64,000 nt of DNA from Acidobacteriota bacterium (GTDB lineage: Bacteria > Acidobacteriota > Terriglobia > Bryobacterales > Bryobacteraceae). The translations under genes were made by a program, and so were the position numbers. Position 1 is the stretch's first letter, and every line of letters begins with the position of its first letter. The notes beneath the pieces are model-generated. The model saw nothing but the letters and a program-made list of their open reading frames with translations, searched no databases and had not been told where the DNA came from. Positions 1 to 64,000 of this stretch are shown here, piece by piece. The stretch spans positions 1 to 64,000 of the forward strand of contig VFZW01000002.1 in the NCBI GenBank assembly GCA_016871055.1. The letters are read 5' to 3'.

Positions 1-943
1 CCCACCCCGCCCGCCGCGCGCCGCCCCCGTCTTTGCGGCCGACCGCCTGGCCCACCCGCACCGCCGCCGCTGACGAAATCCCCAGCGGAATCATATAGGT
101 GATCGACGCCAGGTTTAGCGCAATCTGATGCCCGCCGATCGCCACCGGCCCCAACGCCCCCAACATCGCCGTCGTCAACGCGAAGATCGCCACTTCGAAC
201 GAAATCTGCAGCGCCGCCGGCAGCCCCATCCTCCAGACCTCGCCCACCCGCCGCCATCCCGGCCATTCCGTCCACCCTCCCCAGCCATCCCGAGCAACCG
301 TCACCGCACACAACACCGCAACCATGTAGATCCGCGCCAGCGTCGTCGCATATCCCGCCCCCGCCGCCCCCAACTTCGGGAATCCAAAGTGTCCATAAAT
401 CAAACAATAATTTCCAAAAATGTTGACAATATTCGCGCTGATCAGCGTCATCATCACAGGCCGCACAATATCTTGTGCCTGCAAGAACCGGCGAAACGAG
501 CCGTAGAGCATCAGTGGAAACGTCCCCAGGCTGACAGCTCGCAGATAGCCCTGCGTTTCCTCCCGCAACGACGGATCGATTCGAAACCAATCCATCACCG
601 GACCCATCATCCAAGCCAGCGCCGTCAGCGGCGGAGACAACAAAACCGCCATCGCCAAACCCGCAGCCAGCGAGCGCTTGCAGTCGCTAAGATCCCCTCT
701 TCCAAAGGCTTGCGCGACCAGCGGGTCCAAGCCGAACATCAGCGCAATCCCGAAAACTGCGAACGTATAGTAGAGTCCATGCCCCAACGCCACCGCCCCT
801 AGTAGCTCTCTTCCCGCATGCCCCGCCATGATCGTGTCCACCACGCCCATCGTCATCCAACCCAACTCCGCCGCCACCAACGGCAGCGCCAATCGCAGCA
901 TCGGGCGCCACTCTTCGCGCACCATCATAATTGCCGTTGACAT
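1..943 (-). CDS. MATE family efflux transporter, 3' end cut by window edge
   Basis: Reverse strand from ATG at 943 reads MSTAIMMVREEWRPMLRLALPLVAAELGWMTMGVVDTIMAGHAGRELLGAVALGHGLYYTFAVFGIALMFGLDPLVAQAFGRGD, typical MATE N-terminus; open to the window edge and absent from the ORF track. Confidence 0.85.
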   Translation of the reverse strand, partial: MSTAIMMVREEWRPMLRLALPLVAAELGWMTMGVVDTIMAGHAGRELLGAVALGHGLYYTFAVFGIALMFGLDPLVAQAFGRGDLSDCKRSLAAGLAMAVLLSPPLTALAWMMGPVMDWFRIDPSLREETQGYLRAVSLGTFPLMLYGSFRRFLQAQDIVRPVMMTLISANIVNIFGNYCLIYGHFGFPKLGAAGAGYATTLARIYMVAVLCAVTVARDGWGGWTEWPGWRRVGEVWRMGLPAALQISFEVAIFALTTAMLGALGPVAIGGHQIALNLASITYMIPLGISSAAAVRVGQAVGRKDGGGARRAGW

Positions 944-1005
944 TCTTCTCCAGTTTCGTACAATCAAGAAGTCCAGTAATTTTCCTGAAACGGAAACCAC
1001 AACTT

Positions 1006-1521
1006 ATGTTCAAAACAAAAAAGAGCCGTCCTGATTCAGACCTCGCACAGAGAGAGTTCACCTCCAGCGAGATCTCGGAGGTCACCGGAGTCAGCCTTCG
1101 CCAACTCCAATGGTGGGACGAGCAAAAAGTGGTCTCGCCGCGCCACGAAGGTCACAAGAGGATCTACCTCGCCGAAGAGGCGATCGAAATCGCGGTCATC
1201 GCCGAACTCCGGCGCAAGGGCTTCTCGCTGCAGAAGATCCGCCGCGTCCTCCGCTTCCTGCAACGCGAAATGGGCAAGCGCCTCTCCGATATCGTCGCCG
1301 CCGACAGCGACACGCATCTGGTCACCGACGGCAAGGCCATCTATCTGGAAAACGACAGCGACACCATCATCGACGTGCTCAAGAGCGCCGACCAGCCGAT
1401 GTTTCTCGTCTGTGTAACCGATCAGGCCCGTTCGCTCTCGGCAAATTCCAAGCCGGCCCGCAAAGCCCCAGGCCGCGAGTCCATCGGCGTCGCCGCCGCG
1501 AAAAAACTGCGCGCCATCTAA
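1006..1521 (+). CDS. MerR-family transcriptional regulator
   Basis: FTSSEISEVTGVSLRQLQWWDEQKVVSPRHEGHKRIYLAEEAIEIAVIAELRRKGFSLQKIRRVLRFL; start taken at MFKTKK rather than the longer ORF start at 931. Confidence 0.8.
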   Translation: MFKTKKSRPDSDLAQREFTSSEISEVTGVSLRQLQWWDEQKVVSPRHEGHKRIYLAEEAIEIAVIAELRRKGFSLQKIRRVLRFLQREMGKRLSDIVAADSDTHLVTDGKAIYLENDSDTIIDVLKSADQPMFLVCVTDQARSLSANSKPARKAPGRESIGVAAAKKLRAI

Positions 1522-1534
1522 TACACTTGGGCTT

Positions 1535-2395
1535 GTGCCACGCCTGGTTCTCTCTTTCACCGCCGCCATGGCTATCGCTTTGGCGGCGGAGTCGTCTAGC
1601 GAGCCTTATCAAGGCATCACGCTCATTCATCGAACCGGCTCGGCGCCCCGCCCCTTCAGCGCCCGCATCGTGAGGATCGACCTCACCACGCCCGGTCTTC
1701 GCTTCGCTCTCACGCCCAAGTCCGGTTCCCGCGAAGCCACGCGCCAAACGACGCTCGAGTTTCTGAACGAACAAAAAGCCTCCCTCGCCATCAACGGCCA
1801 CTTCTTCGAACCCTTCCCGTCCGAAGACAAGGAGTGCTTCTTGATCGGCCTCGCCGCCTCCAACGGCAACGTCTACTCGGACTTCGAACAACCCACCCAG
1901 TCCTACGCCATCCTCGCCAACGCCCCCGCCATCGACCTCGCCGAAGACAACACGGCGTCCGTCGTCACAAAACAAGATCAACGGAAGTTGTTTAATACAA
2001 TCTCAGGCTCCGCTCGGGTTATTACCGACGGCGCCGTCACAGTACCCCGATACGCCGAAGGCCAACTCACGCTAGGCGGCCCCGGCAAGTATTCGAACGA
2101 ACGAAGCTGGTACGACGTCCCCAACGCGCGAACGATGATCGGCATCTCCCAAGACGCCAAAACCCTGACCCTCTTCACCGTCGACCGCGCCAAGGACTCT
2201 CAGGGCCTCACCGTCGGCGAAGCCGCCGCCCTCCTCGCCAACGATTACAAGGTTCACAACGCCCTCAACCTCGACGGCGGCGGCTCCACAACCCTCGCCC
2301 TCCGCAACCCCGAGACCAATCAGGGCGAAATCGTAAACGCCACCCAGAACCGCGCCGTCTGCTCCAACCTCGCCGTCTTCGCGCCCTCCAAATGA
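1535..2395 (+). CDS. Phosphodiester glycosidase (NAGPA-like) secreted protein
   Basis: Signal peptide, SLAINGHFFEPFPS and NALNLDGGGSTTLAL motifs typical of NAGPA domain. Confidence 0.8.
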   Translation: MPRLVLSFTAAMAIALAAESSSEPYQGITLIHRTGSAPRPFSARIVRIDLTTPGLRFALTPKSGSREATRQTTLEFLNEQKASLAINGHFFEPFPSEDKECFLIGLAASNGNVYSDFEQPTQSYAILANAPAIDLAEDNTASVVTKQDQRKLFNTISGSARVITDGAVTVPRYAEGQLTLGGPGKYSNERSWYDVPNARTMIGISQDAKTLTLFTVDRAKDSQGLTVGEAAALLANDYKVHNALNLDGGGSTTLALRNPETNQGEIVNATQNRAVCSNLAVFAPSK

Positions 2396-4428
2396 ACCAC
2401 CTCCACTGGCTTTACCTTCTCTACTTCCTCTCCGGCTTCCCCGCCCTGCTCTATCAAATCGTCTGGCAGCGCGCGCTGTTCACCGTCTTCGGCGTCAACG
2501 TCGAATCGGTCACCGTCGTCGTTTGCGCCTTCATGCTCGGCCTGGGCTGCGGCAGCCTTCTCGGCGGACGCCTCTCGCGCAACCCGCGCATCCCCGCGCT
2601 CTGCGCCTTCGCCGTGCTCGAACTTGGCATCGCCGCATACGGTTCCTTGTCGCTCCATCTCTTCCAATTCGCCTCCGCCGCGGGCCCAATCGAAACATTC
2701 GTCAAAGCCTTCGCCCTCGTGCTCATTCCGACAACCCTGATGGGCGCAACCCTCCCGCTCCTCACCGCCGAACTCGTCCGCCGCAACAGCCACGTCGGCC
2801 AATCGGTCGGCATGCTCTACTTCGTCAATACGCTCGGCTCGGCCGCGGCCTGTTTCGCCGCCGCGCTCTACCTCATGCGCCACTTCGGCATGAGCGGGAC
2901 GATCTCCCTCGCCGCCGCGATGAACAGCGTCATCGCAGGCGCTGTCCTGCTGCTCCATCGCCACTCCGCATACACGCCGCCCGCCGAACAGCCGAACAGC
3001 CGCGCATCGATCAAATTCCTCGCCCTCTCCGCCATCGTGGGCTTCGTCTCGCTCGGCCACGAGATCCTCTGGTATCGCGTTTACTCCTTCATCACCGGCG
3101 GCAACCCGCGGTCGTTCGCCTACGTCCTCGGAGCGTTTCTTTCCGGCATCGCCCTCGGCTCGCTCGCCGCGCGCCACATGCCCGAAACCGCGCTGGCCAA
3201 GCTTCTGATCGCCGCCAACGCGCTCGCGTTCCTGTCGACGCCGCTGATCGCCCAGGCTGTCCAACACACCGGCTACGCAAAGACGCTCCCGATCATCGCC
3301 GCCACCGCCGCTCTTCTCGGCGCCGCCTTCCCGCTGCTATGCCACGCCGCCATCGCCGCGAACTCCAACGCCGGCACGGGCCTGAGCTACATGTATATGG
3401 CCAACATCGCCGGCTCGACGCTCGGCAGCTACGCCATCGGCTTCGTTGCGCTCGACCTGATGCCGCTCCACCACATTGCGATACTCCTGACCGTATTCGG
3501 TATGCTCGCCGCGCTCTGGCTCGCGCCGCGGACACCGTGGATCGCCGCGGCCGCCGTCGTCTTCCTGCCCGTCTACGGCCAGATCTATGAACGGCTGATG
3601 CTGCAAGAGGATTTCGACCCCTCTTACAAATTCACCGACATCGTCGAAACCCGCTCCGGCGTCGTCACCGTCGACGACGAGCGCCACATTTACGGCGGCG
3701 GCGCCCACGACGGCGTGCTGACAAGCAGCCTCGCCAACGACTCCTGCGTTCGCCCCTATTCGCTCAGCTACTTCCACCCCAACCCCCGCGAGGTGCTGCT
3801 CATCGGAGTCGCCGGCGGCGCCTGGACCGAAATCGTCGGCCGCCATCCCAGCCTCGAACGCGCCGTCGCCGTCGAGATCAACCCCGGCTATCTCGAAGTC
3901 ATCAGCCGTTACCCCGAGGTCGCCGGTTTACTGAAGAACCCCAAAGTCCAAGTCGTCGCCGACGACGCCCGCCGCTGGATGAACCGCAACAAGCACCAGC
4001 GTTTCGATGCCATCCTGATGGACACCGTGCAGCACTGGCGATCCAACGCGACCAACCTTCTCAGCACCGAAATGCTGACCCTCGCGCGCGGCATGCTGAA
4101 GCCCGGCGGCATGTTTTACTACAACACCACCTACTCCGACGACGCGATCAAAACCGGCGCGACGATCTTCCCGCATGCGCTGAGATTCGGCCCGTTTCTC
4201 GCTGTGAGCGAGTCGCCCTTCCAACTCGACGAAGCCCGCTGGCGCACGATCGTCGAAAAGCAAAGCGGCGCGCCCAAAGAGCGCCTCGATGAGATTGCCA
4301 AGTACTTCCAAACGGTTGATGAAACCGGCGCCGAACACTTCGCCGTCGAGTCCCGCGACAGCATTCTCCGCCGCACGAAACGCTTCCGCGTCATCACCGA
4401 CGACAACATGGCCAGCGAGTGGAAATAG
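2392..4428 (+). CDS. Fused multi-TM (MFS-like) / spermidine synthase-like protein
   Basis: N-terminal TM segments (FFLSGFPALLYQIVWQRAL), C-terminal methyltransferase-like fold (EVLLIGVAGGAWTEIVGRHPSLERAVAVEINPGY, FDAILMDTVQHW); ATGA overlap with upstream CDS. Confidence 0.85.
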   Translation: MNHLHWLYLLYFLSGFPALLYQIVWQRALFTVFGVNVESVTVVVCAFMLGLGCGSLLGGRLSRNPRIPALCAFAVLELGIAAYGSLSLHLFQFASAAGPIETFVKAFALVLIPTTLMGATLPLLTAELVRRNSHVGQSVGMLYFVNTLGSAAACFAAALYLMRHFGMSGTISLAAAMNSVIAGAVLLLHRHSAYTPPAEQPNSRASIKFLALSAIVGFVSLGHEILWYRVYSFITGGNPRSFAYVLGAFLSGIALGSLAARHMPETALAKLLIAANALAFLSTPLIAQAVQHTGYAKTLPIIAATAALLGAAFPLLCHAAIAANSNAGTGLSYMYMANIAGSTLGSYAIGFVALDLMPLHHIAILLTVFGMLAALWLAPRTPWIAAAAVVFLPVYGQIYERLMLQEDFDPSYKFTDIVETRSGVVTVDDERHIYGGGAHDGVLTSSLANDSCVRPYSLSYFHPNPREVLLIGVAGGAWTEIVGRHPSLERAVAVEINPGYLEVISRYPEVAGLLKNPKVQVVADDARRWMNRNKHQRFDAILMDTVQHWRSNATNLLSTEMLTLARGMLKPGGMFYYNTTYSDDAIKTGATIFPHALRFGPFLAVSESPFQLDEARWRTIVEKQSGAPKERLDEIAKYFQTVDETGAEHFAVESRDSILRRTKRFRVITDDNMASEWK

Positions 4429-4435
4429 GCGTACA

Positions 4436-4645
4436 ATGATTGGCATGGAAAGCTCAAATCGCCTCGACCTGTTCGATGGCATTCCACCCCGCACCTGGGT
4501 GGCCCTTTCCGCCGACCGCTCGCGCGTTGTCGCGACCGGTGGCACCTACGGCGAAGCCGTGGACGGCGCCGACAGCGCTGGAGTGTTCGACCCGATCCTC
4601 GTCATGGCTCCGCCGAAAGACGGGATCCCGGTCTACATTCCCTGA
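4436..4645 (+). CDS. Small DUF5678-like protein
   Basis: 69 aa: GIPPRTWVALSADRSRVVATGGTYGEAVDGADSAGVFDPILVMAPPKDGIPVYIP resembles DUF5678 pattern. Confidence 0.6.
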   Translation: MIGMESSNRLDLFDGIPPRTWVALSADRSRVVATGGTYGEAVDGADSAGVFDPILVMAPPKDGIPVYIP

Positions 4646-4652
4646 GTCGCCG

Positions 4653-5087
4653 GTGTTCAACCCGTATCTAACGAGCCCCGCGCCGCTCGACAGCCTGTGG
4701 CGAGTTCACACCGACGGCATCACCTGGGTCCCGGTAATCGCTGCGTCGATAATCCATCGCGGCTACGAGTCCCGTGTCGTTGACGCCATCGTCGACTCTG
4801 GATCCCAATTCACATTGTTTGAGGGCACAATCGGCACTCGCGTTGGAATCGACGTGCGAAACGGCCGGTCCGAACAGATCAGCCTCGCCGCCGCGGCCTC
4901 CAACGCGCGAGTCTATTTTCACGAAGTCACGCTCCGCGTGCAACGACAGTCCATCAGAACCGTCGTCGGCTTCTGTTTCGAACTCTCCGTTCCAGCCCTC
5001 CTCGGCCGCCACGGCTTCTTCGACCACTTCAAAATCACCTTCGATCCCCTGCGCCGCGGCATGCAGATCGACCGCGCGATATCGTAG
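4653..5087 (+). CDS. Retropepsin-like aspartyl protease domain protein
   Basis: VVDAIVDSGSQFTLF (DSGS catalytic-like motif) and LLGRHGFFDHFKITFDP C-terminal motif; GTG start assumed, 7 bp downstream of the DUF5678-like CDS. Confidence 0.65.
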   Translation: MFNPYLTSPAPLDSLWRVHTDGITWVPVIAASIIHRGYESRVVDAIVDSGSQFTLFEGTIGTRVGIDVRNGRSEQISLAAAASNARVYFHEVTLRVQRQSIRTVVGFCFELSVPALLGRHGFFDHFKITFDPLRRGMQIDRAIS

Positions 5088-5209
5088 TTAGCCGGCCGGC
5101 GCAGTGCAAAGAGATGACACTTGGCCCAAAAAACAGCCGCGGAATCCGTTGGTGTCGCGCTGGCCACAAAGCCAAGGGTTCGCGATCTATGAAATCTTGC
5201 CGTGATCCC

Positions 5210-8200
5210 CTACCACTCCACCCGCAACTGCGCCTGCAACTCCCGCGGAATCGCCGAGTCGAACTTCGTATTCCGGTCCATGTGCTGCGTCACCACGCCC
5301 GCCAGCCCCGCTTGATTAATCACCAGATTCGGATCGCGGTAGTTCGGATGATTGAACGCGTTGTTGCTTAGCAGTTCCAGCCGCGTCTTGATCCGCTCCT
5401 TGTACAGAAACTGCTTCGCGATCGTCGCGTGCAGCACATTCACCGGCGTCCCATACAGCACGCCTTTCCCCGAATTCCCGAACCGCCCAACGGGCGGCGC
5501 CGCGAACGCGCCAACATCGAACCACCGGTCAACCGCCGGATTCGACAGCCGCCCATCGGCGAGCCGGTCCGGACGAATCGTCACATTCGGCCGCGTCCGA
5601 TTCGCCGAGAACCGCGTCCCGGTCGGGTCGGGCCCCGTCCACAACGGCGTGATCGCACCTCCCGTCTCGTAGATGTAGATCGACGAAATCTGCCAGCCGC
5701 CGAGGATCATCTTCGTCGCACGGCTGCCGTTGCGGCCCATCGGCAGGTCGTAGATGACGTTGCCGCTCACCCGATGCCTCGGCAACGCGCCCCACGTCGA
5801 CCGCTCCCTCGCGCGATCATACGCATGCTCGGGCGACTCCCCGTTCTCCAAGTCCTGAATGTCCTTGGCCAGCGTGTAATAGAACTGCCAGTGCAGCCCG
5901 CGGAAGTTCCGCCGCTCGGCCTCGAACGACAAGCCATGATACTGATGCCCCGCGCCATTGTCCGTATAGTTGATCCCCGGATACCGAGGGAACCGCCGCG
6001 CCTTGTCGACATAGAGCTGCCCATCGGCCAGCGGGGAATTCGCGTCCCATCGATACACGCCCTGCCGTGTGTTCGTCCCCGAATACGTCAGCCGGAAGCC
6101 CGTGTCCCACTGGCGCCGCTCCAGCGTCAGCGTGTACTGCATCGAAAACGGCACGCGCAGATCCGGCCGGAACGCATTCGGCAGCCCGACCGTCGCCGGC
6201 CCTCCGCCGCTCGCCACCGGATACGCGACCGGGAAACGGATCGGATTCTGCTCCGCGTTGGTAAACGCCGGTTCGGCAATGTTGAACGGGACTGTCGATC
6301 CCGCCGACGGCCCAAACGGCGCCGCGTCGAAGTAGATGCCATACCCAGCCCGTATCACCGTGTTGTTGTCCAGCGGCCGCCAAGCCAACCCAATACGCGG
6401 CGCGAGGTTGTTCTTGTCCGATCGCAGCAGCGTCTTCGGATCGTAACCCGCCTTCGACGCCTCGACGACATCGACATACCCGCGCGGCATCAGCGGATTC
6501 ACCCGATTCAACGACCCATCCGGCACCACGATCGCGCCCGACGCAATATCGAACAGCGCCATCCGCCCATTCTGCTCCGTCCAGCCGGGGAACACCTGAT
6601 AGCGCAGCCCAAGGTTGATCGTCAGCCGCGGCGTGAACTTCCAGTCGTCCTGAATGAACGCCGCATACGTCCAGTTCTGCCGCCGCGGTTCGATCGCCGG
6701 GAAGTCGCGCCGAAACGTCGTCGGAATCCCAAGCAGGAAGTCCGAATAGGCAAACCCCGTGAAGCGGTTGGAGAACTGCCAGTCGCCATACACACCTTGC
6801 CCGTTACGAACCTCGTTGGTAAAACCCTTGAACGCCTGGAAGCCCATCTTCACGTTGTGCCCGCCTCGGAACCAGGACACATGGTCGACAAACTGCTGCA
6901 CCAGATCGCGTCCGCAGGGCAAGCAGTCGCCGATCGCCTCGATGTTCGACAGTCCCAGATTCGCGAACGTCACGCGCGGCAGCACACCCAGCGACGGTAC
7001 ATTCGGCGCCAGCCCCGTCACGCCTAACTCGGTCGCAATCGCCTTCCCATCCAGCCGCGAGCGATTCGGCAAATTGTCGAACGAAGTGCCCCAGCGGAAC
7101 TCGTTCAACAGGTTCGTGCGGATGTTGTGCGTGTAGGCGATCGTCGCCGCCCGCAGCGAGCGCCAGCGCCGGAACCGCTCCTTCAACGTCGGCAGCGCCT
7201 CCCAATTATCGAGCGTCCAATCGACCTTCGTGATGCGCCCATACACAAACGCCTTATCGCTAAACCGGTGATCGACCCGCAGCGTCAACGTCGGCTGATA
7301 CGCCACGATGTTCGTTCGCACCTCGCGGTAGTTCTGCGCGGCGAAGACACCGGTGTTTCCGAAATTCGGCAGCGCCATATAGCGGTCCTGAATCAACTTC
7401 GCCGCCGCGTTGATCCGCGACGCCGGAAGCACATTGTTCGCAAACGGCGCGCCATTGGCGAACGGATCGCGCACCGGCACGCCCGCGTTCGCGAAATTGC
7501 CGTTGCGCCAAACCTCCAGCGGAACCGTCGTATTCAACGTCGCGGAGTTCGGCGATCCCCCGTTCATCTCCAGCGTCCCGAACACGAACGTCTTGTTCCG
7601 CCCGTTGTAGAGTTGGCCCGCCGGCCGAATACGTGAAGCGATGCCCGATACCCGGCGCCCGCGCCACCGCAAACGGATTCCGCGCGCGGAACATCGGCGT
7701 CGAGTAGTAGTCGGAGAACGTGCCGTGAAACTGATTCGTGCCCGCGCGCGAGATCATCGTCACCTGCCCGATCGTCCCGAACTCCGCCGGCGATCCCGCG
7801 ATGTCCATGCGCAACTCGGAGAACGATTCGATGCGGTCCAACAGCGGCCCCGAGGCGAATCCGCCGCCCGATCGCGCAATCGTTGTCCCATCGATGTTCG
7901 CCGCGCCCTGATTCTGCCGGCTTCCCGAAAAGGATACCTGAAATCCGCCTGTCGTCTTGTTGATCTGCGGCGACAGCGTGAAGTAGTCCCAAGCCCGCCG
8001 CAACGTCAGCGGCAGCGCGCGCAACACCTCGCGGTCCTTGACATCGGCGATGTTTGACGACTCGGTCTCGATCAACGCCGCCCCGCCCGTCACTTCCACC
8101 GTCGTCACCGTATCGCCAACCGCGAGCGAAATGTCGATGCGCCGCGTGTTCAGCGCCGTCAGAACGATCTTCTCGACGACGAACTCCTTGAACCCGGCCG

Positions 8201-8390
8201 CCTTCGCGCGCAGAACATAGGTACCCTCGCGCAGATTGGCGATCGTGTACACGCCCGCGTCGTTGGTGACGGCCTTATAGACATAGTTCGTGGCGACATC
8301 GCGCGCTTCGACCTCGACCTTCGGCACCGCCGCGCCGGAGGGATCGGAAGCGTTCCCCGTCAGCGTCGCAAACGTCGACTGCGCCGCCAA
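5210..8390 (-). pseudogene. Oar-like TonB-dependent receptor with carboxypeptidase regulatory-like domain, frameshifted near 7609-7620
   Basis: N part (ATLTGNASDPSGAAVPKVEVEARDVATNYVYKAVTNDAGVYTIANLREGTY...TNQFHGTFSDYYS) in one frame, barrel part (NGRNKTFVFGTLEM...to 5210) in another; frames join at GGCGGGCCAACTCTACAAC. Confidence 0.8.
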
Positions 8391-8430
8391 AGTCAGTGAA
8401 AACAGCGCTAGAAAACCGATTAGCCTGAGA

Positions 8431-8455
8431 ATTGTGATTCGTAGACTATCACAAT
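8431..8455. promoter_or_regulatory. Perfect 8-bp inverted repeat ATTGTGAT-N9-ATCACAAT upstream of the TonB receptor
   Basis: Direct reading: attgtgat tcgtagact atcacaat, between the receptor 5' end and the VWFA gene 3' end. Confidence 0.45.
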
Positions 8456-8458
8456 GAC

Positions 8459-9358
8459 TTATCCCTTCGGCGCGTAGTATCCTTTGCGGGCTCGAACGAC
8501 TAGATCCTTGCGGTCGCGCACCTTAATATCGACCTTGTGATACAACCCGTCGGTCTTCAGCGGCTCCGGGCGATAGATGATGTTGTACTGATGCCGCAAC
8601 TCGTTTGAGATGTTCTCAAACGACTGCGTCAGGTCCTGGACCTGGAACGGGAAGAACGGAATGCCGCCTGTCTCCTCGGCGTAGTACTTGAGCACCTTGT
8701 CGCCATCCTTTTCGAGCTTCGAGTTGTTTGTCGAAATCGTGTAGACCACAACATCGGCCTTCTGCGCCATCTCCAGCGCCTGATCGCGCGTGTAGCGCGA
8801 GGCGTTGTCGTCACCGTCGCCCAAGATGATCATCGCGCGCCGGAACTTGTGGCGCGGCTGATCCTGCATCAGCTTGTCACGGCAGGCATAGAACATCGCA
8901 TCAAACAGCGCCGTGCCGCCGCCCGGCCGCAGCCCGCGAATCGCCTTGGCCAGCACTTCGGTATCGCCGGTCAAATCGGCCACCAACTCCGCCGCGCTGT
9001 CGTAGCTGATGATCGTCGCCTTGTCGTAGCGCGGCCGCACGACTTGGTTGACGAACTCCACCGCCGCCTCTTGCTGGAAGCGGAACCGGTCGCGCACCGA
9101 ATTCGACGCATCGACCAGAATCCCCAGCCGCAGCGGCAAGTCCGACTCGGCGACGAACTCGATGATCGACTGTTCCTTCTTGCTCTCGGTGATGACGAGG
9201 TCGTCCTTGGTCAGGTTGGTGACAAACCGGCCCTTCTTATCGGACACCGTGAACAACATGTTGACACGCGACACATCGAGCACAATGCGGTTGGCGTCGG
9301 GGATCTCCTGCGCCATCGCCGCCGCACCGAGACAACCAAGGAATTCGGACCGTTTCAT
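8459..9358 (-). CDS. VWFA-related acidobacterial domain protein
   Basis: FTVSDKKGRFVTNLTKDDLVITESKKEQSI, LPLRLGILVDASNSVRDRF, RKGYYAPKG ending typical of acidobacterial VWFA proteins. Confidence 0.9.
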   Translation of the reverse strand: MKRSEFLGCLGAAAMAQEIPDANRIVLDVSRVNMLFTVSDKKGRFVTNLTKDDLVITESKKEQSIIEFVAESDLPLRLGILVDASNSVRDRFRFQQEAAVEFVNQVVRPRYDKATIISYDSAAELVADLTGDTEVLAKAIRGLRPGGGTALFDAMFYACRDKLMQDQPRHKFRRAMIILGDGDDNASRYTRDQALEMAQKADVVVYTISTNNSKLEKDGDKVLKYYAEETGGIPFFPFQVQDLTQSFENISNELRHQYNIIYRPEPLKTDGLYHKVDIKVRDRKDLVVRARKGYYAPKG

Positions 9359-10257
9359 AACAGCTCTGAATCGATGATACCAGCCAACTCCGGCGCAAGG
9401 GGTGCTTCGACTGTAACAACTTCGCCGGTCGCCGGACTGCGGAACCGCAGCCGCCATGCGTGCAGGAAGAACCGCTCGGGCAGCAGAGCCGACTCGGCCG
9501 CGCCGTACAGCCGGTCGCCGAGAATCGGATGCCCGATCGACGATAAGTGAACGCGGATCTGATGCGTGCGACCGGTGTGGATCGTCACCTCAAGCAACGA
9601 GTGTTTGGCGTAACGCCGTTTGACGCGCCACTCGGTATACGCCGCGCGCCCCGTCTCCAGCCGGCAAGTCATGCGCGTGCGGCGGACCGGATCGCGGGTG
9701 ATCGGCTTATCGACGTGCCCCGACTCGTCCCGCATCACACCCTGCACCAGCGCGATGTAAGTCTTGCCGACTTCACGGGATTGAAACTGCGCGGCCAGGC
9801 TCCGATGCGCCGCGTCATTGCGGGCGACGATCAGAACACCCGAAGTCTCCTTGTCGATGCGGTGAACTATACCCGGCCGGTCTTCGCCGCCCGCATGGGA
9901 CAACGCCACGAACCGATGCAACAGCGCGTTGACCAGCGTTCCGCTATGCACACCCGCGCCGGCGTGCACGACCATACCCGCGGGTTTGTCGATCGCGATC
10001 ACCGACGGATCTTCATACAGCACTTCGACGGGAATATCTTCGGCCTCGGCGCGCAGCGGCGGCGGGGCCGCCGGTTCTACGGCGATCGCCTCTCCGCCCT
10101 TCAGCGTCGCCGACACCCGCGACGGGCGTCCGTTCACCGTCGCCTTGCCGGCCTTGATCCAATCCTGCAGCCGCGAGCGGCTGAACTGCGGCAGCTTCGC
10201 CTGCAAATAATGATCGAACCGTTGCCCTGAGGCGTCGTCCAACGCGGTCCACTCCAC
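9355..10257 (-). CDS. rluD: RluA/RluD-type 23S rRNA pseudouridine synthase
   Basis: S4-like domain (RSRLQDWIKAGKATVNGRPSR), HRIDKETSGVLIVARND, RTHQIRVHLSSIGHPILGD; GTG start at 10257. Confidence 0.85.
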   Translation of the reverse strand: MEWTALDDASGQRFDHYLQAKLPQFSRSRLQDWIKAGKATVNGRPSRVSATLKGGEAIAVEPAAPPPLRAEAEDIPVEVLYEDPSVIAIDKPAGMVVHAGAGVHSGTLVNALLHRFVALSHAGGEDRPGIVHRIDKETSGVLIVARNDAAHRSLAAQFQSREVGKTYIALVQGVMRDESGHVDKPITRDPVRRTRMTCRLETGRAAYTEWRVKRRYAKHSLLEVTIHTGRTHQIRVHLSSIGHPILGDRLYGAAESALLPERFFLHAWRLRFRSPATGEVVTVEAPLAPELAGIIDSELL

Positions 10258-10279
10258 ACTTCCACTGTATCCTGAGAGG

Positions 10280-11158
10280 GTGATCCGAAGCGCAATTGTT
10301 CCTGTCGCCGGCCATGGCACACGCCTTCTGCCCGCGACCAAATCGCAGCCCAAAGAGATGCTGGCCGTGGCTCGCAAGCCTATCGTGCAATACGTTGCCG
10401 AGGAGCTTGTCGCCAATCAGATCGAGAACATCCTTTTCGTGACCGGCCGCAGCAAGTCCTCGATCGAGAACCACTTCGATTCCGACCCGGAGTTGACCCG
10501 CGTTCTCACCGAGGGCAGAAAGGAGGATCTGCTCGCCGAGCTCAAGTACGAAGAGATGGCCGCGCATATCTTCTACACCCGCCAGCGGGTGCAGCGCGGG
10601 TTGGGCGACGCGATTCTGTGCGGCGAGAACTTCGCCGGCGAGCAGCCGTTCATCGTGGCGCTTGGCGATTCGATCCTCGGCATGCACGGTTCGTCGCCGT
10701 GCGTGTCTCGGATGAGCGAGCTATTCGAGGCCAACCGGGCCAGCTGCGTGATCGCGGCGGAAGAGGTGCCGCTGGAAGAGACGCGGCACTACGGCATTAT
10801 CGACCCCGGCGAAGGCGAGGGCGACTGGGCGCGCATCAAGAGCCTCGTCGAAAAGCCCAACCCGGCGAAGGCGCCGAGCCGTTGGGCCATCGCCGGGCGC
10901 TATGCGTTCTCGCCGCTGATCTTCGATATGATCCGGCGAGTCCAGCCGGACAAGCGCGGGGAGATTCAACTCACCGACGCCATCCAACTGCTGTGCGAAG
11001 AAGGCAAGCGGGTGATCGCGTTGAAACTCCGCCCGGAGGACAAACGCTACGATATCGGCAATTTCCCGAGCTACTTCGAGACCTTCGTCGAATTCGCGCT
11101 AGCGGATCCGCTCTACGGCCCGGATCTTCGCAAGCGCCTGAAAGAGATTCTGGGTTAG
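10280..11158 (+). CDS. galU: UTP--glucose-1-phosphate uridylyltransferase
   Basis: IVPVAGHGTRLLPATKSQPKEMLAVARKPIVQYVAEE, HYGIIDPGE, KRYDIGNFPSYFETFVEFAL. Confidence 0.9.
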   Translation: MIRSAIVPVAGHGTRLLPATKSQPKEMLAVARKPIVQYVAEELVANQIENILFVTGRSKSSIENHFDSDPELTRVLTEGRKEDLLAELKYEEMAAHIFYTRQRVQRGLGDAILCGENFAGEQPFIVALGDSILGMHGSSPCVSRMSELFEANRASCVIAAEEVPLEETRHYGIIDPGEGEGDWARIKSLVEKPNPAKAPSRWAIAGRYAFSPLIFDMIRRVQPDKRGEIQLTDAIQLLCEEGKRVIALKLRPEDKRYDIGNFPSYFETFVEFALADPLYGPDLRKRLKEILG

Positions 11159-11180
11159 ACGGACGCCCAAACGCACGAGC

Positions 11181-11213
11181 GCCCCACAACTCGATCGGAT
11201 CGAGGCGCGGGGC
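11181..11213. terminator. Candidate stem-loop in the convergent galU / STAS intergenic region
   Basis: GCCCC-acaa-CTCGAT-CGG-ATCGAG-gcgc-GGGGC; no clear T tract. Confidence 0.3.
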
Positions 11214-11230
11214 ATTCGTTGGAACCGGTT

Positions 11231-11575
11231 CTAGGAAAAGCTGCGGACGGCTTTGGCCTCGTCGTCGTGGATCTCGAACACCGTATACAGCTTGGTGATC
11301 TGCAACAGATCGTGCACGCGCTTGGTTAGATTCAGCAGCTTCAACTGGCCGCCCTGGTTGCTGACGGTCGTGAAGCTCGAAACGAGTTCGCCGATGCCGG
11401 AGCTATCGATGTAGTTGACTTCGCCCAGGTTAATGAGGATCTTCTTGTTGCCCGCGGCGAGCAGCGTCTTCACCTGGTCGCGCAGCATCGCCGCGCCTTC
11501 GCCCAACGTGATCTTGCCAGCCGCATCGATAACGGTTACGTCCCCAACCTGCCGAGTGGTAATGGTTGCGCTCAC
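11231..11575 (-). CDS. STAS domain anti-sigma factor antagonist
   Basis: [22 protein letters not shown]...[25 protein letters not shown]. Confidence 0.9.
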
Positions 11576-11595
11576 TCTTGTATTCTCCTCAATCG

Positions 11596-12009
11596 CTAAT
11601 TTGCGTACTTCACTATCTTGACTTCCGCGCCGCCGGAGGCCGACTTCCTGACTTCGAACTCATCCACGAAGGTTTGGATCAACAACAGGCCGCGTCCGCC
11701 GCCGCGCAACAGGTTCTCACCCTGCGTCGGATCCGGCACGCGGTTCGGGTCGAAGCCCTCGCCTTGATCGGAGATCGTGATGTGGAGCGAATCCGATCGC
11801 GTGTCGAGAATGTAGCGGACCTTTTTATCGGGGCTGTACTTGTTGCCATGGCCGACCGCATTAACCATCGCCTCGCGGACGGCGAGACCAAGATCCATGC
11901 AGGTATCCTCGTCCATGCCAAGAGTTTTCGCGGCGTCGACGGCCATGTTTTCGGCGCTATCGACGCTCTCTAGATTGGAGTCCAGAAGTGTTTCGGTTGT
12001 TCCCGGCAT
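11596..12009 (-). CDS. RsbW-like anti-sigma regulatory factor (HATPase)
   Basis: [50 protein letters not shown]. Confidence 0.9.
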
Positions 12010-12065
12010 GACGTTGCGCTTCGTAAAAGAGTACCAGAACCGGACGGGTAGGGCAAAATGGATTT

Positions 12066-14353
12066 GTGCGCTTCCTCCTGTTGCTAGCCACCGCGGCCGC
12101 CGCGCAGACACCGCCGGACGGCGCGAAACTGTTGCGGGCGGGAAAAACGGCCGAGGCTCGCGCGTTGCTCGAACGCTATGTGGGCGAAAGGCCCGGCGAC
12201 GCCGAAGGCTGGTTTCAATTGGCGCGTACGCATCTGGCCGAGTTCCATTTGACCGGTTCGCGCGTGGTCGTGGATCTGGCCATCGAGTCGCTGGCGGCGG
12301 CGTTGAAGCGCAATCCGGATCACGTCTACGCGCTCAAGGCCAAGTCGGTGCTGCACGCGCGGGCCGAGTTGCTGCACTACGATCCGAACTAGGCGTTCGC
12401 GCTGGCGCAACGGGTGGTCAAGCTCCAGCCGTTCGCCAACGATTATCTTCTGAACCTGACCGAGTGGATGACCGGCGAGGTCCGCTTCTCCGAGCACTCC
12501 GAGCACCGCGTGCCGCACGATCCGGCGCTCGGGATCGACCGGTCGATTCCGCTGATCGAACAGGTCATCAACTCGGCCACACCGTACACCGAGGAAGAGG
12601 GAGCGGCGCTGTTCCTGATGGCGAAGGCCCTGGGCCGCAAGGGCGATCACAAAGGCTCGCTTGAGTTCTACAGCCAGGCGCTGGCGCGCGCCAAGAGCTC
12701 CGCGCAACGGCGCGAGGTGCTGCGCGAGTACGGTTCGGCGTTCTATCGAATGGGCCAGTTCGAAGACGCGGCGTCACAGTTCTATCAGGCGACGCAGACC
12801 GATGGAACGCCGGTCGACAAGTGGCTGCTGCGCGTGGCGCTCGATGAGTTAAAGACGCCTCCGAAGCTGCCGGACTCGGTGTTGTTTCCGGTGAAGGCGC
12901 GCTCGGGCGCGCTCGGCTTTGTCGACATCGCGCCGAAGCTTGGCGTCAACCGGTTCGATGGGAACGGCACATGCTCCTGGGCCGACTACGACGGCGACGG
13001 CGATCAGGATCTGTTCCTGGCGGGTTCGGGAACTTTCATGGCCGTGTATCGGAACGACGGCGGCAAGTTCGCCGAGGTCACACGCGAAGTGGGCTTGGAG
13101 AAAGTGCCCCCGGCTATAGCCTGAACCTCGTCGACTACGACAACGACGGCCGCCCCGATCTGTATATCTCGATGAACGGCTGGAACGGCCCGATGCCGAA
13201 CCGGCTGTACCGCAATATCGGCGGCAAGTTCGAAGATGTGACGGCCAGGAGCGGCGCGGGAGATGGGGGCTCTGGGTTTGTGTCGCTGTGGGGCGATCTG
13301 GACAACGACGGGTTCCTCGATCTGGTGATCGCCAATGGCGTGCTGCGCGACGGGTCGACGCCGCGGATTTATAGGAACAATCGGAACGGGACATTCACCG
13401 ACGTGACGCGGGCGAGCGGGATTGCCGAGCCGCCGGAGTGGGGCGCGATCGGGATCGCGCTCGGCGACTACGACCGCGACGGCGATATCGACATTCTGAT
13501 CAACGGGCTCGACCGGTCTCCGAACCGGCTCTATCGCAACGAGGGCGGCTGGAAGTTCACGGAAGTGGCTAAGGCGGCGGGCGTGGTGCAACCGCCGCAC
13601 AACGGATTCGTCTGTTTCTTCTTCGACTACAACAACGACGGGCTGCCGGACATTCTGACGACGAGTCTGGCGCCATGGGAAGCCGTGGTCGATGGGCTGC
13701 GCGCGGACTACCGGCCGGCGGGGCTGCATCCGGATTCCGCCCGGCTATTCCGGAACAAGGGCGACGGAAGGTTCGCCGATGTGACGATGGAGGCGGGGTT
13801 GTTCTATCCGATGGGCGTGATGGGCGCGGGCGTCGCCGACATCAATAACGACGGGCACTTGGACCTGTACTTCGGCACGGGTGACCCGCAGCTCTCGCGG
13901 CTGGAGCCGAATCGCGTGTTCCTCAACACGGGTAAGGGCGGGTTCGAGGACGTGACGCGGATGACGCCGTTCGCGCGACCGGGGAATAAGGGGCATGGCG
14001 TGTCGTTCATCGACATCGACAACGACGGGGACTTGGATATCTACGCGCAGCTGGGCGGGCACTATCAGGGCGATCACGCCTTCAACGCGTTTTACGAGAA
14101 CCTGGCAGCCGGGGGCAATCACTGGATTGCGATTGACGGGCTGCCGGTTGGCGCGCAGGTGACGGCGGACGGGCAGTACCGAGAGGTGAAGGGATCGGAG
14201 GGGTTCGGGGCGACCAACCCGATGCGCGTGCATTTCGGATTGGGTTCGAAAGCGCAAATCGAGGAGTTGAAGGTCCGCTGGCCGGATGGGAAAACGGCAA
14301 CAAAAAGGGCCGTTCCGGCGGATCATGCGATCCGCGTGGAACGGCCCAATTGA
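12066..14353 (+). pseudogene. CRTAC1-like TPR + FG-GAP/VCBS + ASPIC/UnbV protein, interrupted by TAG at 12390 and a frameshift at the C5 tract 13107-13111
   Basis: Three consecutive ORFs encode one protein: TPR-like start; GTCSWADYDGDGDQDLFLAGSGTF; DYDNDGRPDLYIS repeats; C-terminal MRVHFGLGSKAQIEELKVRWPDGK (UnbV/ASPIC). Confidence 0.85.
14302..14347 (-). terminator. Intrinsic terminator for the minus-strand TonB receptor, embedded in the 3' end of the convergent FG-GAP ORF
   Basis: GGGCCGTTCC ... GCGGATC ATGC GATCCGC ... GGAACGGCCC followed on the minus strand by TTTTTG. Confidence 0.8.
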
Positions 14354-14363
14354 GCGATGGTTG

Positions 14364-17300
14364 TTACCAGTTGTACTTCAGGCGGATCTGCAATTGCCGC
14401 GGGAAGCTGTTCTGCGTGGAAGCCTGATTTGGGAACAAGGTTCCGAAGTTGGGGCTGTTGGGATCGGTATTGAAGCGCTCACGGCCATAGTAGTTGTGGT
14501 TCATGATGTTGAAGGCTTCGAATCCGATCTGGGCGACCTGACGCTCCGTAAAGCGGATGCGCTTGATGAGCGAGGTGTCCATAGTGAAGGCCCGATGCAT
14601 GCGGATTTGACCCGAACGCAGAGGATTCACGTTGGGCGCATAGTTGGGGAGGAACATCCACGAGTAGTCGGCGTGATTCGTGCCACAGCCCTGCTGGATG
14701 GAGAAGGGTTGGGGCGCGACGACGCCATCGTTGGTCATACGAAGGACACAGGGCGACCAACCCCGGACCTGATGGGCCTTCCAGTCGACATTCTTAACCC
14801 GCGGGTCTTTCAGGATGAGAACGTTGCCCGGCAGATTCGCGGGCTCGCCGGACTGGTGTGTGTAGAATGTCGTGAATTCCCAATCTCCGATGAAGCCGTT
14901 GGCGACGCGGCCAGCGCCGGCGGCGAACTTCTTGCCCTTTCCGAAAGGAAGGTCATAGATGATCGTGGCCTTGGCAACGTGCGGCCGGTCCAGGAAGTAG
15001 AGAGATCGTTGCACATTGTCGGTGTAGGGATCGTTAAATCCGAATTGTTCGATCTGTTTGGAAAAGGTGTAGTTGGCCAAGACGTTCAGACCGGAGGCAA
15101 CGCGTTGGTTGTAGTTGATCTGCATCGAGTTGTACCAGAGCTTGCCCTGGTTCAGACCGACCTGATTGAGGTTGCCGCTGAACTGCGGGAAGGGACGCGA
15201 CAACTGGAAGCGCGAGATGGTTGGCGCGGAGAAGAACGTTTGGCCGCGGAACGGTTCGAGACCCTGGAAGGGGTTCGGCACCAGCGCGTCGCAGGTGGCG
15301 GGACGGCCTCCTTCGAGAATGTTGCAGGTTCTGCGGACATCGAGCGATGGCAGGTTGGAGTCCTTGTTGGTCTGGAGGTTGCGCGTGCGATTGCCGACAT
15401 AGGAGACGTCAATGGTACCGGTGCGGGTGACCTGGTACTGGAAGCCGAAGCTAAACTGATGCACATGCGGAATCTTGTAGTTTGGGTTGTACCAGGAGAA
15501 ATTGCGGCCGACGAAGGTGTTGAGGCCTTGCGAGGCGCCATCGGGCTTGATGAGTCCACCGGGGAAGGGGTTCGAGGTGAGACCCTGGATCGGCGTGCGA
15601 CCGCCGTCAAGCGAGTTGACCAGGGGCGTCGATGTCGAGAAGCCGGTGGTCTGCAAGAAATCGTTGTTGGGATTAGTGAAGTAGAGTCCCCAGCCGCCGC
15701 GCATCACGAGCCTGTTGGACAACTGGTACGCAAAGCCCGCGCGGGGTTGCCACGTGTTTTTGTAGCAGTTGGCGGCATTGTTGTCGACGCCGTTGACTCC
15801 AGCAAACTGCAAGCCGCCTTTGAGGTTTGCGAGCGCCGGATTGGCCTGTTTGAAACTGTTCGGAATCAACGCCGCGATGGGACTGGTGGCGTTCTGGTCG
15901 AAGCCACGGTTGAGGCGGTTCCACTTCTCGTCGGGCGCCATGTTGGCGTCCCAGCGGAGGCCGAGGTTCAGGGTCAACTTGCGGCTGACCTTCCAGTCGT
16001 CCTGGAAGTAGGGGGCGAAGTACCACTGGCGGAAGAACGGATAAAGCGGGAAGTTCGACGTACCGCCCGTCGGCAGGCCGAGCAGGAAGGAGGCAAAGCC
16101 GTCGCCGGAAACGGCGTCGCCTTGTCGCCAGTCGCGGCGCGTCCAGTCGTTGTTGAAGCCAAGCTGCATGATGCTGCCGCTGTTCTGGAGGATGTAGTGG
16201 GTACGTCGAAGGTCGACGCCCATTTTCATGGTGTGGGTACCCGCGATCTTGGTGATCGAGGAGGCCATGGCATAGGTATTGGTGATGTTGATCGACTGAT
16301 ACCGGCCGAGGGTGCTGTAGCCGCCGATGTCCCATTGGCCGAAGAAGCGGGGCGAAGGAAGTGCGTTCACCAGGGAGGCGGGAAGCCCGAGGCTGGTAAG
16401 GTCGAAGTTCTCATTGGCACGGCCAAATCCTTTTTCGATGAACCGGGCGTAGGAGCCACGAATGTTGAAAATCAGCGTCGGGCTGAGGGTCGAAACCCAG
16501 TCGACGACATAGGCGTCGTTGATGCGTTGGAACGGCTGCTGACCGTTGGTGCCGACTTTGTTGTCGATACCGTTGACGGCGCGGTCTTCGGTGCGGTCGT
16601 TGGAGCCGTGGCGAACGAAGGCGCGATGTTTGTCGCCGAAGTTCCAATCGAACTTGAGGATCAGGTTGTAGTATTTGTCCTTGGCGAAGTAGTTCGGCGT
16701 TAGGAAGTTCTGGCGCGCGTAACCGACGCCGGGGGTAACGGCGTTGGGCGCGGGCATGAAATTGATCAAGTTTCGGGCGAAGGGCACGATGCGGCTGGCG
16801 GGAATTCTGTTGCCAGGGAAAGCGGTGCGGACCGGATTCTGGTTCGCGTCGAAGACCGCGCCGATGGGGTCGAAGATGGTGACAGGCGCGCCGGCGGGAT
16901 TGGTGAGGCGAGAGAAGTCACCGGTGCGCATTTCGGGTTCGGCGTAGGAGTTGCGGAGCGGTCCGGGGGTCTTTTCGCGATAGTTTTCGAAGCTGCCCAG
17001 ATAGAAGAGTTTAACGGCGCTGTCTTTTTTCAATAGTTTCGGAATGGTGACGGGGCCGTCGAATTGGAATCCGTATTGGTCAAGGACGTGGTCGGCGCGC
17101 GGCGCGCCGATGGAATTGGCCTGGAATGTGTTGGCGTCGAGAGCCTTGCGGCGCATGAATTCGTACACCACGCCATGATGCTCCTTGCCGCCCGACTTGA
17201 TGACGACGTTGAAGACGCCGCCGCCGGTTTTGCCCTACTGCGCATCGTAGGAGTTCGACTGGACGCTAAACTCCTGCACGGCGTCGACGATGGGAACGTA

Positions 17301-17915
17301 GGCGATATTGTTGCCGCCCATCTGCGCGTTGTTGGGAGCGCCGTCGAGCAGGAACTCATTCTGTGACTGTTGCGAGCCGTTGACCGACCACTGCGCGATG
17401 GCGCCGTTGTCGAAAGGCCGCTGCCAGATGGCGGCGCCGCGGAAGGTAACGCCGGACATCATGGTGCCGAGCATGAAGGGGTTGCGGGCATTCAGCGGGA
17501 GATCGGCGACCTGTTTGGTGTCGACAACGCCGCCGCGGCTGGCGGTCTGCGTTTCGAGCAGGGCCGACTCGGCGGTGACGGTGATGTTCTCGGTCAGCGC
17601 ACCGACTTCGAGCACCACTTCGATACCGGCGATCTGGCCGACGAGCAGTGTAATATTTTCACGGACAAAAGTCTTGAAACCAGACGCCGATACGCGGACG
17701 GTGTAGCCACCGGGGCGGAGGAAGGGTACGGTGTAGGCGCCCGACGTTTCGGTGGTGGCGTTGGAGACTTCGCCGGTGTTGGTGTTGGTGGCCGAAACTT
17801 TCGCGCCGGCTACGGCGGCGCCGCTCGAATCGAGCACGCGGCCGGAAATCGTTGCGCGGAACTCTTGCCCGAACACGGCCGCCGACAGGCAGAGTGCGAG
17901 TGAGACTGCTTTCAT
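14364..17915 (-). pseudogene. Oar-like TonB-dependent receptor, in-frame TAG at 17235-17237
   Basis: N part GRVLDSSGAAVAGAKVSATNTNTGEV...VQEFSVQSNSYDAQ* then same-frame continuation GKTGGGVFNVVIKSGGKEHHGVVYEFMRRKALDANTF and a 935-aa barrel ORF. Confidence 0.85.
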
Positions 17916-17959
17916 AAACCCCTTTCACAAGGCGGCGATTAAGCCACGTTCAAGTGTTA

Positions 17960-18538
17960 CTAGCGTACCGGAGGAGAGGCAGCTACGCAAGCGGCATCGA
18001 TTGGCTTCGAATTCGCGAAAACGGGTACGACGAAAGGCCGGGAGAGAATGGTCCTGGGGGTGACGAGAGCGGGGAGATCTTCGGCTTCACCTTCGCGCAG
18101 GTGCACTTGGCGGAAAATCCGGTCGTTGTGCAGCTGGCGCAAGAGCTTGATCGAACGGTAGAGCTGCATTTCGGCGGCGGCGCGGTAGCGGTTAAGCTGG
18201 GTGAATTGGGCGGCGACTTCGGGGTTAACGAGGGGGTCGACGTCGTCGATGTGGAGTTCATTGAGAAGGGCGTAGATTTTCTCCAGGCGCCAGGCGGCGT
18301 CGCGGAATTGGAGGAAAGCCTCCTCTTCAATGGGACCTTCGGGGTTGAGTTCTTCCCGGAGATTGGCTTCGAATTCGCAAAATGCGTCTTCCTCCGCAGG
18401 CTCGACGTAGAGAAAGCCGAAAGTGAGGCCGTGGCGGGTGTTGTTGCGCGCGGACTTGGCCTTGCCCTCGGGGGTTTTGGGGCCGGTGGAGAGAAGCGCG
18501 TTGGCCTTGTTGGCGACGATTTGAAGGGCGGATGCCAT
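17960..18538 (-). CDS. Uncharacterised protein with N-terminal STGPKTPEGKAKSARNNTRHGLT motif
   Basis: 192-aa ORF, RBS AGGAG overlapping the end of the preceding small ORF; same motif as the ORF at 60909-61568. Confidence 0.7.
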   Translation of the reverse strand: MASALQIVANKANALLSTGPKTPEGKAKSARNNTRHGLTFGFLYVEPAEEDAFCEFEANLREELNPEGPIEEEAFLQFRDAAWRLEKIYALLNELHIDDVDPLVNPEVAAQFTQLNRYRAAAEMQLYRSIKLLRQLHNDRIFRQVHLREGEAEDLPALVTPRTILSRPFVVPVFANSKPIDAACVAASPPVR

Positions 18539-18542
18539 GGGG

Positions 18543-18740
18543 TTACTCCTGGACCTTGATCGGGCGCGCGCCCTTGGGGAGGGCCGAGCGATCGGATAAG
18601 ATGGGTTGCGCGGGGTGGACGCGATTGGCGCGGGCGGATTGGATGAGGCGGAGTTCGGCGAGGGCGCGTTTGAAGTTGCGGGTGGCCCGGTTGGTGGCGG
18701 TGTTGAGGGCGTGCTCGGCGTCGATGGAGTCGGCGTTCAT
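18543..18740 (-). CDS. Uncharacterised 65-aa protein
   Basis: MNADSIDAEHALNTATNRATRNFKRALAELRLIQSARANRVHPAQPILSDRSALPKGARPIKVQE; ATGA overlap with upstream small ORF. Confidence 0.5.
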   Translation of the reverse strand: MNADSIDAEHALNTATNRATRNFKRALAELRLIQSARANRVHPAQPILSDRSALPKGARPIKVQE

Positions 18741-18904
18741 GCGTACGCGTTAGAGATCCAGGCGGCGTGGAGGAGCTGGTTCGTGAAGATTTTTTCGATC
18801 AGATTGGCAGGTTTAATCGACTCTTCCAAGTCGTTTTTCTTGATCTGGAAGGCGTCGATAACGTCCGGGTGGACGATGGCGTTTCGGCCGATTTCGTAGG
18901 GCAT
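18737..18904 (-). CDS. Uncharacterised 55-aa protein
   Basis: MPYEIGRNAIVHPDVIDAFQIKKNDLEESIKPANLIEKIFTNQLLHAAWISNAYA; upstream RBS-like AGGAG and promoter-like elements. Confidence 0.5.
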   Translation of the reverse strand: MPYEIGRNAIVHPDVIDAFQIKKNDLEESIKPANLIEKIFTNQLLHAAWISNAYA

Positions 18905-18981
18905 GTGAGTGGCTCCTGGGCTGCTGGTGTGCCGGAGTGGACTCACGGGGGCGTGGACGGCGGGCGCCGTGGCACAGATAT

Positions 18982-19009
18982 AGGATATCTGCTTTCAAAT
19001 TATTGTCAA
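18982..19009 (-). promoter_or_regulatory. Candidate sigma70-type promoter TTGACA-N16-TATCCT
   Basis: Minus strand TTGACA (19009-19004), 16-bp spacer, TATCCT (18987-18982) in a locally AT-rich patch upstream of the three-ORF unit. Confidence 0.5.
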
Positions 19010-19110
19010 GATTGTTTTTACAGTATTAGCGCAATTAATCTGCCTATGGTTATCGAGTCTTGTATTGGCGGGATCGGCCAATTATGGATTGAGGGACTCG
19101 CGCACCGGGA

Positions 19111-19203
19111 ACCCTTGGTCACATCTACTACGAATGCGACGGTGTGCCGAAGGATTCGGATCGGGCAGTCTACTGGTACCGGAAGGCTGCTGAAAACGGG
19201 GAA
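19111..19203 (+). pseudogene. Sel1-like repeat protein fragment
   Basis: Frame from 19111 reads TLGHIYYECDGVPKDSDRAVYWYRKAAENGE, one SLR unit, with no surrounding Sel1 ORF. Confidence 0.65.
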
Positions 19204-19219
19204 AATCGCACCCGAAAAA

Positions 19220-22200
19220 TCAAAACGTCAATTTCAACGCGCCCTGCCACGACCGAGGCGGATCCTGGCCCGTGATCGTGCCGAACGCGCCGGATGTAAC
19301 GCCTGTGTTCGGACCCGCCAGATTCGCGAAGTTCGCCGCATTAAACGTCTCGGCCCGGAACTGCAGCCGCCATTTGTCGTTGAACGCGAAGTTGCGGATC
19401 AACCCGAAGTCCCAACGCGCCTGAATCGGGCCCCGGATGCCGGAGAAGCGAATCGGGAACCGGCGGAGATTGCCCCCAAGCTGCAAGGCGTTGTTGCGCT
19501 CAAAACCGGCATTCAGGTTGAACCAGCCGTCAACGCTTCTCTCCCCGCGCGGGCGCACCACGTTGCCCAGATCCCCGTTGAAGATCACGTTGCCGAAGCC
19601 CAGCGGCGAACCCGATTGATACTGCATTGCACCGTTCAACTGCCAGCCGCCCATGATGGCGCGCAGCGCGACGTGTGAGTTCGAACTCCAGCGCCGGCCC
19701 TTGCCGAACGGCAGCTCCCAGATCCCGGAGCTCGTAAGGCGGTTCGTCCGGTCCAGTCCCGAGATCACCTCCGACGGCGTGATGTCCTGGTCGTTCAACA
19801 TCTCGACGGCCTCCATGTTCTTGGACCACGTATAGGAAAGCTGCGTCGTGAATCCCTTCGACAGGCGCTTCTCCAAACGCATTTGCAGCGAGTGATACCA
19901 GGCGTAGCCGATCGGTTCGTAGATGTTTACGTTGCCGAACTGGGGGAACGGGCGCAGCAGGCTGCCACGCGTGGTGTTCACGCCGAAAATCGGGTTCGTG
20001 CCCCGCAGCGGATTCGGGAAGTTTTGCCCCAGAAAATTAATCGCGGCCTGGTCGCGCGTCGCGCTGGTGGAAAGATATTGCGCCGGCGTGAAGTTCATGT
20101 TGCGCAAGACGTTCAGCCGGGTGGAGCGGTTGCCGACATACGACGCTTCCAGCAGGAATCCGCCGGCCAGCGTCCGTTGTAGGCCGAAGCTCCAGCGCTG
20201 CGCGTAGGGATTCTTGCGGCGCAGCGGGAAACCGTTGACGCTCTGACCGATGTTGGTCAGCAGGCCACCGGCCGGCCCGGCCGGCTGGGTGAGGCCGGAG
20301 GGCAGGGGGTTGGCCAGCGTGGCGATGTAGGTGAGTCCGTTGTCGAGGGTCGCCTGAATCGGCGTGGCGAGGGAGAACCCAGCCGGCTCCGTGTTTGTGT
20401 ACAGGGTGCCCAGCGGCGCGGTGTAGAAGCCGTACCCCGCACGGAGCACCGTCTTGGTGTCGAGCTGATAGGCAAGACCGAAACGCGGCATCAGGTTGCC
20501 CTTCGCCGTCTGCCAATATCCGCGCGGGTTGCCGCCCGCGTTGACGAAGGTCAGTCCGCCAAGCGCGCGGAACTGACTCGCCGGCAGTTCGGGAATCGGC
20601 GACTGCGCGTACTGCGCCCGCGCCTGCGCGTCGATCGGGTTGGGCGTTGTCTGATCAAAATTCCGGACGGCGCGGTTGTACCGCTCCGTCGTCGCGGACT
20701 CCACCTCATACCGCAATCCGAGATTGAGCGTGAGCTTCTTCGACAACTTGTAGTCGTCCTGCACGTAAAAGCCGTAGATCGAGTTGCGCTCGGCGTAACT
20801 GGCGTTGACGGCCATATTGCCGCCCGGAATGCCCAGCAGGAACGCCGCGATTTCGCCTCCCACCTGCGGCGGGGCCGACGTGTCGAGCGGGCCCCGGGTA
20901 AACGCGGAGTTGAAAGCGAGGTCCGGCGAGGCGCTGGTTGGAAAACGGTTGCGGTTCTCACGGAGGTTGCGCCAATCGAACCCGAAGCGTACCGTGTGGG
21001 TGGCCTTGTTCCATGTCAACGTGGAATTCAAATTGTGGATAATTGACGCGGTGACGCCGTCACCAGACTCCCAATTGGAAACCGTCGAGAACGGTGCGAC
21101 GATCAAACGGGGAAACGCGGCTACGGACTTGTCGATCGAGTTCACGAGGTTCGACGAAAAGCCGAGACTGGCAAGATCGAATCCCCGGGAGACGCGCCGT
21201 TCCGGAAATTCCTGCTGCGTCAGGCCGTACCGGAAATTGAGAAGTAGCGACGGGCTAATGACATACACATCGTCGAAAGCGGCGCCGCGGTTGATGCGGT
21301 TCAGAATGATGCCGGTAATGTTGTCCGGGCCGAAGAAACGATTCTTGTCCTCTTGCCAGTAGTCGCGATGCATGCGGACGAAAATGCGATGGTTTTCCGA
21401 AAAAGCGTGATCGACGCGGCCAATGTTGGTCCAGTAGGTTTCCAGCGCCTTGCCCGAGAGGAAGAAGTTGTTTCGAAAGTCGGACGTGCCGGTCTGATTC
21501 GGTGAAGGCCACGCCTGAAGCAGCCGCTGCGCCACGGGGTCGAGCCGGGAGGCGGGGATGATGTTTCCCGGGATTGGCTGGCGCTGGAACCGCCCGCCGG
21601 CGACGGCGACGGTAGAGCGGGGATCGTAGACCTGGTTATTGGCGTTCAAACGAAGCAGCGGGGAAAGGTCGCCCCGGCGCACCTCCGCGGTGGGAACGGT
21701 AGAAATCTGGCTGCCGACGTTGGGATCGCCGAAGAGATTGGCCTCGAAGGCGTAGAACCAAAACGTCCGGTTCTTGCCGGAGTAGAGGCCGGGTATGGAG
21801 AGCGGCGCGCCGGCCGAACCGCCGAAGCGATTGTCCTGGTAGAGCGCCAGCTTCTGTCCGGCGCGATTTTGGAAGATGGTCGGCGCGTCGAGTTTGGAAT
21901 GCCGCAGCCAGTGGTGCAACTCCCCGTGCAACTCGTTGGTGCCTTACTTGGTGGTCACGTTCACGTTGGAGCCGAGCGAGAAACCGGCCGAGGCGTCAAA
22001 AGCGCTGGTCTGCACCTTGAACTCCGCGATTGCCGTCTGCGGCGGCGAAAACGCAACGCGCGGCGCGGTGCCGTCCGAATAGACGTTGACGACGCCGTCG
22101 ATCGTGAAGTCGTTGTTGTTGTTGCCCGTGCCGTTGGTGCCGAATTGGCTGGGCGCGGCGTTGAACGGCGCCTTCCGGAGACGGAGATTGGTGCCGTTGA

Positions 22201-22672
22201 CAGTGCCGGGCGCCAGGTGAACCAGGTCCATCGCGTTACCGGCAAACAAGGGCAGTTCTTCGATTCGCCGCTGGTCGATCACCTGGCCGAGCGAAACATC
22301 CGCCGCGTTGAGCAAAGGCGTCTCGGCCTTTACTTCCACGGAATCGGAGACTTGGCCCACTTTCATTTCCAGATCGAGCGTCACGATTTCGGTCGTGCGC
22401 ACTTGAACGCCCGGACGCACAAGCCGGGTAAAGCCCTGGACTTCCGCCTCGACACGGTAGGAGCCCGGGTTGAGGTAGGGAGCGCGGTAGTCGCCGCTTT
22501 CGTTAGAGATCGAGGCATTGGTCAGTCCGGTGGCCTCGTTCACCACCTTGACCGTGGCCTTCGGAATGGCGCTGCCGGAGGCGTCGAGCACCCGGCCAAG
22601 AATTGTTCCACGGGGGTCCTGCGCGAAGGCGCAAAACGAAATGATGCCGAGCAGAAGACGTTGAGCGATCAT
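19220..22672 (-). pseudogene. Oar-like TonB-dependent receptor, in-frame TAA at 21944-21946
   Basis: N part GRVLDASGSAIPKATVKVVNEATGLTNASISNESGDYRAPYLNPGSY...GSNVNVTTK* then same-frame GTNELHGELHHWLRHSKLDAPTIFQNRAG and a 903-aa barrel ORF. Confidence 0.85.
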
Positions 22673-22960
22673 AGTCCGATCATAAACGAGTCGATGGGTT
22701 CGAGCCGCCTCAAATCGAGCGGATCGCTTGTGATCAGTGCATGGTCCACCTTTCGCGCGCATATCACGACATGCGCGTTGGCGATTTCTGAGGCCAGCCG
22801 CACGATCGAAAGAACTCGTCGATCGTTTCGATCGAGCGCGATAAGGCCGCTCCCCGTCAAGCAGCTTTCCCGGGCGTATTCTTGTTGACCCGCCGCTTTT
22901 GGGGCGAAAGCATCTTCCCAGACCACGCACGCTCTTTGGCCGTCAGCGGCTATCCTGTTT
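22669..22960 (-). pseudogene. PIN-domain (VapC-like) toxin C-terminal remnant
   Basis: GSGLIALDRNDRRVLSIVRLASEIANAHVVICARKVDHALITSDPLDLRRLEPI resembles the PIN C-terminal half; no N-terminal half. Confidence 0.5.
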
Positions 22961-23056
22961 CCCGAAGACACTGGTCGATTCACGAACCGCTACGCGCTTG
23001 CGGATTTCCTTGATCTGGCTGTCCGGCAGGGTGATCGTGAGCTTCACCGTCGCCAT
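22943..23056 (-). pseudogene. Truncated ribbon-helix-helix antitoxin-like fragment
   Basis: MATVKLTITLPDSQIKEIRKRVAVRESTSVFGKQDSR*, RHH-like N-terminus then abrupt stop at the PIN remnant. Confidence 0.5.
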
Positions 23057-23278
23057 ACTACTCACTATGACGGTCCAGCCTCGGCCGCACGGAGGGTTGG
23101 AAGAATTCGCCGTCAGCGCGGAGCCATCTACATATCCTGGGGGCGGGTCACATTCTCTCTTCGATCCATTGTGACGGGACACGGCTAGAGAATGTATATT
23201 ACAATTCCCATGACCAGCCGCGACTGAAGCGGTGTTGGGTCTCAAGAAAGAGGCACGTCAAAGATGCCCGCGTCATCT

Positions 23279-23635
23279 ATGCGGCATGAGGATTCGTTCC
23301 TAAAGGACATACTTTCGGCTTGCCGGAAAATTGAAGCCATTGCTGCCTCAACGTCCGAAGACACTTTCCTTCATGACGAGGTGCTGACGGCGGCCGTGCT
23401 GCACCACTTGACTGTGATCGGATAGGCGATCAGCCGCCTGTCCAACGAATTGAGAGAGCGCTGGCCGCAGGTGCCGTGGCGGCAGATCATCGCTGTACGC
23501 CACAGGATCGTTCATGCCTACTTCGATCTGGATTGGCAGATCCTATGGGATGCCTCCACCGGCGACATACCTGAACTTCGAAGGCAGGTTCTCGACATTC
23601 TCATCACGGAGTTTACGGAATCCAGACCCGGGTGA
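23279..23635 (+). pseudogene. HepT-like (DUF86) ribonuclease toxin with in-frame TAG at 23423-23425
   Basis: MRHEDSFLKDILSACRKIEAIAASTSEDTFLHDEVLTAAVLHHLTVIG*AISRLSNELRERWPQVPWRQIIAVRHRIVHAYFDLDWQILWD; RHRIVHAY fits the HepT RX4HXY motif. Confidence 0.75.
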
Positions 23636-23754
23636 GAGATTCAGATGGCTTCAGAGGCGGGGAGTGCACTCATTAGTGGCGTACAGTCTTGCGAAGTGGC
23701 TCGCGATCATGGATTCGAACCGGGTAGCAGTGCCTGATTAGAGGATCCCTATGT

Positions 23755-24192
23755 TCAAGTGCACAGGAGCCGCCGCGCCCGCCTCATGCGAGTCTCGGGC
23801 TTTTTGGCGGACGCAACGAACAACACAAAATCGCGCCGCTCTCCTGATGACAATCGGTCCCAGGATTCTCGCGCTTCGGAGTTGTTCTTCAGCACTTCCT
23901 TCAACTCGTCCGGTCGAGCATCCATAGGAGCGCGCATTGCAACGCGTACCGGATCCCCGGTTTCAATGCCTACCATGCGGCACATTGGTTCAGAGAGTCC
24001 GAAGTGCCATCCGCGTTCCTTCCATGGGATCAAACTGCGTAGACCGATAGGTGTTCCGTTAATCGATACATCTACAATGAACGTTCCAGTCTCGTCCCAT
24101 GCCTGGCCAGGATACACGACAAAACGGGGCACTTCGGGGGCGATTCTTTCGACCGTGGCATCGAAGGTAATCAGTTCGTTCCGATCTCTCAT
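23755..24192 (-). CDS. DUF1905 / YdeI-OmpD-associated family protein
   Basis: FDATVERIAPEVPRFVVYPG...FIVDVSINGTPIGLRSLIPWKERGWHFGLSEPMCR ... RDFVLFVASAKKPETRMRR. Confidence 0.7.
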   Translation of the reverse strand: MRDRNELITFDATVERIAPEVPRFVVYPGQAWDETGTFIVDVSINGTPIGLRSLIPWKERGWHFGLSEPMCRMVGIETGDPVRVAMRAPMDARPDELKEVLKNNSEARESWDRLSSGERRDFVLFVASAKKPETRMRRARRLLCT

Positions 24193-24290
24193 TGCAATGT
24201 CATTCTACGAAATGACTCCCCGCTGGGCGCGGAACATCTGGAAGCATGCGGACCAAGTGGAGTAACATGTGATTGCGTCGCCGCGACGAA

Positions 24291-24551
24291 ATGCCAACAA
24301 TCAGCGCCTTCTACGGGATCTTGGTCCGCATGTTTTATAACGACCACCCTCCTCCTCATTTTCACGTGCGTTACGGCGAGTTCGAAGCAACGGTCGACAT
24401 CGAGACCCTCGAGATCATCGAAGGCGAATTGCCCACCCGGGCCTTCCATCTGGTGCGAGAGTGGGCGATGATGCATAGAGAGGAACTCATGGAAGATTGG
24501 CGATTGTGCCGCGAAAACAGGGTGCCTGCGAGGATTGAGCCACTGGGATGA
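24291..24551 (+). CDS. DUF4160 domain protein
   Basis: MPTISAFYGILVRMFYNDHPPPHFHVRYGEFEATVDIETLEIIEGELPTRAFHLVREWAMMHREELMEDW. Confidence 0.85.
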   Translation: MPTISAFYGILVRMFYNDHPPPHFHVRYGEFEATVDIETLEIIEGELPTRAFHLVREWAMMHREELMEDWRLCRENRVPARIEPLG

Positions 24552-24567
24552 ATGGAGCCCATACCTA

Positions 24568-24828
24568 ATGAAGTGGAGCGTTGTCGAAGTCAAACCCGAA
24601 CCCCACCACCGCCTTTTCGTCCGGTTTCAGGACGGGGTGGAGGGACGCGTGCAATTGCGACCGGAAGAATTGACTGGCGTCCTTGCGCCCCTGCGGGATG
24701 AGCAATTTTTCGCGCAGGCCTTTATCGACTACGGTGCGGTGGCGTGGCCAGGCGAGATCGATCTGGCTCCAGACGCCATGTACGCCCAAATCGTCGGCGA
24801 GCGCGACGAACTGAAAAAGGTTGGCTGA
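24568..24828 (+). CDS. DUF2442 domain protein
   Basis: VVEVKPEPHHRLFVRFQDGVEGRVQLRPEELTGVLAPLRDEQFFAQAFIDYGAVAWPGEIDLAPDAMY. Confidence 0.85.
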   Translation: MKWSVVEVKPEPHHRLFVRFQDGVEGRVQLRPEELTGVLAPLRDEQFFAQAFIDYGAVAWPGEIDLAPDAMYAQIVGERDELKKVG

Positions 24829-25430
24829 AGGCGCCATGCGGTCCTAATTTGGCGTGTCCAGCGGGCATTGATCCGCCCAAGGATCTCACCGCTCGACCGA
24901 GATGTTTGTTGTATTGTCCCAGAACAGTCAATTGACGAGTGGAGCGGAGTTTGGGAGAAACGGCTCTACACGAGCCGACTCCAAGCGAGCTATCGCCTTC
25001 GATAGCCAGTAGCGCCGAGTTCGCTAGAGAGAAGCTTGTGAACCGGTTCGCGATCGTACTACTTGCCGATGCGACGCAGGCCCTATTTGAAAACAACACT
25101 TCCTCCGTCCGGTTGCCGACCGGCAGTGCCGCGCACGCCATGATGCTAACCGGCGGGGTCTGCGGTGTCCCGACCCGCAAACGTGTATCTACCGCTGGAC
25201 AGCCTAAGCCGGGACTGCTGCCGATTCACATCGGAGTCGGGCTGCAGGAGTACAGCGACATCGACCCAGAAAAAGCATTCCGCGACCAGTAAAGACAGTC
25301 CTCCCACGCACACCCAGCCCCGCAACCTCCCGCATCGCGGAACCTCCGCTTGCAATCAGCCGCAAACGAAAGACCGGCCATTCCCGCAACGAAATACTGG
25401 CCCGACAGCGGTTAGGAGCACCGAATCCGT

Positions 25431-27659
25431 TTGATGCGCGCGTTTGCAGTTTGTCTCGCCTTAGTTGTTTTCCCCAGCCTGCATGCCCAGCCGACGCCAA
25501 CGTTCCGCGAAGGCGCCTTCGCGGCCGAACAAGGCGCGCGGGGCGAGCGCGTCTATGCCGCGAAGTGTGCGAGCTGTCATGGCGACGTCCTGCAGGGAGT
25601 CGAGATGGCGCCGGCGTTGACCGGCTCCGGCTTCACCGCGAACTGGAACCGGCAGCCATTGCTGAGCCTCGCCAATCGCATCCGCATCACGATGCCGCCG
25701 GCCGCGCCGCGCTCGTTGTCGAGCGCTGAAGTCACCGATCTGGTCAGCTACCTCCTCAGGATGAACGACGTGAAGCCGGGCAGCGTCGCGCTGAATCTAC
25801 CGCTCGGCGGCCCCGCGGCGCGAGGCGGCGCCAATACATCCTGGACAACCTACGGCGCCGATTTGGCCAGCACGCGCTACTCGCCGCTCGATCAGATCCA
25901 CAAAGACAACTTCGCCCAGCTGCGGGTGGCCTGGCGGCTGAAGTCAAATAATCTCGGACCGATTCCGGACCGGCTGTATTCGGCCACGCCGCTGGTGGTC
26001 GACGGCGTGCTCTACACCACGGCGGGTTCGGCGCGCTCGGTGGTGGCGCTGAACCCCGGCACCGGCCAGATGCTGTGGATGTATCAGCTCGATGAGGGCG
26101 AGCGCGGGCAGTTCGCTCGTCGCAGAGGCGCGGGCCGGGGATTGTCGTACTGGGCAAGCGCCGACGGCGCCGATCGCCGCATCATTTTCGTAACGCCCGG
26201 CTACCGGATGATCGGGCTGAACGCAACGCCGCTGGTTGCCGGCGATTTGATCGTGGTGGGCGCGGTGCACGCCGCCGCCGGAAGTCCGCAGAGCTCTCCC
26301 GATGCGATCGGTTACGTGCGCGCCTACGACATCAAGACCGGAAAGCGCGCGTGGATCTTTCATACGCTGTCGCGCAAGGGTGAAGCCGGCTATGAATCCT
26401 GGCTGGAGGGCTCGGCCGAGCGCAATGGAAATCTCGGCGCGTGGGCGCAGATGAGCGCGGACCCGGAGTTGGGTCTGGTTTACGTGCCAACCGAAATGCC
26501 TGCCGCCGACTACTACGGCGTCAACCGGCCGGGCGACCATCTGTTCTCGGAGAGTCTGGTGGCGTTGGACGTCAAGACGGGCAAGCAGAAGTGGCACCAT
26601 CAGACCATCCACCGTGGCTTGTGGGATTGGGACCTGCCGTGCGCGCCGGTGCTGTTCGACATGGTGCGCGATGGCCGCAAGATCAAGGCGCCGGCGCAGC
26701 CGGCGAAGTCGGCGTTTTTGTTCGTGCTGAACCGCGCGACGGGCGAACCGATCTGGCCGATCGAAGAGCGCCCGGCGCCATAATCGGACGTGCCCGGAGA
26801 AAAGACCAGTCCGACGCAGCCGTTCCCCACCGTGGCCGCCGGCGTTCGACCGGCAGGGCGTCGCCATCGACGACCTGATCGACTTTACGCCCGCACTGCG
26901 AAGCGAGGCCGTGGAGTTGGTGAAGAAGTATAAGATCGCCCCGATATTAACGCCGCCCGCATTGGCCCGGCCCGATGGGCCGTTGGGCACGTTGATGCTG
27001 CCGATGGATGTGGGCGGGGCGAACTGGCCGGGCGGATCTTTCGATCCTGAAACAAACCGGCTCTACATCCACTCGCACACGACGTTGTACAGTTTGCGCA
27101 ATGTGCCGAACGAGTTGTCCAGCGCCGGTCCGGCGAATACCGCGGGAACACTGCGTCCGCCAGGCGCGGCCCCGGCGGCACAACCCGGCGGAAGCGGCCC
27201 GCGCGCTTTTTCCTGGGCCCCACGGTGCATGGCCTACCGCTGACCAAACCGCCATACGATCGGGTCACGGCGTACGACATGAATTCGGGCAAGATCCTTT
27301 GGCAGAAGACACATTCGTCGACGCCGGACGACATCCGGGACAATCCGGCGCTGAAAGGGCTGACCCTTCCGCGGCTCGGCCAGCCGGGGCGGACGTTTAT
27401 CGGCGCGCTGACGACCAAGACGCTGGTAATCGCCGGCGAAGGCGGAGTGCATAGCAACGCGAAGGGCGAGCCGATTGCGTTGCTGCGCGCGTATGACAAA
27501 GCGACCGGCGACGACATTCCCGGCGAAATGAAGCTGCCCGGGAGGCAGACGGGCTCGCCGATGACGTATCTGTATCAGGGCAAGCAGTACATCGTGCTGG
27601 CGGTTACGACCACGGGCGACGAAGGCGGCGGCGAGTTGATCGCGTATTCGTTGCCGTAA
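25431..27659 (+). pseudogene. Cytochrome c / PQQ-dependent quinoprotein dehydrogenase with TAA at 26781, frameshift near 26825-26840 and frameshift near 27207-27215
   Basis: CASCHGDVLQGVEMAPAL (CxxCH), TTYGADLASTRYSPLDQIHKDNFAQLRVAWRL, then FDRQGVAIDDLIDFTPALRSEAVELV, then GLPLTKPPYDRVTAYDMNSGKILW in successive frames. Confidence 0.85.
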
Positions 27660-27678
27660 TGATGTAAACTCTTAGCGT

Positions 27679-29754
27679 ATGAGTCCGAAGCGCATGGCGC
27701 CGCTGGCGCTGCTTGTCGGGGCGCTCGCGATGAGCGAGCCGAAGGCGCCGCTTTGGTCCTTGCGTCCGGTGGCGCGTCCGGAGATTCAGGCCGAGGGCCG
27801 GAATCCGATCGATGTGCTGATGGCGCGGAAGCACGTACAAAAAGGTCTGCGTGCGGCGGGCCGCGCGGATAAGAACACGCTGCTGCGCCGCGTTCATCTC
27901 GATCTGACCGGACTGCCGCCAACGCCGGCGGAGGTGGACGCGTTTCTCGCGGACCGCTCGCCGGATGCCTATACGAAAGTCGTCGACAAACTGTTGGCCG
28001 ATCCGCAGCACGGGGTCCGCTACGCGCGGCACTGGCTGGATGTTTTGGGGTATGCGGATGTCGATGGAGGCATGCTCGCCGAGCGCGGCGTTCATCACTG
28101 GCGCGACTGGGTGATCGGCGCGTTGAACCGCGATCTGCCGTTCGATCAATTCACGCGCGCGCACATCGCGGGCGATCTCTCCGGACGCGCCGACGACTTC
28201 TTCGCGACCGGTTTCCTTTCGCGCGCGGCGTACTCAGACACCGATCCCACCGAGGCCGTGGCGTTCGCGGCGGTCGAAAACGTATCCTCCGCTTTCATGG
28301 CGATGACCACGGGCTGCGCCAAGTGCCATGACCACATGTACGACCCGATCTCGCAGCGCGATTATTATGCGATGAAGGCGCTGTTCGACCCGCTGCTGCC
28401 GGACAAACGCAATTTGGCGACGGCCGAAGAGATACTGCGCCACGAAGACGTACTGGCCAAGTGGCGCGCCGATCAGGCCGCGATTCAGGCGCGGATGGAT
28501 GTCATCACGCGGCCCTACGAAAAGCAGATTTTCGAGGAGCGGATGACGTTTCTGCCGCCCGATGTGGCCGCGGTGTTTCGCAAGGACGCGGCGTCGCGGA
28601 CCGCGGCCGAACAGGCTATCGTCAAGCAGTATGAAACCGTGGTCACGCCGGACGCACGGAAGTTTCGCGATGTGATGAAGCCCGACGAAACCATCCGCTA
28701 CGAGTGGATTCGCAGGGGCCAGACCGAGCTGCGGCGCGAGCCGCCGACGCTGGCCGCGTTTTGGAGTGTGCGTGCCGACAGCGAGCGGGCCGCGCGGAAG
28801 AATCACATCTACATCGGCGGCGACCGCGCGAAGAAGGGCGACGAGGTGCAGCCCGGTTTTCCATTCGCCCCGAAGGATCTGGCGATCAAGGGCGACGGGC
28901 GCCAGGCGTTTCTCGCGTGGCTGACCGCGCCGGAAAATCCGCTGTTCGCGCGCGTGGCGGTGAACCGGTTGTGGCAGTGGCACTTCGGCGAAGGCATCGT
29001 CACGACGCCGAGCGACTTCGGCCGTACCGGGCAGATGCCGTCGCACCCGGAGCTGCTCGACTGGCTGGCGAGCGAGTTCACGGCGCGCCAATACAGCATG
29101 AAGGCGATGCACCGGCTGATCGTGACCTCGGAGCTGTATCAACAGAGTTCGGTGGCGTTGCGATCGGCGAACGAAGCGATCGATCCGGGCAACAAGCATC
29201 TCTGGAAATTCCCGGTGCGCAGGCTGGAAGCCGAGACGATCCGCGATGCGATGCTCGCGGCGGCGGGGACGCTTGACAGGTCGATCGGCGGGCAGTCGTT
29301 CCGAGGCGAGGACATCAACGAACGCCGCGTGATGAGCGCGCCGAAGACGGGCTATTACGACCGGCGCGACAACCGGCGCGGCATCTACATGGGGCGCGGC
29401 TTGGACGCATCGATGAACATGATGCCGTCGTTCCTGGCGACCTTCGACGCCGAAGACGGACATGTTCCTTGCGCGCGGCGCGAGCGCAGCGTGACGGCGC
29501 CGCAGGTCCTCTACATGATGAACGGCGCGCTGCCGCAGACGGCGTCGCGCGATCTGGCCGAACGGTTGTACCGCGAGGGCGGCGCGAGCCCTGCGGCGAA
29601 GGTCGACTACGGCTATAAGCTCGCGCTGGGCCGTGCGCCATCGGCCGCCGAACGGGACGCGGCGCTCAGCTATCTGCAAAACGCGGAACCGGCACAGCTC
29701 ACCGGCTTCGCCTGGATGCTGCTCAACCTCAGCGAGTTTATCTTTCTGCCATGA
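27679..29754 (+). CDS. DUF1549/DUF1553 (PSD1-type) domain protein
   Basis: HLDLTGLPPTPAEVDAFLADRSPDAYTKVVDKLLADPQHGVRYARHWLDVLGYAD, CAKCHDHMYDPIS, NRLWQWHFGEGIVTTPSDFGRTG. Confidence 0.85.
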   Translation: MSPKRMAPLALLVGALAMSEPKAPLWSLRPVARPEIQAEGRNPIDVLMARKHVQKGLRAAGRADKNTLLRRVHLDLTGLPPTPAEVDAFLADRSPDAYTKVVDKLLADPQHGVRYARHWLDVLGYADVDGGMLAERGVHHWRDWVIGALNRDLPFDQFTRAHIAGDLSGRADDFFATGFLSRAAYSDTDPTEAVAFAAVENVSSAFMAMTTGCAKCHDHMYDPISQRDYYAMKALFDPLLPDKRNLATAEEILRHEDVLAKWRADQAAIQARMDVITRPYEKQIFEERMTFLPPDVAAVFRKDAASRTAAEQAIVKQYETVVTPDARKFRDVMKPDETIRYEWIRRGQTELRREPPTLAAFWSVRADSERAARKNHIYIGGDRAKKGDEVQPGFPFAPKDLAIKGDGRQAFLAWLTAPENPLFARVAVNRLWQWHFGEGIVTTPSDFGRTGQMPSHPELLDWLASEFTARQYSMKAMHRLIVTSELYQQSSVALRSANEAIDPGNKHLWKFPVRRLEAETIRDAMLAAAGTLDRSIGGQSFRGEDINERRVMSAPKTGYYDRRDNRRGIYMGRGLDASMNMMPSFLATFDAEDGHVPCARRERSVTAPQVLYMMNGALPQTASRDLAERLYREGGASPAAKVDYGYKLALGRAPSAAERDAALSYLQNAEPAQLTGFAWMLLNLSEFIFLP

Positions 29755-31139
29755 TTGCCTCGGCCAATAATCCAGTGCTTCGCCGCTCCTTCCTCCGCCG
29801 CATGTCGTTCGGGATGTCGGGCGCGGCGCTCAGTTGCTTGTGGGCCGAAGACGAGAAGTTTTTGCGCGCGGGGCAAGGGCCGCACTTCGAGCCGAAGGTC
29901 AAATCGGTGATCTTCCTGTTCATGTGCGGCGGCGTGAGCGCGATGGACACCTTCGACCCGAAGGACAACAAGTGGGCCGGCAAGATGTTGGAGACGATCA
30001 ACTCCAACAACGGCAAGCCGCAGCTGCGTCCGGTGCTGTATTGTCCGCGTGTTTGGACGCGGTACGGCAAGTCGGGCACGCCGGTTTGCGAATGGTTCCC
30101 GCACATCGGCGGCGTGATCGACGATATCGCGATGGTGCGGTCGATGTACTGCCACGAGGTAGGCCATTTTCCGGCGTGTTGGGAGATGTCGACCAGCCAT
30201 CGGAACCGGCTGTTCGATCACCCGGCGATGGGCGCGTGGGCAAGTTATGCGCTCGGTTCGGCGAACAAGAATTTACCGACGTTTGTGAACATGGGCCGGC
30301 CGTCGGCGCCGGCGCAATTGACCGGCGGCTACCTAGGCGCGCAAGAGGGCGCGACGCCGTTTCAGGCGGGCGAGACGCCGCTCGACAACTTGAAGCTGCA
30401 ACCAGGAATCACACGCGCCGAGCGCGACCGGCAGATGGAGACGCTGGCGAAGCTGAATCGCGAATTTCATGCGCAGCACGCGATCGACGCGGAAGTCGCC
30501 GCGCGCGTGCGGAGTTATGAACTCGCGGGCACGCTGCAACTGGCCGGACCGGAGCTGGTCAACTTCGCCAACGAACCGGAGCACGTGCGGAAGATGTACG
30601 GCGTCGGCGAACCGGAGACCGACGAATTCGGGCGGCAGATGATGCTGGCTCGGCGGCTGGCCGAGCGCGGCGTGCGCTTTATTCAGGTGTGCCACGGCGG
30701 CGCGGGCGGCGGCAACGGCAAGTGGGATTCGCACGACGACGTGGCCGATCACGGCCCGTTGGCGCGGCAGACCGACAAGCCGATCGCGGGACTGATTCGC
30801 GACCTGAAACAGCGCGGGATGTTCGACAGCACGATGATTGTGTGGGCCACCGAGTTCGGGCGCACGCCGTATTCGCAGAACAATGTCGGCCGCGATCACA
30901 ACCCGCAGGGATTCACCTGCTGGCTGGCCGGCGGCGGCGTGAAGGGCGGCGTGGTTTACGGCGCGACCGACGAGATCGGCTACAAAGCGGTGGAGAACCG
31001 GCAGTACGTCACCGATTTGCACGCGACAATCCTGAAGCAGATGGGCTTGGATTACAAGCGGATGAGCGTAGTGGTGAACGGGCGTCCGCTGCATATGATC
31101 GAAGAGGGGACCGGGCCGATTCAGGGGATACTGGCGTAG
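29751..31139 (+). CDS. DUF1501 domain protein, Tat-type signal
   Basis: VLRRSFLRRMSFGMSGAALS, FLFMCGGVSAMDTFDPKD, WATEFGRTPYSQNN, GRDHNPQGFTCWLAGGGVKGG; ATGA overlap with the PSD1 gene. Confidence 0.9.
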   Translation: MIASANNPVLRRSFLRRMSFGMSGAALSCLWAEDEKFLRAGQGPHFEPKVKSVIFLFMCGGVSAMDTFDPKDNKWAGKMLETINSNNGKPQLRPVLYCPRVWTRYGKSGTPVCEWFPHIGGVIDDIAMVRSMYCHEVGHFPACWEMSTSHRNRLFDHPAMGAWASYALGSANKNLPTFVNMGRPSAPAQLTGGYLGAQEGATPFQAGETPLDNLKLQPGITRAERDRQMETLAKLNREFHAQHAIDAEVAARVRSYELAGTLQLAGPELVNFANEPEHVRKMYGVGEPETDEFGRQMMLARRLAERGVRFIQVCHGGAGGGNGKWDSHDDVADHGPLARQTDKPIAGLIRDLKQRGMFDSTMIVWATEFGRTPYSQNNVGRDHNPQGFTCWLAGGGVKGGVVYGATDEIGYKAVENRQYVTDLHATILKQMGLDYKRMSVVVNGRPLHMIEEGTGPIQGILA

Positions 31140-31206
31140 GGTCCGCAAGAAGTTCCCGCCGGCGCTTGTTGGTGTCGAAGAATTTTGTAGTCTGCGGCGC
31201 GGCGAG

Positions 31207-31638
31207 CTACTTCGCAATGGCCCGCATCCGGTTATTGCGCGCGGCGTGTTCGACTTCCGCCAACCCGAGCAGTTCCAACACCGGCGGAACATAGTTGGCG
31301 AAACGTCCGCGGTAGCCCTTTCGAAGGCCGTAATAACCGCCCACCGGATTTGAAGCGCTTCGCGCCCAAGCCTCGACGGTCCCGTCGGCGGTAGGCTTGC
31401 CCTCGTCGGCCGTGCCAAGCAACATCCACTCCTTGTGCTTGGAGAGCATCGCATGCAAGTCGTCGATGCAGCGCAGGTGGTAGGAGAGTTTGGTAGTCCC
31501 CACCTGCACAACCAACCTTGCCGGTTTTTCGCTCTCGTCGCGCCAAGCCAGGTACTCGGACGATTGGGACGGCGTCTTGAGCTTCTAGGGATCGTCGGGC
31601 GTTCCCGAGCCGTAGGTGACGGTGTGCATGGATTCCAT
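31207..31638 (-). pseudogene. Small uncharacterised protein (possibly DUF6855-like), in-frame TAG at 31585-31587
   Basis: MESMHTVTYGSGTPDDP*KLKTPSQSSEYLAWRDESEKPARLVVQVGTTKLSYHLRCIDDLHAMLSKHKEWMLLG... Confidence 0.6.
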
Positions 31639-31651
31639 TATGGGTCCTGCT

Positions 31652-31674
31652 AATATGACACTTACTGTCATATT
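31652..31674. promoter_or_regulatory. Perfect 9-bp inverted repeat AATATGACA-CTTAC-TGTCATATT between divergent genes
   Basis: Read directly; lies in the 49-bp gap between the starts at 31638 (-) and 31688 (+). Confidence 0.7.
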
Positions 31675-31687
31675 TGAAATTAATCCG

Positions 31688-32308
31688 ATGCGCGCCGCAC
31701 GCCTGCTCCGAATCTTGTTGGTCCTGCAGAACCGGGGCCGCACCACTACTCTTCAACTGGCCGAGGAGTTGGAAGTCGCGCGGCGCACGGTGCTGCGGGA
31801 TATCGACGCATTGACCGAAGCGGGCTTGCCGGTTGTCGTGCATCGGGGAAACTCGGGCGGCGTCGAGTTGGCATTTCGGTATCGCTCCAGTCTATTCGGG
31901 CTAGACGCCGAAGAGGCGGAGGCGTTCGGCGTTTTCCTCGCGTTGCCGAAGAGTTCGCTGGCGCAGCTCGGTATGGAGCCGGCGGCACAACGTGCGTGCG
32001 ACAAGCTCGTGGAGGCGCTGCCAGAAATCGTACGCTCACGCATCCGCCAGGCGCAGCGCCGCTTCCGCTTCGAGGCGCCGAGGGAGGTGGTCCTCGATCC
32101 GCGGATTGGCGCACTGCGCGACGCCATCCGGAACGCATCGATAACACGGCTGCAAGCAAAATCGCGGACACCGCGAACCATTCATCCCGTCGCGCTGGAG
32201 TACGGCGCCGCAGGCTGGGCGGTCTTTGACGCTAGGGCGCCGCGCATGCCGATCCCGATGAGTGAATGGGAAGACATCAATATTTCCGCTCGAAATTTCG
32301 GGCCGTAA
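31688..32308 (+). CDS. YafY/WYL-type HTH transcriptional regulator
   Basis: MRAARLLRILLVLQNRGRTTTLQLAEELEVARRTVLRDIDALTEAGLPVVVHRGNSGGVEL. Confidence 0.85.
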   Translation: MRAARLLRILLVLQNRGRTTTLQLAEELEVARRTVLRDIDALTEAGLPVVVHRGNSGGVELAFRYRSSLFGLDAEEAEAFGVFLALPKSSLAQLGMEPAAQRACDKLVEALPEIVRSRIRQAQRRFRFEAPREVVLDPRIGALRDAIRNASITRLQAKSRTPRTIHPVALEYGAAGWAVFDARAPRMPIPMSEWEDINISARNFGP

Positions 32309-32333
32309 CCCCGCCTGTTATGATGGCCCCATC

Positions 32334-33572
32334 ATGAATCGCCGAGCCTTTCTTCATTCGCTGCTAGCCGCCACGGGCGGAGCTTCGCTGGCCGAGCGCG
32401 CCGATGCCGCCGGACTGCCGAAGACCAAGATCACCCGCATCCGTTATTACAAGACGCCGACCGACGCCGCGGGGCGGCCAAATACGCGGCAACCGCTGTT
32501 TAATCAGAGCACCAACGTCGTGCTGGTCGAGACCGATTCGGGCCTCATCGGAGTCGGCGAGGGCGGGTCGGGCGACACGATGGAACAGTGCGCGTCGATG
32601 CTGATCGGCGAGGACCCGTTCCGCACCGATCGCCTATGGCAGATCATGTTGCGCGGGTACTTCTACCCGGCCGGCCGCGAGAAAGCGCATGCGCTGGGGG
32701 CGCTGGATGTGGCGCTTTGGGATTTGAAAGGCAAGGCGCTCGGCGTGCCGGTGTATCAACTGCTGGGCGGGCAGTCGCGCGACTATGTGGAGTGTTATTC
32801 GACGGGCTTTCCGGCGAAGGGCACGCCGGCCGAAGTGGCGCGGGCGTGCGTCGAGGCGGGGTTCCGCGCGTACCGGATTTCGACCGACGGCCGCGGGCCG
32901 GTCCACGACCGTTTCGAGAACGTCAACCGCACCTACGAACACTGCAAGCAAGTGCGCGAAGGCGTCGGCCGCGACGGCGGATGGTGTATCGACTTCCACA
33001 CCGAACTCGACATGCCGGACGCTGTGAATCTCGCCAACAAGATCGAACCACTGAAGCCATACTTTGTCGAAGATCTGGTGCGCAGCGAGAACCCGGGCAT
33101 CTACCGCACACTGCGGAATCAGGTGAAGGTGCCGATCGCGGTCGGCGAGCAGTTCGGCCCGAAGTGGGAGTGGAACGAGTTGATCGAGAATCATCTGACC
33201 GACTACGCGCGCGCGACGATTCCGAACGTCGGCGGCATCACCGAGTTTCAGAAGATCGCGGCGATGTGCGAGACACATTATGTCGGCTTGGTGCCGCACT
33301 TCACCGGGCCGATTTCGGAAGCGGCGATGGTGCATTGCTCGACTGTATTTTCCGGGCCTGTGTTGATGGAGCTCGTCATGGGCGGCACGCGGACGTGGCC
33401 GTACTTGAATCAGAGTTACGACTTCAAGAACGGCAAGCTGTGGCCGAACGAGCGGCCGGGACTGGGCGTGGAAGTCGACACGTCGAAGCTCCAGTTGATT
33501 GGGGATTACAAGGAGCGGTATACGTTGACGCCGCTGCTGCGCCGGCCGGATGGATCGTTTACGAACTGGTAA
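32334..33572 (+). CDS. Mandelate racemase / muconate lactonizing enzyme family (enolase superfamily), Tat-type signal
   Basis: MNRRAFLHSLLAATGG, VETDSGLIGVGEGG, ALGALDVALWDLKGKALGVPVYQLLGG, YFVEDLVRSENPGIY. Confidence 0.9.
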   Translation: MNRRAFLHSLLAATGGASLAERADAAGLPKTKITRIRYYKTPTDAAGRPNTRQPLFNQSTNVVLVETDSGLIGVGEGGSGDTMEQCASMLIGEDPFRTDRLWQIMLRGYFYPAGREKAHALGALDVALWDLKGKALGVPVYQLLGGQSRDYVECYSTGFPAKGTPAEVARACVEAGFRAYRISTDGRGPVHDRFENVNRTYEHCKQVREGVGRDGGWCIDFHTELDMPDAVNLANKIEPLKPYFVEDLVRSENPGIYRTLRNQVKVPIAVGEQFGPKWEWNELIENHLTDYARATIPNVGGITEFQKIAAMCETHYVGLVPHFTGPISEAAMVHCSTVFSGPVLMELVMGGTRTWPYLNQSYDFKNGKLWPNERPGLGVEVDTSKLQLIGDYKERYTLTPLLRRPDGSFTNW

Positions 33573-33581
33573 CGTAGACGT

Positions 33582-34436
33582 ATGAACCGCCGAGCCTTCC
33601 TCTCGACCGCCGCAGTCGCGGCGGCCGCGAAACCGTCGCGCGTCCTGATCGTCGAAGGTCCGTCGAAGCATCCGCCGGGAACGCATGAGGTCGCGGCGGG
33701 CGCGCGGCTGATGAAGGATTGCCTGGAACGCATGAAAAACGTCTCGGGCGTGGCCGCCGAAGTCGTCACCGCGTGGCCATCCGATCTTGCCAGCGTGGCT
33801 ACGGCCGTCTTTATCGGCGATGTCTTCCCGCCGCTGCGTATGCCGGAGAGCGACCGGATCATGAAAGACCTCGATGCGATGATGAAACACGGGTGCGGAA
33901 TCGTCTGCATTCACTTCGCGACCGGCTTGCAGGCGAAGGATCTGCCGCCCAGCGGCGATCACCCGCTGCTGCGGTGGATGGGCGGCTATTTTTCAACCGG
34001 CGGCGCGGCGCATCACAAGTCCGTGGCGCGCGTGTTCCCATCGGTGACGATTACGCCGTCCGCTTCATCGCACTCGATCTGCCGCGGCTGGAAAGAGTTC
34101 ACGTTGCCCGAGGAGCCGTACTACAACAACTACTTCGGGCCGGATGGCAACCGCATGGCGCCCGGCGTCACGGCGCTCGCGACGGCGATGCTGCCGCCGG
34201 AAGCGCCGAAGAGCGAAGTGGTGGCATGGTCGGTCGAGCGCGCCGACGGCGGCCGCGGCTTCGCGGTCGTGATGCCGCACTTTTATAAAACGTGGAAGGA
34301 CGACGACTTCCGGCAGTTCGCGCTGAACGGGATCGTTTGGAGCGCCAAGCTCGCCGTCCCGAAGGGTGGCGTGAAAACCGCCGCGCCGGATTTGGCGGCG
34401 TACGCGCCGGCGTCGATCGAGCCCAAGCCGCGCTAA
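33582..34436 (+). CDS. ThuA-like domain protein with Tat-type signal
   Basis: MNRRAFLSTAAVAAAAKPSRVLIVEGPSKHPPGTHEVAAGARLMKDCLERMKNVSGVAAEVVTAWP, GIVCIHFATG, HPLLRWMGGYF. Confidence 0.75.
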   Translation: MNRRAFLSTAAVAAAAKPSRVLIVEGPSKHPPGTHEVAAGARLMKDCLERMKNVSGVAAEVVTAWPSDLASVATAVFIGDVFPPLRMPESDRIMKDLDAMMKHGCGIVCIHFATGLQAKDLPPSGDHPLLRWMGGYFSTGGAAHHKSVARVFPSVTITPSASSHSICRGWKEFTLPEEPYYNNYFGPDGNRMAPGVTALATAMLPPEAPKSEVVAWSVERADGGRGFAVVMPHFYKTWKDDDFRQFALNGIVWSAKLAVPKGGVKTAAPDLAAYAPASIEPKPR

Positions 34437-35269
34437 AGCAACCGCCGCAAATTCGCCGCGCCCCGCACCGGAATATCATCCGGCGACGGCGCCAGATCGC
34501 GCCAAATGCACGCCGCGGCGGCAATCTCCTTGATCCCCGGGCCGAAGCTCTCAATCACCAGCGGCCCGCTATAGCCGATTCCCTTGAGCGCGCCGATCAC
34601 GCCCGGCCAATCGATCGGCCCGCTGCCGGGAATGCCGCGATCGTTCTCGCAGGTGTGCACATGAAAGATGTGCGAGCCAGCCGTAGCAATCGCGGCGGCC
34701 TGATTTTTCTCTTCGATGTTGGCGTGGAAGGTGTCGTAGAGAATGCCGATGCGGGCGTGCGCGACTTCATCGCACAGCCGCTTCGCATCGGCCGCCGTGT
34801 TTAGAAAAAACGTCTCGAAGCGATTGAGCGGTTCGACGGCGAGCCGGACGTTGTACTCATCACACACACGTCCAAGTTGTTGCAGGCCGTCGACGCAACG
34901 CTTCCATTCGTCCTCGGTGCGGCGGCGGCCCGGCAGAAAACCGACCGCGCTGCAGAACGGGCCGACGAGCAAATCAAGCCCCGCTTCGGCGGTTGTGCGA
35001 ATGCCCGCGCGCAAAAACTCAAGCGAATGCGCGCGCAGCGCGGCATCATCGGTGGCCAAACTCATGCCCGCAACCAGCGCACTGCACATCACGCCCGGCA
35101 TCTGTTGCGCATCGAGTTCGCGCCGCGCGGCGGCGGCGGGGAACGAGGCGAAGTCGAACGTCGCCATCTCGATCAGGTCCATACCGAGCGACTTCGCTTT
35201 GCCAATCAGACCGAGGTGTTGTTCGGTGAATCCGGCGGTCCAGAGGAGAGTGTTGACGCCAACCTTCAT
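34433..35269 (-). CDS. Sugar phosphate isomerase/epimerase (xylose isomerase-like TIM barrel)
   Basis: MKVGVNTLLWTAGFTEQHLGLIGKAKSLGMDLIEMATFDF, VRLAVEPLNRFETFFLNTAADAKRLCDEV, GILYDTFHANIEE. Confidence 0.9.
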   Translation of the reverse strand: MKVGVNTLLWTAGFTEQHLGLIGKAKSLGMDLIEMATFDFASFPAAAARRELDAQQMPGVMCSALVAGMSLATDDAALRAHSLEFLRAGIRTTAEAGLDLLVGPFCSAVGFLPGRRRTEDEWKRCVDGLQQLGRVCDEYNVRLAVEPLNRFETFFLNTAADAKRLCDEVAHARIGILYDTFHANIEEKNQAAAIATAGSHIFHVHTCENDRGIPGSGPIDWPGVIGALKGIGYSGPLVIESFGPGIKEIAAAACIWRDLAPSPDDIPVRGAANLRRLL

Positions 35270-36387
35270 GATGGGAGAAACTCCGCGGCCTCGGGATGTC
35301 TGGGGCCAAAATGTTTGAGGATCACGAGCGGCTCGATCGCACTCGTATTGGTGATGGTAACGCCATCGGCGGCCGCCGCGGCCGTGACGAAGAATTCATC
35401 GGCCGACATCTGGCCGAAGCGCAACAGCGTGGGCGTCTCGGCGGGAAGACCATTGATAGTGCCGTGGCCTTCGACAACCAGCGCGCCATAGGCGGCGGCG
35501 TCTTGCAGCGTCGTCGACATGCCTGGACCGATCGTCAACTCGCGCGCCGAAAAATGCGGGCTGCCGTAGACGATCCACTTTTCAAGATACGTATCCCCCG
35601 AGCGCGCCATGCGCGGCGCGCGGAAGTTGGTATCGGCGAAGAACGGATCGGTATTCAGGCCCCAGTCGACCAGATCGAGAATCGCGTCGATGTCGTTGCG
35701 CTGAGCCTCGGGCAGTTCCTTCGTTAAATAATCCCAGGGCAGCGGATCGCCGGCGCAGATCGATTCAAATGCCGAGCCTGCGTCGAACGGCGCTTGCGGC
35801 TCGTAGGTCACCATCGTGCCCGGCGCATGCAGCACGCCGACATCGACCTGCCAGCCCGTTCCCGGCTTCAACTTGTACGCCTTCGAATGATAGAGAATGC
35901 CGTTGTCGCCTTCGCTCCAGCGGGCCAGGCAGCGGCGAATGTCCTCTCGCGAGGTATGCGGCTCAAGTCCGAAAAACGTATACGGGAACGCACCGGGCGA
36001 GTGGTTGTACTGCGCGGGGTAGAAGTAGGCTTCGTACTTCTGGCGATGCAAGTGGAATGGAATCGGGACGGCGTTGTCGAAGAGCTTGCAAAGCACTTGC
36101 CAGGAGTCGCCGGTGACCGCGGCCAGCGGCGCGAGTTCGCCGCCGAATTCGACATAGCTGAGGCCTTCATCGGGGCGCGTATCAGGGCCGTTGTTGGCCT
36201 TTACGTTCGACGCCAGCCACCGCTCGTCGAACGCGCCGCGATGCGGGCCGAAGGCGAAGAGGTCGTTGGGATGGAGGCGCAGGCGGCCGCCCGCGCGCAT
36301 GTGCGCGCGAGGCACCCAGTTGGGCGCAAGACGCAAAACGCCGCGCCCTTGATCCAGGGCGGAACGGAAGAATTTGGACGTGTTCAT
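35266..36387 (-). CDS. Phosphomannose isomerase-like cupin protein
   Basis: WQVLCKLFDNAVPIPFHLHRQKYEAYFYP, GWQVDVGVLHAPGTMVTYEPQ; ATGA overlap with the isomerase/epimerase. Confidence 0.7.
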   Translation of the reverse strand: MNTSKFFRSALDQGRGVLRLAPNWVPRAHMRAGGRLRLHPNDLFAFGPHRGAFDERWLASNVKANNGPDTRPDEGLSYVEFGGELAPLAAVTGDSWQVLCKLFDNAVPIPFHLHRQKYEAYFYPAQYNHSPGAFPYTFFGLEPHTSREDIRRCLARWSEGDNGILYHSKAYKLKPGTGWQVDVGVLHAPGTMVTYEPQAPFDAGSAFESICAGDPLPWDYLTKELPEAQRNDIDAILDLVDWGLNTDPFFADTNFRAPRMARSGDTYLEKWIVYGSPHFSARELTIGPGMSTTLQDAAAYGALVVEGHGTINGLPAETPTLLRFGQMSADEFFVTAAAAADGVTITNTSAIEPLVILKHFGPRHPEAAEFLPS

Positions 36388-38765
36388 TTCCGCGCGGTGG
36401 ACGCCGATCCGCTCTTTTCGTTCTGGCTGATCGCGGTTTTCGGCTTGATGCGAACGAGAATTGGCTCGGGCGCGACAAAGGTGTTCTGTTGCGGGCTGCG
36501 CGTTTCCACGCGGCCGCCGACGACGATGTACTGCTCGCCAGGCTCGGCCTGCGGCGTCGCCGCGATTTCGAAGGTGCGCTCGGTTTCGTTCTCGTTGAGC
36601 AGCACGCCGTTCAATCCGAAGCTCGGCAGTTCCGTGCGCGGCGGCATGTTCAACACATCCACCGGAACGCGTCCGCCGAATCCGTTGTTGCGCGCGATCT
36701 TCACGCTCACGGAGCCGACGCCGCCGGGCTCGATTTCAACCACCTTGGTCGACGACGTCATCGTCACATCGGCTTTCGGCGCAAGCGCGATCAGCTGCAG
36801 CGCGTCGCCGGGATTCGCTTCGCGCACGATAGCTCCGGCGCGGCCATTGGCGACAAGCGGCGCGGCGCTCGTGAGTTTGGCATCAACGCCGGCGCTGAGC
36901 ACAAGCACGGCGCTGTTTTGTCCGGGCCGGATGATGGCCTTGGTCGCGGTAAAGCCGGCGGGGAGATTTTCGAGCGCCACTTCGATCGGGCCGTCGAAAC
37001 CATCGGTGCGAATGGCGGTGGCGGTGAGCGGAATCGAACCGCCCCGCGGGACGTTGGGATTCTGCGGCGCGATGGCGAGTTGGAAATCGTGGCGCGGCTC
37101 GCGGATCGTGAGGCGATAGGCGAGATTGCCCGTGCGCTGGCCTTGCACATCGCGCACGCGGACGTGATATTCGCCGTCGGCCGGCACGGTGAATCGCAGG
37201 TAGCTGTCCTTGCCCCAACCGGGACCGCCGTCGTCGTTCTGCGCGTACAGCCGCACCAGAGGCAACCCGTTCGCCGCGGGCTTCGCGCCGGCGGGCAGCA
37301 GTTGCACCTTGTAGACGGCCTTGTCGATCGCCACCGCCTCGCTGGTTGTATTGAAGAACGCGCGGCGCTGGCCCATGAAACTTTCAAAGCGCGTGTCTTC
37401 GTCGGGTCCGCGCGGCAGCGCCGCCACCCGCACCACTTCGTGACCGAGCAGCATGTAGTCGCCGGCGTTGATGTTGGCCCAGTGGCTGATGCGCACGCCG
37501 GGCTGCGCGGAGTCGTGATCGCGAAGCACGGTGAAGGTTTCGACGACGGGACGCACGACCATTTGTTCGATCGGCATCCCACGCGCGTCGAGCACTTCGA
37601 CGTACGAATCGAGATCAGCGCCGAGTCGGCGCGCGTTTACATCGAGGACCAACTGCTGCCCCTTGCGCGCGTTGAATTTGTAGCGGTGTTCCGCCGCGCC
37701 GTCATTCAATGACGCATTCACCGTCACCGGCAGCGTCAGCATCTGGCCGTCTCCCGAGCGGCGCACTTCCGGCTCCTCGCCGAGCGCCAGCTTCACGCGG
37801 TTGAACGCGGCGCCGTCGGCGCCCTCCGGCCGCAGCAGCACGGCGTTCGGATCTTCCTTCGACGCAACGCCTTTCACGGTTACTTTCGACGCTCCCAGAT
37901 GCGCGCCTTGAAGCTCAATCTCGGCCTGTTTGCCGCGCTGCACGCCAAGCGGAAACGCGCTGGAAACGACAGCGAACTCGCCGGCCTTGATGCGATACGT
38001 ATTCGACGCGCGGCCCGATTTTTCAAAATCCGTGACGCGGACATAGTAGACGCCGGGCTTAGTGAACTTGTGCGTGAAGAGCGCGGCGGTAAGGCCGCCG
38101 TCAGCGCCGTATTCGGTGATGACGTTGCCTTCGGCGTCGAGAATCGCCACCAGCGGCTGCAGCGTCGAACCAGCCATCGAGCCGCCGTTATCGAACACCA
38201 GCGTTGTCGCCGCCTTCAGCGTGAGTTTGAAGTGATCGGTATCGCCCGCTCGCGTGACTGCGCCGGTGAGAATCGCGGGCAGATAGACTTCGACGGCGTT
38301 GTCGATCGAGTCGTTCGGTTCCTTGTCGGTGCTCTCGCCGTAGTATGGCTCAATCAGCAGAGCGCCTTCGGGACTGGTGCCGAGCGGCGTCTCGACGCGA
38401 AACGTCACAGGACCGATCGGCGCTTCCGGATCGACATCGAGTTCGACGGTGACCTGATTCCGCGGCGGCAGCGGGCCGAGATCGACCGTCGACGCGGTGC
38501 CGTTGGATCCGAGACGAACTTCGGCGAGATCGGGCAGTTCCTTGATGCGCAGGATGCGGCCTTTTACCGAGGGATCGGAGAAGACGATGCGCGTCGCGCC
38601 CGCGAGGTTGAAGCCTTCGACGTTAAGTTCGACCGTTGTGCCGCGGGAGATGCCGCGCTGCGAGATGTCGCGGATGTTGGGCGGCGTGATGCGCGTACCG
38701 GTGGGATGATCGGTCTTCTGCGCGAAGAGACTAGCGGTTAGCAGTACGGGCAGCAGCAGGCGCAT
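36384..38765 (-). CDS. Secreted protein with pre-peptidase C-terminal (PPC)-like domains
   Basis: MRLLLPVLLTASLFAQ signal; EPNDSIDNAVEVYLPAILTGAVTRAGDTDHFKLTLKAATTLVFD; GEYHVRVRDVQGQRTGNLAYRLTI. Confidence 0.75.
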   Translation of the reverse strand: MRLLLPVLLTASLFAQKTDHPTGTRITPPNIRDISQRGISRGTTVELNVEGFNLAGATRIVFSDPSVKGRILRIKELPDLAEVRLGSNGTASTVDLGPLPPRNQVTVELDVDPEAPIGPVTFRVETPLGTSPEGALLIEPYYGESTDKEPNDSIDNAVEVYLPAILTGAVTRAGDTDHFKLTLKAATTLVFDNGGSMAGSTLQPLVAILDAEGNVITEYGADGGLTAALFTHKFTKPGVYYVRVTDFEKSGRASNTYRIKAGEFAVVSSAFPLGVQRGKQAEIELQGAHLGASKVTVKGVASKEDPNAVLLRPEGADGAAFNRVKLALGEEPEVRRSGDGQMLTLPVTVNASLNDGAAEHRYKFNARKGQQLVLDVNARRLGADLDSYVEVLDARGMPIEQMVVRPVVETFTVLRDHDSAQPGVRISHWANINAGDYMLLGHEVVRVAALPRGPDEDTRFESFMGQRRAFFNTTSEAVAIDKAVYKVQLLPAGAKPAANGLPLVRLYAQNDDGGPGWGKDSYLRFTVPADGEYHVRVRDVQGQRTGNLAYRLTIREPRHDFQLAIAPQNPNVPRGGSIPLTATAIRTDGFDGPIEVALENLPAGFTATKAIIRPGQNSAVLVLSAGVDAKLTSAAPLVANGRAGAIVREANPGDALQLIALAPKADVTMTSSTKVVEIEPGGVGSVSVKIARNNGFGGRVPVDVLNMPPRTELPSFGLNGVLLNENETERTFEIAATPQAEPGEQYIVVGGRVETRSPQQNTFVAPEPILVRIKPKTAISQNEKSGSASTARK

Positions 38766-40011
38766 TGCGTATCGACTCCATTTCGTAGAACTCAAGCGTG
38801 CCGTCCAGCCGCGCGGCGGCCAGACGGCGGCCATCGGCTGAAAACGCAAGGCCGAGGACCCATTCGGATTGATTGGGGAGCACGCCGGCTTCGGACAAAT
38901 CGGCCGTGCGGAAAAGTTTAATGGTGCGATCGGCCGAGGCCGACGCGAGCAGCGAACCATCGGGCGAAAACGCGAGACGAAGAATCGTGTCCTCGTGCGC
39001 GATGAGCGTATTCTTCAACTCGCCGCTTTTGTCGCCGACCGACCAGAGGCGAATGGTCTTATCGCCGCCCGCCGCGGCGACAGTCTTGCCGCCGGGAGAA
39101 ACGGCGATGCCATTGACGCCGTCGGTCGATTCGGAGAACGTGTAGAGGCGCTCGCCCGTTTGTGGATTCCAGATCTTGACGGTGCGATCGGCGGCGGCGG
39201 AAATGAGCTTGCCGTCGGCGGTGAACGACAACGCGTAGACGGCGTCTATGTGATCCTTCATCGGGCGGATTTGTTTGCCCGTCGCCGCGTCCCACAGATA
39301 GATCATCTTGTCGTAGCTCGCGGTGGCGAGCGTTTTGCCGTCGGCCGAAAACGCGACGGCGTAAATGGAATCGGCGTGGCCTTCAATCGTCGCCTCCACC
39401 TGCTTGGTGGCGAGGTTCCAGATCTTCACTTCGCCCTTTTGCGAAGGGAGTCCGCCCGCGGCTGCCAGGCGTTGCCCATCGGCCGAGATCGCAACCGCGC
39501 GGACCACTTCGGCGTGACCGTCGAGCGCGCCGGTCTGCTTGCCGTTCGCATCGAAAAGCCGCACGCGTTTGTGGCCGCCGGCGGCGATGACGTTGCCTTT
39601 CCACGCCAGCGCGTAGTTGGCGGGCTTCACGGGAACACGCGGTTTGATGTCGGGCCGAATCGCGCTCGACGGCCGCACGATCGGATTCGCTTCCGGCTTC
39701 GCGCCGTTGGCGATCCACTTGCGAACGATTTCGATTTCCCCGGCGGCGAGCTTGCGCCCATCCATCGGCATGATCGGCTTCATCTCGCCTGTCAAAACCA
39801 ACAGCAGCCGCGACTCCTGCGGCTTGCCGGGCACAATGATCGGCCCTTGATTGCCGCCGCGCATCAGGCCCTCGTGCGTCTCAACGTCAAGCGTGCCCAT
39901 CTTCACGGTGGCCGCGTGGCAGCCGTAGCAATATTGCTTGAAGATCGGCTGCAAGTCTTTCTCAAAGCTCTGCGCGCCGAGGGTCATCGAAGCTAGTAGA
40001 AGCAGTCGCAT
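38731..40011 (-). CDS. Planctomycete-type cytochrome c + WD40 repeat protein
   Basis: DLQPIFKQYCYGCHAATVKMGTLDVETHEGLMRGG then repeated GHxDxIYAVAFSADGKTLATASYDKMIYLWD units. Confidence 0.9.
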   Translation of the reverse strand: MRLLLLASMTLGAQSFEKDLQPIFKQYCYGCHAATVKMGTLDVETHEGLMRGGNQGPIIVPGKPQESRLLLVLTGEMKPIMPMDGRKLAAGEIEIVRKWIANGAKPEANPIVRPSSAIRPDIKPRVPVKPANYALAWKGNVIAAGGHKRVRLFDANGKQTGALDGHAEVVRAVAISADGQRLAAAGGLPSQKGEVKIWNLATKQVEATIEGHADSIYAVAFSADGKTLATASYDKMIYLWDAATGKQIRPMKDHIDAVYALSFTADGKLISAAADRTVKIWNPQTGERLYTFSESTDGVNGIAVSPGGKTVAAAGGDKTIRLWSVGDKSGELKNTLIAHEDTILRLAFSPDGSLLASASADRTIKLFRTADLSEAGVLPNQSEWVLGLAFSADGRRLAAARLDGTLEFYEMESIRNAPAAARTANR

Positions 40012-42443
40012 CAGTAGTTGAACAGAAATTCTTTCGCGGTCAACATCGACCAGACAAGGTCTTCGATCGCCTCTTTGCGCGCCGTCTGTTGCGCCTCGCG
40101 CGTGGGTTTCGACTCGCGCACTTTGCGAAGCATCTCGCCGACGTCTTTCAATTCGCTTTCGCGCGGATAGCGGGCGTAGGCGCTCAGGTAGAGCTGATCG
40201 AGCATCTTTTTATCCGATAGCCCGAGCTTCAACATCAACGCGACAACGCCATCGGCGGCGCTCAGTTTCTTGTTGAGCGTATCGCCGTTGATCACATGCA
40301 GCGCTTGCGTGATTGAAGGATCGCTCGACCGTTCGCCCGCATCGCAGAGAATTCGCTCGGGCCGTCCAAACGCCGCGAGGAACTGTGACTGCACGCGAAC
40401 ATCGGGCAACTGCATGGCGCGCGTGCCCGCCGGATAGCCGGCGAAGTTTGTCGGCACGCCGCTCACCTGGCTCATCGCGTCGAGCAGCACTTCGGCCGGC
40501 AGACGCTTGACGATGTAGCGCGAGTAGAAAATCTCATCGCGTTGGTTCGTCGCGTTTGAGTCGCTTGAAAGCTGATAGACCGCCGAGTTCATGATCGTGC
40601 GGATGAGGTGTTTGATGTCGTACTTATTCTTGACGAAGTCGTCGCTGACGGCCTTGAACAGCTCTTCGTTCGACGCGGGATTGGTGGCGCGAACGTCATC
40701 GATCGGATTCACCAGACCGCGGCCCATGAGGTTGCCCCATACGCGGTTGACGATGTTACGCGTGAAGTAGGGGTTGTCGTTGACGAGCCATTCGGCGAGG
40801 TGCGCGCGGCGGTCGCCGCCTTGGTCGAGCGGCATGGCTTTGCCGTCGAGCGGCGCGGGTTCAAGCGGCTTCAACAAGCGCGGATGGTTGATGTCGCCGG
40901 CAGTCTTGACGTAGACGATGTTGTCGGCGGCGGTTGAGCCGTTCTTAATGCCGACGCGCGCGAAGAGATTGGCGAACTGGTAATACTGCTTCTGCGTCCA
41001 CTTCTCCATCGGGTGGTTGTGGCAACGCGCGCACGTAAGGCGCTGGCCGAGGAACGCCTGCGTGACGTTTTCGGAAAGCTCGATGGTGTCCTTATGGAGC
41101 ACGAAATAGTTCAGCGCTCCGTTGGCGCGGGCGCTACCGGTGGACGTGAGCAACTCCTTCGCGAACACATCCCAAGTCTTGTTGGCCTTCACCGAATCGC
41201 GGATCCAGTTGTAGAAAGCCCACATCGCGGGCGTGCGAAGTTTGCGGCTCGATACAAGCAAAAGGTCGCTGTACTTGTAGGCCCAGTAGTCGACGAACTC
41301 GTCGCGTTCAAGCAGGCGGTCGATGAGCTTGGCGCGCTTGTTGGGCGCGGCGTCAGCGAGGAACTGTTCGACCTCCTCGGCGGTGGGCAGAATGCCGGCG
41401 GCGTCGAGATAAGCGCGGCGAATGAACGTCGAGTCATCGGCTGGTTGCGAAGGTGCGAGGTTCAGCGACCTCCATTTCGCGAGCGCGAGGTTATCGATGA
41501 AATTGCGCGGCTGGAACTTGGAGTAATCGGCTTGCGAAACCTGATTCGGGAACGGCACGCTGAGGCGCGCGTAGAGGACTTTGCTCTGATACCAGAGCGT
41601 AATGGCAGCTTCGCCGTGGCCGTTCATCTTGACGCGGCCGAAGTCATCGACGCTGGCGACGCCTTCATTGGTGGAAGTGAACTTGACCCAGTTGGTGACA
41701 TCTTCGACACGGCCGTCGGCGTAGCGCGCGCGGACGAGCAGCTGTTGCTCGGCATTCGGTTGCAGCGCGGCGTTGGCGGGGTAGACTTCGAGATTTTGAA
41801 TCGCGATGTCCTTCGCGCTGGGCGCGGGTGCGCCGGAGGCGATCCACTCGGAAAACACACGGTATTCGAGCGAATCGTGCTTGAAGCGAAGGCCGCCCAT
41901 GTGCGGGATCGCGTAAGTGGCCTTGAGAAGAACCAGACTATTGGAGGGATCGGCGACCGAAACGCGGCGGCCGGAGGACTGGCGGAGCAGCGCGTCGTAG
42001 TCTTGCTCGGGATCGTAGCCGCGAAGTGTCAGCTTAAAGCCGTTCTTGCCGGCGAGCGCGCCGTGGCAAGCGCCTTGATTGCAGCCCATCTTGGTCATCA
42101 CGGGGATGACGTGGTTCGCGAAGTTCCAGGTGAATGGCGCCTTGGCGTTCTTCACGCTGACGGCGGCCTGCGCCTTGATGCCATCGTGTTCGGCGGTGAT
42201 CGTCGCGGCACCGTCGGAGACGGGAGTAACGAGGCCGCTCGGCGAGACGGTGGCGACAGCGGGGTTCGACGATGTCCATTTCGCCGAGCGCGTCCAGTCG
42301 ATGTTCGTCGCGCCGTCGACGGCTTCGGCGAGGAGTTGATGCCGCGACTCGGGCGTAGCGAGTTCAACCTTCGCGGGGAGAATGGAGAGCGATGGCGCGG
42401 CGTGCAGCGCTGCAGCTACGGCAATGGAAATCAGTGGTCGCAT
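40011..42443 (-). CDS. Ig-like (Big_2) + DUF1549/DUF1553 PSD1-type protein
   Basis: WTSSNPAVATVSPSGLVTPVSDGAATITAEHDG; GCNQGACHGALAGKNGFKLTLRGYDP; CARCHNHPMEKWTQKQYYQFANLFARVG. Confidence 0.9.
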   Translation of the reverse strand: MRPLISIAVAAALHAAPSLSILPAKVELATPESRHQLLAEAVDGATNIDWTRSAKWTSSNPAVATVSPSGLVTPVSDGAATITAEHDGIKAQAAVSVKNAKAPFTWNFANHVIPVMTKMGCNQGACHGALAGKNGFKLTLRGYDPEQDYDALLRQSSGRRVSVADPSNSLVLLKATYAIPHMGGLRFKHDSLEYRVFSEWIASGAPAPSAKDIAIQNLEVYPANAALQPNAEQQLLVRARYADGRVEDVTNWVKFTSTNEGVASVDDFGRVKMNGHGEAAITLWYQSKVLYARLSVPFPNQVSQADYSKFQPRNFIDNLALAKWRSLNLAPSQPADDSTFIRRAYLDAAGILPTAEEVEQFLADAAPNKRAKLIDRLLERDEFVDYWAYKYSDLLLVSSRKLRTPAMWAFYNWIRDSVKANKTWDVFAKELLTSTGSARANGALNYFVLHKDTIELSENVTQAFLGQRLTCARCHNHPMEKWTQKQYYQFANLFARVGIKNGSTAADNIVYVKTAGDINHPRLLKPLEPAPLDGKAMPLDQGGDRRAHLAEWLVNDNPYFTRNIVNRVWGNLMGRGLVNPIDDVRATNPASNEELFKAVSDDFVKNKYDIKHLIRTIMNSAVYQLSSDSNATNQRDEIFYSRYIVKRLPAEVLLDAMSQVSGVPTNFAGYPAGTRAMQLPDVRVQSQFLAAFGRPERILCDAGERSSDPSITQALHVINGDTLNKKLSAADGVVALMLKLGLSDKKMLDQLYLSAYARYPRESELKDVGEMLRKVRESKPTREAQQTARKEAIEDLVWSMLTAKEFLFNY

Positions 42444-42447
42444 GGCA

Positions 42448-42714
42448 TTACAAGGTTCCTTCCACACCAGGGCATGTGGCCGAATCGAGCAGGGCTTGGG
42501 GGAGAGAAAGCGTTGCGTCGAGGACTTCGATTCCGATAAGGCGGCCGGCGGCATCCAAGTCGAGGTTGATCATGGATTTCGTCCGGCTATCGTCAACAAC
42601 AACGGTATGGGCCGCCTCTCCGTAACCGACGTTCCGCAGGTAGATGTAGGCGGCGTTGGCTTCGCGATCATAGGTGACGAAGGGAAATCGACGTGGCTGG
42701 AATGTTGCCGACAT
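42448..42714 (-). CDS. DUF2283-like small protein
   Basis: FVTYDREANAAYIYLRNVGYGEAAHTVVVDDSRTKSMINLDLDAAGRLIGIEVLDATLSLP. Confidence 0.8.
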   Translation of the reverse strand: MSATFQPRRFPFVTYDREANAAYIYLRNVGYGEAAHTVVVDDSRTKSMINLDLDAAGRLIGIEVLDATLSLPQALLDSATCPGVEGTL

Positions 42715-42717
42715 GGC

Positions 42718-44097
42718 TCAGGCGAATAGTTCTTTAATCGGCTCAACGCCCCGCTCAACAATCGGAATCGGCCGGCCCTGCGCGCCGGGCAGTTCCGTCT
42801 CGAGCGAAATATTGAGGCCCTTGTAAATCGTCGCGGCAACTTCGTTCGGCTGCGTCGGGCGGTCCTTCGGGAAGCCGCCGATTTCATCGCTCGATCCCAC
42901 GACTGTGCCGCCTTTCAACGGCCCGCCGCCCATCAGCACGGTGTAGCACTGCGGCCAGTGATCGCGGCCGCCGGCCGGGTTGACCTTGGGCGTACGGCCG
43001 AATTCGCCGAAGCCGACAACCATCGTGTTCGAAAGCAGCCCGCGCTGGCTCAAGTCTTCGAGCAGACTCGAATAGGCCATGTCAAACATCGGGCCGACGA
43101 GGTCGCGGTAACACGAGATCGGCGAGAACGGTTTCGAACCGTGGATATCCCAGGTGATTTCATCGAACACGGTTTCGAACATGTTGATCGTCACAAAGCG
43201 GACGCCCGCTTCGATCAACCGGCGCGCCAGCAGGCAGCTTTGTCCGAAGCGGTTGAGTCCGTACTTCTCACGGACCGATTCGGGCTCGCGATGCAGCTCG
43301 AACGCTTCGCGGGCCTTGGCGCTCGACATCAATGTGTAGGCCTGCTGGAAGGAGTTGTCGAGCAGCCGCGCTTCCTGCGAAGTCTCGAACTTGCTGACCG
43401 TCTTGTCGACCATCTGGCGCCAGTCCTTGCGGCGATCGACACGCAGCGCGGTGAGGTAGTCGGGCGGCAGCATGTCGGGCACGCGGAAGTTGGGATCGGC
43501 GGGGTCGGAGTTAAGGATAAACGGATCGAACGCCTTGCCGAGGAAGCCCGCGCCGTGGCCGTGCGGCATGTTGCCGCCGGTCGCACCGATGGGGCGCGGC
43601 AGCAGAATGTGCGGCGGCACATCGCCCTGCGGCCCTTTGAGTTTGCTGAGTACGCAGCCGAAGCTGGGATGTTCGACGCCGCCCTGGAAGAGCCGGCCGG
43701 TCTGCATCATCTGATGGCCGGTGTCGTGAACGGCGGCGGCGGTGTGATACATCGAACGCACGAGCGAAAACTTGTCGGCGTGTTTGGCGATGCGCGGGAA
43801 ATTCTCGGATATCTCGATACCGGGAACGTTCGTCTTGATCGGCTTGTACGGCCCGCGGATTTCGATGGGCGCGTTGGGCTTCATGTCGAAGGTGTCGAGC
43901 TGCGAAGGCCCGCCGACGAGCATCATGAGGATGCAATTGGTATCGGACTTCTTCGTATCGACCGCGCCGAGGGCCTTCAATCCCATAAACTGCGTGAGGC
44001 CGAGGCCAAACGTGGAAAGCGCGCCGGCGTGGAGGAAATCGCGGCGGCGCGTGCCGTCGCAAAACTCGGCTGGCTTGTCGGCGTCAAGACGGATCAT
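42718..44097 (-). CDS. DUF1501 domain protein
   Basis: CDGTRRRDFLHAGALSTFGLGLTQFMGL, CILMMLVGGPSQLDTFDMKPNAP, GFGEFGRTPKVNPAGGRDHWPQCYTVLMGGGPLKGG. Confidence 0.9.
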   Translation of the reverse strand: MIRLDADKPAEFCDGTRRRDFLHAGALSTFGLGLTQFMGLKALGAVDTKKSDTNCILMMLVGGPSQLDTFDMKPNAPIEIRGPYKPIKTNVPGIEISENFPRIAKHADKFSLVRSMYHTAAAVHDTGHQMMQTGRLFQGGVEHPSFGCVLSKLKGPQGDVPPHILLPRPIGATGGNMPHGHGAGFLGKAFDPFILNSDPADPNFRVPDMLPPDYLTALRVDRRKDWRQMVDKTVSKFETSQEARLLDNSFQQAYTLMSSAKAREAFELHREPESVREKYGLNRFGQSCLLARRLIEAGVRFVTINMFETVFDEITWDIHGSKPFSPISCYRDLVGPMFDMAYSSLLEDLSQRGLLSNTMVVGFGEFGRTPKVNPAGGRDHWPQCYTVLMGGGPLKGGTVVGSSDEIGGFPKDRPTQPNEVAATIYKGLNISLETELPGAQGRPIPIVERGVEPIKELFA

Positions 44098-44151
44098 GGG
44101 CAGTTTCCTCTGCGGTAATTCTACCGTAAATAGCTGGCGAACAGAGGGAGG

Positions 44152-45600
44152 CTAGGGCCGGCCAACAGCCGACGGATCCGGCCCAGGAATCGCAATCCCG
44201 CGAGCTTTCATCACTCTGTGAAAAGCGTCGACGGTTACCAGCGACGGCTTGTAGTTGCCGAAGCGATACCCTTCGGCGATCCGCAACGGAGTCCAGCCGA
44301 ACTTGTTCTTCCGGTTCCAGACGCCCGGATCGGCGTTTTTCGAATTCAGGAACTCGACCACCTTCGGCCCGTTCTTATACGCCGCGCCGTGCATCGCCGT
44401 CTCGCCGTTGGAGTCGACGGCATCGATCTTGTTACCTAGCTCAAGAGCCACCGCGCACGCCTCCAACGCATCGTCATCGCTGCCCGCGTCTTCACCGGGC
44501 GAGCGCGTGCCGAGACCCGCAGCCACCATCAGCGGCGTCGAATCGTCGACGGTCGGGAGCAGCGGATCAGCGCCAAGCGACGCAAGCAGCCGCATCATCT
44601 CCGCATCGCCGGTCCGCGCGGCCATCAGGAATGGCGTGGCGCCTTCGGTGTTCAGTCGCGTGAGTCCGATGTTGATCTTCTTCGACATCCGTGCGTTCAG
44701 ATCCGCGCCGTGCTCCTTCAGCTTGCGGACCATGTCCGCACTGGTGATATTGCCCGAACCCGTGGGTGAAGGATCGTTGTCGCCAAGCCCCGGCTTGCGA
44801 ACCTGCGTGATCGCGTGCAGCGCGGTCATGCCCGACCCATCGGAATTCGGATCAGCGCCGGCTTCGAGCAGTCGCGCCGCGAGTTCAAAGTGCCCGTTGA
44901 TCACCGCGAGCACAAGCGCGCTGGTGCCGGCGCGCGGCGCACCGGGCCGCCGGATCGAATTCGGCGGAGGCTGAATGACTTCGTTCACATCGACGCCGGC
45001 TTTTATCAGCGACTTCGCGGCCGCGATGCGGCCTTCGCGCACGGCGAACAGATACGGCGTGAAGCCGGAGCGTAGCCGCTCCCGGAAGTTCGCGCCGAAT
45101 TCGACCAGCGTCTCGACGACCGCCGCGTGGCCCTCGGCCGCGGCCCACATGATCGCTGTCTGGCCGCGCTGTTCTTCCTTCGCGTTGACGTTCGCACCGC
45201 CGCGTAGCAACGCCTTGACGGCGTCGAGTTTGCCCGTGCGCGCCGCGGTCATCAGCGGCGTCTCGCCGCCCGGCACGGCGGCATTCGGGTCCGCGCCGGA
45301 CTTTATCAGGAGTTCAACGATCGGCCCGTTGCCATTGGTCGCGGCGAGTGACAGCGGCGTCATTCCGTAACGGTTCTTGACCTTCGCGTCCGCGCCGGCG
45401 GCAAGCAGCGCTTTCACGGCCGCGATGTCTTCGTGCTGCGCGGCCCAATGTAGCGCGGTTGTGCCGTCGATCTGCGCGCCGTTGACGTCGGCGCGTTGTT
45501 TCACCAGCGTGTCGATCGGCGTGCGCGCGCGGACGGCGTCGGCGACGCGGCTGTCGGCCGCGCAGAGAACGCCGGCACAATACAAGGCTGCAAACCGCAT
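44152..45600 (-). CDS. Secreted ankyrin repeat protein
   Basis: Repeats such as GTTALHWAAQHEDIAAVKALLAAGADAKVKNRYGMTPLSLAATNGNGPIVELLIKSGADPNA. Confidence 0.9.
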   Translation of the reverse strand: MRFAALYCAGVLCAADSRVADAVRARTPIDTLVKQRADVNGAQIDGTTALHWAAQHEDIAAVKALLAAGADAKVKNRYGMTPLSLAATNGNGPIVELLIKSGADPNAAVPGGETPLMTAARTGKLDAVKALLRGGANVNAKEEQRGQTAIMWAAAEGHAAVVETLVEFGANFRERLRSGFTPYLFAVREGRIAAAKSLIKAGVDVNEVIQPPPNSIRRPGAPRAGTSALVLAVINGHFELAARLLEAGADPNSDGSGMTALHAITQVRKPGLGDNDPSPTGSGNITSADMVRKLKEHGADLNARMSKKINIGLTRLNTEGATPFLMAARTGDAEMMRLLASLGADPLLPTVDDSTPLMVAAGLGTRSPGEDAGSDDDALEACAVALELGNKIDAVDSNGETAMHGAAYKNGPKVVEFLNSKNADPGVWNRKNKFGWTPLRIAEGYRFGNYKPSLVTVDAFHRVMKARGIAIPGPDPSAVGRP

Positions 45601-45605
45601 GGAAG

Positions 45606-46925
45606 TTAGACCGCCAACGGTTCGCCGAGTTCGACGATTTTGCCATTGCTGTCGGCGAAATTGTCGAGCCGCACGCCAACCCGATCAAGCAGCGTCAGGT
45701 GCAGATTCGCCAGCGGCGCGGGTTTTTCGTAGCGGATGTGACGCCCGCCCTTGCCGCCCGCAACCAGAATCGGAAGGTTGACGTGATCGTGCACGTTGGG
45801 ATTGCCCATGCCGCTGCCGTAGAGAATCAGCGAATGGTCGAGCAGCGAGCCATCGCCATCGGGCGTTGCGCGAAGCTTTTCGAGAAACGCCGCGAAGAGC
45901 GAAACATGATACGCGTTGATCAACGCGACCTTGTGCATCTTCTCCGGATCGTAGTTGTGATGCGTCAGCGGGTGGTGCGCTTCCGGCACACCGATCTCGG
46001 GATACGTGCGCGTCGACGTCTCGCGCGCGAGTTGGAACGTCGTGACCCGCGTGACATCGCCCTGCATGGCGAGCACCTGCAAATCGAACATGAGGCGGGC
46101 GTGGTCGCCATACACCGCGGGCACGCCGATGGGCCGGTCTAGATCGGGCAGCTTCGTGTTCGCGGCGTCGGACTCGGCCTTTTGAATGCGGCGCTCCACT
46201 TCGCGCACCGTGTCGAGATATTGCGACACGCGATGCTTATCGCTGGCGCCAAGTTTGCTCTGCAGCGTCGCGATGCGTTCGCGAACGGCGTCAAGAAGGC
46301 TCGCGTCCTGCTTCATGTCGCGGCGGCGGTCGGCGGCGCTGCCGCCTTCGCCGAACAACCGCTCGAACGCCACGCGCGGATGCGCTTCGGCGGGCAGCGG
46401 CGTTGTCGGCGACGACCAGGACAGATTGTTCTGATACACGCACGCGTAACCGTTGTCGCACTGGCCGACGGTCGTGAGAAGGTCCATCGAAAGCTCGAGC
46501 GACGGCAGGCGCGTCAGTTTGCCGAGCTGTTGTGCGGCTACCTGATCGGCCGTGGTGCCGAGATGATAGTCGGTGCTCTCGGTCCACTTCGACGTCGCGC
46601 AGCTCAAAAAGCCCGCGTTCGATGTTGCATGCGTGCCGGGGTAGGAGTTGCGGATCTCGGTATTGGTCAGGACCGTGATCTGATCCTTCACTTTTTCGAG
46701 CGACTTAAGCGACGGCGACAGTTCGCCGAGCTTTCCCGTGCCACCCGCGGGCGTCCATTCCTGAATCGTCGAGCCCATGGGAATGTAGACAAATCCCAAG
46801 CGGCGCACCGGCTTAGACGCCGCCGACAACGCCGGCGTCATGGCGTCGAGCAACGGCAGCGCGATGGCGGTGCCGGCGCCGCGCAACAGAGTGCGGCGGG
46901 ACAGGGCTTTTCGTGTGCTGATCAT
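45606..46925 (-). CDS. DUF1552 domain protein, Tat-type signal
   Basis: LSRRTLLRGAGTAIALPLLDAMTPALSA, RLGFVYIPMGSTIQEWTPAG, HHNYDPEKMHKVALINAYHVSLFAAFLEKL, LILYGSGMGNPNVHDHVNLPILVAGG. Confidence 0.9.
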   Translation of the reverse strand: MISTRKALSRRTLLRGAGTAIALPLLDAMTPALSAASKPVRRLGFVYIPMGSTIQEWTPAGGTGKLGELSPSLKSLEKVKDQITVLTNTEIRNSYPGTHATSNAGFLSCATSKWTESTDYHLGTTADQVAAQQLGKLTRLPSLELSMDLLTTVGQCDNGYACVYQNNLSWSSPTTPLPAEAHPRVAFERLFGEGGSAADRRRDMKQDASLLDAVRERIATLQSKLGASDKHRVSQYLDTVREVERRIQKAESDAANTKLPDLDRPIGVPAVYGDHARLMFDLQVLAMQGDVTRVTTFQLARETSTRTYPEIGVPEAHHPLTHHNYDPEKMHKVALINAYHVSLFAAFLEKLRATPDGDGSLLDHSLILYGSGMGNPNVHDHVNLPILVAGGKGGRHIRYEKPAPLANLHLTLLDRVGVRLDNFADSNGKIVELGEPLAV

Positions 46926-49213
46926 TGGGACCTCCTCATCTGGAACGGAGCACTACCGACGACTCCTATTATGAACGAAGAAAACTTGTAGTCCTGAGCC
47001 TTGGCCGAGCGGACGACTTTCCGCACCGCCGGGCCGTCGAAGTATTCGACGCCGCGGCCAAGACCGTATGTCAACAGTTTCTCGGCCACGGTTGTCGCGA
47101 AGAGATCGGGATACTTGAGGATCGCCGCCTGCAGGCCATCGACGCCATTGAACTTCGCGCCGTCGGGCAGCGAACCCGCGTTGTCGATCGGCTTGCCGTC
47201 GTCGGTGATGCGCCAGCGGCCGACAGCGTCGTAATTCTCCATCGCGAAGCCGACCGGGTCGATCACGTTGTGGCACGCCGCGCACTGCGGATTCACGCGG
47301 TGCTGCGCCATCCGCTCGCGCATCGTCAGATTCTTGCCGATGCCCGCGTTCTCCTTGAGCGCGGGCACCTGCGGCGGCGGGGGCGGCGGCGGAACGGAAA
47401 GAAGGTTGTCGAGAATCCACTTCCCACGAATGACCGGCGTGGTGCGGTGTGCGTAGGACGTCACGGTCAGCACGCTGCCGTGCCGTAACAACCCACCGCG
47501 ATGCATCTCCGGCGTCAGTTCTATGCGGCGGAAGCGGCTGCCGTAGATGTTCGGAATCTCGTAATGCTTGGCCAGCCGTTCGTTCAGGAACGTGTAGTTC
47601 GCGCGGAGAAGATCGAGCACGCTGCGGTCTTCGCGCATGATGCTCTCGAAAAACAGTTCGGTCTCGCGCCGGAAGGCTTGGCGCAGGTTGTCGTCAAAGC
47701 CCGCGAACAGGCGCATGTCGGGGTTCGACGAAGAGAGGTTTCGCAAGTACAGCCACTGTTCGGCGAAGTTGTTGACCAGCGCGCGCGAACGGTCGTCGGC
47801 GAGCATGCGGCGGACCTGTTTTTCAAGCACCGGTTGGAGAACCAGCGTGTTGCGTTGCGCCGCATCCAGCAGTTCATCGTCGGGGATGCTGCTCCAAAGG
47901 AAGAACGAAAGCCGCGACGCAAGTTCGAACGGCGACACGCGGTACGCCGTGCCTGGCGCCACGCCGGCCGGTTCCCGCTCAACGCGAAACACGAAGTCGG
48001 GGCTGACAAGTATCGACCGCAAGCCTATCTCGACGCCCGTTTCAAAGCTCGCTCCCGCGCGCGCTTCGCGGAAAAAGCGCAGCGGCGCCGCGATGTCGGC
48101 GTCGGAGACCGGCCGGCGATACGCACGGCGCGCGACGGTCTGAAAGATTTTTTTCGCGCACGGCTCTTCTTCGTTCAACGACGCCGGTTTGCACACCAGC
48201 AGCCGCCGCCGGCTGGGCGAATCGCCGGGGCCTTTCACCGTGAACGGTCCGTTCACCGTGACCGAATACACCGCCGGCGTAATGCGCGGATGACGGTCCA
48301 TGTTGAAGTGCGCTTCGTAGGGTTGGCGCTCCGTCTCAAGCATCGCCGAGTACTTCTTCGGGAACGTCGCCATCACCACATGCGGGCCGGCTTTGACGTC
48401 GATCCGCACGTTGAGATGGGTATCGGCGTTGCTGTGGTCCTTGCCGCCGGCGGGAGGCTTCACGGTGAACAGCCGGATGCGTTCGCCGTCGATCAACAGT
48501 TCGACATCGTGGTCGGCGTTCAGGCCTTCGACGCGTTCGTTGCGATCGCGCGCAAGGCGAATCTGAAACTCGTACTCGCCGTCGACGGGGAATGTGTACG
48601 GCATAACAAGTCCACCGCGCGTGCCGAGCGGCAGCGACTCGAAGTGCGTTTCCTGCGTGAGGTCTGGCGGAAGAATCACCGTCTCGCCGCCCGGCGCTTT
48701 GCCGGGAATGCCGATCGCGAGCCGGCTGATCTTGCGCGCGGCGCTCAGATAGCGTTCCAGCAGCGTCGGCGAAAGATCGCCCACAGTGACGTTGTCGAAG
48801 CCGTGGCTGGAATCGTCGGACGGCAGCAGCGCGGAAACGTCGACATCGAGCGAGAGCAGATCGCGAATCGCATTCCGGTACTCGGTGCGGTTCAAACGCC
48901 GGAACGTATCGGTGCGGCCCGGGTTCAACTTGCCGCCGTCCAGCGTGTTCTCAAGTGAGGCGATCAACGCCTCATAGGTCGCCGCGTTGGGACGCGGCAT
49001 TCCGGACGGCGGCATGCTGCGGGCGCGCAGGCGCCTTACAACGCGCTCCCAAGTCATTGCGCTATCGGCGGGCGCCGCGTCGAGCGCCAGCGATCCCGCT
49101 TTGTTGCTTGTATTGTGGCACCCGACACAGTACTTGTCGAGCGTGGCGCGCAATTCCGGCTGCGCGGCTGCGGTTACTGCAAACACGAAGGGCACAAGCC
49201 CGGTACGGCTCAT
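46922..49213 (-). CDS. DUF1587/1592/1588/1585-type PSD1 cytochrome-like protein
   Basis: CVGCHNTSNKAG, FRRLNRTEYRNAIRDLLSLDVDVSALLPSDDSSHGFDNV, RGKWILDNLLSVPPPPPPPQVPAL, CAACHNVIDPVGFAMENYDAVGRWR; ATGA overlap with DUF1552. Confidence 0.9.
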   Translation of the reverse strand: MSRTGLVPFVFAVTAAAQPELRATLDKYCVGCHNTSNKAGSLALDAAPADSAMTWERVVRRLRARSMPPSGMPRPNAATYEALIASLENTLDGGKLNPGRTDTFRRLNRTEYRNAIRDLLSLDVDVSALLPSDDSSHGFDNVTVGDLSPTLLERYLSAARKISRLAIGIPGKAPGGETVILPPDLTQETHFESLPLGTRGGLVMPYTFPVDGEYEFQIRLARDRNERVEGLNADHDVELLIDGERIRLFTVKPPAGGKDHSNADTHLNVRIDVKAGPHVVMATFPKKYSAMLETERQPYEAHFNMDRHPRITPAVYSVTVNGPFTVKGPGDSPSRRRLLVCKPASLNEEEPCAKKIFQTVARRAYRRPVSDADIAAPLRFFREARAGASFETGVEIGLRSILVSPDFVFRVEREPAGVAPGTAYRVSPFELASRLSFFLWSSIPDDELLDAAQRNTLVLQPVLEKQVRRMLADDRSRALVNNFAEQWLYLRNLSSSNPDMRLFAGFDDNLRQAFRRETELFFESIMREDRSVLDLLRANYTFLNERLAKHYEIPNIYGSRFRRIELTPEMHRGGLLRHGSVLTVTSYAHRTTPVIRGKWILDNLLSVPPPPPPPQVPALKENAGIGKNLTMRERMAQHRVNPQCAACHNVIDPVGFAMENYDAVGRWRITDDGKPIDNAGSLPDGAKFNGVDGLQAAILKYPDLFATTVAEKLLTYGLGRGVEYFDGPAVRKVVRSAKAQDYKFSSFIIGVVGSAPFQMRRSQ

Positions 49214-49232
49214 GACTCGGACAATATCGAGA

Positions 49233-52158
49233 ATGGCGGGATCTTGTCAATATAATGGAGGGCGGGCCCGGTATCTGACGTACTTCCCTTCGATCATCCG
49301 CCGTGGCGCTTTCGCCGCACTGGCATGCCTAATTCTGCATGCGCAGCCGTTATTCCAGTGGCAGGATCGGCGCGTTCGAATCGACCTCCGCCAGTTGGAC
49401 GCACGCGCCGCCGCGGCCCTGTCCGGTCCCGCCGCGCATTCGCGGGAATTGGAGTTTAACCTCACCGATTCATTGACGCTTACTGGAGCGGTGACTCACA
49501 CCGAGCAATCCGCCGATGGCCGCACGTTGATCTGGCGCGGTGATATTCGCGGCGCCCGCTTCGGCCAGTTTAGCGTCGCCGTCACCGGAGACATCGTCAG
49601 CGCGAATATCCGCACCGACTCCGATTTCTACACTCTCCGTCCCGCCGCCGGCGGAGGGGGTGTGCTTACGCGTCACGATCTAACCGCGCTGCCGCCGCCC
49701 GGCCCGCCGAAACCGGTACCGATCCCGGCATTTCCCTTCGCCGCTCAAGTCGTCCAGCGCGACGATGGCGCGCTGATCGACGTCATGGTCGTTTACACCG
49801 TGGCGGCCCGCAACGGCGCGGGGGGGAACGAACGGAATCCTCAATGAGATTCAGCTCGCCGTATCCGACGTGAACCAGACGTTCGCCAACAGCGGCATCG
49901 TGCAGCGGATCCGTCTGGTGCATTCTGCCGAAGTCAACTACAACGAAACCGGTTCGTTCGAAACCGAACTCGACCGGCTACAAGAACCCGCCGACGGTTT
50001 TATCGACAACGTCCACGCGCTTCGGAACACATACGGCGCAGATACTGTCAGTCTCTGGGTTGAAACCGGCAACTACTGCGGCATCGCCTACGTAATGACA
50101 ACCACGGCTTCTTCGTTCGCCGACAACGCTTTCAGTGTGGTCCGCCGGGACTGCGCAACATCCAGTCACGCCTTCGCCCACGAACTTGGCCACAACTTCG
50201 GCGCGCTCCACAATCACGAAGACAATGACATTACAGCACCGTTGTACCCATACGCGTTCGGCTATCAACAGCGCTATACACCGCCCTACTTCCGCACCGT
50301 GATGGCCTATAGCTGCGCTCCCCCAATCGACTGCCTGAGAACCCCCTACTGGTCCAGCCCGATCGCCTTCTACAACGGCCAGCCCACCGGCATCGCCGAT
50401 CCCGCCGCTAACTCGGCCGACAACGCACGGACGCTCAACAACACTCGTACCATCGCCGCCAATTGGCGTCAGGCGATCGGTTCGATTCAAGGCATCAGCC
50501 CGACGGGAGCGAGTTTTACCAAACTCGCCGGCGCCGGTGGCATCGTCGTCACCGCGACGACCGGCTATGCCTGGACGGCCGTTTCCAATGCCGGTTGGAT
50601 CACGGTGACTTCGGGTTCGACCTACTCGGGCAACTCGACCGTCAACTACTCAGTCGCCGCCAATCCCACCAACAGCCAGCGCACCGGCACGATTTCCATC
50701 GGCAGTCAGACGTTCACCGTTACGCAAGAAGGCCTCGGCCTGGCTGCCCTGACAACGCCACCGGCTGCGACTACTTTTTCGTCTCCTTCCGTCACCTTCA
50801 ACTGGTCCGCCGGCACGGGCGTGACGAACTACTGGCTCGATGTCGGCACAACACTCGGTTCGGGTAACCTCTCAAACGGCGCGACAACCTCGCTCTCCCG
50901 CACTGTGAATTTTCTCCCCGTCGATGGACGCACGATCCACGTGCGGCTCTGGTCGTTCCAGAGCGGCGCGTGGCAGACGCCGCTCGACTACACCTACACG
51001 GCTTACACCGGATGCGGTTCCGACTCGCGCGCTACCTTGACCGCGCCGGCCCCGGGCTCAACGCTGACGTCGCGCATGGCGACTTTTCAATGGACCGCCG
51101 ATTCCGGCGCGACCAACTACTGGCTCGACATCGGCAACGCCGTTGGCCTCGGCGATATCTCCAATGGCGCGACCACGTCCCTCACCCGACAAGTCTTCAA
51201 TCTTCCGAGCGATGGCCGCACTCTCTACATCCGCCTGTGGACATTCTTGAGCGGCGCATGGCAGCCGGGCATCGACTACACCGTGAGCGCCTGCAACGGT
51301 TGCGCCGCCGATCCTCGCGCGACGCTCGCCTCCCCGGCGGCTGGGTCTACGCTCTCGGGAACGATTGCGACATTCACCTGGACAGCCGGCACGGGAGCTT
51401 CCAAGTATTGGCTCGACGTTGGAAACACTGCGGGCGTCGGCGATATCGCCAATGGCGAAACCGTCGGCTTGAGCCGCCAGGCGGCCGGGCGGCCCACTGA
51501 CGGCCGCACGATTTATCTGCGCCTCTGGACGTTCATCAACGGCGCGTGGCAAACGCCGATCGACTACACCGTCAAGGCCTGCAACGGTTGCACGGCCGAT
51601 CCGCGGGCAACGCTGGCGTCGCCCCTGCCCGGCAATACTCTAACCGCCTCTTCGGCGAATTTCACTTGGCGCCCCGGCGCCGGCGCTACCAACTACTGGC
51701 TCGATATCGGCAACTCGCCGGGCGTTGGCGATATCTCCGGCGGCGCCACCACGGCGCTTGCGAAAAACGTGACCGGACTTCCCGTCGACGGCCGGACGAT
51801 CTACGCGCGCCTGTGGACGTTCCTCAACGGCGCGTGGCAGACGCCCTTCGACTACACCTACAAGGCCTGCACCAACTGCGGCGCCGATCCGCGTGCCGTA
51901 CTCACCTCTCCCTCGCCGGGATCGACTCTCACAACGTCCAGCGTGACGTTTACTTGGGCGGCGGGCACGGGCGCGACCAACTACTGGCTCGATGTTGGCA
52001 ACTCGGCCGGCAGCGGCGACATCTCCGGCGCAGCTACGACCGGAACGTCGCGAACCGTCGGCAATATCCCGCGCGACGGCCGCACAATCTACGTGCGTTT
52101 GTGGACGTTCATCAACGGCGCCTGGCAGACGCCGATCGATTACACGTTCCGCACGTAA
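49233..52158 (+). pseudogene. Secreted reprolysin-like metalloprotease with BACON-like domain and C-terminal repeats, frameshifted at G7 tract 49820-49826
   Basis: DVMVVYTVAARNGAGG in one frame, TNGILNEIQLAVSDVNQTFANSGI in the next; zinc motif AHELGHNFGALHNHED; BACON-like GYAWTAVSNAGWITVTSGSTYSGNSTVNYSVAANPTNSQRTGTISIGSQTFTVTQEG. Start codon uncertain. Confidence 0.75.
50719..52158 (+). repeat. Five in-frame 288-bp (96-aa) repeats in the metalloprotease C-terminus
   Basis: Repeated ATNYWLDxGNxxGxGDISxGATT...DGRTIYxRLWTFxxGAWQTPxDYT...C..C..DPRATL; conserved Cys pairs recur every 288 bp (about 51004, 51292, 51580, 51868). Confidence 0.85.
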
Positions 52159-52185
52159 CCCAAAACGCGATAGCCTCATTGGGAA

Positions 52186-55100
52186 ATGAACCGATACGAA
52201 TTTCTGCTGCCCGCGGTCGCCATGATGCTCGGCTGGGGACTCCGCGGCTTTATCGGCGGCGGCCCGTTTGGCGCGATGATCCCGGGTGCGATGGTCGCGC
52301 TTTGCCTGTGCCTGTTGCATAAAAGAAAGGACGCCGCGATCGTCGCCGCCTTCGCGGCCATCGGCGTCGGCATCGGCGGTCAGATGACGTACGGCCAAAC
52401 CGTCGGCTTCATCGTCAAAGCCGATACGTTCTGGTGGGGATTTCTCGGCCTTGCGCTGAAGGGCGGCATCTGGGGATTCGTCGCCGGAGGCGTAATCGCA
52501 ATGGCCTTCACGCCGCGCACCCGCCTGGTCGCCGGCGGCTCGGCGGCAATGGCGCTCGCCACCTACGCCGGGTGGAAGCTGATCAACGAACCCAAACTGA
52601 TCTACTTCTCCAATCGCGAAGACCGGCCGCGTCCGGAAATCTGGGCGGGCTTCCTGCTCGCGGGCGCCGCGCTGCTCCTCTGGCTGCATTGGCGGAAACA
52701 CCTGCAGCCCGCGTTGCGCTTCGCGCTCGCCGGTTTTGTCGGCGGCTTCATCGGCTTCGGGTTCGGCGGCGCCATACAGGGCCTCGGCCGGGTCTTCACG
52801 CCGGAACTCAACCTGCATTGGTGGAAGTACATGGAGTTCTTTTTCGGCCTCTGCTTCGGCTGGGCGCTGGCCTGGGCCATGAAGACCGCGAAGCTGCCCG
52901 AGCCCGAACCTTCACGCGACGACGCGCCCGCGCTGCCGCTTGAACTCCTCCTCGCGGGCGCCTTGAGCGCGGCGACATTCTGGCTCACCTGGAACGTGCC
53001 GACGCGCTTCACCTACCTGCTCGTCGGCGGCGCAATCCTCATTTTGCTCACTCGCGTCCGCTTCCTGAACTGGCATGTCGCGCTGACGATCACCTTCACC
53101 GCCACCATGCTCGACTCCGCAAAATACTGGTCGGTCGACTACAAACGCGGCGCCGCCGAACCGGCCTACGCCGTTGCGATTCTCTGCTCGATTGCATTCG
53201 CGATCGCCCTTATCAAATGGGTGCGCAACGATACGCTGCGCGGCCTGGAACTGATTACCTGGGCGTGCGTAGCCGATGCCACTTTCAAGTTCGGTATGAA
53301 TCCCGCCGGCCTCTCCGCGCTGATCGATCACGTGGCCATCGGATTCATCCTCATGGCGGTCGCGGTGAGTTTCATGGCGCGCCGCGTGCAGGCCGCGCTG
53401 CTGTTCATCGTTACGCTGCACGCGCAGTCGTGGACCATCGCGCTTCCGGCCAACGCCGTTGGCCCGCCAGTGCCCTTCGACGGAATGATCGCGATCGCTC
53501 TCGCCAACAGTCGCATCGGCATTTACACCCAAGCCGGCGAGCCGTTAAAGGAACTTTCGCTCGATGCCGCTCCGCTGGGGCCACCTGTCATCGACGCGCG
53601 GCGCATCTATGCCGCCGATGTCTGGGGCCGCGCCTATGCATTCACGAAAGACGGGGAATTGGTATGGCGTCACGATCGCGAAACCCGCGCCGGCAACGGC
53701 TACAGCATGCCCGTGCTCGCGGGCGATCTACTCTACCTGACCGACACCCGCGGCACGCTCTACGCGCTCAACGCCAAAGGCGAATCGAAGCTCGAAGTGA
53801 AAGTCACGAACTATCGCCTCTCAACACCCGCCGTCGCCGGCTCGTTGATCTACTTCGGCGGCGACGACGAGCGCGTCTACTGTGTCTCCACCGATGGACG
53901 CCTCGTCTGGTCGACGCACCTCCCCGGCGGCCGGTTTGGGCGCGCCGTTCCGCTCCTCGCCGACCTCGACCGCGACGGCAAATCGGAACTCTACATCACG
54001 ACTCCATTCGTCGGCCCCATCACCGGACTGCACGCCCTCGACGCCGCCACCGGCGCGCCGAAGTGGCACTTCAAGTCGGAGCTGCAAACTTACGCGTCGA
54101 TTTCTCTCGCCGATCTCGATAACGACGGCCGCGACGAGATCTTGTTCGGCGACAAGAACACGCGCCTCTATGCGCTCGACGCCAGCGGCAAACGGCGCTG
54201 GGACGCGCAGCTCCCCGGCCGCGGCATTTTCTTCGCGCCCGTCATTACCCGCGATGCGATCTATCAAATTACGCGCGACGCGGATCTCAATGTCGTTGAC
54301 TTCCATGGCCGCGTTACGAAATCGATCAAACTCGCCGCCGGCGGCGGCGCGGGCCCCGCATTAGCGGGCAATCAACTGCTCACGGCCACCGCGAACAAAT
54401 TGCAAGCCTGGCCCGTCGATGGCGCCGGCGCGCGCTGGACCTCGTGGCGAGACAACAGCCGTTCGGCGGCCTCAAGCACACCGCCATCACCGCGCCCCGC
54501 GCCTGCGACAATCGATCGCGCCAGCGGCTATCCGGGCACGAACACGATCCCGGGCGAGCCGCTGAAGAGCATCCGCGTCACCGCGCCCAACGGCGCCGTC
54601 CATCTGGTCATCGGATCGAACAGCTTCGCCGTGCTTACGCCGGGTCAATACAGTGTTCTGGTCAACGGCGGCGAACGGCAAATCCTCTTCGCCATCGGGA
54701 ATGACGCCGACGACCGCGCGCTGCTTCAACTCGGCCAGACTCCGCTCGCTTCCCGCGTGCGCGGCGATTTCTTCGCCGCGCGTCAGCAGCCATCGATTGA
54801 GCGCTACGACAACGCCCGCGCCCGCCTCCGCGCCGCCGAGAAAAGCCGGAACGCACCCTTCGTGCAACAACTCGCCAACCCCTGGGGCGAGTCGCTCGAA
54901 GCCGCGGGCAAGCCCGATGCGATCGAACTCCGCATGCTCGGCAACGAGTACGAATCCGCCGGCTTCTTGCTGACCAACCCGTACAGCGAAGCGTCCACGT
55001 TTCGCATCGAGCACGACCACACCGTGCTCGAATTTCGCGACGTGCAAAAGGTCCGCGCGCTGTCCACCGGCCGCCTCACTGAAGATCTCTTGCCCAGACT

Positions 55101-56205
55101 CGCGCAAGGCGAACTCATCACGCTGCAGCCCGGCGAACAACGCAAACTGTGGCTCATCGCCAATAGCCACGGCCTCGCGGCGGGCACGCACACGAAGACG
55201 ATACGCATCGGCGCACTCGAATCGACCGCCGCGCCGAAGTCCGTCACCGTCACGATGCACGTAAGCCGGGCGCGCCTGCCGCAACAGTTCACCTATAAGC
55301 AGTGCCACTGGTTTTACCCCGCCAACATCGCCGGCGATCAAGCGCGCGAAGCGGCCATCGCCGACGCGCTCGCGCACGGCACCAACGTCATTCCGCTGCC
55401 GCCGCCGAATCACGCGCTTCACGACGCGCTCGTACAACGACTCAAGGGCAAGGTCACTTTCCTCGCCGCGCGGCCGAAGCCGGAAGAGGTGAAAGCGTAC
55501 GCCGGAAAGATGAAATCGCTCGGCGCCGGCTACGCCGATTGGGCCTACTACGTTCTCGACGAACCCGGCCTGATGGGCAAAGACGCCGCCTTCGACCAAT
55601 GGGTAGCCGACGTGAAGGCGATCAAGAAAGAAGATCCGAACGCGCGCATCTACGCCAATCCCGCCGGCGGCGCAAAGCCCGAGATGCTGGAACCCGTGAA
55701 GCATCTGATCGATATCTGGCAGCCCGATCGCCATCTCGTGCTCGGCGATCCAGCCGCATACGCTAAGCTCTTCGGCGCGAAAACCTACTGGCATTATGAA
55801 GCGCCCGCCGATCAACGCAACCTCGACCCGCTCGGCTTTTACCGCATGAAACCGTGGGTGGCGTTTCAGATGGGCATGACCGGAGGCGGCTACTGGGTGC
55901 ACTCCTCCAGTCCGTACTGGTTCTTCGATCGCAGCTTTGCAACCGAATACGGCGCCGTCTATATGACGCCCGAAGGCCCGGTCACAACCAAACGCTGGGA
56001 AGCTTCGCGCGACGGCGCCGAAGACTTTGAACTGCTCTGGCAACTGCGCGGATCGAAGCTCGTCGACAACGCCGTCGCCTTTGTCACGAAGGACCAGGAA
56101 CACGCCACCGACATCAGCCGGCAAGTCTCGCCCTTCGCGCCGGATTACGCAACCTGGATGGATTTCCGGGCCAAACTTATCGCCGCGCTCGAGGCCAAAC
56201 AATGA
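52186..56205 (+). CDS. 1339-aa protein: multi-TM N-terminus, PQQ-like beta-propeller, C-terminal DUF4091/GH-like region
   Basis: Residues 1-about 400 are TM-rich; then VWGRAYAFTKDGELVWRHDRET, DTRGTLYALNAKGE, DNDGRDEILFGDKNTRLYALDASGKRRWDA; then KQCHWFYPANIAGDQ, YADWAYYVLDEPGLMG, TTKRWEASRDGAEDFELLWQL. Confidence 0.75.
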   Translation: MNRYEFLLPAVAMMLGWGLRGFIGGGPFGAMIPGAMVALCLCLLHKRKDAAIVAAFAAIGVGIGGQMTYGQTVGFIVKADTFWWGFLGLALKGGIWGFVAGGVIAMAFTPRTRLVAGGSAAMALATYAGWKLINEPKLIYFSNREDRPRPEIWAGFLLAGAALLLWLHWRKHLQPALRFALAGFVGGFIGFGFGGAIQGLGRVFTPELNLHWWKYMEFFFGLCFGWALAWAMKTAKLPEPEPSRDDAPALPLELLLAGALSAATFWLTWNVPTRFTYLLVGGAILILLTRVRFLNWHVALTITFTATMLDSAKYWSVDYKRGAAEPAYAVAILCSIAFAIALIKWVRNDTLRGLELITWACVADATFKFGMNPAGLSALIDHVAIGFILMAVAVSFMARRVQAALLFIVTLHAQSWTIALPANAVGPPVPFDGMIAIALANSRIGIYTQAGEPLKELSLDAAPLGPPVIDARRIYAADVWGRAYAFTKDGELVWRHDRETRAGNGYSMPVLAGDLLYLTDTRGTLYALNAKGESKLEVKVTNYRLSTPAVAGSLIYFGGDDERVYCVSTDGRLVWSTHLPGGRFGRAVPLLADLDRDGKSELYITTPFVGPITGLHALDAATGAPKWHFKSELQTYASISLADLDNDGRDEILFGDKNTRLYALDASGKRRWDAQLPGRGIFFAPVITRDAIYQITRDADLNVVDFHGRVTKSIKLAAGGGAGPALAGNQLLTATANKLQAWPVDGAGARWTSWRDNSRSAASSTPPSPRPAPATIDRASGYPGTNTIPGEPLKSIRVTAPNGAVHLVIGSNSFAVLTPGQYSVLVNGGERQILFAIGNDADDRALLQLGQTPLASRVRGDFFAARQQPSIERYDNARARLRAAEKSRNAPFVQQLANPWGESLEAAGKPDAIELRMLGNEYESAGFLLTNPYSEASTFRIEHDHTVLEFRDVQKVRALSTGRLTEDLLPRLAQGELITLQPGEQRKLWLIANSHGLAAGTHTKTIRIGALESTAAPKSVTVTMHVSRARLPQQFTYKQCHWFYPANIAGDQAREAAIADALAHGTNVIPLPPPNHALHDALVQRLKGKVTFLAARPKPEEVKAYAGKMKSLGAGYADWAYYVLDEPGLMGKDAAFDQWVADVKAIKKEDPNARIYANPAGGAKPEMLEPVKHLIDIWQPDRHLVLGDPAAYAKLFGAKTYWHYEAPADQRNLDPLGFYRMKPWVAFQMGMTGGGYWVHSSSPYWFFDRSFATEYGAVYMTPEGPVTTKRWEASRDGAEDFELLWQLRGSKLVDNAVAFVTKDQEHATDISRQVSPFAPDYATWMDFRAKLIAALEAKQ

Positions 56206-57290
56206 ATCTGCTGGTTGCCGCCGCGCTGGCGCTATCGCTCGACACCGATGGTATGATTCGCATCAACGGCGAGCGCGTCTTCATCGTCGGCGCGTACGAC
56301 CTTCCGAAAATCGCCGAACCGCTGAAGACCGCGAAAACGGCCGGATTTAACCTCGTCCACGCGAACAAGCAAACGATCGGCGGCGCGCGCGGCGCGGGTC
56401 TTTACACCTGGGCCACCACCGGTTCGAAGCCGGATGGAATCCGCCCCATTGTCAATGCGCTGAAGGACGATCCATCGCTCATCGTTTGGGAGATCGAAGA
56501 CGAGCCTACCTTTGTCTGGAAGAAACCGCGCGAGATCCGCACCACGCCCGAGACGATGATCGCGGCGCGCAAACTCGTGCAGTCGATCGACCCCAAACGG
56601 CTCTTTTACCTGAATCAGTCGCCGACGAATCTTGTCCCGACTTTGCGACGCTATAACGACTCCACCGACATCGTCGCCACCGACATCTACCCGGTGATTC
56701 CGCGCGGAATCCGCAATCAATACGCGCTCTGGCCCGACGGGCAACAAGGCGATCTGCTCAACGAGACAATCAGTCAGGTCGGCCAGTACGCGGACAAAAT
56801 GCGCCAGGTCGCCGGACCGTCAAAGCCCGTGTTCATGGTGTTGCAAGGCTTCGCCTGGGAGTCGATCCAAAAACAGGTCGATCCGAAAATGTTGTTGTAC
56901 CCGACCACGGCGCAAGCCCGCTTCATGGCGTATCAGTCGATTGTTCACGGCGCGAATGGGATTCTCTACTGGGGCCTTCATTTGGGGCCGCCCGATAATC
57001 CGGCCTGGCAAGCGGTGAAGTCGGTGGCCGCGGAGTTGAAGACGATCGCGCCGGAACTCGCGGCGCGGCCACTGGCGGCGAAGTTGACGATCGACTACAC
57101 GGACACAGGCCATTCGCTCGACCGCGGCATCGAGTACATCGTGAAACCCTCGGGCCGGGGGTCGCTGATCATCGCCGTCAACGCCGACAAGAATTCCGTC
57201 GAAGCCGTTATCAAAGGCCCCGGCGCATGCGTTCACAGGGACACGATCGAGCCCTTCGGCGTGCGGCTCTACCGCTGCGACGCGCAGTAG
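56202..57290 (+). CDS. Secreted glycoside hydrolase-like TIM-barrel protein
   Basis: GMIRINGERVFIVGAYDLPKIAEPLKTAKTAGFNLVHANKQT, PSLIVWEIEDEP, FMAYQSIVHGANGILYWGLHLG; ATGA overlap with the previous CDS. Confidence 0.65.
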   Translation: MNLLVAAALALSLDTDGMIRINGERVFIVGAYDLPKIAEPLKTAKTAGFNLVHANKQTIGGARGAGLYTWATTGSKPDGIRPIVNALKDDPSLIVWEIEDEPTFVWKKPREIRTTPETMIAARKLVQSIDPKRLFYLNQSPTNLVPTLRRYNDSTDIVATDIYPVIPRGIRNQYALWPDGQQGDLLNETISQVGQYADKMRQVAGPSKPVFMVLQGFAWESIQKQVDPKMLLYPTTAQARFMAYQSIVHGANGILYWGLHLGPPDNPAWQAVKSVAAELKTIAPELAARPLAAKLTIDYTDTGHSLDRGIEYIVKPSGRGSLIIAVNADKNSVEAVIKGPGACVHRDTIEPFGVRLYRCDAQ

Positions 57291-57922
57291 AGCGCGCCGC
57301 GCGCCGTTTTCGCATCCGGACATGCCGACTGCATGAACGCGCCCGCGAAGAGCGCGATTCCCATGACGCAGGCCAGCGGAATCCAAGTCTTCCAAAGTAA
57401 CCGCGCAGCCCAGCCCGCCGAGTCCGTTTTCACTTGCCGCAACAACCCCGCGCCGATGGCCGCTTCAATCGCCACTTCGGGCAAGATTTCCGGCGCCATC
57501 CAAATCAGGTATCCCCCCGCCAAGCAGATCACCAGCACAAGCACCGCGAGCACGATCAAAATCCAGAATCCTTCGTCGAGGTCGACATTCAAGTCGATCC
57601 CGCCCCCAACTGGAGCGTCGAACAAATCGGACGCGCCGCCTCGCCCAAGCGACAAATCGCCGGGATCGAAATCAACATCACCAACACGCGGCGCAACGCC
57701 GGCCGCGTACCAGACCCACAGCCGCACGAGCCCGAAGAACACGCCATATGCGCCGAGCACCGACAACGCGTACCGCCACCCCATCGCGTCGAAGCCGAAA
57801 TACAACAGGCCCTTGTCGATCAGCACTCCCGACGCAATCGTCGCGCCTAGAATCAGACTCATGTGAAAGCGCACGAAATATTGCTTCAGCAGCTTCGCCT
57901 TGATCTTGTTCCTCAATGCCAT
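57269..57922 (-). CDS. Uncharacterised membrane protein
   Basis: MALRNKIKAKLLKQYFVRFHMSLILGATIASGVLIDKGLLYFGFDAMGWRYALSVLGAYGVFFGLVRLWVWYAAGVAP...; overlaps the acyltransferase stop. Confidence 0.65.
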   Translation of the reverse strand: MALRNKIKAKLLKQYFVRFHMSLILGATIASGVLIDKGLLYFGFDAMGWRYALSVLGAYGVFFGLVRLWVWYAAGVAPRVGDVDFDPGDLSLGRGGASDLFDAPVGGGIDLNVDLDEGFWILIVLAVLVLVICLAGGYLIWMAPEILPEVAIEAAIGAGLLRQVKTDSAGWAARLLWKTWIPLACVMGIALFAGAFMQSACPDAKTARGALYCASQR

Positions 57923-59067
57923 CGCTTCACCATGAACGGCTTCTCGGTGTAGTAGTAGATGACCGCGCAGATCACAAGTACAACCGGAACGAGCGCCAGT
58001 CCTTGCATCGCCAGATCGGCCGCGAACGGAATCGACTCGTTCCACAACTTCATCGATTGCTCGCTCAAGATCCCCAGCAGTCCGATGTGATAGAGGTACG
58101 TCGTGTAGCACATGCCCCCGATCAGATAGACCGGGCGCGCGCGCATCAGAGGTCCGCCGAAGCGTCCTCGGAACAGCGCCACATAGAGCAGCACGATGAT
58201 AAACGGCATGGTCCACACATAGCGCCAGGGTTGATTCGTCCAATACACCGCGTTCAACGCCACGCCGCAAGCCACCGCCACGAAGTCCCAGAGCTCCGAC
58301 GGAGTAAACGCGCGGTCTTCCAACCAGCTTAAGTAGATTTCGACGAACAGAAATCCCGCCATGAAGTAATGGCCGTAGCCAACCAGCGTCAACGACAATC
58401 GCGATGAAGTCACAGCCGTCACCTGCGAGGCCAACATCGCCCAGCCATAGATGATCGCCACCAATACGAGGCGCCGGACAGCCGTGTTCCGGATCGAGAA
58501 CAGCATCGCCAGCAGCGGCGCGAGAATGTAGAACTGCACTTCCACTTCCAAGGACCAGAAGATGCCTTCGATCACGCTCGGCACGCCATAGACAATGCTA
58601 TGCGAATAGAACAGCGTCGCCACGAAGTGCGGCAGCAGGTCGAGCACGTTGCCCGTGAAGCAGCGCGCCACGAAGAACACCGTCGCGGCCAGAATGTAGG
58701 GCGGTTCGAGTCTAGTTACACGCCGCAGAAAATACGCGCGGGGCCGCGGCTTTTTGTGCCCGCGCAAGTAGTGGCGCGCGAACGGCAGTCCGAGCACAAA
58801 TCCGCTGATGACGAAAAAGAGCTGCACGCCAAGAAACGAAGGATATAGCGCGCGAATCGTTGGGTCGATCGCGCGCAGCGTCGACCATGCCGCCGGAACC
58901 AGCACATAACCAAATCGCCCCGTATTCTGCAAATACAGCGCCAACAGGTGATGCAGAATCACCATGCCGATGGCGATCGCGCGGAAGCCGTCAATCTCGC
59001 GGATGATCTCGCCCGACGTTGTTACGCGCGCAAGCTTGCTCTCGATCCAATCCCAAAGCGCGGTCAC
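57913..59067 (-). CDS. Acyltransferase 3 family (OafA/YrhL-like) protein
   Basis: EIDGFRAIAIGMVILHHLLALYL, GVQLFFVISGFVLGLPFARHYL, IFWSLEVEVQFYILAPLLAMLF; GTG start overlapping the upstream stop. Confidence 0.9.
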   Translation of the reverse strand: MTALWDWIESKLARVTTSGEIIREIDGFRAIAIGMVILHHLLALYLQNTGRFGYVLVPAAWSTLRAIDPTIRALYPSFLGVQLFFVISGFVLGLPFARHYLRGHKKPRPRAYFLRRVTRLEPPYILAATVFFVARCFTGNVLDLLPHFVATLFYSHSIVYGVPSVIEGIFWSLEVEVQFYILAPLLAMLFSIRNTAVRRLVLVAIIYGWAMLASQVTAVTSSRLSLTLVGYGHYFMAGFLFVEIYLSWLEDRAFTPSELWDFVAVACGVALNAVYWTNQPWRYVWTMPFIIVLLYVALFRGRFGGPLMRARPVYLIGGMCYTTYLYHIGLLGILSEQSMKLWNESIPFAADLAMQGLALVPVVLVICAVIYYYTEKPFMVKRWH

Positions 59068-60158
59068 TCGGCGCCCATCGCCGCCTTTTGAAATGCCAAC
59101 CGCACCGGCGAATCGTCGCTGTTCTTGAAGTTGGCGCGTTGCACCATCAGGATCAGCGCCACGCCGCTTTTGGGGTCGATCCACGCCTGCGTTCCGAACG
59201 CTCCGCCGTGGCCGAACGTGCCGGGCTTGGACATCGCCGTCTGGCCTTGCGGTTCCCGCACCACGCCCACGCCGAGCCCCCACGCGTGCCCCGGAATAAA
59301 TCCCGCCTTCAGGTCGCCGGTCCTCGGCGACGTCATCTGCTCGATCGCCTTCGCCGATAAGTAGCGCTTGCCATCCAGTTCGCCGCCGTTCAGCAGCATC
59401 CGCGCGAAGCGGGCGTAGTCGGGCGCGGTCGAAAACAGTCCTCCGTTCGCCGCTGGATAGCGGAACCGCCCGGTCAACGAACTCACCGGCTCGGCAACCA
59501 ACTTCTCGCCCGTTTTCCTCGCCGGCGCAACAATGCGCTTTACCTGTTTGGCCGCCGGAAAGAAGGTCGTGTCCTTCATGCCCAGCGGCTTGAAAAACCG
59601 CTTCTCAAGAAACACCTCAAACCGCTCGCCCGAGACAACTTCAACGATCCGCCCCAGCGTGTTGATGCCCGACTGACAATACCGCCACTGGACGCCCGGC
59701 GCGAAGAACGGCTTCTTGGCCGCATAGGCCGGAATCAAATCCGCCAATGTTTTCGCGGCTTTCGATTCCTCGGCTGTCGTTTCGCCCATGCCCGATGTGT
59801 GCGTCAGCAGATGCTTCAACGTCATGCCCGGTGTTTTCAGTTCCGGAACGTACTTCGCTACCGGATCGTCGACCGACAACTTGCCCTCGTCCTGCAGCAT
59901 CAGGATCGCCGCCGCGGTAATGGGCTTCGTCATCGACGCAATCCAAAAAATCGAGTTCTTTTTCAGGGGACGCTTCAAGTCCGCATCGGCATGTCCGATC
60001 ACGCCGAGATGCGACACGCCCGACCGCGTCGCGATTACGGTTACCGCGCCCGGCACTTCGCCCGCGTCGATCATCTTCCGCATGTTGGCCGCGATGGCCG
60101 CATCGCGATCGCCCGCCAGCGCGGTGATCGCCGTCGCCATCAGTAACGCAATTCGCAT
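59064..60158 (-). CDS. Serine hydrolase (class C beta-lactamase-like)
   Basis: SIFWIASMTKPITAAAILMLQDEGKLSVDDPVAKYVPEL, SxxK motif SMTK, FGHGGAFGTQAWIDPKSGVALILM. Confidence 0.9.
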   Translation of the reverse strand: MRIALLMATAITALAGDRDAAIAANMRKMIDAGEVPGAVTVIATRSGVSHLGVIGHADADLKRPLKKNSIFWIASMTKPITAAAILMLQDEGKLSVDDPVAKYVPELKTPGMTLKHLLTHTSGMGETTAEESKAAKTLADLIPAYAAKKPFFAPGVQWRYCQSGINTLGRIVEVVSGERFEVFLEKRFFKPLGMKDTTFFPAAKQVKRIVAPARKTGEKLVAEPVSSLTGRFRYPAANGGLFSTAPDYARFARMLLNGGELDGKRYLSAKAIEQMTSPRTGDLKAGFIPGHAWGLGVGVVREPQGQTAMSKPGTFGHGGAFGTQAWIDPKSGVALILMVQRANFKNSDDSPVRLAFQKAAMGAE

Positions 60159-60195
60159 ATTTGGCTCAGTGTACCGGAACTCGGTAGAATCGGCT

Positions 60196-60810
60196 ATGCT
60201 TCGCGACGAGTATGTGGTTAAAGATGTCGCCGAACTGACGGCGCTTTACGACGCGCCGCTGGAACGCTCGGTCCGCAAACAACTCGACCGGCTTGACGAA
60301 CACTGCCGCGCTTTGATCGCCACGTCGCCATTCTTGGTTATCGGCACGCAAGCCGATGTCGCCGACGCGTCGCCGCGCGGCGACGTTGCCGGTTTTGTCC
60401 GCGTTGCCGACGATCACACGCTGCTGATCCCGGACCGCCGCGGCAACAACCGTCTCGACACTCTGCACAACATTGTGCGCAACCCGCGCGTGGGCTTGCT
60501 CTTCCTGATGCCTGGCCGCCCCGAAACGTTCCGCGTCAACGGCGACGCCGTTATTAGCCGCGACCCGGATCTGCTTGAGTCGTTCGCCGTCAACGGCAAT
60601 TCGCCGCGCACCGTTTTGGTCGTTACCGTAAAAGAGGCATACATCCACTGCAGCCGCGCCCTCGTCCGGGCCGACCTCTGGAACCCCGCCAAATTCGGCC
60701 CCGCCTTGCCCAGTTTCGGAACCGTCATGGCTGCGCACACGTGTGGGTTCGTCGATGGACCCACGGTCGACGAAGATAACAAGACACGCGTTCCGTCGAC
60801 GCTTTACTGA
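60196..60810 (+). CDS. PPOX-type FMN-binding flavoprotein (pyridoxamine 5'-phosphate oxidase family)
   Basis: LDRLDEHCRALIATSPFLVIGTQADVADASPRGDVAGFVRVADDHTLLIPDRRGNNRLDTLHNIVRNPRVGLLFLMPGRPETFRVNGDA. Confidence 0.85.
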   Translation: MLRDEYVVKDVAELTALYDAPLERSVRKQLDRLDEHCRALIATSPFLVIGTQADVADASPRGDVAGFVRVADDHTLLIPDRRGNNRLDTLHNIVRNPRVGLLFLMPGRPETFRVNGDAVISRDPDLLESFAVNGNSPRTVLVVTVKEAYIHCSRALVRADLWNPAKFGPALPSFGTVMAAHTCGFVDGPTVDEDNKTRVPSTLY

Positions 60811-60908
60811 TTTTTCGAGCGGCGGCGCGTATGGACACACCTCGAGCGCGGTGTCCGGAACGGCTACTCCGGCTCGCCAAGTTTTAGGCCGATTTTAGCG
60901 CCCGAAGG

Positions 60909-61547
60909 TCATTTTCTGAGGGGCACACTGCCCTTCTGGGGCGTGATTTCGGCGGATTGAACAGGCTTGCGAACGGCCGAGGGCGGCGGGACCGGCTTGG
61001 CGGCGGGTTCCGGCTCCATCGCTGGGACCTCATCGACAGACATCTCCATGATTTCACTGGACATCTGGGAGGCTTCGACGGAGACGGGCCAGTTCTGGAG
61101 CTTCCGCAAAATGTCCATCAACCGGGAGATTTCGCGGGTGTAGTGACGGGCTCGGGCTTCGAGACGGGCGACGGTTTTCGAGTTTTGTTCGGCCAGGAGA
61201 TGCAACTCTTCGGGCTCGTGCTCGACGGCGGATTGTTGCTTGGTGATCCACATCTCCCGATCGATGTCGAGGTTGGCCAAACTGCCGAGACGGTTGGAGC
61301 GCCAGAGGGCGTCGGCGAGCAAACCGACGACTGAGATTTCGACCAGGTTGCGCGGCCGAAACTGGTCGGTGGCGGCGGCGAGAACGGCGGCGTACTCGGC
61401 TTGCGCTTCGTGGGAGAAGGTGGACAGGTGCGCGATCCACAATCCGTGTTTGACGCTGGCGCGGCGGCAGCGGTCGAGGCCTTCGGGCGTTTTCGGGCCC
61501 TTGGATTTGGCGCCGTTGATACGGGCCTGTTCGGCTTTGGTAGGCAT
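60909..61547 (-). CDS. Uncharacterised protein with SKGPKTPEGLDRCRRASVKHGLW motif, second family member in window
   Basis: Start placed at MPTKAEQ because of GGAAAT RBS-like sequence; ORF track starts 21 nt earlier at 61568. Confidence 0.65.
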   Translation of the reverse strand: MPTKAEQARINGAKSKGPKTPEGLDRCRRASVKHGLWIAHLSTFSHEAQAEYAAVLAAATDQFRPRNLVEISVVGLLADALWRSNRLGSLANLDIDREMWITKQQSAVEHEPEELHLLAEQNSKTVARLEARARHYTREISRLMDILRKLQNWPVSVEASQMSSEIMEMSVDEVPAMEPEPAAKPVPPPSAVRKPVQSAEITPQKGSVPLRK

Positions 61548-61569
61548 TGCAATTTCCTTTTCGGTCATG

Positions 61570-61595
61570 AAAAAAGCCGCTGCGCGGGCAGAGGC
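61570..61595 (-). terminator. Hairpin plus T6 upstream of the GPKTPEG-motif gene (lepA terminator or attenuator)
   Basis: Minus strand GCC T CTGC CCGC GCAG C GGC TTTTTT, ending 1 nt before ATG at 61568. Confidence 0.55.
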
Positions 61596-61823
61596 TTGGG
61601 TGGGACGGAGCGTTGTGCGCCATCCTACTCACCAGTTTGCGATTCTGTCTCGTTGAATCGGGCCGGCAAATTTTCAAGTTGTTGATTTCAAAGGAAATAT
61701 AAATTTTGAACTTCCGTGAATGGCACTCTCAGCGCGCGCGCGTTTCCGCGTTTTGGGCGATGTGGAGGAGGATTTGGCCGTTCGGGGAGGCGGGCGTGTC
61801 TGACCGATGGCGGCCGCGGCGCG

Positions 61824-63638
61824 CTAGTCGTCCGATTCGGCTTGGCTGACCTTGAGGACGGCGAGGAAGGCTTCCTGCGGGATCTCGACGTTGCCGACGC
61901 GCTTCATGCGCTTTTTGCCTTCCTTCTGTTTTTCGAGGAGTTTGCGTTTGCGGGTGATGTCGCCGCCGTAACACTTGGCCAAGACGTTTTTGCGGATGGC
62001 TGAAATTGTTTCGCGCGCGACGATTCTTGTGCCGATCGCCGCTTGCAACGCCACTTCGAACATCTGGCGCGGAATTAGTTTTCGAAGCTGGGAGATCAGG
62101 GCCTTGCCGCGGTCGTAGGCGAAGTCCTTGTGCACGATGATCGAGAGCGCATCGACGGGATCGCCGGCGACGAGCACGTCCATCTTCACGATCGGCGACA
62201 CGCGGTAGCCGGCCATGTGGTAATCCAGCGACGCATAACCACGGGAGGCGGACTTTAGGCGATCGTAGAAATCCAGAACGATCTCGTTCAAGGGGAGTTC
62301 GTAGTTTAGAAGCACGCGGCCGGTGCCGATGTACTCGAACTTCTTCTGCTGGCCACGCTTTTCTTCCACCAGCTTCAGAATTTCGCCGAGGTACTCTTCG
62401 CGTGTAATGACCGTTGCGTCGATGATTGGCTCTTCGATCTGCTCGATTTCGGCGGGGTCGGGCCAACGCGAGGGGTTATCGACTTCGATGACTTCCCCGC
62501 CCCGGAGCGTGACCTTGTAACGCACGCCAGGCGCGGTGGTGATCAAGTCGATATTGAACTCGCGCTCGAGGCGTTCCTGCACGATTTCGAGGTGCAAAAG
62601 TCCGAGAAATCCACAGCGAAATCCGAAGCCGAGGGCGACGGAGTTTTCGGGCTCGAAGTTGAAGGCGGAGTCGTTGAGACGGAGCTTTTCGAGCGCCTCG
62701 CGCAAGACGCCGTGTTCGCTGCTTTCGACGGGATAGAGTCCGGCGAAGACCATGGCCTTGATCGGTTCGAAGCCAGGCAAAGCCTCGGCGGCTGGAACGG
62801 CGGCGTCGGTGATGGTATCGCCGATCTGCGCATCGCTCACCGTCTTGATATTCGCGGCGAGGAAGCCGACTTCGCCGGCCGTTAACTCCTGGCAGGGAAT
62901 CGGCTTTGGCGCCTGGTAGCCGAGGGCATCGATTTCATAGATCCGTCCGTTCGACCAGAGCTTGATTTTCTGGCCGACGCGAATTTTGCCGTCGACGACG
63001 CGCATCAGAATGATGACGCCGCGATAGGGATCGAACCAGGAGTCGAAGATGAGGGCACGGAGCGGGGCGTCGGGGTTGCCTTTGGGAGGAGGCACCTTTT
63101 GGACGATCTGCTCGCAGATTTCGGGGATGCCGATGCCTTGCTTCGCGGAGCACAGAACCGCCTCGGTGGCGTCGAGTCCGATGACCTGTTCGATCTGCTC
63201 CACGATGCGCTCGGGTTCGGCCGAGGGGAGGTCGATCTTATTGATAACAGGGAGGATTTCTAGATTGTGGTTGATGGCGAGGTAGGTGTTCGCCAGGGTC
63301 TGGGCTTCAACGCCCTGACTGGCGTCGACGACGAGCAACGCGCCCTCGCAGGCTTGGAGGGAGCGGGAGACTTCGTAGGTGAAATCGACGTGTCCGGGGG
63401 TATCGATCAAATTCAACTGGTAGGTTTCGCCGTCCTTGGCTTTGTACGTCAGGCGTACGGCGTGGGCTTTGATGGTGATGCCGCGTTCGCGTTCGAGGTC
63501 CATCGAATCGAGGACCTGCGCCATCATCTCGCGCTCGGAAAGCGCGCCGGTAAATTCTAAGAGCCGATCGGCCAGGGTCGACTTACCGTGATCAATGTGG
63601 GCGATGATTGAGAAATTCCGGATGCGGGATGGATCCAT
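61824..63638 (-). CDS. lepA: Elongation factor 4 (LepA)
   Basis: [96 protein letters not shown]. Confidence 0.97.
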
Positions 63639-63679
63639 GGGATAATAGCGAGAGGCCGTTCAAAACTCCATTATTTCAC

Positions 63680-64000
63680 ATGCCTTGGAATTGCCTCCAA
63701 TTTAACGTCGACGACGCCGGGATCGCGACGGTGACGATCAACCGGCCGGACAAGCTGAACGCGCTTAACACACAGACTGTCAACGAGTTAGCGGAGGCGT
63801 TCGCGCAAGTGGAAGCGGACGGCGCGATTCGGGCGCTGATGCTGACCGGGGCGGGCGAGAAGGCGTTTGTGGCGGGCGCCGACATTTCGGGCTTTGGTTG
63901 GGCGACGAAGGAGGCGGCTTCGGAAGGGTCGTCGTCGGGGTCGTTGATTTTTCGGCGTTTGGAGGCGAGCCGGAAGCCGTCGGTAGCGGCGGTGAACGGA
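63680..64000 (+). CDS. Enoyl-CoA hydratase/isomerase family protein, 3' end cut by window edge
   Basis: MPWNCLQFNVDDAGIATVTINRPDKLNALNTQTVNELAEAFAQVEADGAIRALMLTGAGEKAFVAGADIS... Confidence 0.9.
   Translation, partial: MPWNCLQFNVDDAGIATVTINRPDKLNALNTQTVNELAEAFAQVEADGAIRALMLTGAGEKAFVAGADISGFGWATKEAASEGSSSGSLIFRRLEASRKPSVAAVNG

Follow-up and report, generated by a model that had tools for sequence, protein, structure and literature searches.

The minus-strand locus studied here lies in a 64,000-nucleotide stretch of an Acidobacteriota genome (hereafter, the window) and, as judged from sequence comparison, represents a two-gene unit, P1-P2, in a state of decay, in which P2 encodes a protein with a GPKTPEG motif; the family behind this copy is the interesting part. 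On balance, we consider it probable, by no means certain, that P2 of this dispersed unit is a recognition protein resembling the small terminase subunit (TerS) and that P1 is its partner.

The three minus-strand ORFs of the original prediction, the ATGA overlap of the first two and the AGGAG sequence just 5′ of the third are all present (Table 1). The promoter-like sequence TTGACA-N16-TATCCT was also confirmed, with 10 of 12 consensus matches; it is the sole such site in 1.6 kb, versus 0.4 +/- 0.5 in shuffled sequences, and similar TTGACA promoters are found 5′ of the relatives L002 and L048. The perfect inverted repeat over its -10 region is a possible operator. The GC3 values of the ORFs (0.75 for the 55-aa, 0.88 for the 65-aa and 0.73 for the 192-aa ORF) are coding-like, including those of the two small ORFs, for which non-coding codon statistics had been considered.

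Table 1. Features of the P1-P2 locus in the window.
Feature	Position	Strand	Description and basis
Sigma-70-like promoter TTGACA-N16-TATCCT	19009-18982	minus	motif match
Perfect inverted repeat AGATATCCTATATCT	18976-18990	minus	over the -10 region; sequence
ORF P0001, 55 aa	18904-18737	minus	apparent 5′ half of broken P1, predicted helices 1-2
One-base deletion site, TGG-AT	18756-18760	minus	TGGGAG/TGGGAA in relatives; DNA alignment, 11 relatives
TAA stop in frame with ancestral P1	18750-18752	minus	CAA, CAG, GAA or GAG in relatives; DNA alignment
ORF P0002, 65 aa	18740-18543	minus	apparent 3′ half of broken P1, predicted long helix 3
P2, GPKTPEG protein, 192 aa	18538-17960	minus	predicted N-terminal helix-GPKTPEG-helix and three-helix bundle
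STGPKTPEGKAKSARNNTRHG motif, P2 codons 17-37	18428-18490	minus	sequence, alignment
Second exact copy of the 3′ motif, inside P2	18362-18378	minus	encodes CEFEAN; motif search
3′ motif GCGAATTCGAAGCCAAT (family CGAASCCAAT)	18000-18016	minus	motif search

The two small ORFs, originally proposed as two unknown micro-proteins, correspond to the N- and C-terminal halves of a single protein. A search of the window genome (7.1 Mb, 713 contigs) with the GPKTPEG protein gave 17 matches; in the closest ones with intact surroundings, L002 and L003 (45-46% identity to the window protein), a single ~144-aa gene is located directly 5′ of the GPKTPEG gene, and the two window ORFs match its N-terminal and its C-terminal region, respectively. 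When a profile is built from 16 intact P1 proteins, its positions 3-39 match the 55-aa ORF (28 bits) and its positions 47-87 the 65-aa ORF (41 bits). Based on a DNA alignment with 11 relatives, one base is missing in the window after a conserved TGG, and the 1-nt gap recurs in the BLAST coordinates of four other relatives. Since this deletion is accompanied by an in-frame nonsense change, the two ORFs are almost certainly the remains of one ancestral ~140-aa gene, P1, broken here. An assembly error could explain the deletion by itself, but the additional stop argues against this; with two lesions, sequencing error alone is unlikely. A system of micro-proteins was rejected on the basis of the split profile match, the deletion and the stop. 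Because the small ORFs are halves of one broken gene, the ATGA overlap, which had been taken as a sign of joint translation, finds its simplest explanation as a consequence of the frameshift.

Two readings would nevertheless keep P1 functional. It is very unlikely that translation stops and re-initiates at the ATGA and that the fragments re-associate into a working P1: the coding-like GC3 of both halves (0.75 and 0.88), the location of the break between P1 helices 2 and 3 and the overlap of start and stop would fit this arrangement, but P1 is not split in any relative, the window copy has lost the conserved WELERVR that closes helix 2, the second ORF is not preceded by a ribosome-binding site, and P2 looks damaged too. 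Programmed frameshifting that joins both ORFs into P1 is barely credible; the second frame does continue P1 at the expected spacing, with 20 residues between landmarks as in L059, but the TAA lies in the destination frame, there is no slippery heptamer, and the relatives are intact without any shift.

In addition to the loss of P1, the window P2 has no C-terminal segment with the conserved DRExFY found in relatives, so it also seems to be damaged. A further decayed copy, common to the window genome and G007, is truncated in the former and has an in-frame stop in the latter; decay is thus common.

The intact unit was compared at 22 loci of the window genome and its genus (Candidatus Sulfopaludibacter; Acidobacteria/Bryobacterales records). 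P1 (~140 aa, intact in relatives) is located directly 5′ of P2 at 19 of them, with a spacing of 1-2 nt in most named relatives, and no real gene apart from P1 and P2 is common to most of the 22 loci. The dN/dS values between orthologues of the unit range from 0.09 to 0.56. P1-P2 is very probably a real conserved pair, whose order recurs across Acidobacteriota genomes and alphaproteobacterial plasmids. The small ORFs thus do have homologues beside other GPKTPEG genes, as one gene, and what remains of the predicted undescribed small system is a conserved, tightly coupled GPKTPEG-containing unit rather than three genes with two micro-proteins. On four Rhodobacterales plasmids (Marivivens, Sulfitobacter, Aestuarium and Gemmobacter; hypothetical proteins), a P1-like gene overlaps or abuts the GPKTPEG gene in the same order. 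The GPKTPEG part is clear in these pairs (E 1e-12), whereas the P1 similarity is limited to ~38 residues (E 2e-4); they also differ in being plasmid-borne and in their lower overall identity.

P1 and P2 are homologous to each other (profile comparison: 95% probability, E 2e-8, 99 columns), and P1 corresponds, by this comparison, to a P2 paralogue without the GPKTPEG-bearing N-terminal part. AlphaFold predicts one three-helix bundle in both proteins, to which P2 adds an N-terminal helix-GPKTPEG-helix; these models are moderate (pLDDT 78 and 77, with 78 for P2, from 15-16 sequences).

As the original prediction had stated, no known domain is recognised in these proteins: P1 and P2 have no Pfam, NCBIfam or PHROG family above threshold and no match in PDB sequences, Foldseek gave nothing significant against PDB and viral structures, and PADLOC gave no match among 16 P2 proteins. 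The claims that the locus is neither a known toxin-antitoxin nor a known defence pair agree with the lack of a Pfam/NCBIfam match above cut-off for the three ORFs and with the PADLOC result, respectively. The P1-P2 unit is covered by no family library searched. NCBIfam NF041373 (HGG_STG, HGGxSTG domain) resembles the family in a short STG motif, but the score of 11.2 bits is below the cut-off of 29, and the protein is not a member. A viral origin of P2 was rejected, with no P2 in IMG/VR or in 50,697 phage records. In the literature, we found no paper on GPKTPEG or HGGxSTG and none on orphan terminases in Solibacter; an Acidobacteria genome survey names terminases solely as prophage markers (PMC5900883).

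Most other GPKTPEG proteins of the window genome form a second branch (MENEKLSKAEQARINGAKSTGPKTPEG...), whose genes are located directly 5′ of Terminase_6N ATPase genes. The P2 branch is homologous to this TerL-linked branch (profile comparison: 98%, E 8e-14, 130 columns). Thirteen of the 15 Terminase_6N genes in the window genome, counting remnants and fusions, have a GPKTPEG gene or remnant directly 5′ or are fused to one, and one of the remaining two is cut by a contig end. Fused GPKTPEG-terminase ATPase proteins occur in L016/L231 (565 aa), L222 (480 aa) and L223 (~490 aa, with the start in another frame), which, at the level of sequence, strongly suggests that the two work as a pair. The terminase part was confirmed by Pfam (Terminase_6N) and PHROGs matches, and in the L010/L217 unit a third gene weakly resembles the terminase nuclease part. 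In L217 (from 3026 of G000:C130), this gene, which follows a split terminase ATPase, matches phrog_27743 (E 8e-12) and, weakly, TerL, with an apparent frameshift near its end.

In Thermus phage Riverbug and Meiothermus phage MMP17, whose TerL proteins are the closest among phages, a small gene is also located directly 5′ of TerL, and its product appears to combine an HTH-like segment with helices, i.e., a putative DNA-binding and helical layout. P2 is predicted to combine an N-terminal, putatively DNA-binding helix-GPKTPEG-helix with a three-helix bundle (pLDDT 78), a layout that may resemble that of TerS, and GPKTPEG relatives are found directly 5′ of, or fused to, the ATPase (Terminase_6N, PF03237). 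Because of this position and layout, the GPKTPEG proteins would act like a small terminase subunit; for P2 itself, we regard a TerS-like function as an evenly balanced question. The comparisons do not support placing these proteins in a known TerS family, as P2 has no known TerS profile or fold match in Pfam, NCBIfam, PHROGs, PDB sequences or Foldseek. Unlike phage TerS/TerL genes, the GPKTPEG copies are many and dispersed, with no portal, capsid or other phage gene alongside, and no P1-P2 unit, the window's included, has a TerL within a few kb. Another GPKTPEG gene in the window belongs to the TerL-linked branch (L011, 61547-60909, minus strand; MPTKAEQARINGAKSKGPKTPEG...) and is followed on its 3′ side (~60879-60833) by the apparent first ~16 codons of a terminase ATPase (WRAGVAVPDTALEVCP), the remainder being lost.

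The units are dispersed and many share a 5′ boundary, TTCACA..AAAATA. Two P1-P2 copies in G004 are 95% identical within differing flanks, and their similarity begins 217 nt before P1. In other species, P1-P2 units start with a [GT]TCACAACACTNGAAAATAAT motif, and in the window genome the TerL units start with GTTCACARCNCTCGAAAATA; the window's own P1-P2 unit has no recognisable 5′ end motif. All six copies of TTCACARNNNTCNAAAATA in 7.1 Mb are just 5′ of GPKTPEG units, from which the sequence was derived, so that the informative part is solely that it is absent elsewhere. When units are compared, their DNA similarity often begins exactly at TTCACARNNNTCNAAAATA or ~25 bp before it, and that between TerL units begins exactly at the end motif. 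One chromosomal site is occupied by a P1-P2 unit in G004 and by a TerL gene fronted by a GPKTPEG-like helical stretch in G011. No clean empty site or target duplication was found in the genomes compared; the G018 flank stops at a synteny break with no simple empty site, and for other units, genomes without the unit do not have its two flanks side by side. The relatives therefore present multiple copies, common left ends and unrelated flanks, with a variable right end, and several units are vertically inherited. A shared 3′ tail was weakened as a unit-specific end by the tail copies in L215 and L216, which have no adjoining unit.

At the other end of the units, the motif CGAASCCAAT occurs at or just past the P2 stop in 14 of 20 cases. 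With one mismatch allowed and overlapping matches counted, its density is 2.9 per kb at units versus 0.04 per kb in flanks (70-fold). The Marivivens and Aestuarium plasmids have an exact ACGAACCCAATT on the 3′ side of P2, and in two of the four plasmids the sole exact ACGAASCCAATY of the plasmid is located there, on the same strand. Family-wide, ACGAASCCAATC greatly outnumbers its reversed control (in G072, for example, 39 versus 0). In both G072 and G001, most copies of the short motif do not lie near GPKTPEG genes, many being inside unrelated genes, and the motif was rejected as an exclusive companion of these genes. One reading is that it is the recognition site of the GPKTPEG proteins and another that it is a separate dispersed repeat; that it is the site of P2 is a tentative and rather doubtful proposal. 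The second copy within the window P2 may reflect codon usage only. A short motif, (TGACGA)AACGAASCCAATC, is dispersed in G001, G072, G071, G017 and G054 (L143-L182), often in unrelated genes and in any frame, with 18-39 exact 12-mer copies per genome versus 0-1 in the reversed control. Tandem arrays around CGAASCCAAT, with 129-bp and ~96-bp periods, are found in L102 (3892-4763) and L051 (4077-4370), the latter directly downstream of a P2 gene.

In the mechanism that we propose, the N-terminal helix-GPKTPEG-helix of P2 would recognise DNA, and its three-helix bundle would serve oligomerisation. P1, a bundle-only paralogue presumably made from the transcript that encodes P2, would most likely be the assembly partner of P2 in a complex. 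Having no motor of their own, P1-P2 units may recruit a terminase-type ATPase in trans or act as DNA-marking modules, and the candidate recognition (pac-like) site in any packaging or mobilisation would be the CGAASCCAAT motif with which most units end on their 3′ side.

The same observations can be read in other ways. P1-P2 might be an ordinary host DNA-binding regulatory pair that shares an ancient domain with terminase partners, which we consider rather unlikely; P1-P2 units without TerL, purifying selection and the occurrence on plasmids outside any phage context are in its favour, but the genes are multi-copy, patchy and decaying, their 5′ boundaries look element-like, paralogues with 95% identity are found in different flanks, and nearly all TerL-type genes of the window genome are GPKTPEG-linked. 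Alternatively, the two G004 copies (95% identical, similar from 217 nt before P1, in differing flanks), the TerL-unit similarity that starts exactly at the end motif and the site occupied by P1-P2 in one species and by a fused GPKTPEG-like/TerL gene in another would suit small transposable elements with P1-P2 or GPKTPEG-TerL as mobility proteins. This is improbable in our judgement: P1 and P2 match no transposase family and lack the fold of a transposase or nuclease, neither inverted terminal repeats nor target duplications were seen, the right end is variable, and several units are inherited vertically.

Phage-satellite islands (PICI/SaPI) carry their own TerS. P1-P2 units resemble them in having a small-terminase-like gene without its own TerL but, at ~1.5 kb and two genes, have no integrase, replication or capsid-remodelling genes. 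A broader proposal, to which we give little credence, is that these are cross-phylum minimal selfish or domesticated elements that combine a TerS-like GPKTPEG gene with P1 or an ATPase, have a defined 5′ end, and, through a CGAASCCAAT at their own 3′ end that is also present chromosome-wide, direct host-DNA packaging or mobilisation.

The GPKTPEG proteins belong to the multi-copy unknowns of Acidobacteriota genomes, and their adjacency, fusion and profile homology to terminase ATPases and their partners give the family a testable function, with the 3′ motif as a concrete site for testing. If the pac-like reading were true, soil Acidobacteria would hold packaging-type recognition modules by the dozen, dispersed and independent of phages, and possibly a gene-transfer route in hard-to-culture organisms.

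Additionally, both types of unit present hairpins between the promoter and the ribosome-binding site, CCGGA..GTCCGG in P1-P2 units and a strong GC hairpin (GGGCCTCTGACGC...GCGTCCGAGGCCC) in TerL units (L005-L016). The 3′ end of a repeated gene is found just before the 5′ ends of TerL units in the window (~61790-61730, minus strand), L006, L007 and L010, which suggests either an additional companion gene or preferential insertion at such sites.
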